Of a DNA stretch of 34,649 bases, positions 1 through 34,649 are shown in pieces. Source of the stretch: Pseudomonadota bacterium (GTDB taxonomy: Bacteria; Desulfobacterota; Desulfobulbia; Desulfobulbales; Desulfocapsaceae); contig JAHIUA010000056.1 in the NCBI GenBank assembly GCA_018817385.1, positions 1 to 34,649 on the forward strand, given 5' to 3'. The notes beneath the pieces are model-generated. The model had not been told where the DNA came from, ran no database searches, and saw only the letters and a program-made list of their open reading frames with translations. The translations under genes and the position numbers were made by a program. Within the stretch, counting starts at the first letter, position 1. Each line of letters opens with the position of its first letter.

Positions 1-407
1 ATAAGATTCTTTCCATGCTCAAAAAGTGTGAGCTGGAGGGCCTTTTTGGTTTTGTTATTCAAGAGTACCTGCCAGGCCTGCAAAGGGATCTGCGAGTGGT
101 GATAATCGGGGAGGAGATTATCAGTTATTGGCGCATCCGTGACGGTTTTTATCACAACATTGCCAAGGGAGGAGAGATCGATTTTGATTCGGATCGTCAT
201 TTACAGAAAAAAGGTCAGGAGGCAGTGCGTAAGCTCTGTGTGAAAACCGGTATTAATCTGGCCGCATTTGACCTGATCTTTGTGGAACCGAACGACGAAC
301 CCATTTTTCTTGAAATCAATTATACCTTCGGTCGGGTAGGCCTTGGCGGCAGTGAGGCCTTTTACAAGTTGCTTGGAAAGGAAGTGAGGAACTGGTTGAC
401 AAAGTAA
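1..407 (+). CDS. ATP-grasp (RimK-like) protein, 3' part only
   Basis: The reading frame is open from the window edge, so the gene starts outside; the ATG at 15 is probably internal because the frame continues upstream through K-I-L-S. The visible residues read as the C-terminal half of an ATP-grasp ligase: a QEYLPG segment, a DLRVVIIG strand, and near the end the metal/ATP-binding strand pattern AAFDLIFV followed by FLEINYTFG, whose E and N match the Mg-binding Glu/Asn of ATP-grasp enzymes. RimK/glutathione-synthetase-like enzymes ligate an amino acid or amine to a carboxylate using ATP. The substrate cannot be told from this part. It ends with TAA at 405-407, and no neighbouring gene follows closely. 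Confidence 0.75.
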   Translation, partial: KILSMLKKCELEGLFGFVIQEYLPGLQRDLRVVIIGEEIISYWRIRDGFYHNIAKGGEIDFDSDRHLQKKGQEAVRKLCVKTGINLAAFDLIFVEPNDEPIFLEINYTFGRVGLGGSEAFYKLLGKEVRNWLTK

Positions 408-779
408 AAACAACAAGCTTAAGTTCATTACCTTGAGAAAAAAGGGTCAATAACCTGGAACAATTGCTACTCTCGTACCTCCTTTTCTCAGATAAGCGCA
501 GACTTCGAGGTCGGCAATCCGAATAAGGTGATTTCGGAGCTCAATAGTTAGGAGTCTGTCGGACTGAGACAGAGATCTGCTGCAAATTTGACAAATAAAG
601 ACCAGATTTCTCTAATTTTCGCCACGATTTTCTAAATTCGACAAACTCCTAGGCCTGCACGTACCTCTGTCAACGCTTCGCCACTCCCTTACGGGTAACC
701 GACACATGACTCGGTGGCCATAGATGGTCGCTATCCTTTCCTATGCGGGGGAATTTCACCCCTTACTCTTTGCCGGCTT
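408..779. other. Intergenic stretch with TIR repeat and possible intron debris
   Basis: No supported gene. It contains the short copy of repeat family 1 (548-652). At about 664-780 is a stretch whose minus strand resembles, from memory only, non-coding parts of bacterial group II introns. Short ORFs here have no protein-like features. Confidence 0.4.
548..652. repeat. Repeat family 1, short internally deleted copy
   Basis: About 105 bp bounded by imperfect inverted ends: TTAGGAGTCTGTCGGACTGA on the left, and on the right the complement of CTAGGAGTTTGTCGAATTTA. The interior shares GCTGCAAATTTGACAAAT and a TCTCTAATTTTCGC block with the longer copies at 1851-2018 and 34510 onward. It lacks their central segment, so it looks like an internal-deletion derivative of the same element. 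Confidence 0.75.
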
Positions 780-908
780 TTACCGGCGCTTTTGGCTTGA
801 CCCATTTTCCCTTTTCATGCAGAGGTTGTCCTTGCCGATCAGGGCTTCGACGGCGATGATGCTGGCCATCATGCACCTGTCCAGCGGGTTTATCATCGCC
901 CCGTCCAG
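780..908 (-). pseudogene. C-terminal fragment of a pterin-binding corrinoid methyltransferase
   Basis: Read on the minus strand, the frame ending at TAA (782-780) gives about 42 residues including LDGAMINPLD, MMASIIAVEALIGKD and CMK. This resembles the extreme C-terminus of methyltetrahydrofolate:corrinoid/iron-sulfur protein methyltransferases (pterin-binding TIM barrels), where an INPLD-like stretch is followed by an AAEALLGKD helix and a cysteine. An in-frame stop lies two codons upstream of the recognisable part, and nothing upstream continues the domain. I read it as a relic, not a gene. The assignment rests on recall of the family and is moderate. Confidence 0.4.
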
Positions 909-929
909 CCCATGTCAGTGTCCATGATT

Positions 930-1560
930 CTTGCTCACAGTTAAGGTCGTTTTTTGTGTTCTCAAGACGCTATCGGTCGGCTGGCGCGATACTAAGTGCA
1001 GACGCTTCTCTGGAAGTTTTTTACGACAGCGTGAAAAATTGTTTTTCATGGCCGCAGCATTGGAATGTTGCCGTGTCTACCACTATCTAATTATTTCCCA
1101 CCTAAATGACTGTTCGAAACTCTAACACTGTTCTAAATTATGGCAACACTAAGAATCGTTAGTAAAAGCCCAACCTATTTTTAAATCCATGCCGTTACCG
1201 TTCGAAACACGAACACTTAGTATTTTTTTTAGTGGGGTAGTCGTTTAGAGCCCCTAGGGTCAGATGCAAGGCATGATCAAATCTATTATCAAATACAGCG
1301 CCCTGTAACCACCTATAATTAGACACTTATCTCACTTACCGCTTATAACGATTAACGCTATTTCTGGGCTACATCGCCCTGAAACCGGGGATGGGGCACT
1401 AACCGACTCCCCCCACTTTTTTTATTCCCTACCCTTGTTTTATAGGCGATTTCAACAAGTTCCGATCTGTATATTTTAAATTCATCAATAACCCATATTA
1501 TTAACTAGTTATAACGGATGGTGAATGCTGATTATGACTCGCATAACGAACCTACGGTAA
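930..1560. other. Gene-free stretch with a terminator-like hairpin
   Basis: No coding region can be supported. At about 1391-1424 a TGGGG/CCCCA hairpin is followed by a run of seven T, resembling a rho-independent terminator in the plus direction, but no live gene lies directly upstream. The rest is AT-rich without repeats that I can place. Confidence 0.35.
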
Positions 1561-1649
1561 GAGTGGTATGCCGTTTGCTTTGACCTGTCTATATAGAGAA
1601 TTATGCATGAACAATGAAAGTTGGCAAAATCTCAAAGTGAATATTCTGG

Positions 1650-1794
1650 TTGCATCTCCACGGCCGGATGGAATCGCAGAGAAGTGGAAGAATCCAGGGG
1701 AAACCATGGAGGAGTCGTGGAAACGCCACCAGGAAATACTGCATCCCCAAGGGGAGGCCCAGGCAATTAACGTGGACGGCGGGTTTACTTGGCG
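1650..1794 (+). pseudogene. Relic of the 3' end of an acetoin reductase (SDR) gene
   Basis: This segment encodes EKWKNPGETMEESWKRHQ followed shortly by AINVDGGFT. It closely matches the C-terminus of the intact SDR at 27523-28308 (DKWKNPGETMDESWKRHQ and AINVDGGFT). Between GEAQ and AINVDGG it lacks about 21 codons (the PEDMGDLAVYF region) that are present in the intact copy. The catalytic Ser/Tyr/Lys part and the Rossmann N-terminus are absent. The frame runs on through a repeat element to 2137, but that longer ORF (1568-2137) is not a real protein. This is a second, decayed copy of the butanediol-pathway gene about 26 kb from the first. Confidence 0.8.
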
Positions 1795-1850
1795 CAAAAA
1801 GCAAAACCGTTTAATTTTGAGAAAGGTAAACCACGTTATAATCAATAAAA

Positions 1851-2018
1851 CTAGGAATCTGTCGGATTTAGAGAATCGTAGCGAAAATTTGAGAAATCGA
1901 GACCAGATTTTCATGGATTTGAGGCGAATAGCACGCCTATTTAACGAAAAGCCATGGAAATATGGGCCGATTTATCAAATTTGCAGCAGATTTATGTCTA
2001 AGTCCGACAGGCTCCTAG
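1851..2018. repeat. Repeat family 1, long copy with terminal inverted repeats
   Basis: A 168 bp element begins CTAGGAATCTGTCGGATTTA and ends with the complement of CTAGGAGCCTGTCGGACTTA, so its ends form a 20 bp inverted repeat with a few mismatches. CTAG occurs at both ends. Its interior from 1877 is nearly identical, in reverse orientation, to 34510-34649, and partly to 548-652. It encodes nothing and fits a MITE-like non-autonomous element. Confidence 0.8.
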
Positions 2019-2129
2019 GCAAGGAGGAAAAAGGCGTAATAGCATTGGGATCGTTTCTTGGATTTTGGCCAGGCCTGGCTTTCTGTACTATTTGGGCTGA
2101 CCTGCTTTTGTATACTATAAGGGGTAATT

Positions 2130-3278
2130 ATGTCTAGTTCATCCGAAGCAACAAGCATAAGCACTACTATCAGCGCAAAACCGTTTGGCCTGCAGTTGGG
2201 TGCAATCGGTTTTGCCATTGCGAGTTTTATTGTTATTCATGGAATAAGTTTAGTTGTCTGGAGACTGTTTGTGGATCCGCAAGTCGGTATCTGGAAATTT
2301 TATCCCCAGCCTTTTGGCGGGTATCTGTTTTGGGCGATTATGGTAGTCGTTTTTATCGGTTTTAATCTCGAAATGCATGGTTTTAGCAAGCTGAGCCAAC
2401 CCAAGGCGGGGATTGCCGCCACCGTGGTCACCCTGGCCCTCGGCATGACCATCCCCATGCTGCTGATCTACGGTTACGGTCGTCTGGACCCGGCGTTCAG
2501 TCCAGCCCAATACGCCGGGCACGGCGCCGCAGGCCTCATTGTGTTGATCGGTTTTTACGGGTTCGGCGTGGTGTCCAACAGCATGGACGGCTGGCCCTGG
2601 ACCGATGCCGGGATGCAGCAGCCCATGGTCGGCTTCGCGCAAATCTTTACCGGATTCTTCCTGACGTTAGTTGGTTATCTGGTCTTGATCTATCCCAACC
2701 TGGCCAGCTGGACCGGCCCGGACAGGGTCGTCATGGCGCTTCCCACGGCAATCGGCTGGTTTTATTCGGTCATCACCGCCTGGTTGACCACAGTCCTGGT
2801 TCTCGATCTCTGGCCTTACAGTACATTCAAGACCCGGGCAGGAAGGGCCATGGCTGCCTTCTTCGGCAACTTCGTGTTGGGTACTGTTGTCTACTTTATC
2901 CTTCTGTCCCTGTTGAAGAATGTGCTGATACCGGCGGAAGCCCTGGAGAAAATCGGGCCTGCCATCAACCTTTGGCCTGCACATCTCGGTGTCTGGATTG
3001 TTAACATCCTGCTTTTCTGGGCGTTGTGCTGCGGCAATGCCCCTACTTCCCTGAGCCCGGCCATGAACCGTGTTGCGAGATTCATTATCACCTGGACCTT
3101 AGGGATCGGTGCGTTTGTGATCTACATGAAATGGTTTGCCATTGGAGTTCTCAATGAAGCGGCAATCGTTCCCGGATTCGGCGGCGACCCCTTGACCTGG
3201 GTCGACCTTCTGAACCTAATCCTGTTATTTTATGTTGTGTATTTTGGTTCTTATGGATTGAACAAAAAAGAGAAATAG
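2130..3278 (+). CDS. Conserved multispanning membrane protein, function unknown
   Basis: The 382-residue protein starts at ATG 2130 behind AAGGGG (2119-2124), five bases upstream. After a Ser/Thr-rich N-terminus of about 18 residues, roughly nine to ten hydrophobic segments follow (for example around residues 25-47, 66-83, 93-115, 130-150, 169-190, 200-225, 243-265, 283-300, 315-335 and 355-375). This gives an integral inner-membrane protein. I do not recognise a transporter signature. Aromatic-rich loops (FYPQPFGG and GWPWTDAG) are conspicuous. It stands alone, 110 bp after repeat family 1 and followed by a hairpin at 3334-3364. Function should be left open; a transporter or membrane-subunit role is only a guess. 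Confidence 0.75.
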   Translation: MSSSSEATSISTTISAKPFGLQLGAIGFAIASFIVIHGISLVVWRLFVDPQVGIWKFYPQPFGGYLFWAIMVVVFIGFNLEMHGFSKLSQPKAGIAATVVTLALGMTIPMLLIYGYGRLDPAFSPAQYAGHGAAGLIVLIGFYGFGVVSNSMDGWPWTDAGMQQPMVGFAQIFTGFFLTLVGYLVLIYPNLASWTGPDRVVMALPTAIGWFYSVITAWLTTVLVLDLWPYSTFKTRAGRAMAAFFGNFVLGTVVYFILLSLLKNVLIPAEALEKIGPAINLWPAHLGVWIVNILLFWALCCGNAPTSLSPAMNRVARFIITWTLGIGAFVIYMKWFAIGVLNEAAIVPGFGGDPLTWVDLLNLILLFYVVYFGSYGLNKKEK

Positions 3279-3333
3279 CATTTCTCGAGTCTGCGCCTGT
3301 CGGATTTCAGACTAAAAAGATTGCGCAGCAGGC

Positions 3334-3364
3334 GGGAGGCCTCAAGGACAACTCGGGGCCTCCC
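3334..3364 (+). terminator. Hairpin after the membrane protein gene
   Basis: GGGAGGCC (3334-3341) pairs perfectly with GGCCTCCC (3357-3364), about 56 bp after the stop codon. There is no T-run after it, so termination is only possible, not shown. Confidence 0.4.
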
Positions 3365-3527
3365 CAACAGAAAGCAACGCTAAAGTATCCCAGATTCTTT
3401 ATGGCAGGCAGCCGCAGAAGTCTGTCATAATGGTGAGCATAGCCTGCATAAAATTTCAAAATATTACACCTGAACGGGGTCGCAAAAAGCTAACCGCCTG
3501 ATTTGATAGCAAGCAACAGAGTCCAAA

Positions 3528-3645
3528 TCTTCTTTTGACCTTTGTTGTGAATGTTTACTAGAATGTTTGGTATAGAGGACAGGTCAGGGTCAAACTTGAC
3601 AAGTGGGCATTTAGTTGTTTGAGGTGAACACCTATTTGTCAGTCA
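3528..3645. repeat. Repeat family 3 (RayT-associated leader-like), copy 1
   Basis: About 110 bp is shared with 19541-19637, including TTTGAGGTGAACACCTATTT (one mismatch to the other copy) and a GGTCAGGGTCA-containing block. Shorter versions of its left part occur at 6161-6200 and 9352-9395. The copy at 9352 lies directly upstream of a decayed REP-associated transposase, which suggests this is the leader of such elements left behind after loss of the transposase. Confidence 0.65.
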
Positions 3646-3900
3646 CGTTAGGAATGCCGGTTACCCGCCCCTCCCTCATACAGATCCCAAGCATGCGAAG
3701 CTACCACACTGGGCTCCTGTCTCAAGTCAAATGCAGAGACGTAGATTCTGGTAAGGGTGTAGCACCCGTGCTGTGGAAATCCATCTCATCATCTGCCGTT
3801 GCATGCGTTTCAGGTAAGACTTCTACCTTTCAGGCTCCGTCTACGTATAGCACGTAGCCACCCATGGCCGATTTGTGTCTTTGTCTAATTGAATAAACTT
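3646..3900 (-). other. Possible group II intron fragment, otherwise gene-free
   Basis: The minus strand of about 3646-3720 contains GAGCCCAGTGTGG, GCATGCTTGGGATC and a purine-rich tail. This is the layout seen just 3' of the reverse transcriptase ORF in many bacterial group II introns. The short ORF at 3615-3857 does not look like a protein. The assignment is by memory of the pattern and weak. Confidence 0.25.
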
Positions 3901-3923
3901 ATAAAAGTGGCGTCCGCTTGCTC

Positions 3924-4502
3924 TTACTGCATGATATTGCAGGAATTGGTTTCGCACCGCTTACCCTGGCAGCGAACAACCTTGTCGCTGACCGCTATCA
4001 AGATGTCCGTCAGCCGTCTTTCTCTCTGAGTCAGCTCTGAATCTGCAAAGGTGTTCCCATAGTAGGCATTGATGATTTGGGTCGAACTCATCGAAAGCGT
4101 CTCGAGAAACAAAGCGAGACTGCCGGACTGCAGATAGAGCGTTGCGTCGTTGACAAAAAGAATGTCCCGCCGCCGTCTTTTAAACTCTTCAAACAGCACT
4201 TCTATTTTACGTGCATTCTCGTTGGCCAGACGAAGTGTGTGTGCTGCATCCTTGCCCATGAGGCGGGGAGCAACAATGTTCGTCGTTAAATACAGAGCCG
4301 ACGTGCCCGATCCAAGGGACAGTTTCCCACCGATCCCTTGGACCGGGTCTGGGGACAGATCCAGAACTGCGATCTGCTGACCGTATCCGGCAGTTAAAAA
4401 ATGTTCCAGAATCAAGTTGGTCAGGGTGGTCTTGCCGGAGTTGATATCTCCGGCAATCATCGTCTGGCGGTTGAGATAGTGTTCGATGTCGCAATTCGTC
4501 AT
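3924..4502 (-). CDS. Small P-loop NTPase coupled to the Nramp-like transporter
   Basis: I place the start at ATG 4502-4500, which overlaps the transporter stop codon by one base (TGATG), giving 192 residues and likely translational coupling. A longer frame exists up to 4580 but would overlap the transporter. Near residues 17-26 is a Walker A motif, AGDINSGKTT, preceded by a hydrophobic strand. Around residues 48-60 the sequence VLDLSPDPVQGIGGKL recalls the Asp-rich loop after Walker A in Clp1/Grc3-like and related P-loop nucleotide-binding proteins. A later strand, RRDILFVND, could be a Walker B/sensor strand. There are no membrane segments, so it should be cytoplasmic. Shared transcription with a TPP-riboswitch-controlled transporter suggests a role in thiamine uptake or salvage (energiser, kinase or regulator), but the fold alone does not say which. 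The C-terminus is Cys-rich (four Cys in the last 20 residues). Confidence 0.75.
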   Translation of the reverse strand: MTNCDIEHYLNRQTMIAGDINSGKTTLTNLILEHFLTAGYGQQIAVLDLSPDPVQGIGGKLSLGSGTSALYLTTNIVAPRLMGKDAAHTLRLANENARKIEVLFEEFKRRRRDILFVNDATLYLQSGSLALFLETLSMSSTQIINAYYGNTFADSELTQRERRLTDILIAVSDKVVRCQGKRCETNSCNIMQ

Positions 4503-5764
4503 CACATGATCCCGAACTTTGTAAGGACAAACCGTATGGCCAGAAATGAGGTAACCAGAAACGTGAGGCCTCCCATGCAATTAAGGAGAAATGAATTTCG
4601 CAGCGTGCCATCCGACCTGTTCAGAAGGTAAAGAATGATTCCGATAATGAGGGGAGTACCGGTAAGGCCCAAAGCCAGCATCAGCGGGAGCAGTAAGAAA
4701 AAGCTGCCCTTTACGAAAGGACCAAGCATGCTCACCAGGCATCCTGCAAACACTGCTGCTGCAAAACGCTTATCTTTCACATCCAATTCCCAGCCCATCT
4801 TGTCTGAGAAAAAATAGGCCCCAGCCATAAAGGTGGGGGCAAGGGTGGATAAGGTGGCGCTCCAAAGACCGACCATAAAGATTTTCATGGCGCTGTCGCC
4901 CAAGAGGGGCTTGAGAGCCAGGGCAGCGTCCGTTGCCTTTTTCACGGCGATCCCGTTGGGGTGGAGCACTGCTGCTGCCACCAGAAAGATGGCCACACTG
5001 TAGAGTCCGAAGGCCAGCCCCATGGAAGAAAAAGTGTCGAAACGTGCCAGGGGCAGGTCTTTCAAATTCCATCCTCTGGCATTGGTATTGTAGGTGTGCA
5101 TCCCAATGATAGTGATATGAACCGCACCACCCATTATAGCCGCCATCATCAGAGCCGCGTCGATCCCTCCCGGAAGATTGGGAAGAAGCCCCTCAAGTAT
5201 ACCTGACATAGAGAGGTCAGCCATAAACAGCGTCACCACAAAACAAGCCACCACGAAAACCACCAGGAGTTTGCAGATGGTTTCAAATTTCCGGTATCCC
5301 TTACGCACCAGGAATACGGCGATCAGAATCCCGTACATCAGGCCCCAATAAGGGGTGTCAACACCGGTGACCAGAGAGGTTATCCCTGAAAGCGCGTTCA
5401 TCAGTATCATCGCCGCTAGCCAGGTTGCCAGGAGGGCATCAACTGTGAGGACCCATGCCCAACGCTTACCCAAGTGTTTTTCAGTGGCGGCGATAATGCC
5501 TAATCCTTCCAGGATTCCGACCCTGGCGGCCAGATACTGTGCGGTACTGCCAAATACCGCGCTAAGGATCACCACCCATAGCATTTTATAACCATACGTC
5601 GCACCGGCAATGGCAACACTGGCCAGGGTCGCCGGTCCACAGGCAACGGCGCTGATGATCCACGCTGGCCCCATCCCCTTGATATGCTCCCAGAGTTTTT
5701 TTGTCACATGATTCTCCCCTTCCTCAGCTCTGGGAGTATCGGGAATGGGTGCTCCGGTTTTCAT
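4502..5764 (-). CDS. Nramp-like transporter under a TPP riboswitch (candidate thiamine transporter)
   Basis: About 420 residues with 11 or so membrane segments; the Nramp fold is recognisable from the TM1 region ending AGATYGYKMLWVV. Aligned to MntH-type Nramps, the TM1 metal motif DPGN reads GPAT (residues about 43-46) and the TM6 motif MPH reads HIT (about 216-218), so the Asp, Asn and Met that bind Mn/Fe are all missing. I chose ATG 5764, behind the strong AAGGAG at 5771-5777; a TTG two codons upstream and a GTG near 5704 with its own GGGGAG are alternatives. The gene is first in a two-gene operon with the P-loop NTPase and lies about 115 bp downstream of a TPP riboswitch. Nramp proteins are proton-coupled divalent-metal importers. 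The lost ligands plus TPP control argue for an organic, thiamine-related substrate; this is inference. Confidence 0.85.
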   Translation of the reverse strand: MKTGAPIPDTPRAEEGENHVTKKLWEHIKGMGPAWIISAVACGPATLASVAIAGATYGYKMLWVVILSAVFGSTAQYLAARVGILEGLGIIAATEKHLGKRWAWVLTVDALLATWLAAMILMNALSGITSLVTGVDTPYWGLMYGILIAVFLVRKGYRKFETICKLLVVFVVACFVVTLFMADLSMSGILEGLLPNLPGGIDAALMMAAIMGGAVHITIIGMHTYNTNARGWNLKDLPLARFDTFSSMGLAFGLYSVAIFLVAAAVLHPNGIAVKKATDAALALKPLLGDSAMKIFMVGLWSATLSTLAPTFMAGAYFFSDKMGWELDVKDKRFAAAVFAGCLVSMLGPFVKGSFFLLLPLMLALGLTGTPLIIGIILYLLNRSDGTLRNSFLLNCMGGLTFLVTSFLAIRFVLTKFGIM

Positions 5765-5770
5765 GAACAA

Positions 5771-5824
5771 TCTCCTTTTTTATTACGTGCAGTGGTTCAC
5801 GACAATGGGGACTGACGAAGGAGA
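5771..5824 (-). promoter_or_regulatory. Candidate Shine-Dalgarno sequestering hairpin
   Basis: In the leader transcript, AAGGAGA at 5777-5771 (the transporter RBS) can pair with TCTCCTT at 5824-5818. The octamer GGAGATTG of the RBS region is repeated at 5880-5873, overlapping the 3' strand of riboswitch helix P1. A ligand-dependent switch between the two pairings is possible; this is inference from complementarity only. Confidence 0.4.
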
Positions 5825-5878
5825 CGGGGATGGCTTTGATGGTGCAGGAGAAAAAAATCCGGCGGGAAAAAGCAATCT

Positions 5879-5963
5879 CCGAGTTTCCTGCGACAGTATG
5901 AACTGTATCAGGTTCGATGGGTATAATCTCAGCCCCGCTCATAGTGCAGAACACCCCAATCGG
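5879..5963 (-). promoter_or_regulatory. TPP riboswitch (THI element)
   Basis: On the minus strand the conserved TPP aptamer blocks occur in order: GGGGTG near 5956, GGGGCTGAGA near 5936, ACCC then GAACCTGATACAG near 5915-5903, and GTTCATACTGTCGCAGGAAA at about 5904-5885. Ends CCGA and TCGG can close helix P1. CUGAGA and GAACCUGAU are the pyrimidine-sensing and core signatures, and CGCAGGAAA matches the pyrophosphate-side core. TPP-bound aptamers normally repress thiamine synthesis and transport genes. The next gene in the sense direction is the Nramp-like transporter, so it should be expressed when TPP is low. No clear terminator follows; translational control is more likely. Confidence 0.95.
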
Positions 5964-5972
5964 AATAAAGTT

Positions 5973-6001
5973 TTATTAATGAGTTCTGATAGAAAAAGCA
6001 A
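5973..6001 (-). promoter_or_regulatory. Candidate sigma-70 promoter of the riboswitch operon
   Basis: On the minus strand, TTGCTT (6001-5996) and TAATAA (5978-5973) are separated by 17 bp. Transcription would start a few bases upstream of the aptamer at 5963, which is the expected arrangement. It is a prediction by consensus only. Confidence 0.5.
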
Positions 6002-6009
6002 TTTTTTTT

Positions 6010-6682
6010 CTGATTACGTATGAAACTCAGCCACTCTCAAAAGTTGCTGTGACATAGGCGGCGTTCGTAGCGCGACATAACAGAGTCGTGATATCATCTC
6101 GCTTAGGTCATACCGTCGGTTAAAACGGTAACAAAACTCAGCGAGATAGCGTGTATAAATAAGGGGTCAAGTCCACCTTTGAGCTTTGCTGTGAATGCAG
6201 GTATTCCCGGAGCGTCAAAATTGACACCTGAAAATTGAAATTTGTACAACTGAAGGTAATTGAGGTAAAAATCAGGACTGTCAGCCTGAAACTTTATATA
6301 AAAGCGTTCAGCTTCAGCCGAAAACCCGTTTTGGGGACATACGTGTTCATCTGCACCTGTTGGATTTTTTTTCAGACAGGAGGCCTGCTCTTAGAAAAAT
6401 TCCTTGCAACCTCGGTTATCTTGTAACCGTGATCTGCACCAAGTTTAATGGCCTCATTTTGAATTCATCTGTATAACTGTTCCGTGCAGTCTTTCTCATA
6501 TGAACACCTTCTCAGCCTCCTCAGAGCATTCTATTTGCTCTTAATTTCGTGTCCACTTTTTCTCAACACCAACTCACACTTTCGTAACGCACTACACAAA
6601 ATTTCCGTTCCATTTCCTTATTTCCTGCACTTTTAATACGTACGGTTTTTAAGGGTAATCTGCAGAAGATAAAAACAAGGAA
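6010..6682. other. Gene-free region with nested inverted repeat and family 3 fragment
   Basis: ATCTCGCT (6096-6103) pairs with AGCGAGAT (6140-6147), enclosing TACCGT (6111-6116) and ACGGTA (6125-6130), a nested palindrome of unknown role. At 6161-6200 is a family 3 fragment (GGGGTCAAGTCCACCTTTG). No coding sequence can be supported in the remainder. Confidence 0.5.
6161..6200. repeat. Repeat family 3, short copy 2
   Basis: It contains GGGGTCAAGTCCACCTTTG followed by GCTTTGCTGTGAATG, shared with 19525-19559 and in part with 9352-9395 and 3535-3553. It looks like a truncated leader of the same element class. Confidence 0.65.
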
Positions 6683-6917
6683 GTGATACCTGTATATCGA
6701 ATAAGAATTACCTTACCAACAGGCAACCTCATACACTACCTAGCAAGATCATATGATGGGATCAGGCTTATGGCATTTTTAAAGGGAGACAACATTTTCA
6801 TTCCTTTTATGGATAGCACTACAGTTGACTCTAGTCATTCTTCGCCGAAACGTTCCAACGTTATACCAGGTTTCGGACTACCCATAATCAGGTGAAAGTC
6901 AAACAGGAGTTTATAAT

Positions 6918-7700
6918 ATGAGCAAGCAAGAGCACTTAGTGAATGATCCTATTTTTTTCGACCACACTAACAAAACATTTGAAACCATTCCCTTTGCACC
7001 TGTTAAAGAAGAGCACCTGCAACCGTCACCTATTCCGCCTAATCCTGCAAAGGGCAGGGTCAAGAATAAAGCAGCTCAGAAAAAAGTCAAAAAAAAGGAT
7101 ACCCCAGGCAGTGCACGTGGCATCGAAACAATGTTCCGAACTGCTTATCGGTCACAGCTTGACCTGACTGCGCTTGCTGCAACGAAGGCCAATATCATGA
7201 TCTCATTGAACGGGATTATACTGTCGGTTCTGACACTCTCCGGGCCATTTGTGCTCGTTACTGAACCCATGTTCTCAGCCCCTATCGCTGTGTTTCTTGC
7301 CACATGCCTCTGTTCGATCATCTTTGCGGTGCTTTCGGCACAACCTTACTCCTTCAAGCGGAAGAGTACTGTTGACGATTTCAGGGACAACAACGCCAAT
7401 ATTCTGGTCTTTGAACATTTTTCTTCACTGGACAAAGACGAGCATTCAAAACTCATGTTCGGTTTAATGCGCAAGAATGAACGCATTTACCAGAACATGA
7501 CCTGGCAACTTTATTTGCTCGGAATAGCGGCAAATCGTAAGTTTCGCTTATTGAAAATCTCCTATACTTCCTTTTTGGTTGGTTTAACCGTGAGCACTTT
7601 AATGTTACTCATAGTGATTGTGATCTACCACACTATTGGCCTCACTGATTTAATGAATTCGTTACAATCCAGATTCAATCCACTCGATCCATCACGGTAG
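6918..7700 (+). CDS. PycTM/DUF5706-like membrane protein (Pycsar effector family)
   Basis: The 260-residue protein starts at ATG 6918 behind CAGGAG (6904-6909). Residues 1-70 are polar, Pro- and Lys-rich (KKVKKK) and probably disordered and cytoplasmic. From about residue 75 the pattern MFRTAYRSQLDLTALAATKA, then NIMISLNGIILSVL, matches the start of the DUF5706/PycTM domain, where a conserved Asp-Leu-Lys-Ala-Asn segment leads into TM1. TM1 is about 91-115, TM2 about 117-140 and a last TM about 218-242. In Pycsar phage defence, proteins of this family respond to cCMP/cUMP and damage the membrane. No pyrimidine cyclase gene is adjacent, so a defence role is not shown here. It is followed six bases later by the DUF3616-like gene, its likely operon partner. 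Confidence 0.75.
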   Translation: MSKQEHLVNDPIFFDHTNKTFETIPFAPVKEEHLQPSPIPPNPAKGRVKNKAAQKKVKKKDTPGSARGIETMFRTAYRSQLDLTALAATKANIMISLNGIILSVLTLSGPFVLVTEPMFSAPIAVFLATCLCSIIFAVLSAQPYSFKRKSTVDDFRDNNANILVFEHFSSLDKDEHSKLMFGLMRKNERIYQNMTWQLYLLGIAANRKFRLLKISYTSFLVGLTVSTLMLLIVIVIYHTIGLTDLMNSLQSRFNPLDPSR

Positions 7701-7706
7701 GAGTTT

Positions 7707-8747
7707 ATGCATAGAGCATTGATTTTGTTTTCGTTATACAGATCGTTATGCCCACTAAAGCGTTGGGTTCACCTTGCGGGCTTATTGATTGTCGGGTTTT
7801 CGGCCTTGAGTTTTGCAGCGACAGAAATTCCACTAGTTAGCAAGTTCAGCAAATTTGGACTCATCTACGAACCATCCGGCGTACAGCAACTGCCTGACGG
7901 ACGCCTTATTGTCGTTGAGGACGAGTCAGACCAACCGCTGGATGTCATATCGCTCCAGCCTGATGATCGAGTCTCTGAGCAGGCATTGTACAGGAATTCC
8001 CTTTTCAGCCTGATATCACCCAATCGGGCTCTCGGTACACTTGAAGATCTGGAGGCGGTGGCGGTTGATGGTCAAAGCCGTATCTACGTCATCACCTCTC
8101 ACTCACGCAAGAAAAACGGTAAGCGCCCAGACAAACGTGAGCAGCTTATGCGCTTTACCCTGGACGGTGAGAAGGCTGTTGACATTCAAGTTTTACGTGA
8201 CCTGCACAAGAACATCTTCCAGAAATATAAGTATCTGGAGCACACTTCACGGACAAGCAACGTAGAAGATGATGGAGGATTTAATATCGAAGGACTGAGT
8301 TTCGATGTCACTAAACAAAAGCTGCTGATTGGGTTGCGCAGCCCTCTAGCTGGCGACAATGCCATTATCATAGTACTAGAGAATCCACTGGTAGTCTTCG
8401 ATCATAATGAGACACCCCGAATTTCAGACACACTTATCGAATTAGACCTGGGGGGAGGAGGAATCCGCGCTTTGAGCTACGACCAACATTTGGGCGGCTA
8501 CCTGATTCTCAGCAGGAAACAAGGCAAGAAGTTCAAACTCTGGTTGTGGAGTGGAGATACCGATGAGTCGCCGCAACGTCTGCAAGTACCGGACGTGAAA
8601 AATCTGCGTCACGCCGAGGGAATTACACCGGTACGCCTGCAAGACGGTCAAACCGGAATTCTGATCGTCAGTGATGATGGTGATGTGGTAAAAGGTAAAC
8701 CTGGCCACTACCTGTTCCTACGTTACGAACAATTGTTCAGTAAATAA
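7707..8747 (+). CDS. Exported DUF3616-like (beta-propeller-type) protein
   Basis: 346 residues; the start ATG 7707 follows the upstream stop by six bases, with TAGGAG (7699-7704) overlapping that stop as the RBS. Residues about 18-37 form a hydrophobic stretch (LAGLLIVGFSALSFA) ending at a plausible signal peptidase site, so it should be periplasmic. The mature part has repeated strand motifs typical of propellers: DGRLIVVEDE, LEAVAVDGQSRIYVIT, FNIEGLSFDV then KLLIGLRSPLAGDNAIIIVL, and a final HAEGITPV with LIVSDDGD. The IEGLSF/IGLRSPL pair is what I know from DUF3616. Function is unknown; calcium-binding or esterase-like activity has no direct support. Its pairing with a PycTM-like protein suggests a periplasmic sensor or partner. 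Confidence 0.7.
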   Translation: MHRALILFSLYRSLCPLKRWVHLAGLLIVGFSALSFAATEIPLVSKFSKFGLIYEPSGVQQLPDGRLIVVEDESDQPLDVISLQPDDRVSEQALYRNSLFSLISPNRALGTLEDLEAVAVDGQSRIYVITSHSRKKNGKRPDKREQLMRFTLDGEKAVDIQVLRDLHKNIFQKYKYLEHTSRTSNVEDDGGFNIEGLSFDVTKQKLLIGLRSPLAGDNAIIIVLENPLVVFDHNETPRISDTLIELDLGGGGIRALSYDQHLGGYLILSRKQGKKFKLWLWSGDTDESPQRLQVPDVKNLRHAEGITPVRLQDGQTGILIVSDDGDVVKGKPGHYLFLRYEQLFSK

Positions 8748-9142
8748 CCCGTTGAAAATTTCAAGATCCGCATGACAGGGCCTTTGAAAAACGCCTTAAT
8801 AATTTAAGCTTCGACTCCATCGCTTTGCCCGGTAAACGCAGGCATTTCTTCCACTGCCTATTTTTCACAGCGAACCATTCCAAGTCAGGTGCTGTAGTGA
8901 TTGCTCATGCATTGGGTGGACAAGCTGCAGAACGAGCCGTCAACCCAGGGCATGAGCGAGGATTCCAGGTGTCTTCGCTTGCCTGAAATCTACGCTATCT
9001 GGTTGAGATCAGGTAAGTGCAAGACTCCACCAGATCGAACATAAATGCCGTTTCTGGATGAGCACTATCTACCCCTATTGAGAAATAGGGGTAGATCAAA
9101 CAGCTCCAGCCGCCTATCTATTACCTTCCTGTCACTTTGCAG
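8748..9142. other. Gene-free region with a perfect hairpin
   Basis: No gene is supported. ATCTACCCCTATT (9067-9079) and AATAGGGGTAGAT (9084-9096) form a perfect 13 bp stem with a GAGA loop. Neither side has a convincing T-run, so a structural or intrinsic-terminator role is undecided. Confidence 0.5.
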
Positions 9143-9352
9143 CTATTCAGGTAAATAAGCATCGACAGCAGTTGCCCGAGCACTTGTATGTTCCTTTAGC
9201 TGATTGATCGCTTGGTAGAATTCGTCGGGATTACTCAGGAAAGAATATCCACTTATTTCTGTCGTAGCATAAGGCTCTACCAAGGCCGAATAGGTGTCAT
9301 AGATGGCCTGAATGGTATCGGTGTTAAAGGCAGTTGCAATGACCTCTGCCAA
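9143..9352 (-). pseudogene. C-terminal fragment of a CotH-like protein
   Basis: The 69-codon frame ends TAG at 9145-9143 and encodes a helical segment with EISGYSFLSNPDEFYQAINQ followed by LKEHTSARATAVDAYLPE. This resembles the end of CotH-kinase-family proteins, in which a helix of this type precedes a terminal lid-like segment. Its 5' end runs directly into the family 3 repeat at 9352-9395, so the gene was probably truncated by that insertion. The ATG at 9352 has no RBS. The family call is tentative. Confidence 0.35.
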
Positions 9353-9395
9353 AAAGAGGTCAAGTCTACCTTTGACCTTTTCCGTGGACGTGTGG
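9352..9395. repeat. Repeat family 3, copy 3, upstream of the RayT relic
   Basis: AGAGGTCAAGTCTACCTTTG plus ACCTTTTCCGTG, matching the left part of the copies at 3528, 6161 and 19521. It is the only copy that still has transposase sequence (9409-9696) next to it. Confidence 0.65.
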
Positions 9396-9408
9396 CAAAG
9401 ACAAATGT

Positions 9409-9696
9409 TTCAGACCACTACACATAGAATATCCAGGCGCCTGGTATCACCTTATGAGCCAGGGCACGCCGAGAGAGAAGATACTCTTCTCATCCAATGA
9501 CTATGCCCTTTCCACCACCGTCCTGAAATAAGCTGTTGAAATGTCAGCCCATTAGAATCTGCAACTCTATACCCCGGACGGTAACATCTTCCGCTGTCTG
9601 AGGCCCATCAACGGCATCTATACTCAGCGCTTCAATCGAGTACGTAAAAATGAAGGGCAGTTGTTCCACGGAAATTTCAAGGCGGTGGCCAGGTGA
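9409..9696 (+). pseudogene. Decayed REP-associated tyrosine transposase (RayT/Y1)
   Basis: A single frame from 9409 reads FRPLHIEYPGAWYHLMSQG then REKILFSSNDYAL, a match to the RayT N-terminus (RPLRIEYPGAxYHVxxRGN, with the histidine of the Y1 fold). Further on it reads NGIYTQRFNRVRKNEGQLFH and GNFKAV, matching the later RayT block (YTxxFNRRxxRxGxLFxGRYKA). Stops TAA at about 9529 and TAG at about 9553 interrupt the frame. The middle of the domain, with its HUH motif, is deleted, and TGA near 9694 ends it. No start codon is in frame (an ATG at 9405 is one base out). Clearly dead. Confidence 0.8.
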
Positions 9697-9699
9697 ACA

Positions 9700-10302
9700 C
9701 GGGGTTCGGGGTCGGACTAAGCTAAGAAATTGATACAAAAAAACAATACCTTAAAAAACAGAAATTCTTTCCCCTTAGACCCCCTACATGCCAACATAGG
9801 GATGAAAAACGATTATTCCTGGGATATTAATAAAATTCAATTTGTTAGTATAGCCAGACTCAAAATTCATCCAGATTCATTCATTTTGAAAAACTGTTAC
9901 CTGTTTGTTACTTTTTTAGTTGTAAACTATACCTCAGGGTTGAAGTAGAAAAAGAATAAACGAGAGCAAGAGCGAAGCCTGTTTTCGCTCTTAACGCACC
10001 TTGGTTTTGCAGAAAACATCCTATTCAAAGGCAAGGACACAATCGGTTTTTTTTGACCTTATCAGTGCGTTAACATTCCATTCACCGGCTTTTGCAAACC
10101 CGGCGAATGAGCTTTGTTTTATCGCTAATAACATGCAGGTTCTCATCTTTTGACAGAGAAGGCATTTTGGGCGCAACCTGCTGGTGCTGTGAGGATTGTT
10201 GCTGTTGGTGATGCTTTTGATCTCCTGTAAAAAGAACTCGTTTGCCGAGCTGGCCCTGGTAGAAATAAAATGTCTTTTATTCTTAACGATCAAGGAGTCC
10301 CC
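9700..10302. other. Leader/intergenic region of the large protease gene
   Basis: No gene is supported. AAGAGCGAA (9968-9976) pairs perfectly with TTCGCTCTT (9984-9992), and ATTCACCGG near 10078 pairs with CCGGCGAAT with one mismatch. The 5' region of the protease gene is AT-rich near 9900-9960. No consensus promoter stands out. Confidence 0.4.
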
Positions 10303-13300
10303 ATGAGGACATTTCGTGCAGACCTAACGACTTTTTTCTGCATGGCGTTTGTGGCCATTGCAGCCACCATCTCATGCGCCGCAACGGAAACTATCACCCC
10401 GGCTCGCTGCAGTACCCCTGGTACGTACAGTGATATTGAGCTTACCAAATTCACCTGCTCAGCTATGCATATTTCTTACAAGGTATGCACCTCCGTGGGT
10501 ATTTCCCGCCAGGAGACAGCAGAAGTCCCCCTTAGGCCGATCCATCGTATCCGATTATCGAAGGCGTCTGCACCACGTCATCCATTCACGATGTTCTTCA
10601 AAGAGTCTCGCGCCGAGATCGAGTATTTCCTTGTGGAATCAACAAAGGAAAAAGGTGATTTTTTTCCTCTGCGCGAGGCGAAGAACAATATAATTCAGAC
10701 GTGGGTGGTGCCCAAGGGAGCGTCTCTTCCCAAGGCAATGATCAAGAAGAACGCATCAGCTTATTTCCTTTTGATCGATGCAGCTAAAATCCGCACTCTC
10801 TATCACTATAAAAGATTGCCCCGACCACTCAAGTGGAGTGCCATCGGCAGCTGTAAGGCAGACACGGAGGATCCTTCGCCTCTGGTAGAATCTGTTACCA
10901 AAGATATCCCCTTCACCATCAATGGCTCGAACTCGGTTCCATTTGAGTTATTCAATGTGCTTGCCCCCGGCAACCTGACAATCTCCGTTGAATGGACTGG
11001 AGAAAGCAACACGCTTCAGGCGGTCCTCACAGGTCGGCGTCGACCGTCACTTGCAGATCCCGCATCACCGTATGATGAAAGCACCGGTACCTCTCCGCTC
11101 AACCTGTCTTATGTTGTTACCGATGCCGACCTTGCTCGCGGAGTCGGTTGGCGCCTGGCGCTCTACGATATGTCGGGAAATGGGAGCGCCCAGGGCATCA
11201 TGCACATCACCTACCCGTATGATGCCGGGTTGGACTCCGATTTTCAGAAGGAGAAGGTTCGTCTCCGCAGTGGTGACCACTGGCCCAGCGCCTACCTGCA
11301 TTCGCAATTTGTCGATGCTCTGCAAGCGTCTTCTCTCGATCGCAAGCATGGAATCATTTCGCTCGCACGTCCACTGACCTGTAAAAACCGATGGCATATC
11401 GAGCAGCAGAAGATTCGTATGACATCCCCTCTGCCAAGGTTCCGCTCCTACGGTTCCGTAAATAAAGAAAGCGAACTCAGTTCTTCCGAACTCAGCGGTG
11501 TGTTCCAACATTTTACGCCACTGGAGCCTGAAGACAAGATCGACCCCCACATTCTGCTCCGCAACTACGCGCGCTACTCAATAAAACAGATCGACATCGA
11601 GATGCCCAAGAACTACGTGTTGGATTCCTCAGGCAAGATTCGGGTATCAGTACTCTTCTCAGACGACGTCGACTATGTGCGGGTGAAGCAGATTGCGAGC
11701 GCAAGTCCCTGCACACTGGAGCTCAAGGGAGATCATTACTACGTCGGGACCTGCACTGCAGACGAGCTCGTCGCCTTAGCCGAAAACGATGAAGTTGAAT
11801 GGATCGGCCCGGGTCCGGCACCGCATTTGATAACGAACGAAAATACCAGGCCATTTATGAACGTCGATGCTGTCCAGAATGCGCAGACAAATGTTGCCGG
11901 TGACCTCGTTCTTGTCGGCGGGATGCCGAACTATACCGGGCTGACGGGCAATGGGGTCAACATCGCCATTTGCGAATACGGTCTTGATGGCACCCATGAT
12001 GACCTCGCGGCAAATATCGTGCTCGACGATCCGAGCACTTCGGCTGCGCACGGTACTCACGTGGCGGGCATTGCCGCAGGGAACGGGATCAGAAGCAGTC
12101 AGAATGACATCAATGGTAATCCAAACAATGGAACGCCGTTTCAGTTTCGAGGGATGGCGCCGGAAGCAGGACTCATCGATGCCCCCGACTCCTGTGTCCT
12201 GGATGGAATGAGCAGGTATATTGGCTATAATTCAATGGACTTGTCAACCCATTCCCATATTTTGGGAACAGTGGGTGATTACAGTGCGGGTGAACGCACT
12301 GTCGATCAGGCAATTCATGGAGGTGCCACGTTTAACGGTTCTATTATTCCGCGGAAACCTTCCATTGGCACATCGGCGAATAACGGGAGAGACAATCCTC
12401 AGTATGGTGATCTGCGTGGCTATTATTCCATTCTCAATCAGGCAAAAAATGCTCTGATACTGGGAAACTGGTTTCGCAGCAATAATCGTCTTGCCGATGG
12501 CAGCAGCATGGGACCGACCCATGACGGACGTATCAAGCCTGATGTCGTTGCTCCTGGTACATCGATTCGATCAACATGGACCGATGAGAATGAAATACAG
12601 CGAATAAGCATTGAGAACGGTACGCCGACGACAGGAACCTTCCAGCTTACTTTCAACGGTTCAACGACGGCAAATATCAACTTCGATGCCGACGCTGCAA
12701 CCATAAAAAGCAGACTTGAGGCACTTGGGAACATACCGGCCGGAGATATTGCCACCTGGGGCGGACCTCTTCCCGGTGACAGGATTTCGGTCCGCTTCGA
12801 CAATTCCTTCGCGGGCACAAATGTTGCCGACATGACCGCTGCAGCAACCGGCTTGAATAATGGTGCCACTGTGCAGGTCAATGTCGAGAGAACCGGGCAC
12901 GACAACCGGCACGGCTACACTTTTATGGGCGGTACATCGATGGCCGCTCCGGCTACGGCAGGTGTCTATGCTCTTATGCTTGAGGCGTGGCAGGATACCT
13001 ACTCCACTCCGCTGGGAACCAATATCAGCGACAATCCGCCCTATCCTTCCACGCTCCGGGCCATCACTATCCAGACGGCTCGTGACGAAGTCGCTGCCAA
13101 TGTGCGCGCGGCCACCAGCGCCGACATCGATTCGGACAACAATCAAGCCAACGGTAACGATGGCCTCGGCATCCCTTCGGCAACAGCCGGACCGGATTTT
13201 GCCACGGGATGGGGCAATGTCGATGCCCTTGCCGCCGTCGAGCTGATTCATGAGAATCGCCTAGTGGACGGGCTGCCAATACCGAATCGCATCATTCAGG

Positions 13301-16300
13301 ATGCAGTGACTCAGAGTGTTCAGAAGGAGTATGACTTTGTTATGGATGCTGCCGGACCTCTGCGGCTGACTCTGGCCTGGGACGACAAAGAGGGAGCAGT
13401 GCAGAGTCCCGGAACCTCCCCCACCCTGGTCAATGATCTGGACCTTGAACTCGTTGCTCCCGACAACACAATTTTTTATCCATGGCAGCTCGGACAAAGC
13501 ATTACCGATATCAACGGAAACGCTCTGAGCGACGCCCAGCAGATTGCGGGCACTGCCATCATCGTGACCCCGACCATTCCGGCTGGCAATCCGACCAATG
13601 TCGATGAGTACGTGCAGGCAGGCGATCTCACCGGCAACGGAACGTGGGTTGCCACACAGGGGAAGGATCACCTCAACAACGTTGAACAGGTTTTTGTCCA
13701 GAACGTCCCTGTCGGCCAGGTTGGTCATTGGAAAGCCCGGGTGACCGGCTTTGATGTGCCCCAGGCCTATCAGGACTACTCCCTTGTGGGATTTCCCTAC
13801 CCGGACCTGGCAGAACTGGAAGTCCTTTGTGATGATCGCGTTACCATCCAGGCACTGAACACAAACATGACCTTCACCTGGAGCGTGGAGAATAACGGGG
13901 CGAAATCGACCGGCGGCAGCTTTGGCTACCGCATCCTTCTCTCCGATGATGCATACCTGGGCGGCGACGTGGTACTGACTGACACGGCCCAGCAGATGTT
14001 CAACCCTCTGCCAATTAATGGATCTGTATCACACACCTCAACGGTACAGATAAGCCAGGCGAATGCGGATGCCCTGCTGGGAGCGGGGACCACGGTAAAC
14101 GATTTGCTTGAGAACGATGTCTTCATTCTGATTCAGGTGGATCAGAATAACGATGTCCTTGAGCACAAGGAAACAAACCTTGCGGTGGCTCAGATTGCCC
14201 GAGTTGCCGATGTTATCCTCGTATTCGACCGAAGCGGCAGCATGACCGGCAAAGTCCCGGTTTCATCGGGTGAACAGACGAAGATCGACGTTCTCAAGAA
14301 CTCGGCCAATCTCTTCCTGGATCTGATGCGTCTTGATGCCCAGGATCGCCTGGCGCAGGTGAGTTTTTCCGGAGATATCGGGGCGCAGAGCATTACTGTC
14401 GATTTTGGCCCTACCGATCAGCTTACCGATTTTGGTGCAGGCAACATTGGCGATATGAGAACCGCCGTCCAGAATCTTGTAGCCGACGGTTCCACCGATA
14501 TTCGGGGGGCATTGCAGAGGGCCCTTGATGTCATGACCTCAGGGACAACCGCCGGACGTCGCAAGGCCATCATTTTCTTCTCTGACGGGAAGAAGACCTC
14601 TGGCGGAAATCCATCTGAGGCGGCATTCTTGCAGCAATTCGGGGCAAATGATATCAACGTCTACTCCGTTGGCTTCGGTACGGTGGGAGGAGATGCCTAC
14701 ACCGGCATTGATATCAATCTGCTGCAGCTTCTTGCAAATAGTACCGCAAACGGCTTTTTCCACGTTACCCAGAGTTCGTTGGGATTGGACAAGTTCTTTG
14801 TCAATGCCGTTGCAGGAGCAACAAACAGCGACATGATTATTGATCCTGTGCAGACCCTTGCACCGGGGGAACAGCATGTTATTGAAATTCCTGTTAATCG
14901 CAAGGACTATGGCACGACGTTTATCGCCACATGGGACACACCATCGGAGAAGCTGCATCTCTCGGTTACGAGTCCAGAGGGGGTGACGATCAACAGATCG
15001 AATGCGCATCTCTTTGGCGGTAAAGTTACTGCCATCAACAAAAGCTCTTACAACCTGTTGAAGATCGGCTATCCCCTTACAACCGGTGCTTCGGTGGAGC
15101 ACGGCGGTACGTGGAAGATGACCATATCCAATCCATCATCCCATCCGGTACAGTATTCCTCATCGGTGATGAGTGAATCGAGCATTCATATGTCGATGAA
15201 TCTCCCTGTTCCCTCGGGTGGCTCATACTGGGCGCCGGGAGCGGCTATTCCACTCCAGATTGATTTGACAGAGGAGAAAAATTCACCAATTACAACGGCG
15301 AACGTTGTGGTTACGGCCAATGTGCCACTAATCAACATCGGCAACTTCCTGTCGTCAGCAGGGATCACACAGAAGCAGCTTGATAAGATACCCAAAGAGA
15401 TTAAAGGAGATCCGCTGAGTATTGAGCAGCGGATGATGATGGCTTTTCAGAGGGAGTTTGGCGACCTGCCACCTTTCAGAGAGGACCTGAAACCGATGCC
15501 ATTGAAGTTCTCGGAAAAACCAGGCACCTTTTACGACAGATTTCCGAAAACCGAGATTGAAGGGTACTATCAGTTCACCTCTGTCGCCAGGGGGATTGCC
15601 GAATGTGATCCATTCAGACGGGAAACAGTGCATGGATTCGGCGTCGGCATGAAGATTGATGAAAAGAATCCGGAGATTTATATTACTGCAGATGAATCGA
15701 AGCCTGATAGAGGTGGGGTGACCGTCACTGTTATTCCTGTTACCGTGGGCGGATCACTCGTCGGACCGGGGCACAGTGGTTCAGTGACTATTTCCTCCGC
15801 CGGATATCTCAAACCCACATCCACTGTTACCGACAATCTGGATGGAAGTTATTCACAGACTTTTCTTCCCTCAAGGGCAAAGATGGGGAAAATTGTTGTC
15901 ACATTCGAAGATATGCTTCTGGCCCAGATCCCGGTTTCATTGACAATACCAACAGCTGATTCAGTCACCCCTGAAATCGTCGCTGCCGGCCGGGATCAAC
16001 AGATAACCATTGCTGTCGACAAAGGTACTCTCGACGAAGTGAGTGAGATAGTACTCGTATCGGGCAAGACGAGATTGCCACTGAAGTTGGTTAAGGCGGA
16101 TTTGAGAAGCAAAACGATCACTGCCTCTATCCCCAAAGGCACTGCGCCGGGTACGTATACCGTCTATCTTAACAGTGCAAAATATCGTGGTTTGTCAAAA
16201 CAGTCCTGCTCCGTCCAGATCATTGACCCCGAGCACAAGATTCCGCTGTGGTCGCGAACGTTTAACGAACGCCTGGCGCTGCTGAAAGAATCGAAATCGC

Positions 16301-16455
16301 AATCGCAATCTACCAAACTCATTGGTTTGCTGTTGAAAGATCTCCGTGATGCTTATGTGCATCGTGAGATTCCGTTGAATGCATGGAAAGAACGACAGAA
16401 GGGTCTTCTGTCGACATTAGTGAATAAGAAAATCGACATTTCACCTCTTCAATAA
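10303..16455 (+). CDS. Giant secreted subtilisin-family (S8) protein with VWA domain
   Basis: I chose ATG 10303 (AAGGAG at 10292-10297) over an ATG at 10270; the resulting 2050 residues begin with a signal peptide (about 1-28). A subtilase domain spans about 540-960. His583 (HGTHVAGIAAG) and Ser879 (GTSMAAPATAG) are present, but the catalytic Asp position reads Glu558 (ICEYGLDGTHDDL). Residues about 772-868, just before the Ser loop, form an inserted beta-domain (GTFQLTFNGSTTANINFD). A jelly-roll region like that of Kp43-type proteases follows (LTLAWDDKEG, LVNDLDLELV, about 1020-1160). A VWA domain (about 1305-1500) has an intact MIDAS: DRSGSM at 1309, GSTDIRGAL and FFSDG. The C-terminus is Ig/IPT-like. 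There is no sorting signal or autotransporter barrel. It is transcribed alone with a terminator at 16525-16571. Probably extracellular; activity is uncertain. Confidence 0.85.
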   Translation: MRTFRADLTTFFCMAFVAIAATISCAATETITPARCSTPGTYSDIELTKFTCSAMHISYKVCTSVGISRQETAEVPLRPIHRIRLSKASAPRHPFTMFFKESRAEIEYFLVESTKEKGDFFPLREAKNNIIQTWVVPKGASLPKAMIKKNASAYFLLIDAAKIRTLYHYKRLPRPLKWSAIGSCKADTEDPSPLVESVTKDIPFTINGSNSVPFELFNVLAPGNLTISVEWTGESNTLQAVLTGRRRPSLADPASPYDESTGTSPLNLSYVVTDADLARGVGWRLALYDMSGNGSAQGIMHITYPYDAGLDSDFQKEKVRLRSGDHWPSAYLHSQFVDALQASSLDRKHGIISLARPLTCKNRWHIEQQKIRMTSPLPRFRSYGSVNKESELSSSELSGVFQHFTPLEPEDKIDPHILLRNYARYSIKQIDIEMPKNYVLDSSGKIRVSVLFSDDVDYVRVKQIASASPCTLELKGDHYYVGTCTADELVALAENDEVEWIGPGPAPHLITNENTRPFMNVDAVQNAQTNVAGDLVLVGGMPNYTGLTGNGVNIAICEYGLDGTHDDLAANIVLDDPSTSAAHGTHVAGIAAGNGIRSSQNDINGNPNNGTPFQFRGMAPEAGLIDAPDSCVLDGMSRYIGYNSMDLSTHSHILGTVGDYSAGERTVDQAIHGGATFNGSIIPRKPSIGTSANNGRDNPQYGDLRGYYSILNQAKNALILGNWFRSNNRLADGSSMGPTHDGRIKPDVVAPGTSIRSTWTDENEIQRISIENGTPTTGTFQLTFNGSTTANINFDADAATIKSRLEALGNIPAGDIATWGGPLPGDRISVRFDNSFAGTNVADMTAAATGLNNGATVQVNVERTGHDNRHGYTFMGGTSMAAPATAGVYALMLEAWQDTYSTPLGTNISDNPPYPSTLRAITIQTARDEVAANVRAATSADIDSDNNQANGNDGLGIPSATAGPDFATGWGNVDALAAVELIHENRLVDGLPIPNRIIQDAVTQSVQKEYDFVMDAAGPLRLTLAWDDKEGAVQSPGTSPTLVNDLDLELVAPDNTIFYPWQLGQSITDINGNALSDAQQIAGTAIIVTPTIPAGNPTNVDEYVQAGDLTGNGTWVATQGKDHLNNVEQVFVQNVPVGQVGHWKARVTGFDVPQAYQDYSLVGFPYPDLAELEVLCDDRVTIQALNTNMTFTWSVENNGAKSTGGSFGYRILLSDDAYLGGDVVLTDTAQQMFNPLPINGSVSHTSTVQISQANADALLGAGTTVNDLLENDVFILIQVDQNNDVLEHKETNLAVAQIARVADVILVFDRSGSMTGKVPVSSGEQTKIDVLKNSANLFLDLMRLDAQDRLAQVSFSGDIGAQSITVDFGPTDQLTDFGAGNIGDMRTAVQNLVADGSTDIRGALQRALDVMTSGTTAGRRKAIIFFSDGKKTSGGNPSEAAFLQQFGANDINVYSVGFGTVGGDAYTGIDINLLQLLANSTANGFFHVTQSSLGLDKFFVNAVAGATNSDMIIDPVQTLAPGEQHVIEIPVNRKDYGTTFIATWDTPSEKLHLSVTSPEGVTINRSNAHLFGGKVTAINKSSYNLLKIGYPLTTGASVEHGGTWKMTISNPSSHPVQYSSSVMSESSIHMSMNLPVPSGGSYWAPGAAIPLQIDLTEEKNSPITTANVVVTANVPLINIGNFLSSAGITQKQLDKIPKEIKGDPLSIEQRMMMAFQREFGDLPPFREDLKPMPLKFSEKPGTFYDRFPKTEIEGYYQFTSVARGIAECDPFRRETVHGFGVGMKIDEKNPEIYITADESKPDRGGVTVTVIPVTVGGSLVGPGHSGSVTISSAGYLKPTSTVTDNLDGSYSQTFLPSRAKMGKIVVTFEDMLLAQIPVSLTIPTADSVTPEIVAAGRDQQITIAVDKGTLDEVSEIVLVSGKTRLPLKLVKADLRSKTITASIPKGTAPGTYTVYLNSAKYRGLSKQSCSVQIIDPEHKIPLWSRTFNERLALLKESKSQSQSTKLIGLLLKDLRDAYVHREIPLNAWKERQKGLLSTLVNKKIDISPLQ

Positions 16456-16524
16456 TGACAGCAGGGTGCAGCAATACAGCTCCCCATACTCATGTATGGG
16501 AAGCTTGCACATCAATCAGCAGGC

Positions 16525-16571
16525 AAAACCGGGGAGACACTACTCATTACTGAGGGTATCTCCCCGGTTTT
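16525..16571 (+). terminator. Terminator of the protease gene
   Basis: AAAACCGGGGAGA (16525-16537) pairs perfectly with TCTCCCCGGTTTT (16559-16571), a 13 bp stem with a 21-base loop, 70 bp after the stop. The stem itself ends in T's followed by GTTT. Confidence 0.8.
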
Positions 16572-16821
16572 GTTTAGAAACGCATTTTGGGGTTAACAGG
16601 GCCTTTTATTCATTGTTCCCACAATGTCCCTTCCCTCCGAGGGAATGACTGAACAAGGAAGACACTCTTTTCTCACTCAGTCAGCTAGTAAGGAAAGAAA
16701 CTCATGAAAGATCTTTACGGATAACCCATAACTGTTCAAATGCCCTTGAGAAAGGGTGCAGAATGCAGGTTCCATTATTTTGTTAAAAGATTGTAAGGAA
16801 TCGGATGAAGGAGGAACAAAG
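16572..16821. other. Intergenic, no feature seen
   Basis: AT-rich spacer between the protease terminator and the zinc-finger gene. No ORF, promoter or repeat is convincing. Confidence 0.4.
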
Positions 16822-17430
16822 ATGAAAATCAACATCCCATATTCTCATGACTCAAAAAGAATTTTAGTATCAGAGTTTTTTTGGTCTTTCATAATCCCCC
16901 CGGATTTTCAGGCAATGCGTCATTCTGTCGACGTCATAAAATTATCAAACGAGAAGGATGTGGATCTGGGAATACGCTGTTTCAGCTCACCTCATCCTGA
17001 TCTCGCGAACTGGATAAAAAAAGATTTTGAATTCGGAGGGAATCTGCACTTCAAAGGAAGTGTATCGGTGAGAAAAGACTTTTTCAACATTGCATATTTC
17101 AAGGCTGACAATGGGTTCCTGGGATACAAGCTGACATTCACCCCGGACTATTATGGATTCACCGGCCAACTAGGGGCATATCCGATGGCAAGGACACGTG
17201 CCGAAGAATTCCTCATTACTTTTATCAGTTCTGTTCAGTACCATGGACGCAGAAGAGACATCTCCCGAAACATTCAATGCGACAGATGTTCTGGATCTGG
17301 AATGGTGATGTGTTCATTCTGTGGCGGAAATGGCTATACGAGTGGGCTCTATGGACGAAACTCATGCAGCTGCGGAAATGGATATCAAACATGTCCAGAA
17401 TGCTCGGGAAGCGGTATGCAATTCAGGTAA
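16822..17430 (+). CDS. Protein with C-terminal DnaJ-type zinc finger
   Basis: 202 residues from ATG 16822, preceded by AAGGAGGAA (16808-16816); an upstream in-frame start at 16756 has no RBS. Residues 1-145 form a domain I do not recognise (mixed alpha/beta, with aromatic-rich strands such as YKLTFTPDYYGFTG). Residues about 155-200 carry cysteine motifs of the DnaJ central zinc finger: CDRCSGSG, CSFCGGNG, a shortened CSCGNG and CPECSGSG. Three of four repeats fit CxxCxGxG; the third has lost a position. There is no J-domain and no signal peptide, so it is likely a cytoplasmic protein with zinc-dependent binding to unfolded or partner proteins. It is followed immediately by a dead group II intron RT fragment. 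Confidence 0.75.
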   Translation: MKINIPYSHDSKRILVSEFFWSFIIPPDFQAMRHSVDVIKLSNEKDVDLGIRCFSSPHPDLANWIKKDFEFGGNLHFKGSVSVRKDFFNIAYFKADNGFLGYKLTFTPDYYGFTGQLGAYPMARTRAEEFLITFISSVQYHGRRRDISRNIQCDRCSGSGMVMCSFCGGNGYTSGLYGRNSCSCGNGYQTCPECSGSGMQFR

Positions 17431-17495
17431 CTTTTCAGCGATACGTGACACCCTTGAAGACGAGGCCGGACCAAACCAATCATCCAACCAAGAAA

Positions 17496-17642
17496 GGTCC
17501 CCCATAAGGGTACTCTCTCTCCCCCACTTTGGCCAATATGCTGCTCGATGGCATTAAAGTCCCTATCAGCAAATTCAAACGCCAGGACCAGATCCATTTG
17601 GGCAGATATGCGGACGACGTTATCATCCACCTGCAGTTCTAA
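17496..17642 (+). pseudogene. Group II intron reverse transcriptase fragment
   Basis: The frame reads GPP-stop-GYSLSPTLANMLLDGI, and 25 codons later LGRYADDVIIHLQF-stop. This is the RT signature GTPQGGxLSPxLANxxLDxI followed by the catalytic YADD box. The Gln codon of the PQG motif is TAA at 17505-17507 (CAA to TAA). Sequence before and after does not continue the domain in frame, so only the finger/palm core survives. It may link to the structured intron-like segment at 31338-31740, but the two are not adjacent. Confidence 0.8.
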
Positions 17643-17883
17643 AGAAATACTTGCAGGACGTGTGTGCCCTCTTTTTGAGGGATTTCATAAAGAACCTGGC
17701 TTTTGTCGTTGTCAGCAGAGAAGGCCAAGACAAGCCATATCAGAGATCATGTCCCTACCCTTCGCGAACTGGTTACGTTTACGAGCGATGATGGATAGCG
17801 AAGCTACAAAACTATAAACAAATAAAGCTACATATGGCATGAGTTAAAGGAAATACAAACTAAAACCTCACGCCAAAACCACA
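17643..17883. other. Debris after the RT fragment
   Basis: Translations here contain hints of the region after the YADD box in other frames but no continuous domain. No gene is supported. Confidence 0.3.
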
Positions 17884-18235
17884 ATGCCTACACACAAACC
17901 CTGTTCAATTGTCGTAGTCCTCCTAACCACAATTTCTTTCTCTATGTCTATGGCTATCAGCAATCTTGCGGTTACAGAGCAATCTACTCTGACTATGCAG
18001 TGGAATACATTTCTGAATGGGGAGGCTGGTTATCGAATTGTCCTTGACGGAAACAACAACATCTACGTTACCGGACTAAGTTCTGATACCTGGGTTCGCC
18101 AGTGAACGCTTTCGCAGGTGAAACAGATGTCTTTGCCGCTAAACGTAACAACAGTGGTGCGTTGCAGTGGCATACGTTCATGGGCTCAAGTGGTAATATC
18201 GACATAGGCCACGATATTACGTTAGACAGCTTGGT
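17884..18235 (+). pseudogene. Frameshifted, truncated SBBP-repeat exoprotein
   Basis: The frame from ATG 17884 begins with a signal-peptide-like stretch (CSIVVVLLTTISFSMSMAIS) and an SBBP repeat (LTMQWNTFLNG, then IVLDGNNNIYVTGLSSDTW). At about 18091 one G is missing (TGGGTTCG where TGGGGTTCG is expected), moving the sequence to the next frame. That frame continues NAFAGETDVFAAKRNNSG, then LQWHTFMGSSG with GHDITLDS, before homology stops near 18235. Full SBBP proteins have many repeats and are beta-propeller surface or secreted proteins; this remnant has one and a half. No good RBS is seen. Confidence 0.75.
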
Positions 18236-18557
18236 GTATATAGATAACCGGAAAGAGTTTTGGTCCGTGGGGTTCTTCTGTGGAAACATATCCGGAAGGA
18301 GCATTTACTGCTATGCGGCAGAACGGTCTATGGTATTGATGCACTTGAGCAGAGTTGTCTTACCAACTCAGTTTGGTCCGAGAATTGCCAGGAATTCGTC
18401 AGGTTCCGCATTGAGGCTGATAGCGTTGAGAATCCGGTGACCGTTGTAACCGAATGTGAGCTGTTTGACGGCCAGTATCGTCGTTGTCCTTCTCGTATAA
18501 TTAGCCAGAGAAATGCTGGTGCAGCAAGGAAGGCGGTCAGAACGGAGAAGGCGTAAG
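18236..18557 (+). other. Unassigned open frame downstream of the SBBP relic
   Basis: A plus frame (18260-18556) encodes about 98 residues, with ECELFDGQYRRCPS as its only distinctive segment. A minus frame (18328-18594) also exists with a hydrophobic N-terminus (FSVLTAFLAAPAFLWLI). Neither has a convincing RBS or a recognisable family. One may be a relic of the rest of a surface protein. Confidence 0.2.
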
Positions 18558-18609
18558 GGGTGAGATCTTGAATTGTCATATTCTTATAATTCAAGACCTC
18601 ACCCTGCTT
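18558..18609. terminator. Bidirectional terminator-like hairpin
   Basis: GGGTGAGATCTTGAATT (18558-18574) pairs with AATTCAAGACCTCACCC (18588-18604) with one mismatch and is followed by TGCTTTTT. It lies 30 bp beyond the stop of the small secreted protein gene on the minus strand, so it may serve that gene as well as the plus strand. Confidence 0.75.
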
Positions 18610-18637
18610 TTTGGGCTAAGGATCGTTGATTTATTTT

Positions 18638-19048
18638 CTACATACTGTAAACAAGAAAGCTAAAGTTGGAGTGAATAGCAGCACCACTTCCATCTGCAAT
18701 CCGGACATTAATGATGTTTTTTTCAGTATCGTTAGCTGAATAAGTAACGATTTCGTCTATTGGGGTATTATTATAACTGCTTACCAGAACAACTGGATAT
18801 CCTGAAAAATCATTTTCTAAGGTTATAGTGTAATCTCCAGTTCCATTAGTTATTACAGATGTTGCACCATAATTTGTTACGAATCTAGGAGCAGTTGAAC
18901 CTATTACGTAACCATAAGCATGAGGAAGCGACGCCGGTGCAACTCTGCCAGTGCTTAATGGTACGACAACTACTTTATCAGCTGCTATGGCAGATCCTGC
19001 TATAAAACTAGCGAGTAACAAACTCAAAGCAATAATAATGTTATTCAT
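18638..19048 (-). CDS. Small secreted protein, unknown function
   Basis: 136 residues; the start is the second of two overlapping ATGs (19048), since the first, three codons in another frame, meets TAA. AGGAGG lies six to seven bases upstream. Residues 1-22 are a clear signal peptide (LLLASFIAGSAIA then AD). The mature 114 residues are Thr/Asn/Ser-rich beta-strand sequence with no Cys (for example GTGDYTITLENDFSGYPVVL and IHSNFSFLVYSM). The layout resembles small beta-sandwich or phage-fibre-like modules, but I cannot name a family. It is a single gene with its own terminator. Confidence 0.7.
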   Translation of the reverse strand: MNNIIIALSLLLASFIAGSAIAADKVVVVPLSTGRVAPASLPHAYGYVIGSTAPRFVTNYGATSVITNGTGDYTITLENDFSGYPVVLVSSYNNTPIDEIVTYSANDTEKNIINVRIADGSGAAIHSNFSFLVYSM

Positions 19049-19520
19049 TCATTTCCTCCTCATGTAGAATCGTTATGGATTTCAATCTCAACTTGCTCAG
19101 GTGATAAGTAATCGCTTTATCTGACGAAGCTGCAGGAGAACAAAAGCTTATATTCTGCCCCTAATCACAATCAAGCCCGGCCAGCCGTCTTTGCTATTCC
19201 TCCTGGAAAAAACGGTGCCACCTGACATCGTAATCATCGACCAGCCCACCAACCACCAACCACCAACCACCAACCAAATCTATCGAAATAAAACTACAAT
19301 ACAACAAGTTAAAAAACAATATTGAATAATCTTTTCTCTGGAGCAGCACCCATCACACGGTTTCTCCAAGTTCTGTCCGATTGAGACACTGCGGGGCACT
19401 GGACACAGACATCCCCTTTGCTTAGCGAAGGTGCTTCCGTTACGATACTGAATTGCATTGACACCACGCATGTCTGTTTCAGTAAGGCAAACAAGCGCTG
19501 CCGCTGGCAGCATAAGGTCA
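19049..19520. other. Gene-free region
   Basis: It contains the short tandem repeat at 19246-19276 and no supported gene. Minus-strand frames at 19280-19635 have no protein-like features or RBS. Confidence 0.4.
19246..19276. repeat. Tandem 7-mer repeat CCACCAA x 4.4
   Basis: Four exact head-to-tail copies of CCACCAA plus three more bases. It lies in non-coding DNA. The unit is too short and has no spacers, so it is not a CRISPR. Confidence 0.9.
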
Positions 19521-19643
19521 AAAAGGGGTCAAGTCCACCTTTGGCTTTTGCTGTGAATGGGTGATATATAGAGCGGGGCAGGGTCAGGCTTAACAAGTGG
19601 CATTTAGTTGTTTGAGGTGAATACCTATTTGTCAAGCCTACCC
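19521..19643. repeat. Repeat family 3, longest copy
   Basis: It starts AAAAGGGGTCAAGTCCACCT and runs to about 19643, containing both halves seen separately elsewhere: the GTCAAGTCCACC part (also at 6161 and 9352) and the GCATTTAGTTGTTTGAGGTG part (also at 3607). No transposase follows; acoR ends at 19659. Confidence 0.7.
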
Positions 19644-19658
19644 TATCAGCCTGGAGGA

Positions 19659-21695
19659 CTACAGTAATTTGAACTTTTTCAGCTTGGCGTAGGTTGTATT
19701 CCGGCCGATACCCAACGCTTTGGCCATTTGGCTGATATTGCCGTCGTATTGCTCAAGAGCTTGCTTGAGTGCTTGTTTTTGAACATCATCAAAATTGAGA
19801 GACAGGAAATGGACAGGCTGTTCTTTGTCTGAAAGTTGGGGTTGCCGTGTCGCTTGCTGTATGTTCTCTGGTAATGATTCGAAGCGCAGCGTATCCTCAT
19901 CCATCAGGATAATGGTTGATTCAATAACATGTCGCAGTTCACGGATATTGCCAGGCCAGGAATAGGCAGCGAGTGCCTGACGAAATTCAGGATCAACCCC
20001 GTCAATCTGCCTACCAAGTGTTTGGGCGAACTCCCTGATGAAATGGTCTGCCAGGAGTTGGAGATCATCTTCCCGTTCACAGAGAGGTGGTAAGGTGAGA
20101 GGAACCACATGCAGGCGATAATACAAATCCTGCCGAAAGGTCCCCTCTTCAACCATCGCTTCCATGTCCCGATTCGTAGCGGCTATAACCCGCACATCAA
20201 CAGGAATGGGCTGTCTACCCCCAACTCTGACAATCTGCCTCTCATCCAGAACCCGTAGCAGATTCACCTGAATGGCAAGAGGCATTTCCCCTATTTCGTC
20301 CAGAAAGAGTGTTCCTCCTGCAGCCTGCTCAAATTTTCCGGGTTGGCCACCTCGCCGGGCACCGGTGAATGCACCCTCCACATAACCAAACAGTTCGCTT
20401 TGAATCAGCTCTGCTGAGATAGCGCCACAGTTCACCGCCACAAATGTTTTTTTTGCCCGGGGACTCGATTGATGCAGGGCGCTCGCTATTACCTCCTTAC
20501 CGGTACCACTGGGGCCGGTGATAAGAACCGTTGTGTCGGTAGCAGCGACCCGGCGTGCTTTTTTCACTATTCGTTGAAAGGAGGCACTTTTCCCGATCAA
20601 GTCCGCAAAAGCATCATTCTCATTATTTCCAAAATTATGTTTTGGGGGGGGCGGGGGGGTCGGCGGGTATATACAGAGCGTCAGACTGTGCAAGCAATTG
20701 GAATTATTTACCAGAGGAGCAGCAAAGATGTTCCAGGTTGGATTGTACAGACAGCGCAGTTCAACCATTGTTTCCGGATCAAACCATTTTTGGTCCAGTT
20801 GTTGGCGAAAGAATGGTGAGAGATCAAACCACTTGGAGGCATCCTTGCCAGAAAGGCTGTGTGGCGAAGTACCAAATAACTCGGCAGCTACGTTGTTGCA
20901 ATAACAAACATTTCCATACATATCCAATGTCAGCAGGCCAATGGTGTTGTTGTTGAGCACTTTGCCAATCATGCCCATACACTGCTTCTGGATAAATAAC
21001 GCTTCAATGGCCCTGGCGTAATACACAGCCAAAGCCAGGCTTCGGCTGTGGTCGGACTGGACGGGGCCGGAGATATCGACGCAACCATGCAGAACACCAT
21101 TGACGCCGAAAATTGGAGCAGCTGAGCAAACCCAATTGTGGCTACTTTGACAAAAATGTTCTCGACCGATCACTCGCTGTGGCAGGCCGCTGGCAAGGGC
21201 TGTGCCGATGGCGTTTGTGCCCACGCTCTTTTCAGTCCAGTTTGCCCCAGGGCCAAAGTCAATAGAATCCGCCTGGTGAAGGGCTTCATATGAGCCAATC
21301 GTACCAGTCAGGTACCCATACCGATCACAAATCGTGAATAACAATCCTTTGTCTTCAAGATATGCTGAGAGATCACTGGTCGTATTCTTCACCACATCGC
21401 GCAAGAATCGATGTTCGACATCTAAGGTTTTTTCTTCATGAAAATCCCTGCATTTCTTCAGGCCTGGATCTACACCCATTTGGAGACAGCGTTTCCAAGA
21501 CTCGATAACGCTCGCTTTAATATACTCTTGATTACCTTTTTTGTTGTTGACAAATTGCTGCCACACCGCCTTATCAAGTTCGCATTCTAAATCCAGAGGT
21601 AATATACCAGACGAAAACTGTGGAATTACAGCATCTTTGTTGTTACGAGGCTTGGCAATTGTGTATTTGTTTTTACGTCTAACAAGTTCGTGCAT
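19659..21695 (-). CDS. acoR: Sigma-54-dependent acetoin catabolism regulator AcoR
   Basis: 678 residues from ATG 21695, with GAGGA about six bases upstream. Order of domains: GAF-like sensory domain (about 95-235), PAS-like region (about 245-340), a proline-rich linker (344-351), AAA+ sigma-54 activation domain (about 365-600) with Walker A GPSGTGKE (394-401), the sigma-54 contact loop GAFTGA (441-446) and Walker B TLFLDE (462-467), and a Fis-type HTH at the C-terminus ([17 protein letters not shown]). AcoR proteins activate acetoin dehydrogenase operons with sigma-54 RNA polymerase. It is divergent to the aco operon with a sigma-54-type promoter between them, as in other aco loci. The linker is encoded by runs of 8 and 7 G:C pairs at 20644-20659, an odd slippage-prone spot in mid-gene. 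Confidence 0.93.
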
Positions 21696-21839
21696 ACTAT
21701 TTCCTCAGAACCTGAATAAAACTCACCAGCAGAGGATAAAGAGCTAACAGGAATAGCTCCTTTTTCCTTTTCCTTATTTCTTTATATTGACAATACAAGA
21801 AGACGGCAAGTTGTTTGTCGTACATGCATTCCATTTTGA

Positions 21840-21856
21840 TGTTCTGTTTTCGAACA
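21840..21856. promoter_or_regulatory. Candidate AcoR upstream activating site 1
   Basis: The inverted repeat TGTTC-TGTTTTC-GAACA has its centre at about 21848. It recurs at 21996 and 31222. The distance to the sigma-54-type promoter (about 370 bp) suits enhancer binding. Assignment to AcoR is inference from position. Confidence 0.6.
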
Positions 21857-21995
21857 GGCCTTATTGCTTCGTGGAGCTATTTTTTTTCGTTTACAACTGT
21901 CTTTTTCTCTCTGTCTGATGGTCACCTTTTTGCGGTACCGTTGATATTACAGGAAAAAAGTAAGTCGTTTGTTGTGTACATGCACTCGATTCAGA

Positions 21996-22012
21996 TGTTC
22001 CATTTTCGAACA
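21996..22012. promoter_or_regulatory. Candidate AcoR upstream activating site 2
   Basis: TGTTC-CATTTTC-GAACA, same arm sequence and 7-base spacing as site 1. It lies 156 bp (close to 15 helical turns) from site 1 and about 215 bp upstream of the promoter. Confidence 0.6.
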
Positions 22013-22208
22013 ATCTTTGTTGTTTTATAAACTGTTTTTTTCCTTCATTGCTGTTTTTTCCTCTCTGACCGACGGTCACCTTTTTGAGATGCCGCGGAGA
22101 GGAGGCTCATCTCATAAGCCTGTTGCAGAGGCACCATTGCAGCAAGATGTAACTGCGATACACGTGATGAGCAGGTAAAAAGAAGACGCTCCTTTTTAAA
22201 TTTCTATC

Positions 22209-22224
22209 TGGCTTATTTTTTGCA
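22209..22224 (+). promoter_or_regulatory. Sigma-54 (-24/-12) promoter of the aco operon
   Basis: TGGCTTATTTTTTGCA has the GG and GC dinucleotides separated by exactly 10 bp, as in the consensus TGGCAC-N5-TTGCA. Transcription would start near 22236, about 95 bp before the E2 start codon. It agrees with the sigma-54-activator type of AcoR. Confidence 0.85.
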
Positions 22225-22331
22225 CAGGTGACATAGACAAGATTTTGCATGCATAAGCCAGACGTAAAGAAGGAGAAACCGACCCCATTGGGGTTGGAAC
22301 TCGACCGACTCAGAAAAAGGAGGCAGATATT

Positions 22332-23672
22332 GTGGCAACAGACATTCTAATGCCCAAATGGGGCCTAACCATGAAGGAAGGAAAAATTTCCAAGTGGTTA
22401 AAAAACGAAGGTGACAGCGTCAGCGAAGGCGAGGCTATCTTTGAAGTGGAAACCGATAAAATCACCAATACGGTGGATGCGACCAAAGATGGCGTCCTTT
22501 TCCAGATTCTCGTGGCGACAGGTGAAACTGTGGCAGTGAAGACGGTGGTAGCAGTATTGGCAGCAGCGGGTGAATCGCCAGAGAAAAAAGAGAAAAGCGG
22601 AGCATCACCAGAAAAAAGACAATCTGGAGCAAAAGAAGCGACAAGCAAAAAGGTCACAACGAAAGGATTTGTTGTGGCCTCACCACTTGCCCGCCGGCTT
22701 GCCAGAGAACAAGGTATTGATTTGGCCGAAGTGAACGGTACCGGTCCTGACGGCAGGGTAACTGAAAAGGATGTTCTCGCCTACACTCCACAGGCTGACG
22801 AATACGCCTCATTTAATGCTGCACCTCAGGCAATAGCTCTGGCGAGAGAATCAGGTATTAATCTGTCCGATATTACCGGTAGCGGTGAAGGAGGCAAAAT
22901 CCTGAAAGTAGATATCCTGCGAGCCATGCAGCCTGCCGTTGACCAGGGAGGAGCCAAGGCGGCCATGAGCACAGCCGAACCTGAAATCATTCCCTTTAGC
23001 GGCATACGCAAAATTATCGCTGACAACATGATGGCCAGTTTGCAGAATTCGGCACAGCTTACAGTCTTTGTTGAATGTGATATCACAGAAATGACCGCCT
23101 TTCGTGACCGGGTGCGCGCCAAGTATGCGAAACGAGAAGACATACCACGCATTTCTTACAATGACATCATTGCCTTGGCAGTCAGTCGAAACCTTATGAA
23201 ATTCCCGTATATGAACTCCTGGCTTACCGAAGAAGGGATTGTCAGACATAAGCAGGTTAATCTCGGCATTGCTGTTGCTTTGGATGATGGCCTGGTTGTT
23301 CCACATATCAAGGAAGCCGAGAAAAAAACATTGACTGAGTTAGCTGTGGATCTCCGTGTTGTTGCGGGGAAAGCGAGGAATGGCGGACTTACCATGGATG
23401 AAATCCAGGGGGGAACCTTCACCATTAGTAATGTGAGTATGCTGGGTGTGGATGGTTTTACTCCCATTATCAACCCTCCTGAAGCGGGCATTCTCGGCGT
23501 AGGTCGGGCAGTTGAGCGTCCGGCAGTGGGCGCTGATGGGCAAATCGTCAGCCGTACGATGATGACCCTCAGTCTTACCTTTGATCATCGTATAACTGAC
23601 GGTGCTCCTGCCATTACCTTCTTGCGTGCCTTGGCAGATTGTTTGGAAGACCCTGCCATGATGCTTGTCTAA
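22332..23672 (+). CDS. acoC: Acetoin dehydrogenase E2, dihydrolipoyl acetyltransferase
   Basis: 446 residues from a GTG start at 22332 with AAGGAGG at 22317-22323. It transfers the acetyl group formed by E1 to CoA through a lipoyl arm. The lipoyl domain covers about 1-80 with Lys43 in ETDKIT. Two peripheral subunit-binding domains follow: about 116-151 (ASPLARRLAREQGIDLAEV) and about 163-199 (AAPQAIALARESGINLSDI). Most E2s have one such domain. The catalytic domain ends with the active-site motif DHRITDG (His419, Asp423). It is the first gene of the operon, ahead of the E1 genes, unlike the usual acoA-acoB-acoC order. Confidence 0.93.
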   Translation: MATDILMPKWGLTMKEGKISKWLKNEGDSVSEGEAIFEVETDKITNTVDATKDGVLFQILVATGETVAVKTVVAVLAAAGESPEKKEKSGASPEKRQSGAKEATSKKVTTKGFVVASPLARRLAREQGIDLAEVNGTGPDGRVTEKDVLAYTPQADEYASFNAAPQAIALARESGINLSDITGSGEGGKILKVDILRAMQPAVDQGGAKAAMSTAEPEIIPFSGIRKIIADNMMASLQNSAQLTVFVECDITEMTAFRDRVRAKYAKREDIPRISYNDIIALAVSRNLMKFPYMNSWLTEEGIVRHKQVNLGIAVALDDGLVVPHIKEAEKKTLTELAVDLRVVAGKARNGGLTMDEIQGGTFTISNVSMLGVDGFTPIINPPEAGILGVGRAVERPAVGADGQIVSRTMMTLSLTFDHRITDGAPAITFLRALADCLEDPAMMLV

Positions 23673-23687
23673 AAAAGGATGTAAGGA

Positions 23688-24053
23688 ATGGAAAAGAAAC
23701 GGTTTATCGTTGAGTTAGGGACTGGCTCGGATCTTCACGGTATGGATGTCACCAAGGCCGCCTGTCGGGCAGTGCGCGATGCTATCAGTCACAGTTGTTT
23801 GTGTGGCTTGGTGGAAATTTTAGGTCGTAGCAGCTTTGAAGGAGTGGTCGTTGAGGTAATGGTGGCCTGTCCTTTTCCAGAACAGGTTGACACCGCCAAG
23901 GTTCTGGCCGAACTGCCCGTTGGCAAACGAAGCCTCCAAACGGTGCAAGGGGGCATGTTGGCCGAGGGGCTCTGTGTCGAGACTTTTGGCGAGGGCTGTT
24001 CTTCTATTCTCGTTGCCAACGCGGCAATTACTGTTTTTGTGGAGGTGGAGTAG
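23688..24053 (+). CDS. Lin0512-family protein
   Basis: 121 residues. The start ATG 23688 follows the E2 stop by 15 bp with AAGGA upstream. The sequence (RFIVELGTGSDLHGMDVTKA, AAC and RAVRDAISHS near the N-terminus, NAAITVFVE at the C-terminus) matches my recollection of the small Lin0512 conserved hypothetical family; the biochemical role is not established. A central segment includes ACPFPEQVD. It has no signal peptide or membrane segment. Sitting between E2 and E1alpha makes a role in acetoin dehydrogenase assembly or cofactor handling plausible, but that is by association only. Confidence 0.75.
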   Translation: MEKKRFIVELGTGSDLHGMDVTKAACRAVRDAISHSCLCGLVEILGRSSFEGVVVEVMVACPFPEQVDTAKVLAELPVGKRSLQTVQGGMLAEGLCVETFGEGCSSILVANAAITVFVEVE

Positions 24054-24196
24054 ACATTGGGTGTTGATCTCACTGACCACGGGGTTCAGGATACTCTACA
24101 TATAATCCATTACCAGAATTATGCATTACGCTATGTCACCGATACAACTTCAATATCGACCTATGCTCAAAGTCATGGGCAACCAAGGAGAAAGTA

Positions 24197-25156
24197 ATGA
24201 CTAAAAGTAAGGAAAAGATGATCCAGATGTATATGACCATGTACCGGATTCGTCAGTTTGAAAGCAAACTGCAGGAATTCTTTGCTGATGGGAAAATTCC
24301 CGGTTTTGTTCACCTTTACCTGGGTGAGGAGGCAGTTGCCTCCGGAACCTGCGCTGCTTTGCGCAAGGATGATTACATCACCAGCACCCACCGTGGACAT
24401 GGCCACGTGATTGCCAAGGGTGGAGATCTTAAAATGATGATGGCCGAGATTTTTGGCAAGAGTACTGGATACTGCAAAGGTAAAGGTGGCTCCATGCACA
24501 TAGCCGATGCGAGTTTAGGTATCCTGGGTGCCAACGGCATCGTTGGTGGCGGTGGTCCTATTGCTGCCGGGGCTGGAATGGCCATTCAATACCGGGGTGA
24601 AGACGGGGTAGTGGTTTGTTTCTTCGGTGATGGTGCTTCCAATCAGGGTACCACCCAAGAGGCCCTTAACCTGGCAAGTGCCTGGGAGCTTCCTGTTGTA
24701 TTTGTCAATGAAAACAATGGATATGGCATCTCCTGCCCTACCAGTAAATCGATGGCCATCACTGATATAGCCGACCGGGCCGCAGGCTATGATATGCCCG
24801 GCGTCATTGTGGACGGAAATGATGTCATCGCCGTAAATGAGGCAGTCAGTGCAGCCGTTGAACGAGCGCGTAAGGGAGGGGGACCTTCCCTGATTGAATG
24901 CAAAACCTACCGTTGGCGCGGCCACTTTGAGGGCGATGCCTGCACCTACCGGGAGAAAAGCGAACTCGACGAGTGGGTCAAGAAAGATCCACTCCCGCGT
25001 TTTTCAAAAAAATTGTTGGATGACGGTATCCTCAGCAAAAAAGAACTCGAAAAACTACATGCCAAAATAGATACAGAACTGCAGGAGGCGATTGCCTTTG
25101 CAGAGGAAAGCCCGCTGCCGGAACCTGCCGATATATTTGAAGATGTCTATGCCTAA
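24197..25156 (+). CDS. acoA: Acetoin dehydrogenase E1 alpha subunit
   Basis: 319 residues from ATG 24197, with AAGGAG upstream. E1alpha with AcoB uses TPP to cleave acetoin and pass the acetyl group to lipoyl-E2. The TPP motif is complete: GDGASNQGT begins it and ends at ENNGYGIS about 30 residues later. The segment STHRGHGHVIAKG and GKGGSMHIAD is the conserved E1alpha region, and YRWRGHFEGD is close to the phosphorylation-loop-like segment. Its length is normal for bacterial AcoA. A 143 bp gap follows Lin0512; AcoB follows after 65 bp. Confidence 0.95.
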   Translation: MTKSKEKMIQMYMTMYRIRQFESKLQEFFADGKIPGFVHLYLGEEAVASGTCAALRKDDYITSTHRGHGHVIAKGGDLKMMMAEIFGKSTGYCKGKGGSMHIADASLGILGANGIVGGGGPIAAGAGMAIQYRGEDGVVVCFFGDGASNQGTTQEALNLASAWELPVVFVNENNGYGISCPTSKSMAITDIADRAAGYDMPGVIVDGNDVIAVNEAVSAAVERARKGGGPSLIECKTYRWRGHFEGDACTYREKSELDEWVKKDPLPRFSKKLLDDGILSKKELEKLHAKIDTELQEAIAFAEESPLPEPADIFEDVYA

Positions 25157-25221
25157 TCGGATAACCGGGGGAACATACCAATCTGACGTTTACGTGATAC
25201 TTTATTTTTCTGGAGGAATAC

Positions 25222-26196
25222 ATGGCACAAAAAACATATATGCAGGCGATAAATGACGCCTTACGAGAAGAAATGGAAAGGGACTCCAATGTCCTGATCT
25301 TCGGTGAAGATGTTGGTCAATTTGGCGGGTGTTTTGGGGTAACCAAGGGGCTTTTTGAGCAGTTTGGTGAAAAGCGGGTGCGCGACACTCCAATTACAGA
25401 AAGCGCTATTATCGGCGCAGCTACGGGGGCTGCTGCTGCCGGGTTGCGGCCGGTCTGCGAACTGATGTTTGTGGATTTTATCGGTGTTTCCATGGATCAG
25501 CTCTTTAATCAGGCAGCCAAGATGCACTACATGTTTGGCGGCAAGATCTCCATTCCTATGGTAGTCAGGGCTCCCCAAGGAGCCGGAATCGGAGCAGCTG
25601 CCCAACATTCACAATCTCTTGAGGCCTGGTTCATGCACATACCGGGGCTGAAGGTGGTTTTACCTGCCACCCCTGCTGATGCCTACGGATTACTGCTGAC
25701 AGCCATTCGGGATGACAATCCGGTTGTTTTTCTTGAGCACAAGTTGCTCTACGGCGTAGAAGGAGAGGTACCTGAAGATGCCGGACCTATTCCTTTTGGT
25801 CAGGCGAATATCTGCAGGGAAGGCACTGATGTCACTATCGTAGCATTTTCCAAGATGGTCTACAGTGCTCTTGAGGCTGCTGAGACGTTGGCCGGCAAGG
25901 GAATCAGTGTCGAAGTCATTGATCTGCGCACTGTGACACCGCTGGATATAGATACAATTCTCAATTCGGTTAAAAAAACGCACAGTCTGGTAGTCGCTCA
26001 CGAAGCGGTCAAAGTCGCTGGTGTAGGGGCTGAGATCGCAGCCCAGGTTGCGGAATCAGCAATTGACTACCTGGATGCGCCCATCATGCGTGTAGGAGCA
26101 CCCTTTACCCCAGTACCCTTCTCTCCTCCGCTGGAAGAGGCATTTACTCCCGGGGCTGAGGAAATTGTTGCTGCGGTTCTGAAAATTCGTTCCTGA
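25222..26196 (+). CDS. acoB: Acetoin dehydrogenase E1 beta subunit
   Basis: 324 residues from ATG 25222, with CTGGAGGAA upstream. It forms the alpha2beta2 E1 with AcoA and contributes to the TPP site. Characteristic segments: FGEDVGQFGGCFGVTKGL at the N-terminus, RVRDTPITESAIIGAATGAA, AAQHSQSLEAWFMHIPGLKV and VEVIDLRTVTPLDI in the C-terminal transketolase domain. Length and order fit AcoB. No E3 gene (lipoamide dehydrogenase) follows, as it does in many aco operons. Confidence 0.95.
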   Translation: MAQKTYMQAINDALREEMERDSNVLIFGEDVGQFGGCFGVTKGLFEQFGEKRVRDTPITESAIIGAATGAAAAGLRPVCELMFVDFIGVSMDQLFNQAAKMHYMFGGKISIPMVVRAPQGAGIGAAAQHSQSLEAWFMHIPGLKVVLPATPADAYGLLLTAIRDDNPVVFLEHKLLYGVEGEVPEDAGPIPFGQANICREGTDVTIVAFSKMVYSALEAAETLAGKGISVEVIDLRTVTPLDIDTILNSVKKTHSLVVAHEAVKVAGVGAEIAAQVAESAIDYLDAPIMRVGAPFTPVPFSPPLEEAFTPGAEEIVAAVLKIRS

Positions 26197-26223
26197 TTTC
26201 AATAACGAAGAAGAAGAAACATT

Positions 26224-27207
26224 ATGATAACAGTCGGTATCATCGCCAACCCGATTTCAGGCAAAGACATTCGCCGCCTTGTAGCTCACGGCAGTGTTTT
26301 TGACAATCAGGAGAAGGTGCGTATTGTGAGACGCCTTTTGGTGGGCCTCGCCTGGGCAGGAGTGAAACGGGTAATCTTCATGCCCGATTACTATGCAATT
26401 GTTCAGCGAGCCCACAAGGGCATCGACACACCTATCGATATTGAATCAGCCCCAATGTGCGCTGAAAACACCCAGGACGATTCAACGAAAGCAGCACGGT
26501 TGATGGCCGAGGCCGGGGTCAGCTGCATCTTTGTTTTGGGAGGTGACGGCACAAGCAGGGCTGTAGCTAAAGGGAAGGCGAAGATACCGATTTTACCTAT
26601 TTCGACAGGCACCAACAATGTCTTTCCTTTCATGATAGAGGCTACCATAGCTGGTCTGGCCGGAGGTATTATTGCTTCCGGACAAATCAGTTTGGAAGAC
26701 GGCTGCTTTCGATCCCCCAGTATTGAGATACTCGACGAGGAAGACTCGGTATTTGATATCGCTCTGGTGGATGCAGCGGTCCATACCGATACCTTCATCG
26801 GTTCTAAAGCCATCTGGAGCTTGGATCAGGTATCTCAAATTTTTCTCACCCGTTGTCGACCCGATAGTATTGGTCTCTCAGCTATAGGGGGACAGCTCCA
26901 TACCATCAACCCGGAAGATCAACAGGGCTTGCATCTTCTATTGGGCGAAGGGGAAAAGAGAGTGACTGCGCCTATCGCTCCCGGGTTGATGCAGACTGTT
27001 GCTGTAGCCGGAGAGGCGCGGCTGCAGCCGGGGGATACCATTTTTATCAATGAATCTCCCTGTATCATCGCCCTTGATGGTGAACGTGAGGTCGAGGTGA
27101 GACGGGGGAAACATGTTTCCATCCGCTTCTCTAGCGATGGCCCATTGGTGGTGGACGTTCCCAAAGTGATGACACTTGCTCAACAGGCCAAACTCTTAGT
27201 GCAATAA
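26224..27207 (+). CDS. acoX: AcoX, ATP-NAD-kinase-fold protein of the acetoin operon
   Basis: 327 residues from ATG 26224, behind AAGAAGAAAC, 27 bp after acoB. Residues 1-11 (GIIANPISGKD) and the FVLGGDGTSRAVAKG segment, with GGDGT, are the nucleotide-binding signature of the ATP-NAD/sphingosine kinase fold. STGTNNVFPF follows as the next conserved loop. AcoX is commonly found in aco operons and its role is not settled. This protein keeps the GGDGT motif and so could bind NAD or ATP. No transit or membrane segment. Confidence 0.9.
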   Translation: MITVGIIANPISGKDIRRLVAHGSVFDNQEKVRIVRRLLVGLAWAGVKRVIFMPDYYAIVQRAHKGIDTPIDIESAPMCAENTQDDSTKAARLMAEAGVSCIFVLGGDGTSRAVAKGKAKIPILPISTGTNNVFPFMIEATIAGLAGGIIASGQISLEDGCFRSPSIEILDEEDSVFDIALVDAAVHTDTFIGSKAIWSLDQVSQIFLTRCRPDSIGLSAIGGQLHTINPEDQQGLHLLLGEGEKRVTAPIAPGLMQTVAVAGEARLQPGDTIFINESPCIIALDGEREVEVRRGKHVSIRFSSDGPLVVDVPKVMTLAQQAKLLVQ

Positions 27208-27522
27208 GAACAGAGCGGCAGGGGAACTGTTCATCCCAATTGTGATTAAGCGGAAATGACTATCTGATTATTTTTTGGTCTGATTTCAAGAAGTAAGAGG
27301 AGCCTAACTGGCTGATACATTAAAGTTTCCCTTCTTAGAATTAAGATTCTAAGAAGGGAAATACAGCATCATTGATGCCGACAAAAAAGTGATGCTGTAA
27401 CTGCAGGTTAAGGTGTCTTGACCAGACAACGGTTTGGGCAGGACACTCGAAAATGATTAGCTCCATAGTTGTGGAAGATTGGCTATGGACAATTACAACC
27501 TCAAATAACGGAGTAGTAAGAC
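27208..27522. repeat. Intergenic with partial duplicate of the DUF6506 gene start and two hairpins
   Basis: 27223-27325 is a diverged copy of 28586-28695: it shares AATGACTATCTGATTA and an RBS-like AAGAGGAGCC, then CTGGCTGATACATTAAAG, matching ATGGCCGATATATTAAAA. The start codon is now CTG and the rest of the gene is missing. Next come a 16 bp perfect hairpin (27326-27341 with 27346-27361, loop TAAG) and a 9 bp hairpin ACAGCATCA/TGATGCTGT (27363-27371, 27390-27398). They lie between acoX and the SDR gene and could be processing or attenuation sites; without T-runs they are weak terminators. Confidence 0.7.
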
Positions 27523-28308
27523 ATGTCATTACAACTAGAAGGCAAAGTAGCTATTGTAACGGGGGCTGGCCAAGGCCTCGGCGAAGGCATTGTAAAGCGG
27601 CTTGCCGAAGCGGGTTGCGACGTTGCGGTAATCGACATCAATCTTGAGAAAGCGGAAAAGGTAGCAGAGGATGTGAAGGTGATGGGGCGCCGGGCAGTTG
27701 CGATCCAGGCAGATGTGACCCAGTGGGACCAGGTTCAGAGCATGGTTGATCAAACCGTGGAAAAGCTCGGCAAACTCGACATCGCGGTGAACAACGCCGG
27801 TGTGATTAAAATCAAATCCGTCGCTGAATCGACGGCGGAAGACTGGGATTTTGTCCATAATGTCAACGCCAAAGGCGTTTTTCTCTGCTGTAAGGCTGAG
27901 CAAGAACCCATGAAAAAGCAGGGTTTTGGGCGAATCATCAATGTGTCGTCCATTGCCGGGAAAGTGGGGTTTCCTGATCTCTCCCTTTACACTTCCTCCA
28001 AGTTTGCAGTGGTGGGCTTCACTTTCTCGTTAGCCAAGGAACTTCAGCGGACCGGGATTACCGTTAACGCGATATGCCCTGGGATCATCGGAACGGGGAT
28101 GTGGTGCGGGCCGAATGGGCTTGCAGATAAATGGAAAAACCCTGGCGAAACCATGGACGAATCGTGGAAACGCCATCAGGATATCCTGATTCCTCAGGGG
28201 GAAGCCCAAACACCTGAGGATATGGGTGATCTGGCCGTCTATTTTGCCACTTCCAAACACGTCACCGCCCAGGCCATCAATGTGGATGGTGGGTTTACTT
28301 CAGCTTAA
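27523..28308 (+). CDS. SDR acetoin reductase / 2,3-butanediol dehydrogenase
   Basis: 261 residues from ATG 27523 (GGAG upstream at about 27510). NAD-binding motif TGAGQGLG at 14-21, the NNAG motif (AVNNAGV), catalytic Ser in NVSSIAG and YTSSK for Tyr-x3-Lys. The C-terminal TPEDMGDLAVYF and AINVDGGF segments are typical of classical SDRs. The lid region (GETMDESWKRHQ) is shared with acetoin reductases. It would oxidise 2,3-butanediol to acetoin, feeding AcoAB, or reduce acetoin. A deleted relic of the same gene is at 1650-1794. A 141 bp palindromic repeat starts directly after its stop. Confidence 0.88.
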   Translation: MSLQLEGKVAIVTGAGQGLGEGIVKRLAEAGCDVAVIDINLEKAEKVAEDVKVMGRRAVAIQADVTQWDQVQSMVDQTVEKLGKLDIAVNNAGVIKIKSVAESTAEDWDFVHNVNAKGVFLCCKAEQEPMKKQGFGRIINVSSIAGKVGFPDLSLYTSSKFAVVGFTFSLAKELQRTGITVNAICPGIIGTGMWCGPNGLADKWKNPGETMDESWKRHQDILIPQGEAQTPEDMGDLAVYFATSKHVTAQAINVDGGFTSA

Positions 28309-28449
28309 GGATACCTTGGAAAATTAGAATTTTCGGTCAAAATCGAGGAATGAGAAAAATTTTATCGCAGGTATATGTTTGATATTCCAAGGATAAAATT
28401 TTTCTCGCCGCGAAGAGTTTGACCGAAAAGGCAATTTTTCAAGGTAGCC
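28309..28449. repeat. Repeat family 2, copy 1
   Basis: 141 bp with inverted ends (GGATACCTTGGAAAATTAGA against the complement of the right end, GGCTACCTTGAAAAATTGCC) and an inner stem GAGAAAAATTTTATC/GATAAAATTTTTCTC (28352-28366 with 28392-28406). The same structure and length recur at 32755-32895. The first base follows the SDR stop codon. Confidence 0.85.
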
Positions 28450-28676
28450 TTATGTGTATATCTGCTCATTGCGTACCTTAATTTCAATGCAAAATTAGGA
28501 GCTTCAATGCAGCAAATATTATGAGTTATACAGCTGAACCTGTTTGAACTGCGTGCCTTGGTAGAACTTTTTAGGCCACCAGACTGGCAATGGAACTGTT
28601 CACCCTAAGTGTGATTAAACGGAAATGACTATCTGATTAACCCTCACCCTGATTTTAAAAATAAGGAGGGCCATAA
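28450..28676. other. Leader of the DUF6506-like gene
   Basis: 28586-28676 is the original of the 27223 duplicate. It carries AACTGTTCACCCTAAG, AAACGGAAATGACTATCTGA and AAGGAGGGCC (RBS). The same AACTGTTC octamer recurs ahead of the BDH gene at about 29029. No consensus promoter is clear. Confidence 0.4.
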
Positions 28677-28991
28677 ATGGCCGATATATTAAAAGCTGCA
28701 TTTGTCTTTGTTGCACCGGAAGCCGACCCTGACATACACAGGGAGTGGATAAAGACCCCTGCAGTACACTTGGTGACTGTTGGGGTAAAAGATTATGCCC
28801 AAGCCGCGGCAACGTGTATGGATCTGGTCCAGAATGAAGGTGTGAAGGCAATTGAACTGTGTGGTGGTTTCGGTAGTCGTGGTACAGCCCTTATTGCCGA
28901 GACAGTAGGCGATGGTGTAGCCGTGGGAGCGGTACGTTTCGACGTGCACCCAGGGCTTGGCAACGTTAGTGGCGACACGATCTTTGCTTGA
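28677..28991 (+). CDS. DUF6506-like small protein
   Basis: 104 residues from ATG 28677, behind AAGGAGGGCC. The sequence (a strand AAFVFVAPEADP, a helical core with CMDLVQNEGVKAIELCGGFG, and a C-terminal VAVGAVRFDVHPG) matches my recollection of the DUF6506 family, whose function is not known. No motif for catalysis is obvious apart from the Gly-rich CGGFGSRG. It lies between the two butanediol-dehydrogenase genes and has a partial duplicate at 27223-27325. A role with the alcohol dehydrogenase is a guess from position. Confidence 0.7.
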   Translation: MADILKAAFVFVAPEADPDIHREWIKTPAVHLVTVGVKDYAQAAATCMDLVQNEGVKAIELCGGFGSRGTALIAETVGDGVAVGAVRFDVHPGLGNVSGDTIFA

Positions 28992-29122
28992 TCAGTCTAT
29001 ACCGACACCAATAACTTGTAAAAATGAAACTGTTCGACTCGATACCTGGCTGATTGTATTGGCTGGTTTATTCAAATTGGGAATCGGGATGATATCACTC
29101 TTAATTTATAGAGGTGCATAGT

Positions 29123-30181
29123 ATGAAGGCAGCAAAATGGTACGGAAAAAATGATATACGCGTTGAAGAAATATCGAAACCACCTGCACCAAAGCCAGGT
29201 GAGGTGCAAATAAAAGTGGCCTGGTGCGGGATTTGTGGGTCTGATTTACATGAATATCTTGCAGGCCCGATCTTTATCCCTATGGAACCGCATCCGTTAA
29301 CCGGAGCAAAAGCTCCAATCGTTCTTGGCCATGAATTTTCCGGAGAGGTGGTTGCGATTGGAGAAGGTGTGCAAACTGTCCGCATCGGCGATTTCGTTGC
29401 ACCGGATGCCTGTCAGCATTGTGGTGTTTGTGTAACCTGCCGCGAAGGACGCTATAATGTATGCGAAAAACTCGCTTTTACAGGACTTATGGCTGATGGA
29501 GCTTTTGCAGAATACGTCAATGTTCCCGCGCAACTCTGCTACGTACTGCCGAAAGGATTTGATTTAGAAGCAGCAGCCCTTATCGAACCCCTCGCCACTG
29601 GTTTTAAAGCTGTTCGTCTGGCTGGTTCGTTACTGGGCCAAACTGCTGTAGTGTTAGGAGGCGGTACTATTGGTTTGGGTACGATCATGTGCGCAAAGGC
29701 GGCTGGGGCATCAACAGTGGTGTGTATCGAGATGGCGGCAGCACGTAAAAAACTGGCCAAGGAATGCGGCGCTGATATCGTGCTTGATCCCAATGAATGT
29801 GACGTTATTGCCGAGATCAAGAAGTTGACCAATGGTTCCGGGGCAGAAGTCTCTTTTGAATGCATCGGGCACAAAAGTACTGCACCCTTGGCTATAGATG
29901 TAATCCGTAATAATGGCAAGGCAGTTATTGTTGGTATTTTCGAGGAACCGAGCTCCTTCAATTTCTTTAGCCTGAGCGGAACGGATAAAATGGTTATAGG
30001 TACCTTGGCCTATACGATTGACGATTTTAAGGGGGTAGCCAATTTACTTGCCAGTGGCCAATTGAAGGCTAAACCGTTGATCACAGGAAGGATTAAACTG
30101 CAAGATATTGTAGAGAAAGGTTTTGATGAATTAGTCAATAACAAGGCGACAAATATTAAAATTATCGTCAGTCCAACCTGA
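29123..30181 (+). CDS. Zinc-dependent (R,R)-butanediol dehydrogenase-like alcohol dehydrogenase
   Basis: 352 residues from ATG 29123 (GAGG at 29111-29114); a GTG at 29114 is less likely. Medium-chain ADH: catalytic zinc Cys in GICGSDLHEY and His-Glu in GHEFSG; structural zinc lobe CQHCGVCVTCREGRYNVC with four Cys; NAD-binding VVLGGGTIGLGT. The DLHEY and HPLTGAKAPIVLGHEFSG segments are typical of butanediol dehydrogenases. It interconverts acetoin and 2,3-butanediol, probably with NAD. Together with the SDR, two dehydrogenases of different stereospecificity may cover the butanediol isomers, an inference from family knowledge. Terminators follow. Confidence 0.9.
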   Translation: MKAAKWYGKNDIRVEEISKPPAPKPGEVQIKVAWCGICGSDLHEYLAGPIFIPMEPHPLTGAKAPIVLGHEFSGEVVAIGEGVQTVRIGDFVAPDACQHCGVCVTCREGRYNVCEKLAFTGLMADGAFAEYVNVPAQLCYVLPKGFDLEAAALIEPLATGFKAVRLAGSLLGQTAVVLGGGTIGLGTIMCAKAAGASTVVCIEMAAARKKLAKECGADIVLDPNECDVIAEIKKLTNGSGAEVSFECIGHKSTAPLAIDVIRNNGKAVIVGIFEEPSSFNFFSLSGTDKMVIGTLAYTIDDFKGVANLLASGQLKAKPLITGRIKLQDIVEKGFDELVNNKATNIKIIVSPT

Positions 30182-30200
30182 TAATCAGGCTTATTGTAAA

Positions 30201-30229
30201 AAAGGGCCGTCCCAAAAGGGCGGCCCTTT
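30201..30229 (+). terminator. Terminator 1 after the BDH gene
   Basis: AAAGGGCCG (30201-30209) pairs with CGGCCCTTT (30221-30229), followed by TGTATTTG. It is the first of three hairpins in 200 bp. Confidence 0.75.
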
Positions 30230-30316
30230 GTATTTGTAGCCCGGCAACGGACTCGCATGTATACCTTTATAAGGGATGCATGATCGCGTTGCCAGATAAA
30301 GAGCAGAAAATAAGAA

Positions 30317-30347
30317 AGGGGCTGTCCCAGGTTTTGGGACAGCCCCT
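30317..30347. terminator. Terminator 2, bidirectional
   Basis: AGGGGCTGTCCCA (30317-30329) pairs with TGGGACAGCCCCT (30335-30347). On the plus strand CATACTTTTTT follows; on the minus strand TTTCTTATTTT follows, so it can also stop the CMD-like gene. Confidence 0.8.
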
Positions 30348-30359
30348 CATACTTTTTTC

Positions 30360-30408
30360 CACCAAGACAACCCCTCGCCTTAGGCTGAGGGTTTATCTTG
30401 GTGTTTTC
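30360..30408 (+). terminator. Terminator 3
   Basis: CACCAAGACAACCCCTC (30360-30376) pairs, with a few mismatches, with GAGGGTTTATCTTGGTG (30387-30403), followed by TTTTCTTGTTT. Confidence 0.7.
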
Positions 30409-30426
30409 TTGTTTATGGCAGACATC

Positions 30427-30753
30427 TCAGCCAAACAAGTCTTCCAATGCATCATAGACATACGTCATATACATTAATTTTGGTGAACCACCCATAGCCA
30501 CCGCCATAAATGCAGCTTGAGTGATTTCCTCTTTGGTGGCCCCCATAGATGCGGCACCCTCTACATGCAGTGCAATACACATTTCGCATTGAGACATTAC
30601 GCCACAAGCAACCATGATCAGTTCCAGCTGCTTGTGGGGGATTGCGTCAAGGGCGGCAAGCTGCTTCGTAAATTCAAGGTACTTGCCATACTCCTTAGGG
30701 GAGTATTTATTCAGAAATGAAAGGGCCTGGCCTGCTTTTTCGGACGAGTTCAT
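30427..30753 (-). CDS. Carboxymuconolactone decarboxylase/AhpD-like protein
   Basis: 108 residues from ATG 30753, with GAGGAG six bases upstream. The CMD/AhpD signature is clear: MVACGVMSQCEMCIALHVEG with Cys-x2-Cys (CEMC) then His, the redox pair and proton-relay residue of AhpD-like peroxidase reductases. Helical throughout and of normal family length. Such proteins act in alkylperoxide reduction or related redox steps; the substrate is not known here. It is convergent with the BDH gene and not co-transcribed with it. Confidence 0.85.
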   Translation of the reverse strand: MNSSEKAGQALSFLNKYSPKEYGKYLEFTKQLAALDAIPHKQLELIMVACGVMSQCEMCIALHVEGAASMGATKEEITQAAFMAVAMGGSPKLMYMTYVYDALEDLFG

Positions 30754-31221
30754 ACGTGCTCCTCATTTGATGTTTATCGAATAACGGGTTGTTTTGTCGA
30801 CTCACTGCTGTGGCTGACCAATTCTACGGTCATTGTTAGCCTTGTTTGAGCAATTTACATGCCAAATACCAGGATTGGCGTGACGGAGTGGCGGTGTTGG
30901 CAAGAAAAAGATCGAGAGTGTTTATAAAGAGCATCGTCCTATGGTGCCATTGTCCCAAATTATCGAAGGATCTGTGAACAACGCATCAAAACATCCGACA
31001 GCTCAACTCCGGATCATCTCTGATTGCAACTCAATGGCAGATCCTCTAAGCAGGCCAACTCCTCCTGGAGATTTGGACGATCAACGAAATGCTACCTGGT
31101 CAAATCTCAGCGACATTGTGTTCTGGTTATTCGTTCCGGCGCAACTATTCACGAAAATCTTTACCGCATAGTTGCGGTTCACAGTAACTGCTCGAATAAT
31201 TAACAGCTGCCCGGTACAATC

Positions 31222-31238
31222 TGTTCGTTTTTTGAACA
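31222..31238. promoter_or_regulatory. Orphan TGTTC-N7-GAACA site
   Basis: TGTTC-GTTTTTT-GAACA, flanked by C and G (CTGTTC/GAACAG), the same form as the two aco sites. No sigma-54 promoter or open gene follows, so it is either a relic or an unlinked site for the same regulator. Confidence 0.45.
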
Positions 31239-31337
31239 GGTCAGCTTGTTCACATGACTGGCTGTAAACTATTCAGCTAAGGCCTCACAACTGGTGAGCA
31301 ACCACTCTGTATCTGTTGAGCAGTGTTTGATAATCGT

Positions 31338-31740
31338 TTAGCGAGGACTTCGAAGCCTATCAGGAGCTATTCGAGAAAACCTAAAAAGTTCGACTGAATA
31401 GTTACGAATGGCTGAAGTAAGCAATGAAACGAAAAAGAGAAAAGTACAGGTAAGCGAAAGGGAGCGGAGAATCCGAGCAGTATTTGACAGACGAAGCATG
31501 ACAGGACACCATGCCGCGAGGTAAAGTGAACGAAGATGTTGCCTCATTTCGTTACATGTAACTTAGGTATCCGAGAAGGTCGCTGAGGCGCAAAGATAGC
31601 CTGAGTGGCAAAATGAATCCGAGACAACATTTCTCACTGAGGGGACAGCAATGGCTTGGTGGAAGGTACTGTAAAAGTTGGAGAAGAACTGCTGACAGAG
31701 CCTGCATACCGAATAGATTTTACCTGAAGCATGCCCTCGG
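31338..31740 (+). ncRNA. Possible 5' domains of a group II intron (relic)
   Basis: A purine-rich, non-coding stretch with ATGGCTGAAGTAAGCAATGA, GAAACG, AGGTAAGCGAAAGGGAGC and TATCCGAGAAGGTCGCTGAG in this order resembles, from memory, domain I-III sequence of bacterial group II introns. A TTG-initiated frame from 31741 (TAKKTAQSNTNC) may be the start of its lost RT. No RT domain follows. An intron covariance model would decide. Confidence 0.35.
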
Positions 31741-31874
31741 TTGACAGCAAAGAAAACGGCACAATCTAACACGAATTGCTTGCCCGAGCCCCCTGCACAG
31801 GGTAAATCGGCCAAATGGCCAACTCAAGAGTTCCCTGAAGAACGCGGCCAGTTATATCCCATATCCCGTAATTA

Positions 31875-32753
31875 TCATTTTAAGGGAGGTGTAGAAAAAC
31901 ATAAAGACTGTTTCTCCCTTCTAAGGACATGCGTTTGAATCCCCGGGCGTCCATGCCGCTGAATGTCACTCGTTACCATGTAAGAAAACTGCAGAGTATC
32001 ATCCTGTTCAAACGGCATGTGGTAAATAACAAGATTGCGGGGCCGAAATATTTCATTGATAATTTCCTGCCCGTTGGGGTTGTGATAAAAAACAGGATTC
32101 ACAAAGACGGCATCCAGAGCCACCTCCGCCAAAGCATTTTTAAAATACCTGCTAACGTAATCGGCATCCCCGGTAAACAGCAGATTCTTCCCGGCCAGTG
32201 TCAGCAGGAAGCAATCATTGCGAATGGTTTGATATTGCGGCCCCATATGGCGTGTCCCAATGGCGGTAACGATGAGGTCGTCAGCCAGGGCAAACCGTTT
32301 CGTGTCTCCTGGCTCTAATCCCAATGTCCAGAAGGGAATAGCGAGTTTTTGGACGTGGTTGAGCAGGAGAGCAAGGTCCGGGGATCCGTCACTTTTATTC
32401 GGCAGAAATACCCCTTTTACTGATCGTACCTGTATATGTTCAGATACATATTGCGGAGTAAAATGGTCGGGATGCTCATGGGTGAACAGCAGATAGTCGA
32501 TATTTGCAAAAATATCATATCCTTGCCGCATGAGCTTCATATCGTTTTCGGAAACCCTGCTGAATGGATGTCCTTCTTCATGGTGAATTCCATCTACGAG
32601 AAGTCCGACGCCGTTGTATTCGACCAGGACTCCAGCGTTAGCGACAAGGGTTATCTTGATACTATCGTTCTTACTTTCATGCCCTCCCAGAAAAGGTGAT
32701 CCCTTGCCATAAAAGCGTCTTGCTGCCCATGCTTCGGACTTGATATTCACCAA
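31875..32753 (-). CDS. Metallo-beta-lactamase-fold hydrolase
   Basis: Up to 292 residues. The signature THEHPDHF (His-x-His-x-Asp-His) is intact, as are GTRHMG, a FTGDAD metal ligand segment and a final YHMPFEQDD His. The core begins ITLVANAGVLVEYNGVGLLVDG at about residue 33, as in UlaG-like or other MBL hydrolases that bind two metals. The start is uncertain: no RBS precedes the TTG at 32753 or the GTG at 32750, and repeat family 2 begins two bases upstream, so the native 5' end may have been altered. It is downstream of lipA but separated from it by the repeat. Confidence 0.82.
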   Translation of the reverse strand: MVNIKSEAWAARRFYGKGSPFLGGHESKNDSIKITLVANAGVLVEYNGVGLLVDGIHHEEGHPFSRVSENDMKLMRQGYDIFANIDYLLFTHEHPDHFTPQYVSEHIQVRSVKGVFLPNKSDGSPDLALLLNHVQKLAIPFWTLGLEPGDTKRFALADDLIVTAIGTRHMGPQYQTIRNDCFLLTLAGKNLLFTGDADYVSRYFKNALAEVALDAVFVNPVFYHNPNGQEIINEIFRPRNLVIYHMPFEQDDTLQFSYMVTSDIQRHGRPGIQTHVLRREKQSLCFSTPPLK

Positions 32754-32754
32754 A

Positions 32755-32895
32755 GGGTACCTTGAAAAATTAGAATTTCCATTAACAATAGAGCTATGAG
32801 AAAAATTTTACCGCTGACATCTATTTGATATTCAATAGATAAAATTTTTCTCATAACAATGCGCTTGGACGAAAAGGCAATTTTTCCGAGTAGCC
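32755..32895. repeat. Repeat family 2, copy 2
   Basis: 141 bp, same length as 28309-28449, with GGGTACCTTGAAAAATTAGA at the left, GAAAAGGCAATTTTTCCGAG then TAGCC at the right, and an inner GAGAAAAATTTTA/TAAAATTTTTCTC stem. It lies between lipA and the MBL gene and abuts the start of the latter. Confidence 0.85.
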
Positions 32896-32912
32896 TCAAC
32901 AATCCATCAAAA

Positions 32913-33773
32913 TTACATTGTCATTGCCGTAAAACTCTCGGCTGCATGATACGAACTGCGTACCAACGGTCCTGCAATGACTTGTTTGAATCCGAGTTCA
33001 TTCCCGATATCAGCCAATTGGTCGAACGTGTCCGGGTGGACGTATTCAATCACAGGGTGGTGTTGCTGAGATGGACGCAGATACTGCCCCAAAGTCAAAA
33101 TCCGGCATCCAGCCTGAAGCAAATCCTTCATGACCTCGACCACTTCTTCTCGGGTCTCACCCAGCCCGAGCATCAAGCCTGATTTGCTCATGATATGTTG
33201 ATCAGGACACGCCAAGGACACATTCTTGAGCAATCGCAAAGACTGTTCGTAGGCAGCTCCTGGTCGTACTGACGAATAAAGACGGGGAACAGTTTCCAAA
33301 TTATGACTGATGACATCCGGTGCAGCCGAGATGACCTGTTTGAGAGGAGCATCCTTCCCCCCGAAATCCGGGATGAGAACTTCCACAGTGGCATTTGGGT
33401 TTTCGCGTTTGATGGCATGTATGGTCGCAGCAAACTGGCTGGCGCCACCATCCGGGAGGTCGTCACGGGTCACGGACGTAACTACCACATACGATAGTCC
33501 CAGTTGACTGGCAGTCAGGCCGACCATGTTCGGTTCGTTGGGATCAGGACAAGAAGGACGTCCATGAGTTACAGCACAAAAAGCGCAATTTCGTGTACAA
33601 ATATCCCCTAAAATCATGAAGGTGCATGTTTTCTTTGCAAAGCATTCACCTATATTCGGACACTGGGCGCTTTCACATACTGAATGGAGCTGGCCTTTGT
33701 CCAGCAGCTCCTGGATGCGGTCCATATCATTTGCGTTGGGGGCTGGAATCACCAGCCAACTAGGTCGTTTCAA
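32913..33773 (-). CDS. lipA: Lipoyl synthase LipA
   Basis: 286 residues if started at TTG 33773 (AGGAGGAG about five bases upstream, inside the end of lipB); a TTG at 33788 is the other choice. LipA is a radical-SAM enzyme that inserts two sulfurs into octanoyl chains on E2 and GcvH. The auxiliary cluster ligands CESAQCPNIGEC (Cx4Cx5C) and the radical-SAM motif CTRNCAFC (Cx3Cx2C) are present, as is the C-terminal RSSYHAAE segment that supplies the Ser ligand. The gene follows lipB with a 14 bp overlap, a lipBA operon. It supplies the cofactor needed by the E2 at 22332. Confidence 0.95.
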   Translation of the reverse strand: MKRPSWLVIPAPNANDMDRIQELLDKGQLHSVCESAQCPNIGECFAKKTCTFMILGDICTRNCAFCAVTHGRPSCPDPNEPNMVGLTASQLGLSYVVVTSVTRDDLPDGGASQFAATIHAIKRENPNATVEVLIPDFGGKDAPLKQVISAAPDVISHNLETVPRLYSSVRPGAAYEQSLRLLKNVSLACPDQHIMSKSGLMLGLGETREEVVEVMKDLLQAGCRILTLGQYLRPSQQHHPVIEYVHPDTFDQLADIGNELGFKQVIAGPLVRSSYHAAESFTAMTM

Positions 33774-34485
33774 GATACTCCTCCTCAATGAGTTGTTCCA
33801 GTTTGCCGGAACGCATGGAAATCTGGAAAATGTCTGAAAATTGCCTGCGCATTTCCTCCCGAACGGTTCTTATATCAGTGGGCTGTCCAAGGACTTCTGC
33901 CATGGAGGTCACACCGTGGGAAGTAATGCCGCAAGGAACTATAAAGGAAAAATGTTGGAGATCGGGACAAACGTTAAGAGAAATGCCGTGCATTGTGATC
34001 CATTTGCGAACAGCGATTCCCATGGCTCCGATTTTTGAATCCTCAACCCACACACCTGGAAATTTAGACTTCCGCCCCGCCACTATGCCAAATGCCTGTA
34101 ACGTCCGAATCATGACTTCTTCCATTTTACGTGCATACGCATGGAGGTCCCTTTGCTCCCCTTCCAGCGATAAAATAGGGTAACAAACAAGTTGCCCTGG
34201 GCCATGATAGGTAATATTTCCGCCCCTGGATGTATCATGCACAGTGATACCGTTTTTTTCCAGAGTGGCTTTGTCTGCGAGCAGATTATGATAGCCTCCA
34301 CTACTGCCAATAGTGATGCAGGGAGAGTGTTCCAGCAGGATCACCACATCGGGGATAGCCCCCTGCTGTCTTTTGTGGCGAAGAACTTCCTGCAGGCGAC
34401 ACATCTCCGCGTAGTCACGTCTGGAAAAATCCAGCCAAACACCGCTGTTATCGGGTCTCTTATCTTTACTTGTCATTCTCTTCAC
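33760..34485 (-). CDS. lipB: Octanoyltransferase LipB
   Basis: Up to 241 residues (GTG 34485) or 238 (ATG 34476); neither has a strong RBS. LipB moves octanoate from ACP to lipoyl domains. Conserved features: RGGNITYHGPGQLVCYPI (the HGPGQL motif), KIGAMGIAVRKWITMHG with the conserved Lys, and IVPCGI with the catalytic Cys. The length is usual for the family. It is first in the lipBA operon and its 5' side is repeat family 1 at 34510. Confidence 0.95.
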   Translation of the reverse strand: MKRMTSKDKRPDNSGVWLDFSRRDYAEMCRLQEVLRHKRQQGAIPDVVILLEHSPCITIGSSGGYHNLLADKATLEKNGITVHDTSRGGNITYHGPGQLVCYPILSLEGEQRDLHAYARKMEEVMIRTLQAFGIVAGRKSKFPGVWVEDSKIGAMGIAVRKWITMHGISLNVCPDLQHFSFIVPCGITSHGVTSMAEVLGQPTDIRTVREEMRRQFSDIFQISMRSGKLEQLIEEEYLETT

Positions 34486-34509
34486 TTGGATGAGGGTGAA
34501 ATGCGTTCC

Positions 34510-34649
34510 CTAGGAGCCTGTCGGACTTAGACATAAATCTGCTGCAAATTTGACAAATCGGCCCATATTTCCATAGATTTTCGTTAAATAGGCCTGCTAT
34601 TCGCCTCAAATCCATGAAAATCTGGTCTCGATTTCTCTAATTTTCGCTA
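34510..34649. repeat. Repeat family 1, third copy, cut by the window end
   Basis: It begins CTAGGAGCCTGTCGGACTTA and is nearly identical, in reverse, to 1877-2018, including ATGAAAATCTGGTCTCGATT. It lies about 25-35 bp upstream of lipB. Confidence 0.85.

Follow-up and report, generated by a model that had tools for sequence, protein, structure and literature searches.

A TPP riboswitch-associated Nramp-fold transporter and a P-loop partner as a candidate thiazole salvage system in Desulfobacterota and haloarchaea

The window analyzed here is a stretch of 34,649 nucleotides from a bacterium of the family Desulfocapsaceae (assembly GCA_018817385.1, contig JAHIUA010000056.1). Three elements on its minus strand, an aptamer and two genes designated T and N, are the subject of this report.

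5867..5968, minus strand: TPP riboswitch aptamer (RF00059); cmscan score of 66.9 bits against a gathering threshold of 54.3, full-length model match (1-105)
4502..5764, minus strand: T, an Nramp-related transporter of 420 amino acids and candidate hydroxyethylthiazole importer (PF01566, E = 3e-75; fold; thiamine operons of its relatives)
3924..4502, minus strand: N, a P-loop NTPase of 192 amino acids and candidate non-homologous hydroxyethylthiazole kinase (TGATG overlap; family alignment; complementarity with ThiM among ThiW genomes)

The likely start of T is the ATG at 5764, located 6 bases 3′ of an AAGGAGA element, and its stop codon is at 4504-4502. The ATG of N at 4502 lies within this TGA (TGATG), and N ends at 3924. 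The original prediction had placed a TPP aptamer on the minus strand, an Nramp-fold gene with GPAT and HIT replacing the motifs DPGN and MPH, and an NTPase gene starting inside the stop codon of the transporter gene. These features were borne out by the Rfam covariance model, by the PF01566 match with an alignment to DraNramp and by the sequence, respectively; the predicted span contained the right elements, but its end at 5963 clipped the first bases of the aptamer, which starts at 5968. The genome containing the window (5.38 Mb, 100% complete by its listing) has at least four TPP aptamers, with 150 of 279 candidates scored. Of the others, one precedes ThiG (C101), another precedes ThiC (C82), and the fourth lies 5′ of an open reading frame that, judged by eye, resembles an ABC ATPase. 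Folding of five leaders revealed no shared expression platform, as the folds disagreed. From the presence of the aptamer, we infer that TPP would shut off expression of T and N.

T belongs to the Nramp superfamily by sequence and by fold. The model of T (pLDDT 81) matched DraNramp (6d91) with a TM score of 0.85, and the Nramp entries listed by the fold search had TM scores of 0.66 to 0.85. In the alignment to DraNramp, DPGN of TM1 is changed to GPAT and MPH of TM6 to HIT, such that T does not match the canonical motifs of Nramp metal transporters. The motifs DxxG and TxxA/T of the NRMT magnesium transporters, a signature described in PMC8806188, are not matched either, the TM1 Asp being a Gly in T. 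A tree and motif count were performed on 53 rows, after removal of duplicates and of the T of L101, which is short and frame-broken. All 48 rows of the T clade had the signature GP[AG][TS] ... H[IV]T, and hence Gly, Thr/Ser and His instead of the metal-site Asp, Asn and Met side chains. Both MntH-like rows had DPGN...MPH, and three further Nramp-related rows had neither pattern. No NCBIfam model scored above its cut-off for T, the MntH and Nramp models falling below theirs.

N contains a Walker A motif, GDINSGKTT, and the family alignment has an invariant ND at the Walker-B-like place. No Pfam match was detected for N at E ≤ 0.01, including matches to PF02110 (the ThiM family) or to CobU, and a comparison of N and 16 relatives with Pfam at this threshold produced a single match, to CbiA (E = 0.0058), in one protein. 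The model of N (pLDDT 91) matched P-loop proteins weakly. CobU topped the list of solved folds (E = 2e-6, TM about 0.5, identity of 17% or less among CobU rows), and KaiC, F1-ATPase, Rho and FlaH scored nearly as well, so that the likeness to CobU amounts to a weak fold match. This modelled fold permits a kinase without proving one.

A scan of species genomes detected 22 T loci at 60 to 90% identity, assigned by their records to Desulfopila, Desulfobulbus, Desulfogranum, Desulfocarbo, the Desulfarculaceae and loosely placed MAGs. T was present in 16 of 395 genomes of a phylum sample (E ≤ 1e-60) and in none of 19 genomes of the same genus (E ≤ 1e-20), the latter absence indicating a patchy distribution. 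Removal of duplicates left 35 non-redundant bacterial T loci, the window included. The original prediction had asked how often homologues stand behind TPP riboswitches. An aptamer was detected 5′ of T or of its operon in 17 of the 35 loci (window, L005-L008, L011, L012, L016, L021, L028-L030, L058, L059, L061-L063), was not seen in 14 (L009, L010, L013-L015, L017-L019, L022, L024, L025, L053, L055, L057) and could not be judged in 4 with too short an upstream sequence (L020, L023, L026, L060). Weaker aptamers were not found at E ≤ 1 in 11 loci (L009, L010, L013, L014, L017, L018, L020, L022, L024-L026); for L015, L019, L053, L055 and L057, the search was confined to the gathering threshold. 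The association of the aptamer with T exceeds chance. Co-occurrence of the two proteins, also raised in the prediction, was observed: of 34 resolvable bacterial loci, 30 had N 3′ of T at a distance of up to about 1.1 kb, one copy (L008) being broken. N was absent at L010, L012, L029 and L030, and the sequence of L021 ends too early for N to be scored. In the T tree, 13 haloarchaeal rows formed one group and the 35 bacterial rows did not; the T of L030, with 44 to 46% identity to that of the window, was on a long branch.

Pfam-scanned neighbours at the TPP-linked loci, and at L023 and L060, were mostly thiamine genes. The families found were ThiD-ThiN fusions (ThiDN), ThiD, ThiC, TenA, TPK, ThiM, ABC/NMT1 (ThiXYZ-like) and PF02133, the family to which CytX belongs. 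Gene orders included TPP-thiDN-tenA-ABC-NMT1-T-N (L016), TPP-thiD-T (L012), TPP-thiM-T (L030), TPK-thiDN-..-NMT1-thiC-T-N (L023), TPP-T-N-thiDN-PF02133 (L062) and TPP-TPK-T-DUF2284-N-thiDN-PF02133 (L063). TPK is thus directly before T at L063, and it is also in the operon of T at L021 and L023. Table 1 of PMC6593275 lists CytX, ThiXYZ and YkoEDC as transporters of HMP and ThiW and ThiU as transporters of 5-(2-hydroxyethyl)-4-methylthiazole (HET). As an NMT1 (ThiXYZ-like) or PF02133 (CytX-family) gene is already present at seven T loci (L016, L021, L023, L059, L060, L062, L063), HET is left as the gap. No thiamine genes were found among the one or two neighbours each at ten aptamer-less loci (L009, L010, L013, L014, L017, L022, L024, L025, L053, L055), and these neighbourhoods count against a universal link between T and thiamine. 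Homologues consistently behind Fe or Mn regulators, the outcome that the original prediction had regarded as fatal to its proposal, were not seen among the scanned neighbours; searches detected neither a metal riboswitch next to T nor, in the Pfam-scanned bacterial neighbours, a metal regulator. Genes for 5-oxoprolinase were also absent from the scanned bacterial neighbours and were not annotated beside 13 haloarchaeal T genes.

A plasmid search detected 15 haloarchaeal records with 41 to 45% identity to T; counts refer to the 13 annotated plasmid loci, the other two being unannotated and left out. An N homologue (69 to 89 bits) was located behind T in 11 of the 13, and TenA was present within the retrieved stretch in 7 (flanks of 7 kb for six loci and 4 kb for seven). 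These records label T as a "divalent metal cation transporter" and N as a "hypothetical protein". Metal-linked genes were present at three haloarchaeal loci: L067 encodes a superoxide dismutase close to T, L071 has an ABC-type iron transporter about 3 kb 5′ of T, and at L120 a metal-dependent regulator is found some 3.5 kb 3′ of T. An Nramp family protein of lower similarity (26% identity) was beside hydantoinase/oxoprolinase genes, in line with the description of PxpT in PMC13274462.

N was detected in 38 of the 395 phylum genomes, 16 of these being the T genomes. Surrounding sequence was examined for 18 of the 22 N genes that are not in the T set, and the rest were placed with L096 and match coordinates. 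N without T was beside ThiW in 15 genomes (adjacent gene in 7, same cluster in 8) and adjoined an MFS permease in 3, with one further MFS permease located one gene apart (L115); two N genes (G147, G197) were at contig ends. In G067, a short, frame-broken T lies behind a TPP aptamer. Pfam analyses identified CbiQ or two-domain ABC genes in six ThiW-N loci (L106-L109, L111, L112). TPP aptamers were present in 4 of 13 examined ThiW-N loci (L106-L108, L111); the 4 MFS-N loci had none. ThiW is called thiazole-specific in PMC5627462 also, although its specificity for HET is itself predicted by comparative analysis. A tree of N was constructed from 56 rows, which exclude the broken copy at L008 and the N fragments at the contig ends of L015 and L019. 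The partner labels require 5 changes on this tree, the minimum possible being 3, and the ThiW-linked N of L107 pairs with the T-linked N of L059, from the same family, with a support of 92/85 that is not among the highest in the tree. N therefore swaps transporters yet stays with thiamine-precursor transport, as expected for an enzyme acting on the imported compound.

The distribution of N relative to ThiM gave a further indication of its role. Strong ThiM matches (PF02110, E ≤ 1e-25) were present in 101 of the 395 genomes and ThiW in 28. Among the latter, 16 had N but not ThiM, 12 had ThiM but not N, none had both and none had neither (Fisher P = 3.3e-8, a value that overstates independence, as the genomes are related). 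Counted by taxonomic family, N was found in 4 and ThiM in 7, with no overlap (1/330). ThiM and ThiW were on one strand and no more than 0.4 kb apart in 7 of the 12 ThiM-bearing ThiW genomes. Across all 395 genomes, ThiM was rarer with N (4 of 38 N genomes versus 97 of 357 others; P = 0.03). As TPK was rare in both ThiW groups (1 of 16 with N, 1 of 12 with ThiM), this pattern is not common to TPK, and substitution of N for TPK was rejected as an explanation. The converse swap was observed at L030, where thiM is beside a divergent T and N is absent. ThiM was present in all 4 T genomes with N absent or broken versus 11 of 31 others (P = 0.026; one of the 31 being unresolved for N). Of the 30 T genomes in which N was seen, however, 11 also had ThiM, one of these ThiM genes being broken by a stop codon, and N is thus no strict replacement of ThiM in T genomes. 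On these sequence comparisons, N appears to be a non-homologous substitute for the hydroxyethylthiazole kinase ThiM, and T appears to take the place of ThiW.

Thiamine pathway genes were counted in 35 T genomes, that of L010 not being among them, with strong matches defined as E = 1e-40 or better. ThiC was present in 26 (one as a fragment), strong ThiG in 9 (one partial; 18 at E ≤ 0.001), strong Thi4 in 14 (35 in a looser tally, the weak matches being mostly short FAD-binding-end pieces), strong ThiM in 15 (one stop-broken; 21 in a looser tally) and TPK (PF04263) in 7, five of which also had N. A strong thiazole synthase was missing from 12 genomes, six of which also lacked ThiM and TPK. Two of these six, G139 (99% complete) and G111 (97% complete), have ThiC and ThiDN; within the set of families covered, which did not extend to other thiamine kinases, only T and N could supply HET phosphate (HET-P) in both. 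The genome of the window has two ThiC and two ThiG genes and no strong ThiM or TPK. Synthesis of its own thiazole is therefore expected, and the T-N module would serve economy here rather than meet a necessity.

These analyses suggest the following scheme. At low levels of TPP, the riboswitch would permit expression of the T-N operon. HET, or a closely related compound such as carboxy-HET, would be imported by T, a secondary transporter of the Nramp fold that lacks the metal ligands; it would then be phosphorylated to HET-P, and so trapped, by N, a P-loop protein with no relation to ThiM; and HET-P would feed thiamine-phosphate synthase, either the ThiN domain of ThiDN or ThiE. Regulation by TPP, substrate, direction of transport and kinase activity are all putative in this scheme. 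A role of T and N in the salvage of thiamine precursors is highly likely. That they form a TPP-repressed thiazole salvage system, T importing and N phosphorylating HET, is probable on comparative grounds. We also lean, a little less firmly, toward the wider proposal that N founds a family of P-loop HET kinases unrelated to ThiM and common to three unrelated transporter types, that T uses the Nramp fold to carry a vitamin precursor and that both halves of ThiW-ThiM have non-homologous substitutes in Desulfobacterota and haloarchaea. The original prediction of a repurposed transporter for thiamine, HMP or thiazole with an NTPase as kinase, energizer or regulator thus stood with respect to a tie between a metal-ligand-free Nramp and thiamine salvage. 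Thiazole and a kinase fit best among its options. N is found with transporters of the Nramp-like, ThiW/ECF and MFS types alike, which makes an energizer or regulator a poor fit. The suggested supply of TPP to AcoAB found no support beyond the common window, and TPP serves many enzymes.

Import of thiamine itself by T, with N as a thiamine kinase producing TMP (or TPP), is an unlikely but not negligible alternative. Imported thiamine would need another kinase in the 28 of 35 T genomes lacking a PF04263 TPK, the only such family covered, and TPK is encoded with T at the three loci noted above. This explanation is opposed by the complementarity of N to ThiM, with TPK rare in both ThiW groups, by the location of N beside ThiW, listed for HET in PMC6593275, and by the presence of N in five of the seven TPK-bearing T genomes. 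Import of HMP or an HMP precursor is very improbable. ThiD or ThiDN is in many T operons, and TenA, which can yield HMP, is near T in haloarchaea and at L016, but seven T loci already have genes of the types listed for HMP transport, ThiC is in most T genomes, and ThiD suffices for HMP, so that a second kinase is not needed.

There is little probability that T has retained metal import and provides Fe2+, Mn2+ or Mg2+ to thiamine enzymes such as ThiC (Fe-S), Thi4 (Fe) or the kinases. The Nramp fold, the strong Thi4 matches in 14 of 35 T genomes and the superoxide dismutase, iron transporter and metal-dependent regulator of the haloarchaeal L067, L071 and L120 agree with this function, as does YcsG, which is placed in a G-motif group of Nramp-related proteins and is reported (PMC10448178, PMC12873925) to raise cell Mn. 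The metal ligands are, however, replaced in every T row, neither metal riboswitches nor metal regulators were found beside bacterial T genes as scanned, and metal import leaves unexplained both the sharing of N with ThiW and MFS proteins and the N-ThiM complementarity. A metal transporter under TPP control was accordingly marked down for its loss of ligands and for the partners of N. Equally doubtful is a role for N in energizing or regulating the transporter, with no action on the substrate. Such a role could be read from the start of N inside the stop codon of T, the ATP-binding motifs and the retention of the T-N pair across domains. N accompanies secondary transporters (Nramp-like and MFS), though, and occurs in clusters already provided with ECF-type ABC ATPases and CbiQ, while the T genes of L010, L012, L029 and L030 have no N, and N and ThiM are mutually exclusive among ThiW genomes. 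The position of N beside MFS permeases and in ECF-type clusters led to the lowering of N as the energizer of T.

The preferred reading, HET import by T and HET phosphorylation by N, provides a testable function for two families recorded in haloarchaea as a metal transporter and a hypothetical protein. Among the matches listed from the open-licence literature, no title joined Nramp with thiamine or thiazole transport and none concerned a second HET kinase; work on the archaeal ThiR regulon, reportedly published in J Bacteriol in 2017, may mention some of the genes. In the gut set of PMC6593275, ThiW was found in only 64% of predicted HET auxotrophs, and T-N may fill part of this gap in HET transporters. 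If the reading is correct, a vitamin precursor would join the substrates of the Nramp fold, in which groups other than the NRMT-like and MntG proteins are called uncharacterized in PMC12873925, and thiamine prototrophy and cross-feeding would be predicted differently for sulfate reducers and haloarchaea.

Several known systems resemble parts of this module. T shares its fold with the Nramp/MntH proteins DraNramp and BfraNramp and with the magnesium transporter EleNRMT, at the TM scores given above, but differs in having GPAT/HIT for DPGN/MPH and in lacking the NRMT signature. PxpT/YcsG, implicated in 5-oxoproline uptake, is also Nramp-related and has operons pointing to an organic substrate (PMC13274462), and an integrative model of YcsG (9a52) was among the fold matches of T (TM 0.83, 16% identity); no oxoprolinase gene was found beside T, however, and the likeness is known here from this fold match. 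The function of YcsG is itself disputed, Mn import being the conclusion of PMC10448178. CobU, an adenosylcobinamide kinase/guanylyltransferase, is the nearest solved fold to N and likewise a vitamin-salvage kinase, but the match is weak (TM about 0.5) and Pfam detects no CobU domain in N. ThiW and ThiM, a predicted HET transporter and a HET kinase, are like T-N in having the transporter and partner genes side by side. They differ in that T has the Nramp fold rather than being an ECF S-component and N is a P-loop protein without PF02110, yet N stands in the place of ThiM beside ThiW, and ThiM stands in the place of N beside one divergent T (L030).

Two operons carried an additional gene between the Nramp-related transporter gene T, a candidate hydroxyethylthiazole (HET) importer, and the P-loop NTPase gene N, a candidate HET kinase. 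Both operons were TPP-linked, and Pfam assigned the intervening genes to DUF2284 (PF10050, predicted metal-binding):
L059:8098-8784, DUF2284 gene between T and N
L063:8623-9234, DUF2284 gene between T and N

N itself was broken in Desulfogranum mediterraneum (L008:7197-7589). The genome of this organism (G141), one contig of which is by sequence that of L008, contained ThiM, the known HET kinase.

Several other features were detected in the window:
493-756, minus strand, group II intron D1-D4-6 match (RF02005, 69 bits)
1568-2137, plus strand, ORF with partial similarity to an SDR-like gene (27523-28308)
3514, 6158, 9351 and 19520, 40-nt repeat present four times
6918-7700, plus strand, PycTM-domain gene (Pycsar effector family PF18967, matched at 71 bits)

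A 48-nt segment of the intron match (549-596) had a second copy at 34511-34558 with 92% identity. Of the 40-nt repeats, the other copies were 70 to 90% identical to the reference copy, and one copy was located behind N. The ORF shared 80% identity over 100 nt with the SDR-like gene, a label assigned by eye, and looks to contain that gene's C-terminal portion in decayed form. The PycTM gene adjoined a gene with DUF3616 and phytase-like family matches.

At L098:3669-6531, a single cluster encoded a PLP-dependent enzyme, a LarE sulfur transferase (TIGR00268, 334 bits), the predicted HET transporter ThiW and N; a possible tie between thiazole salvage and sulfur transfer is worth examining. MFS permeases were present beside or near N in L104, L110, L114 and L115 and are candidates for further HET carriers. 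The two compared against NCBIfam (L104 and L110) exhibited a likeness, far under the cut-off, to aromatic-acid/H+ symporters.
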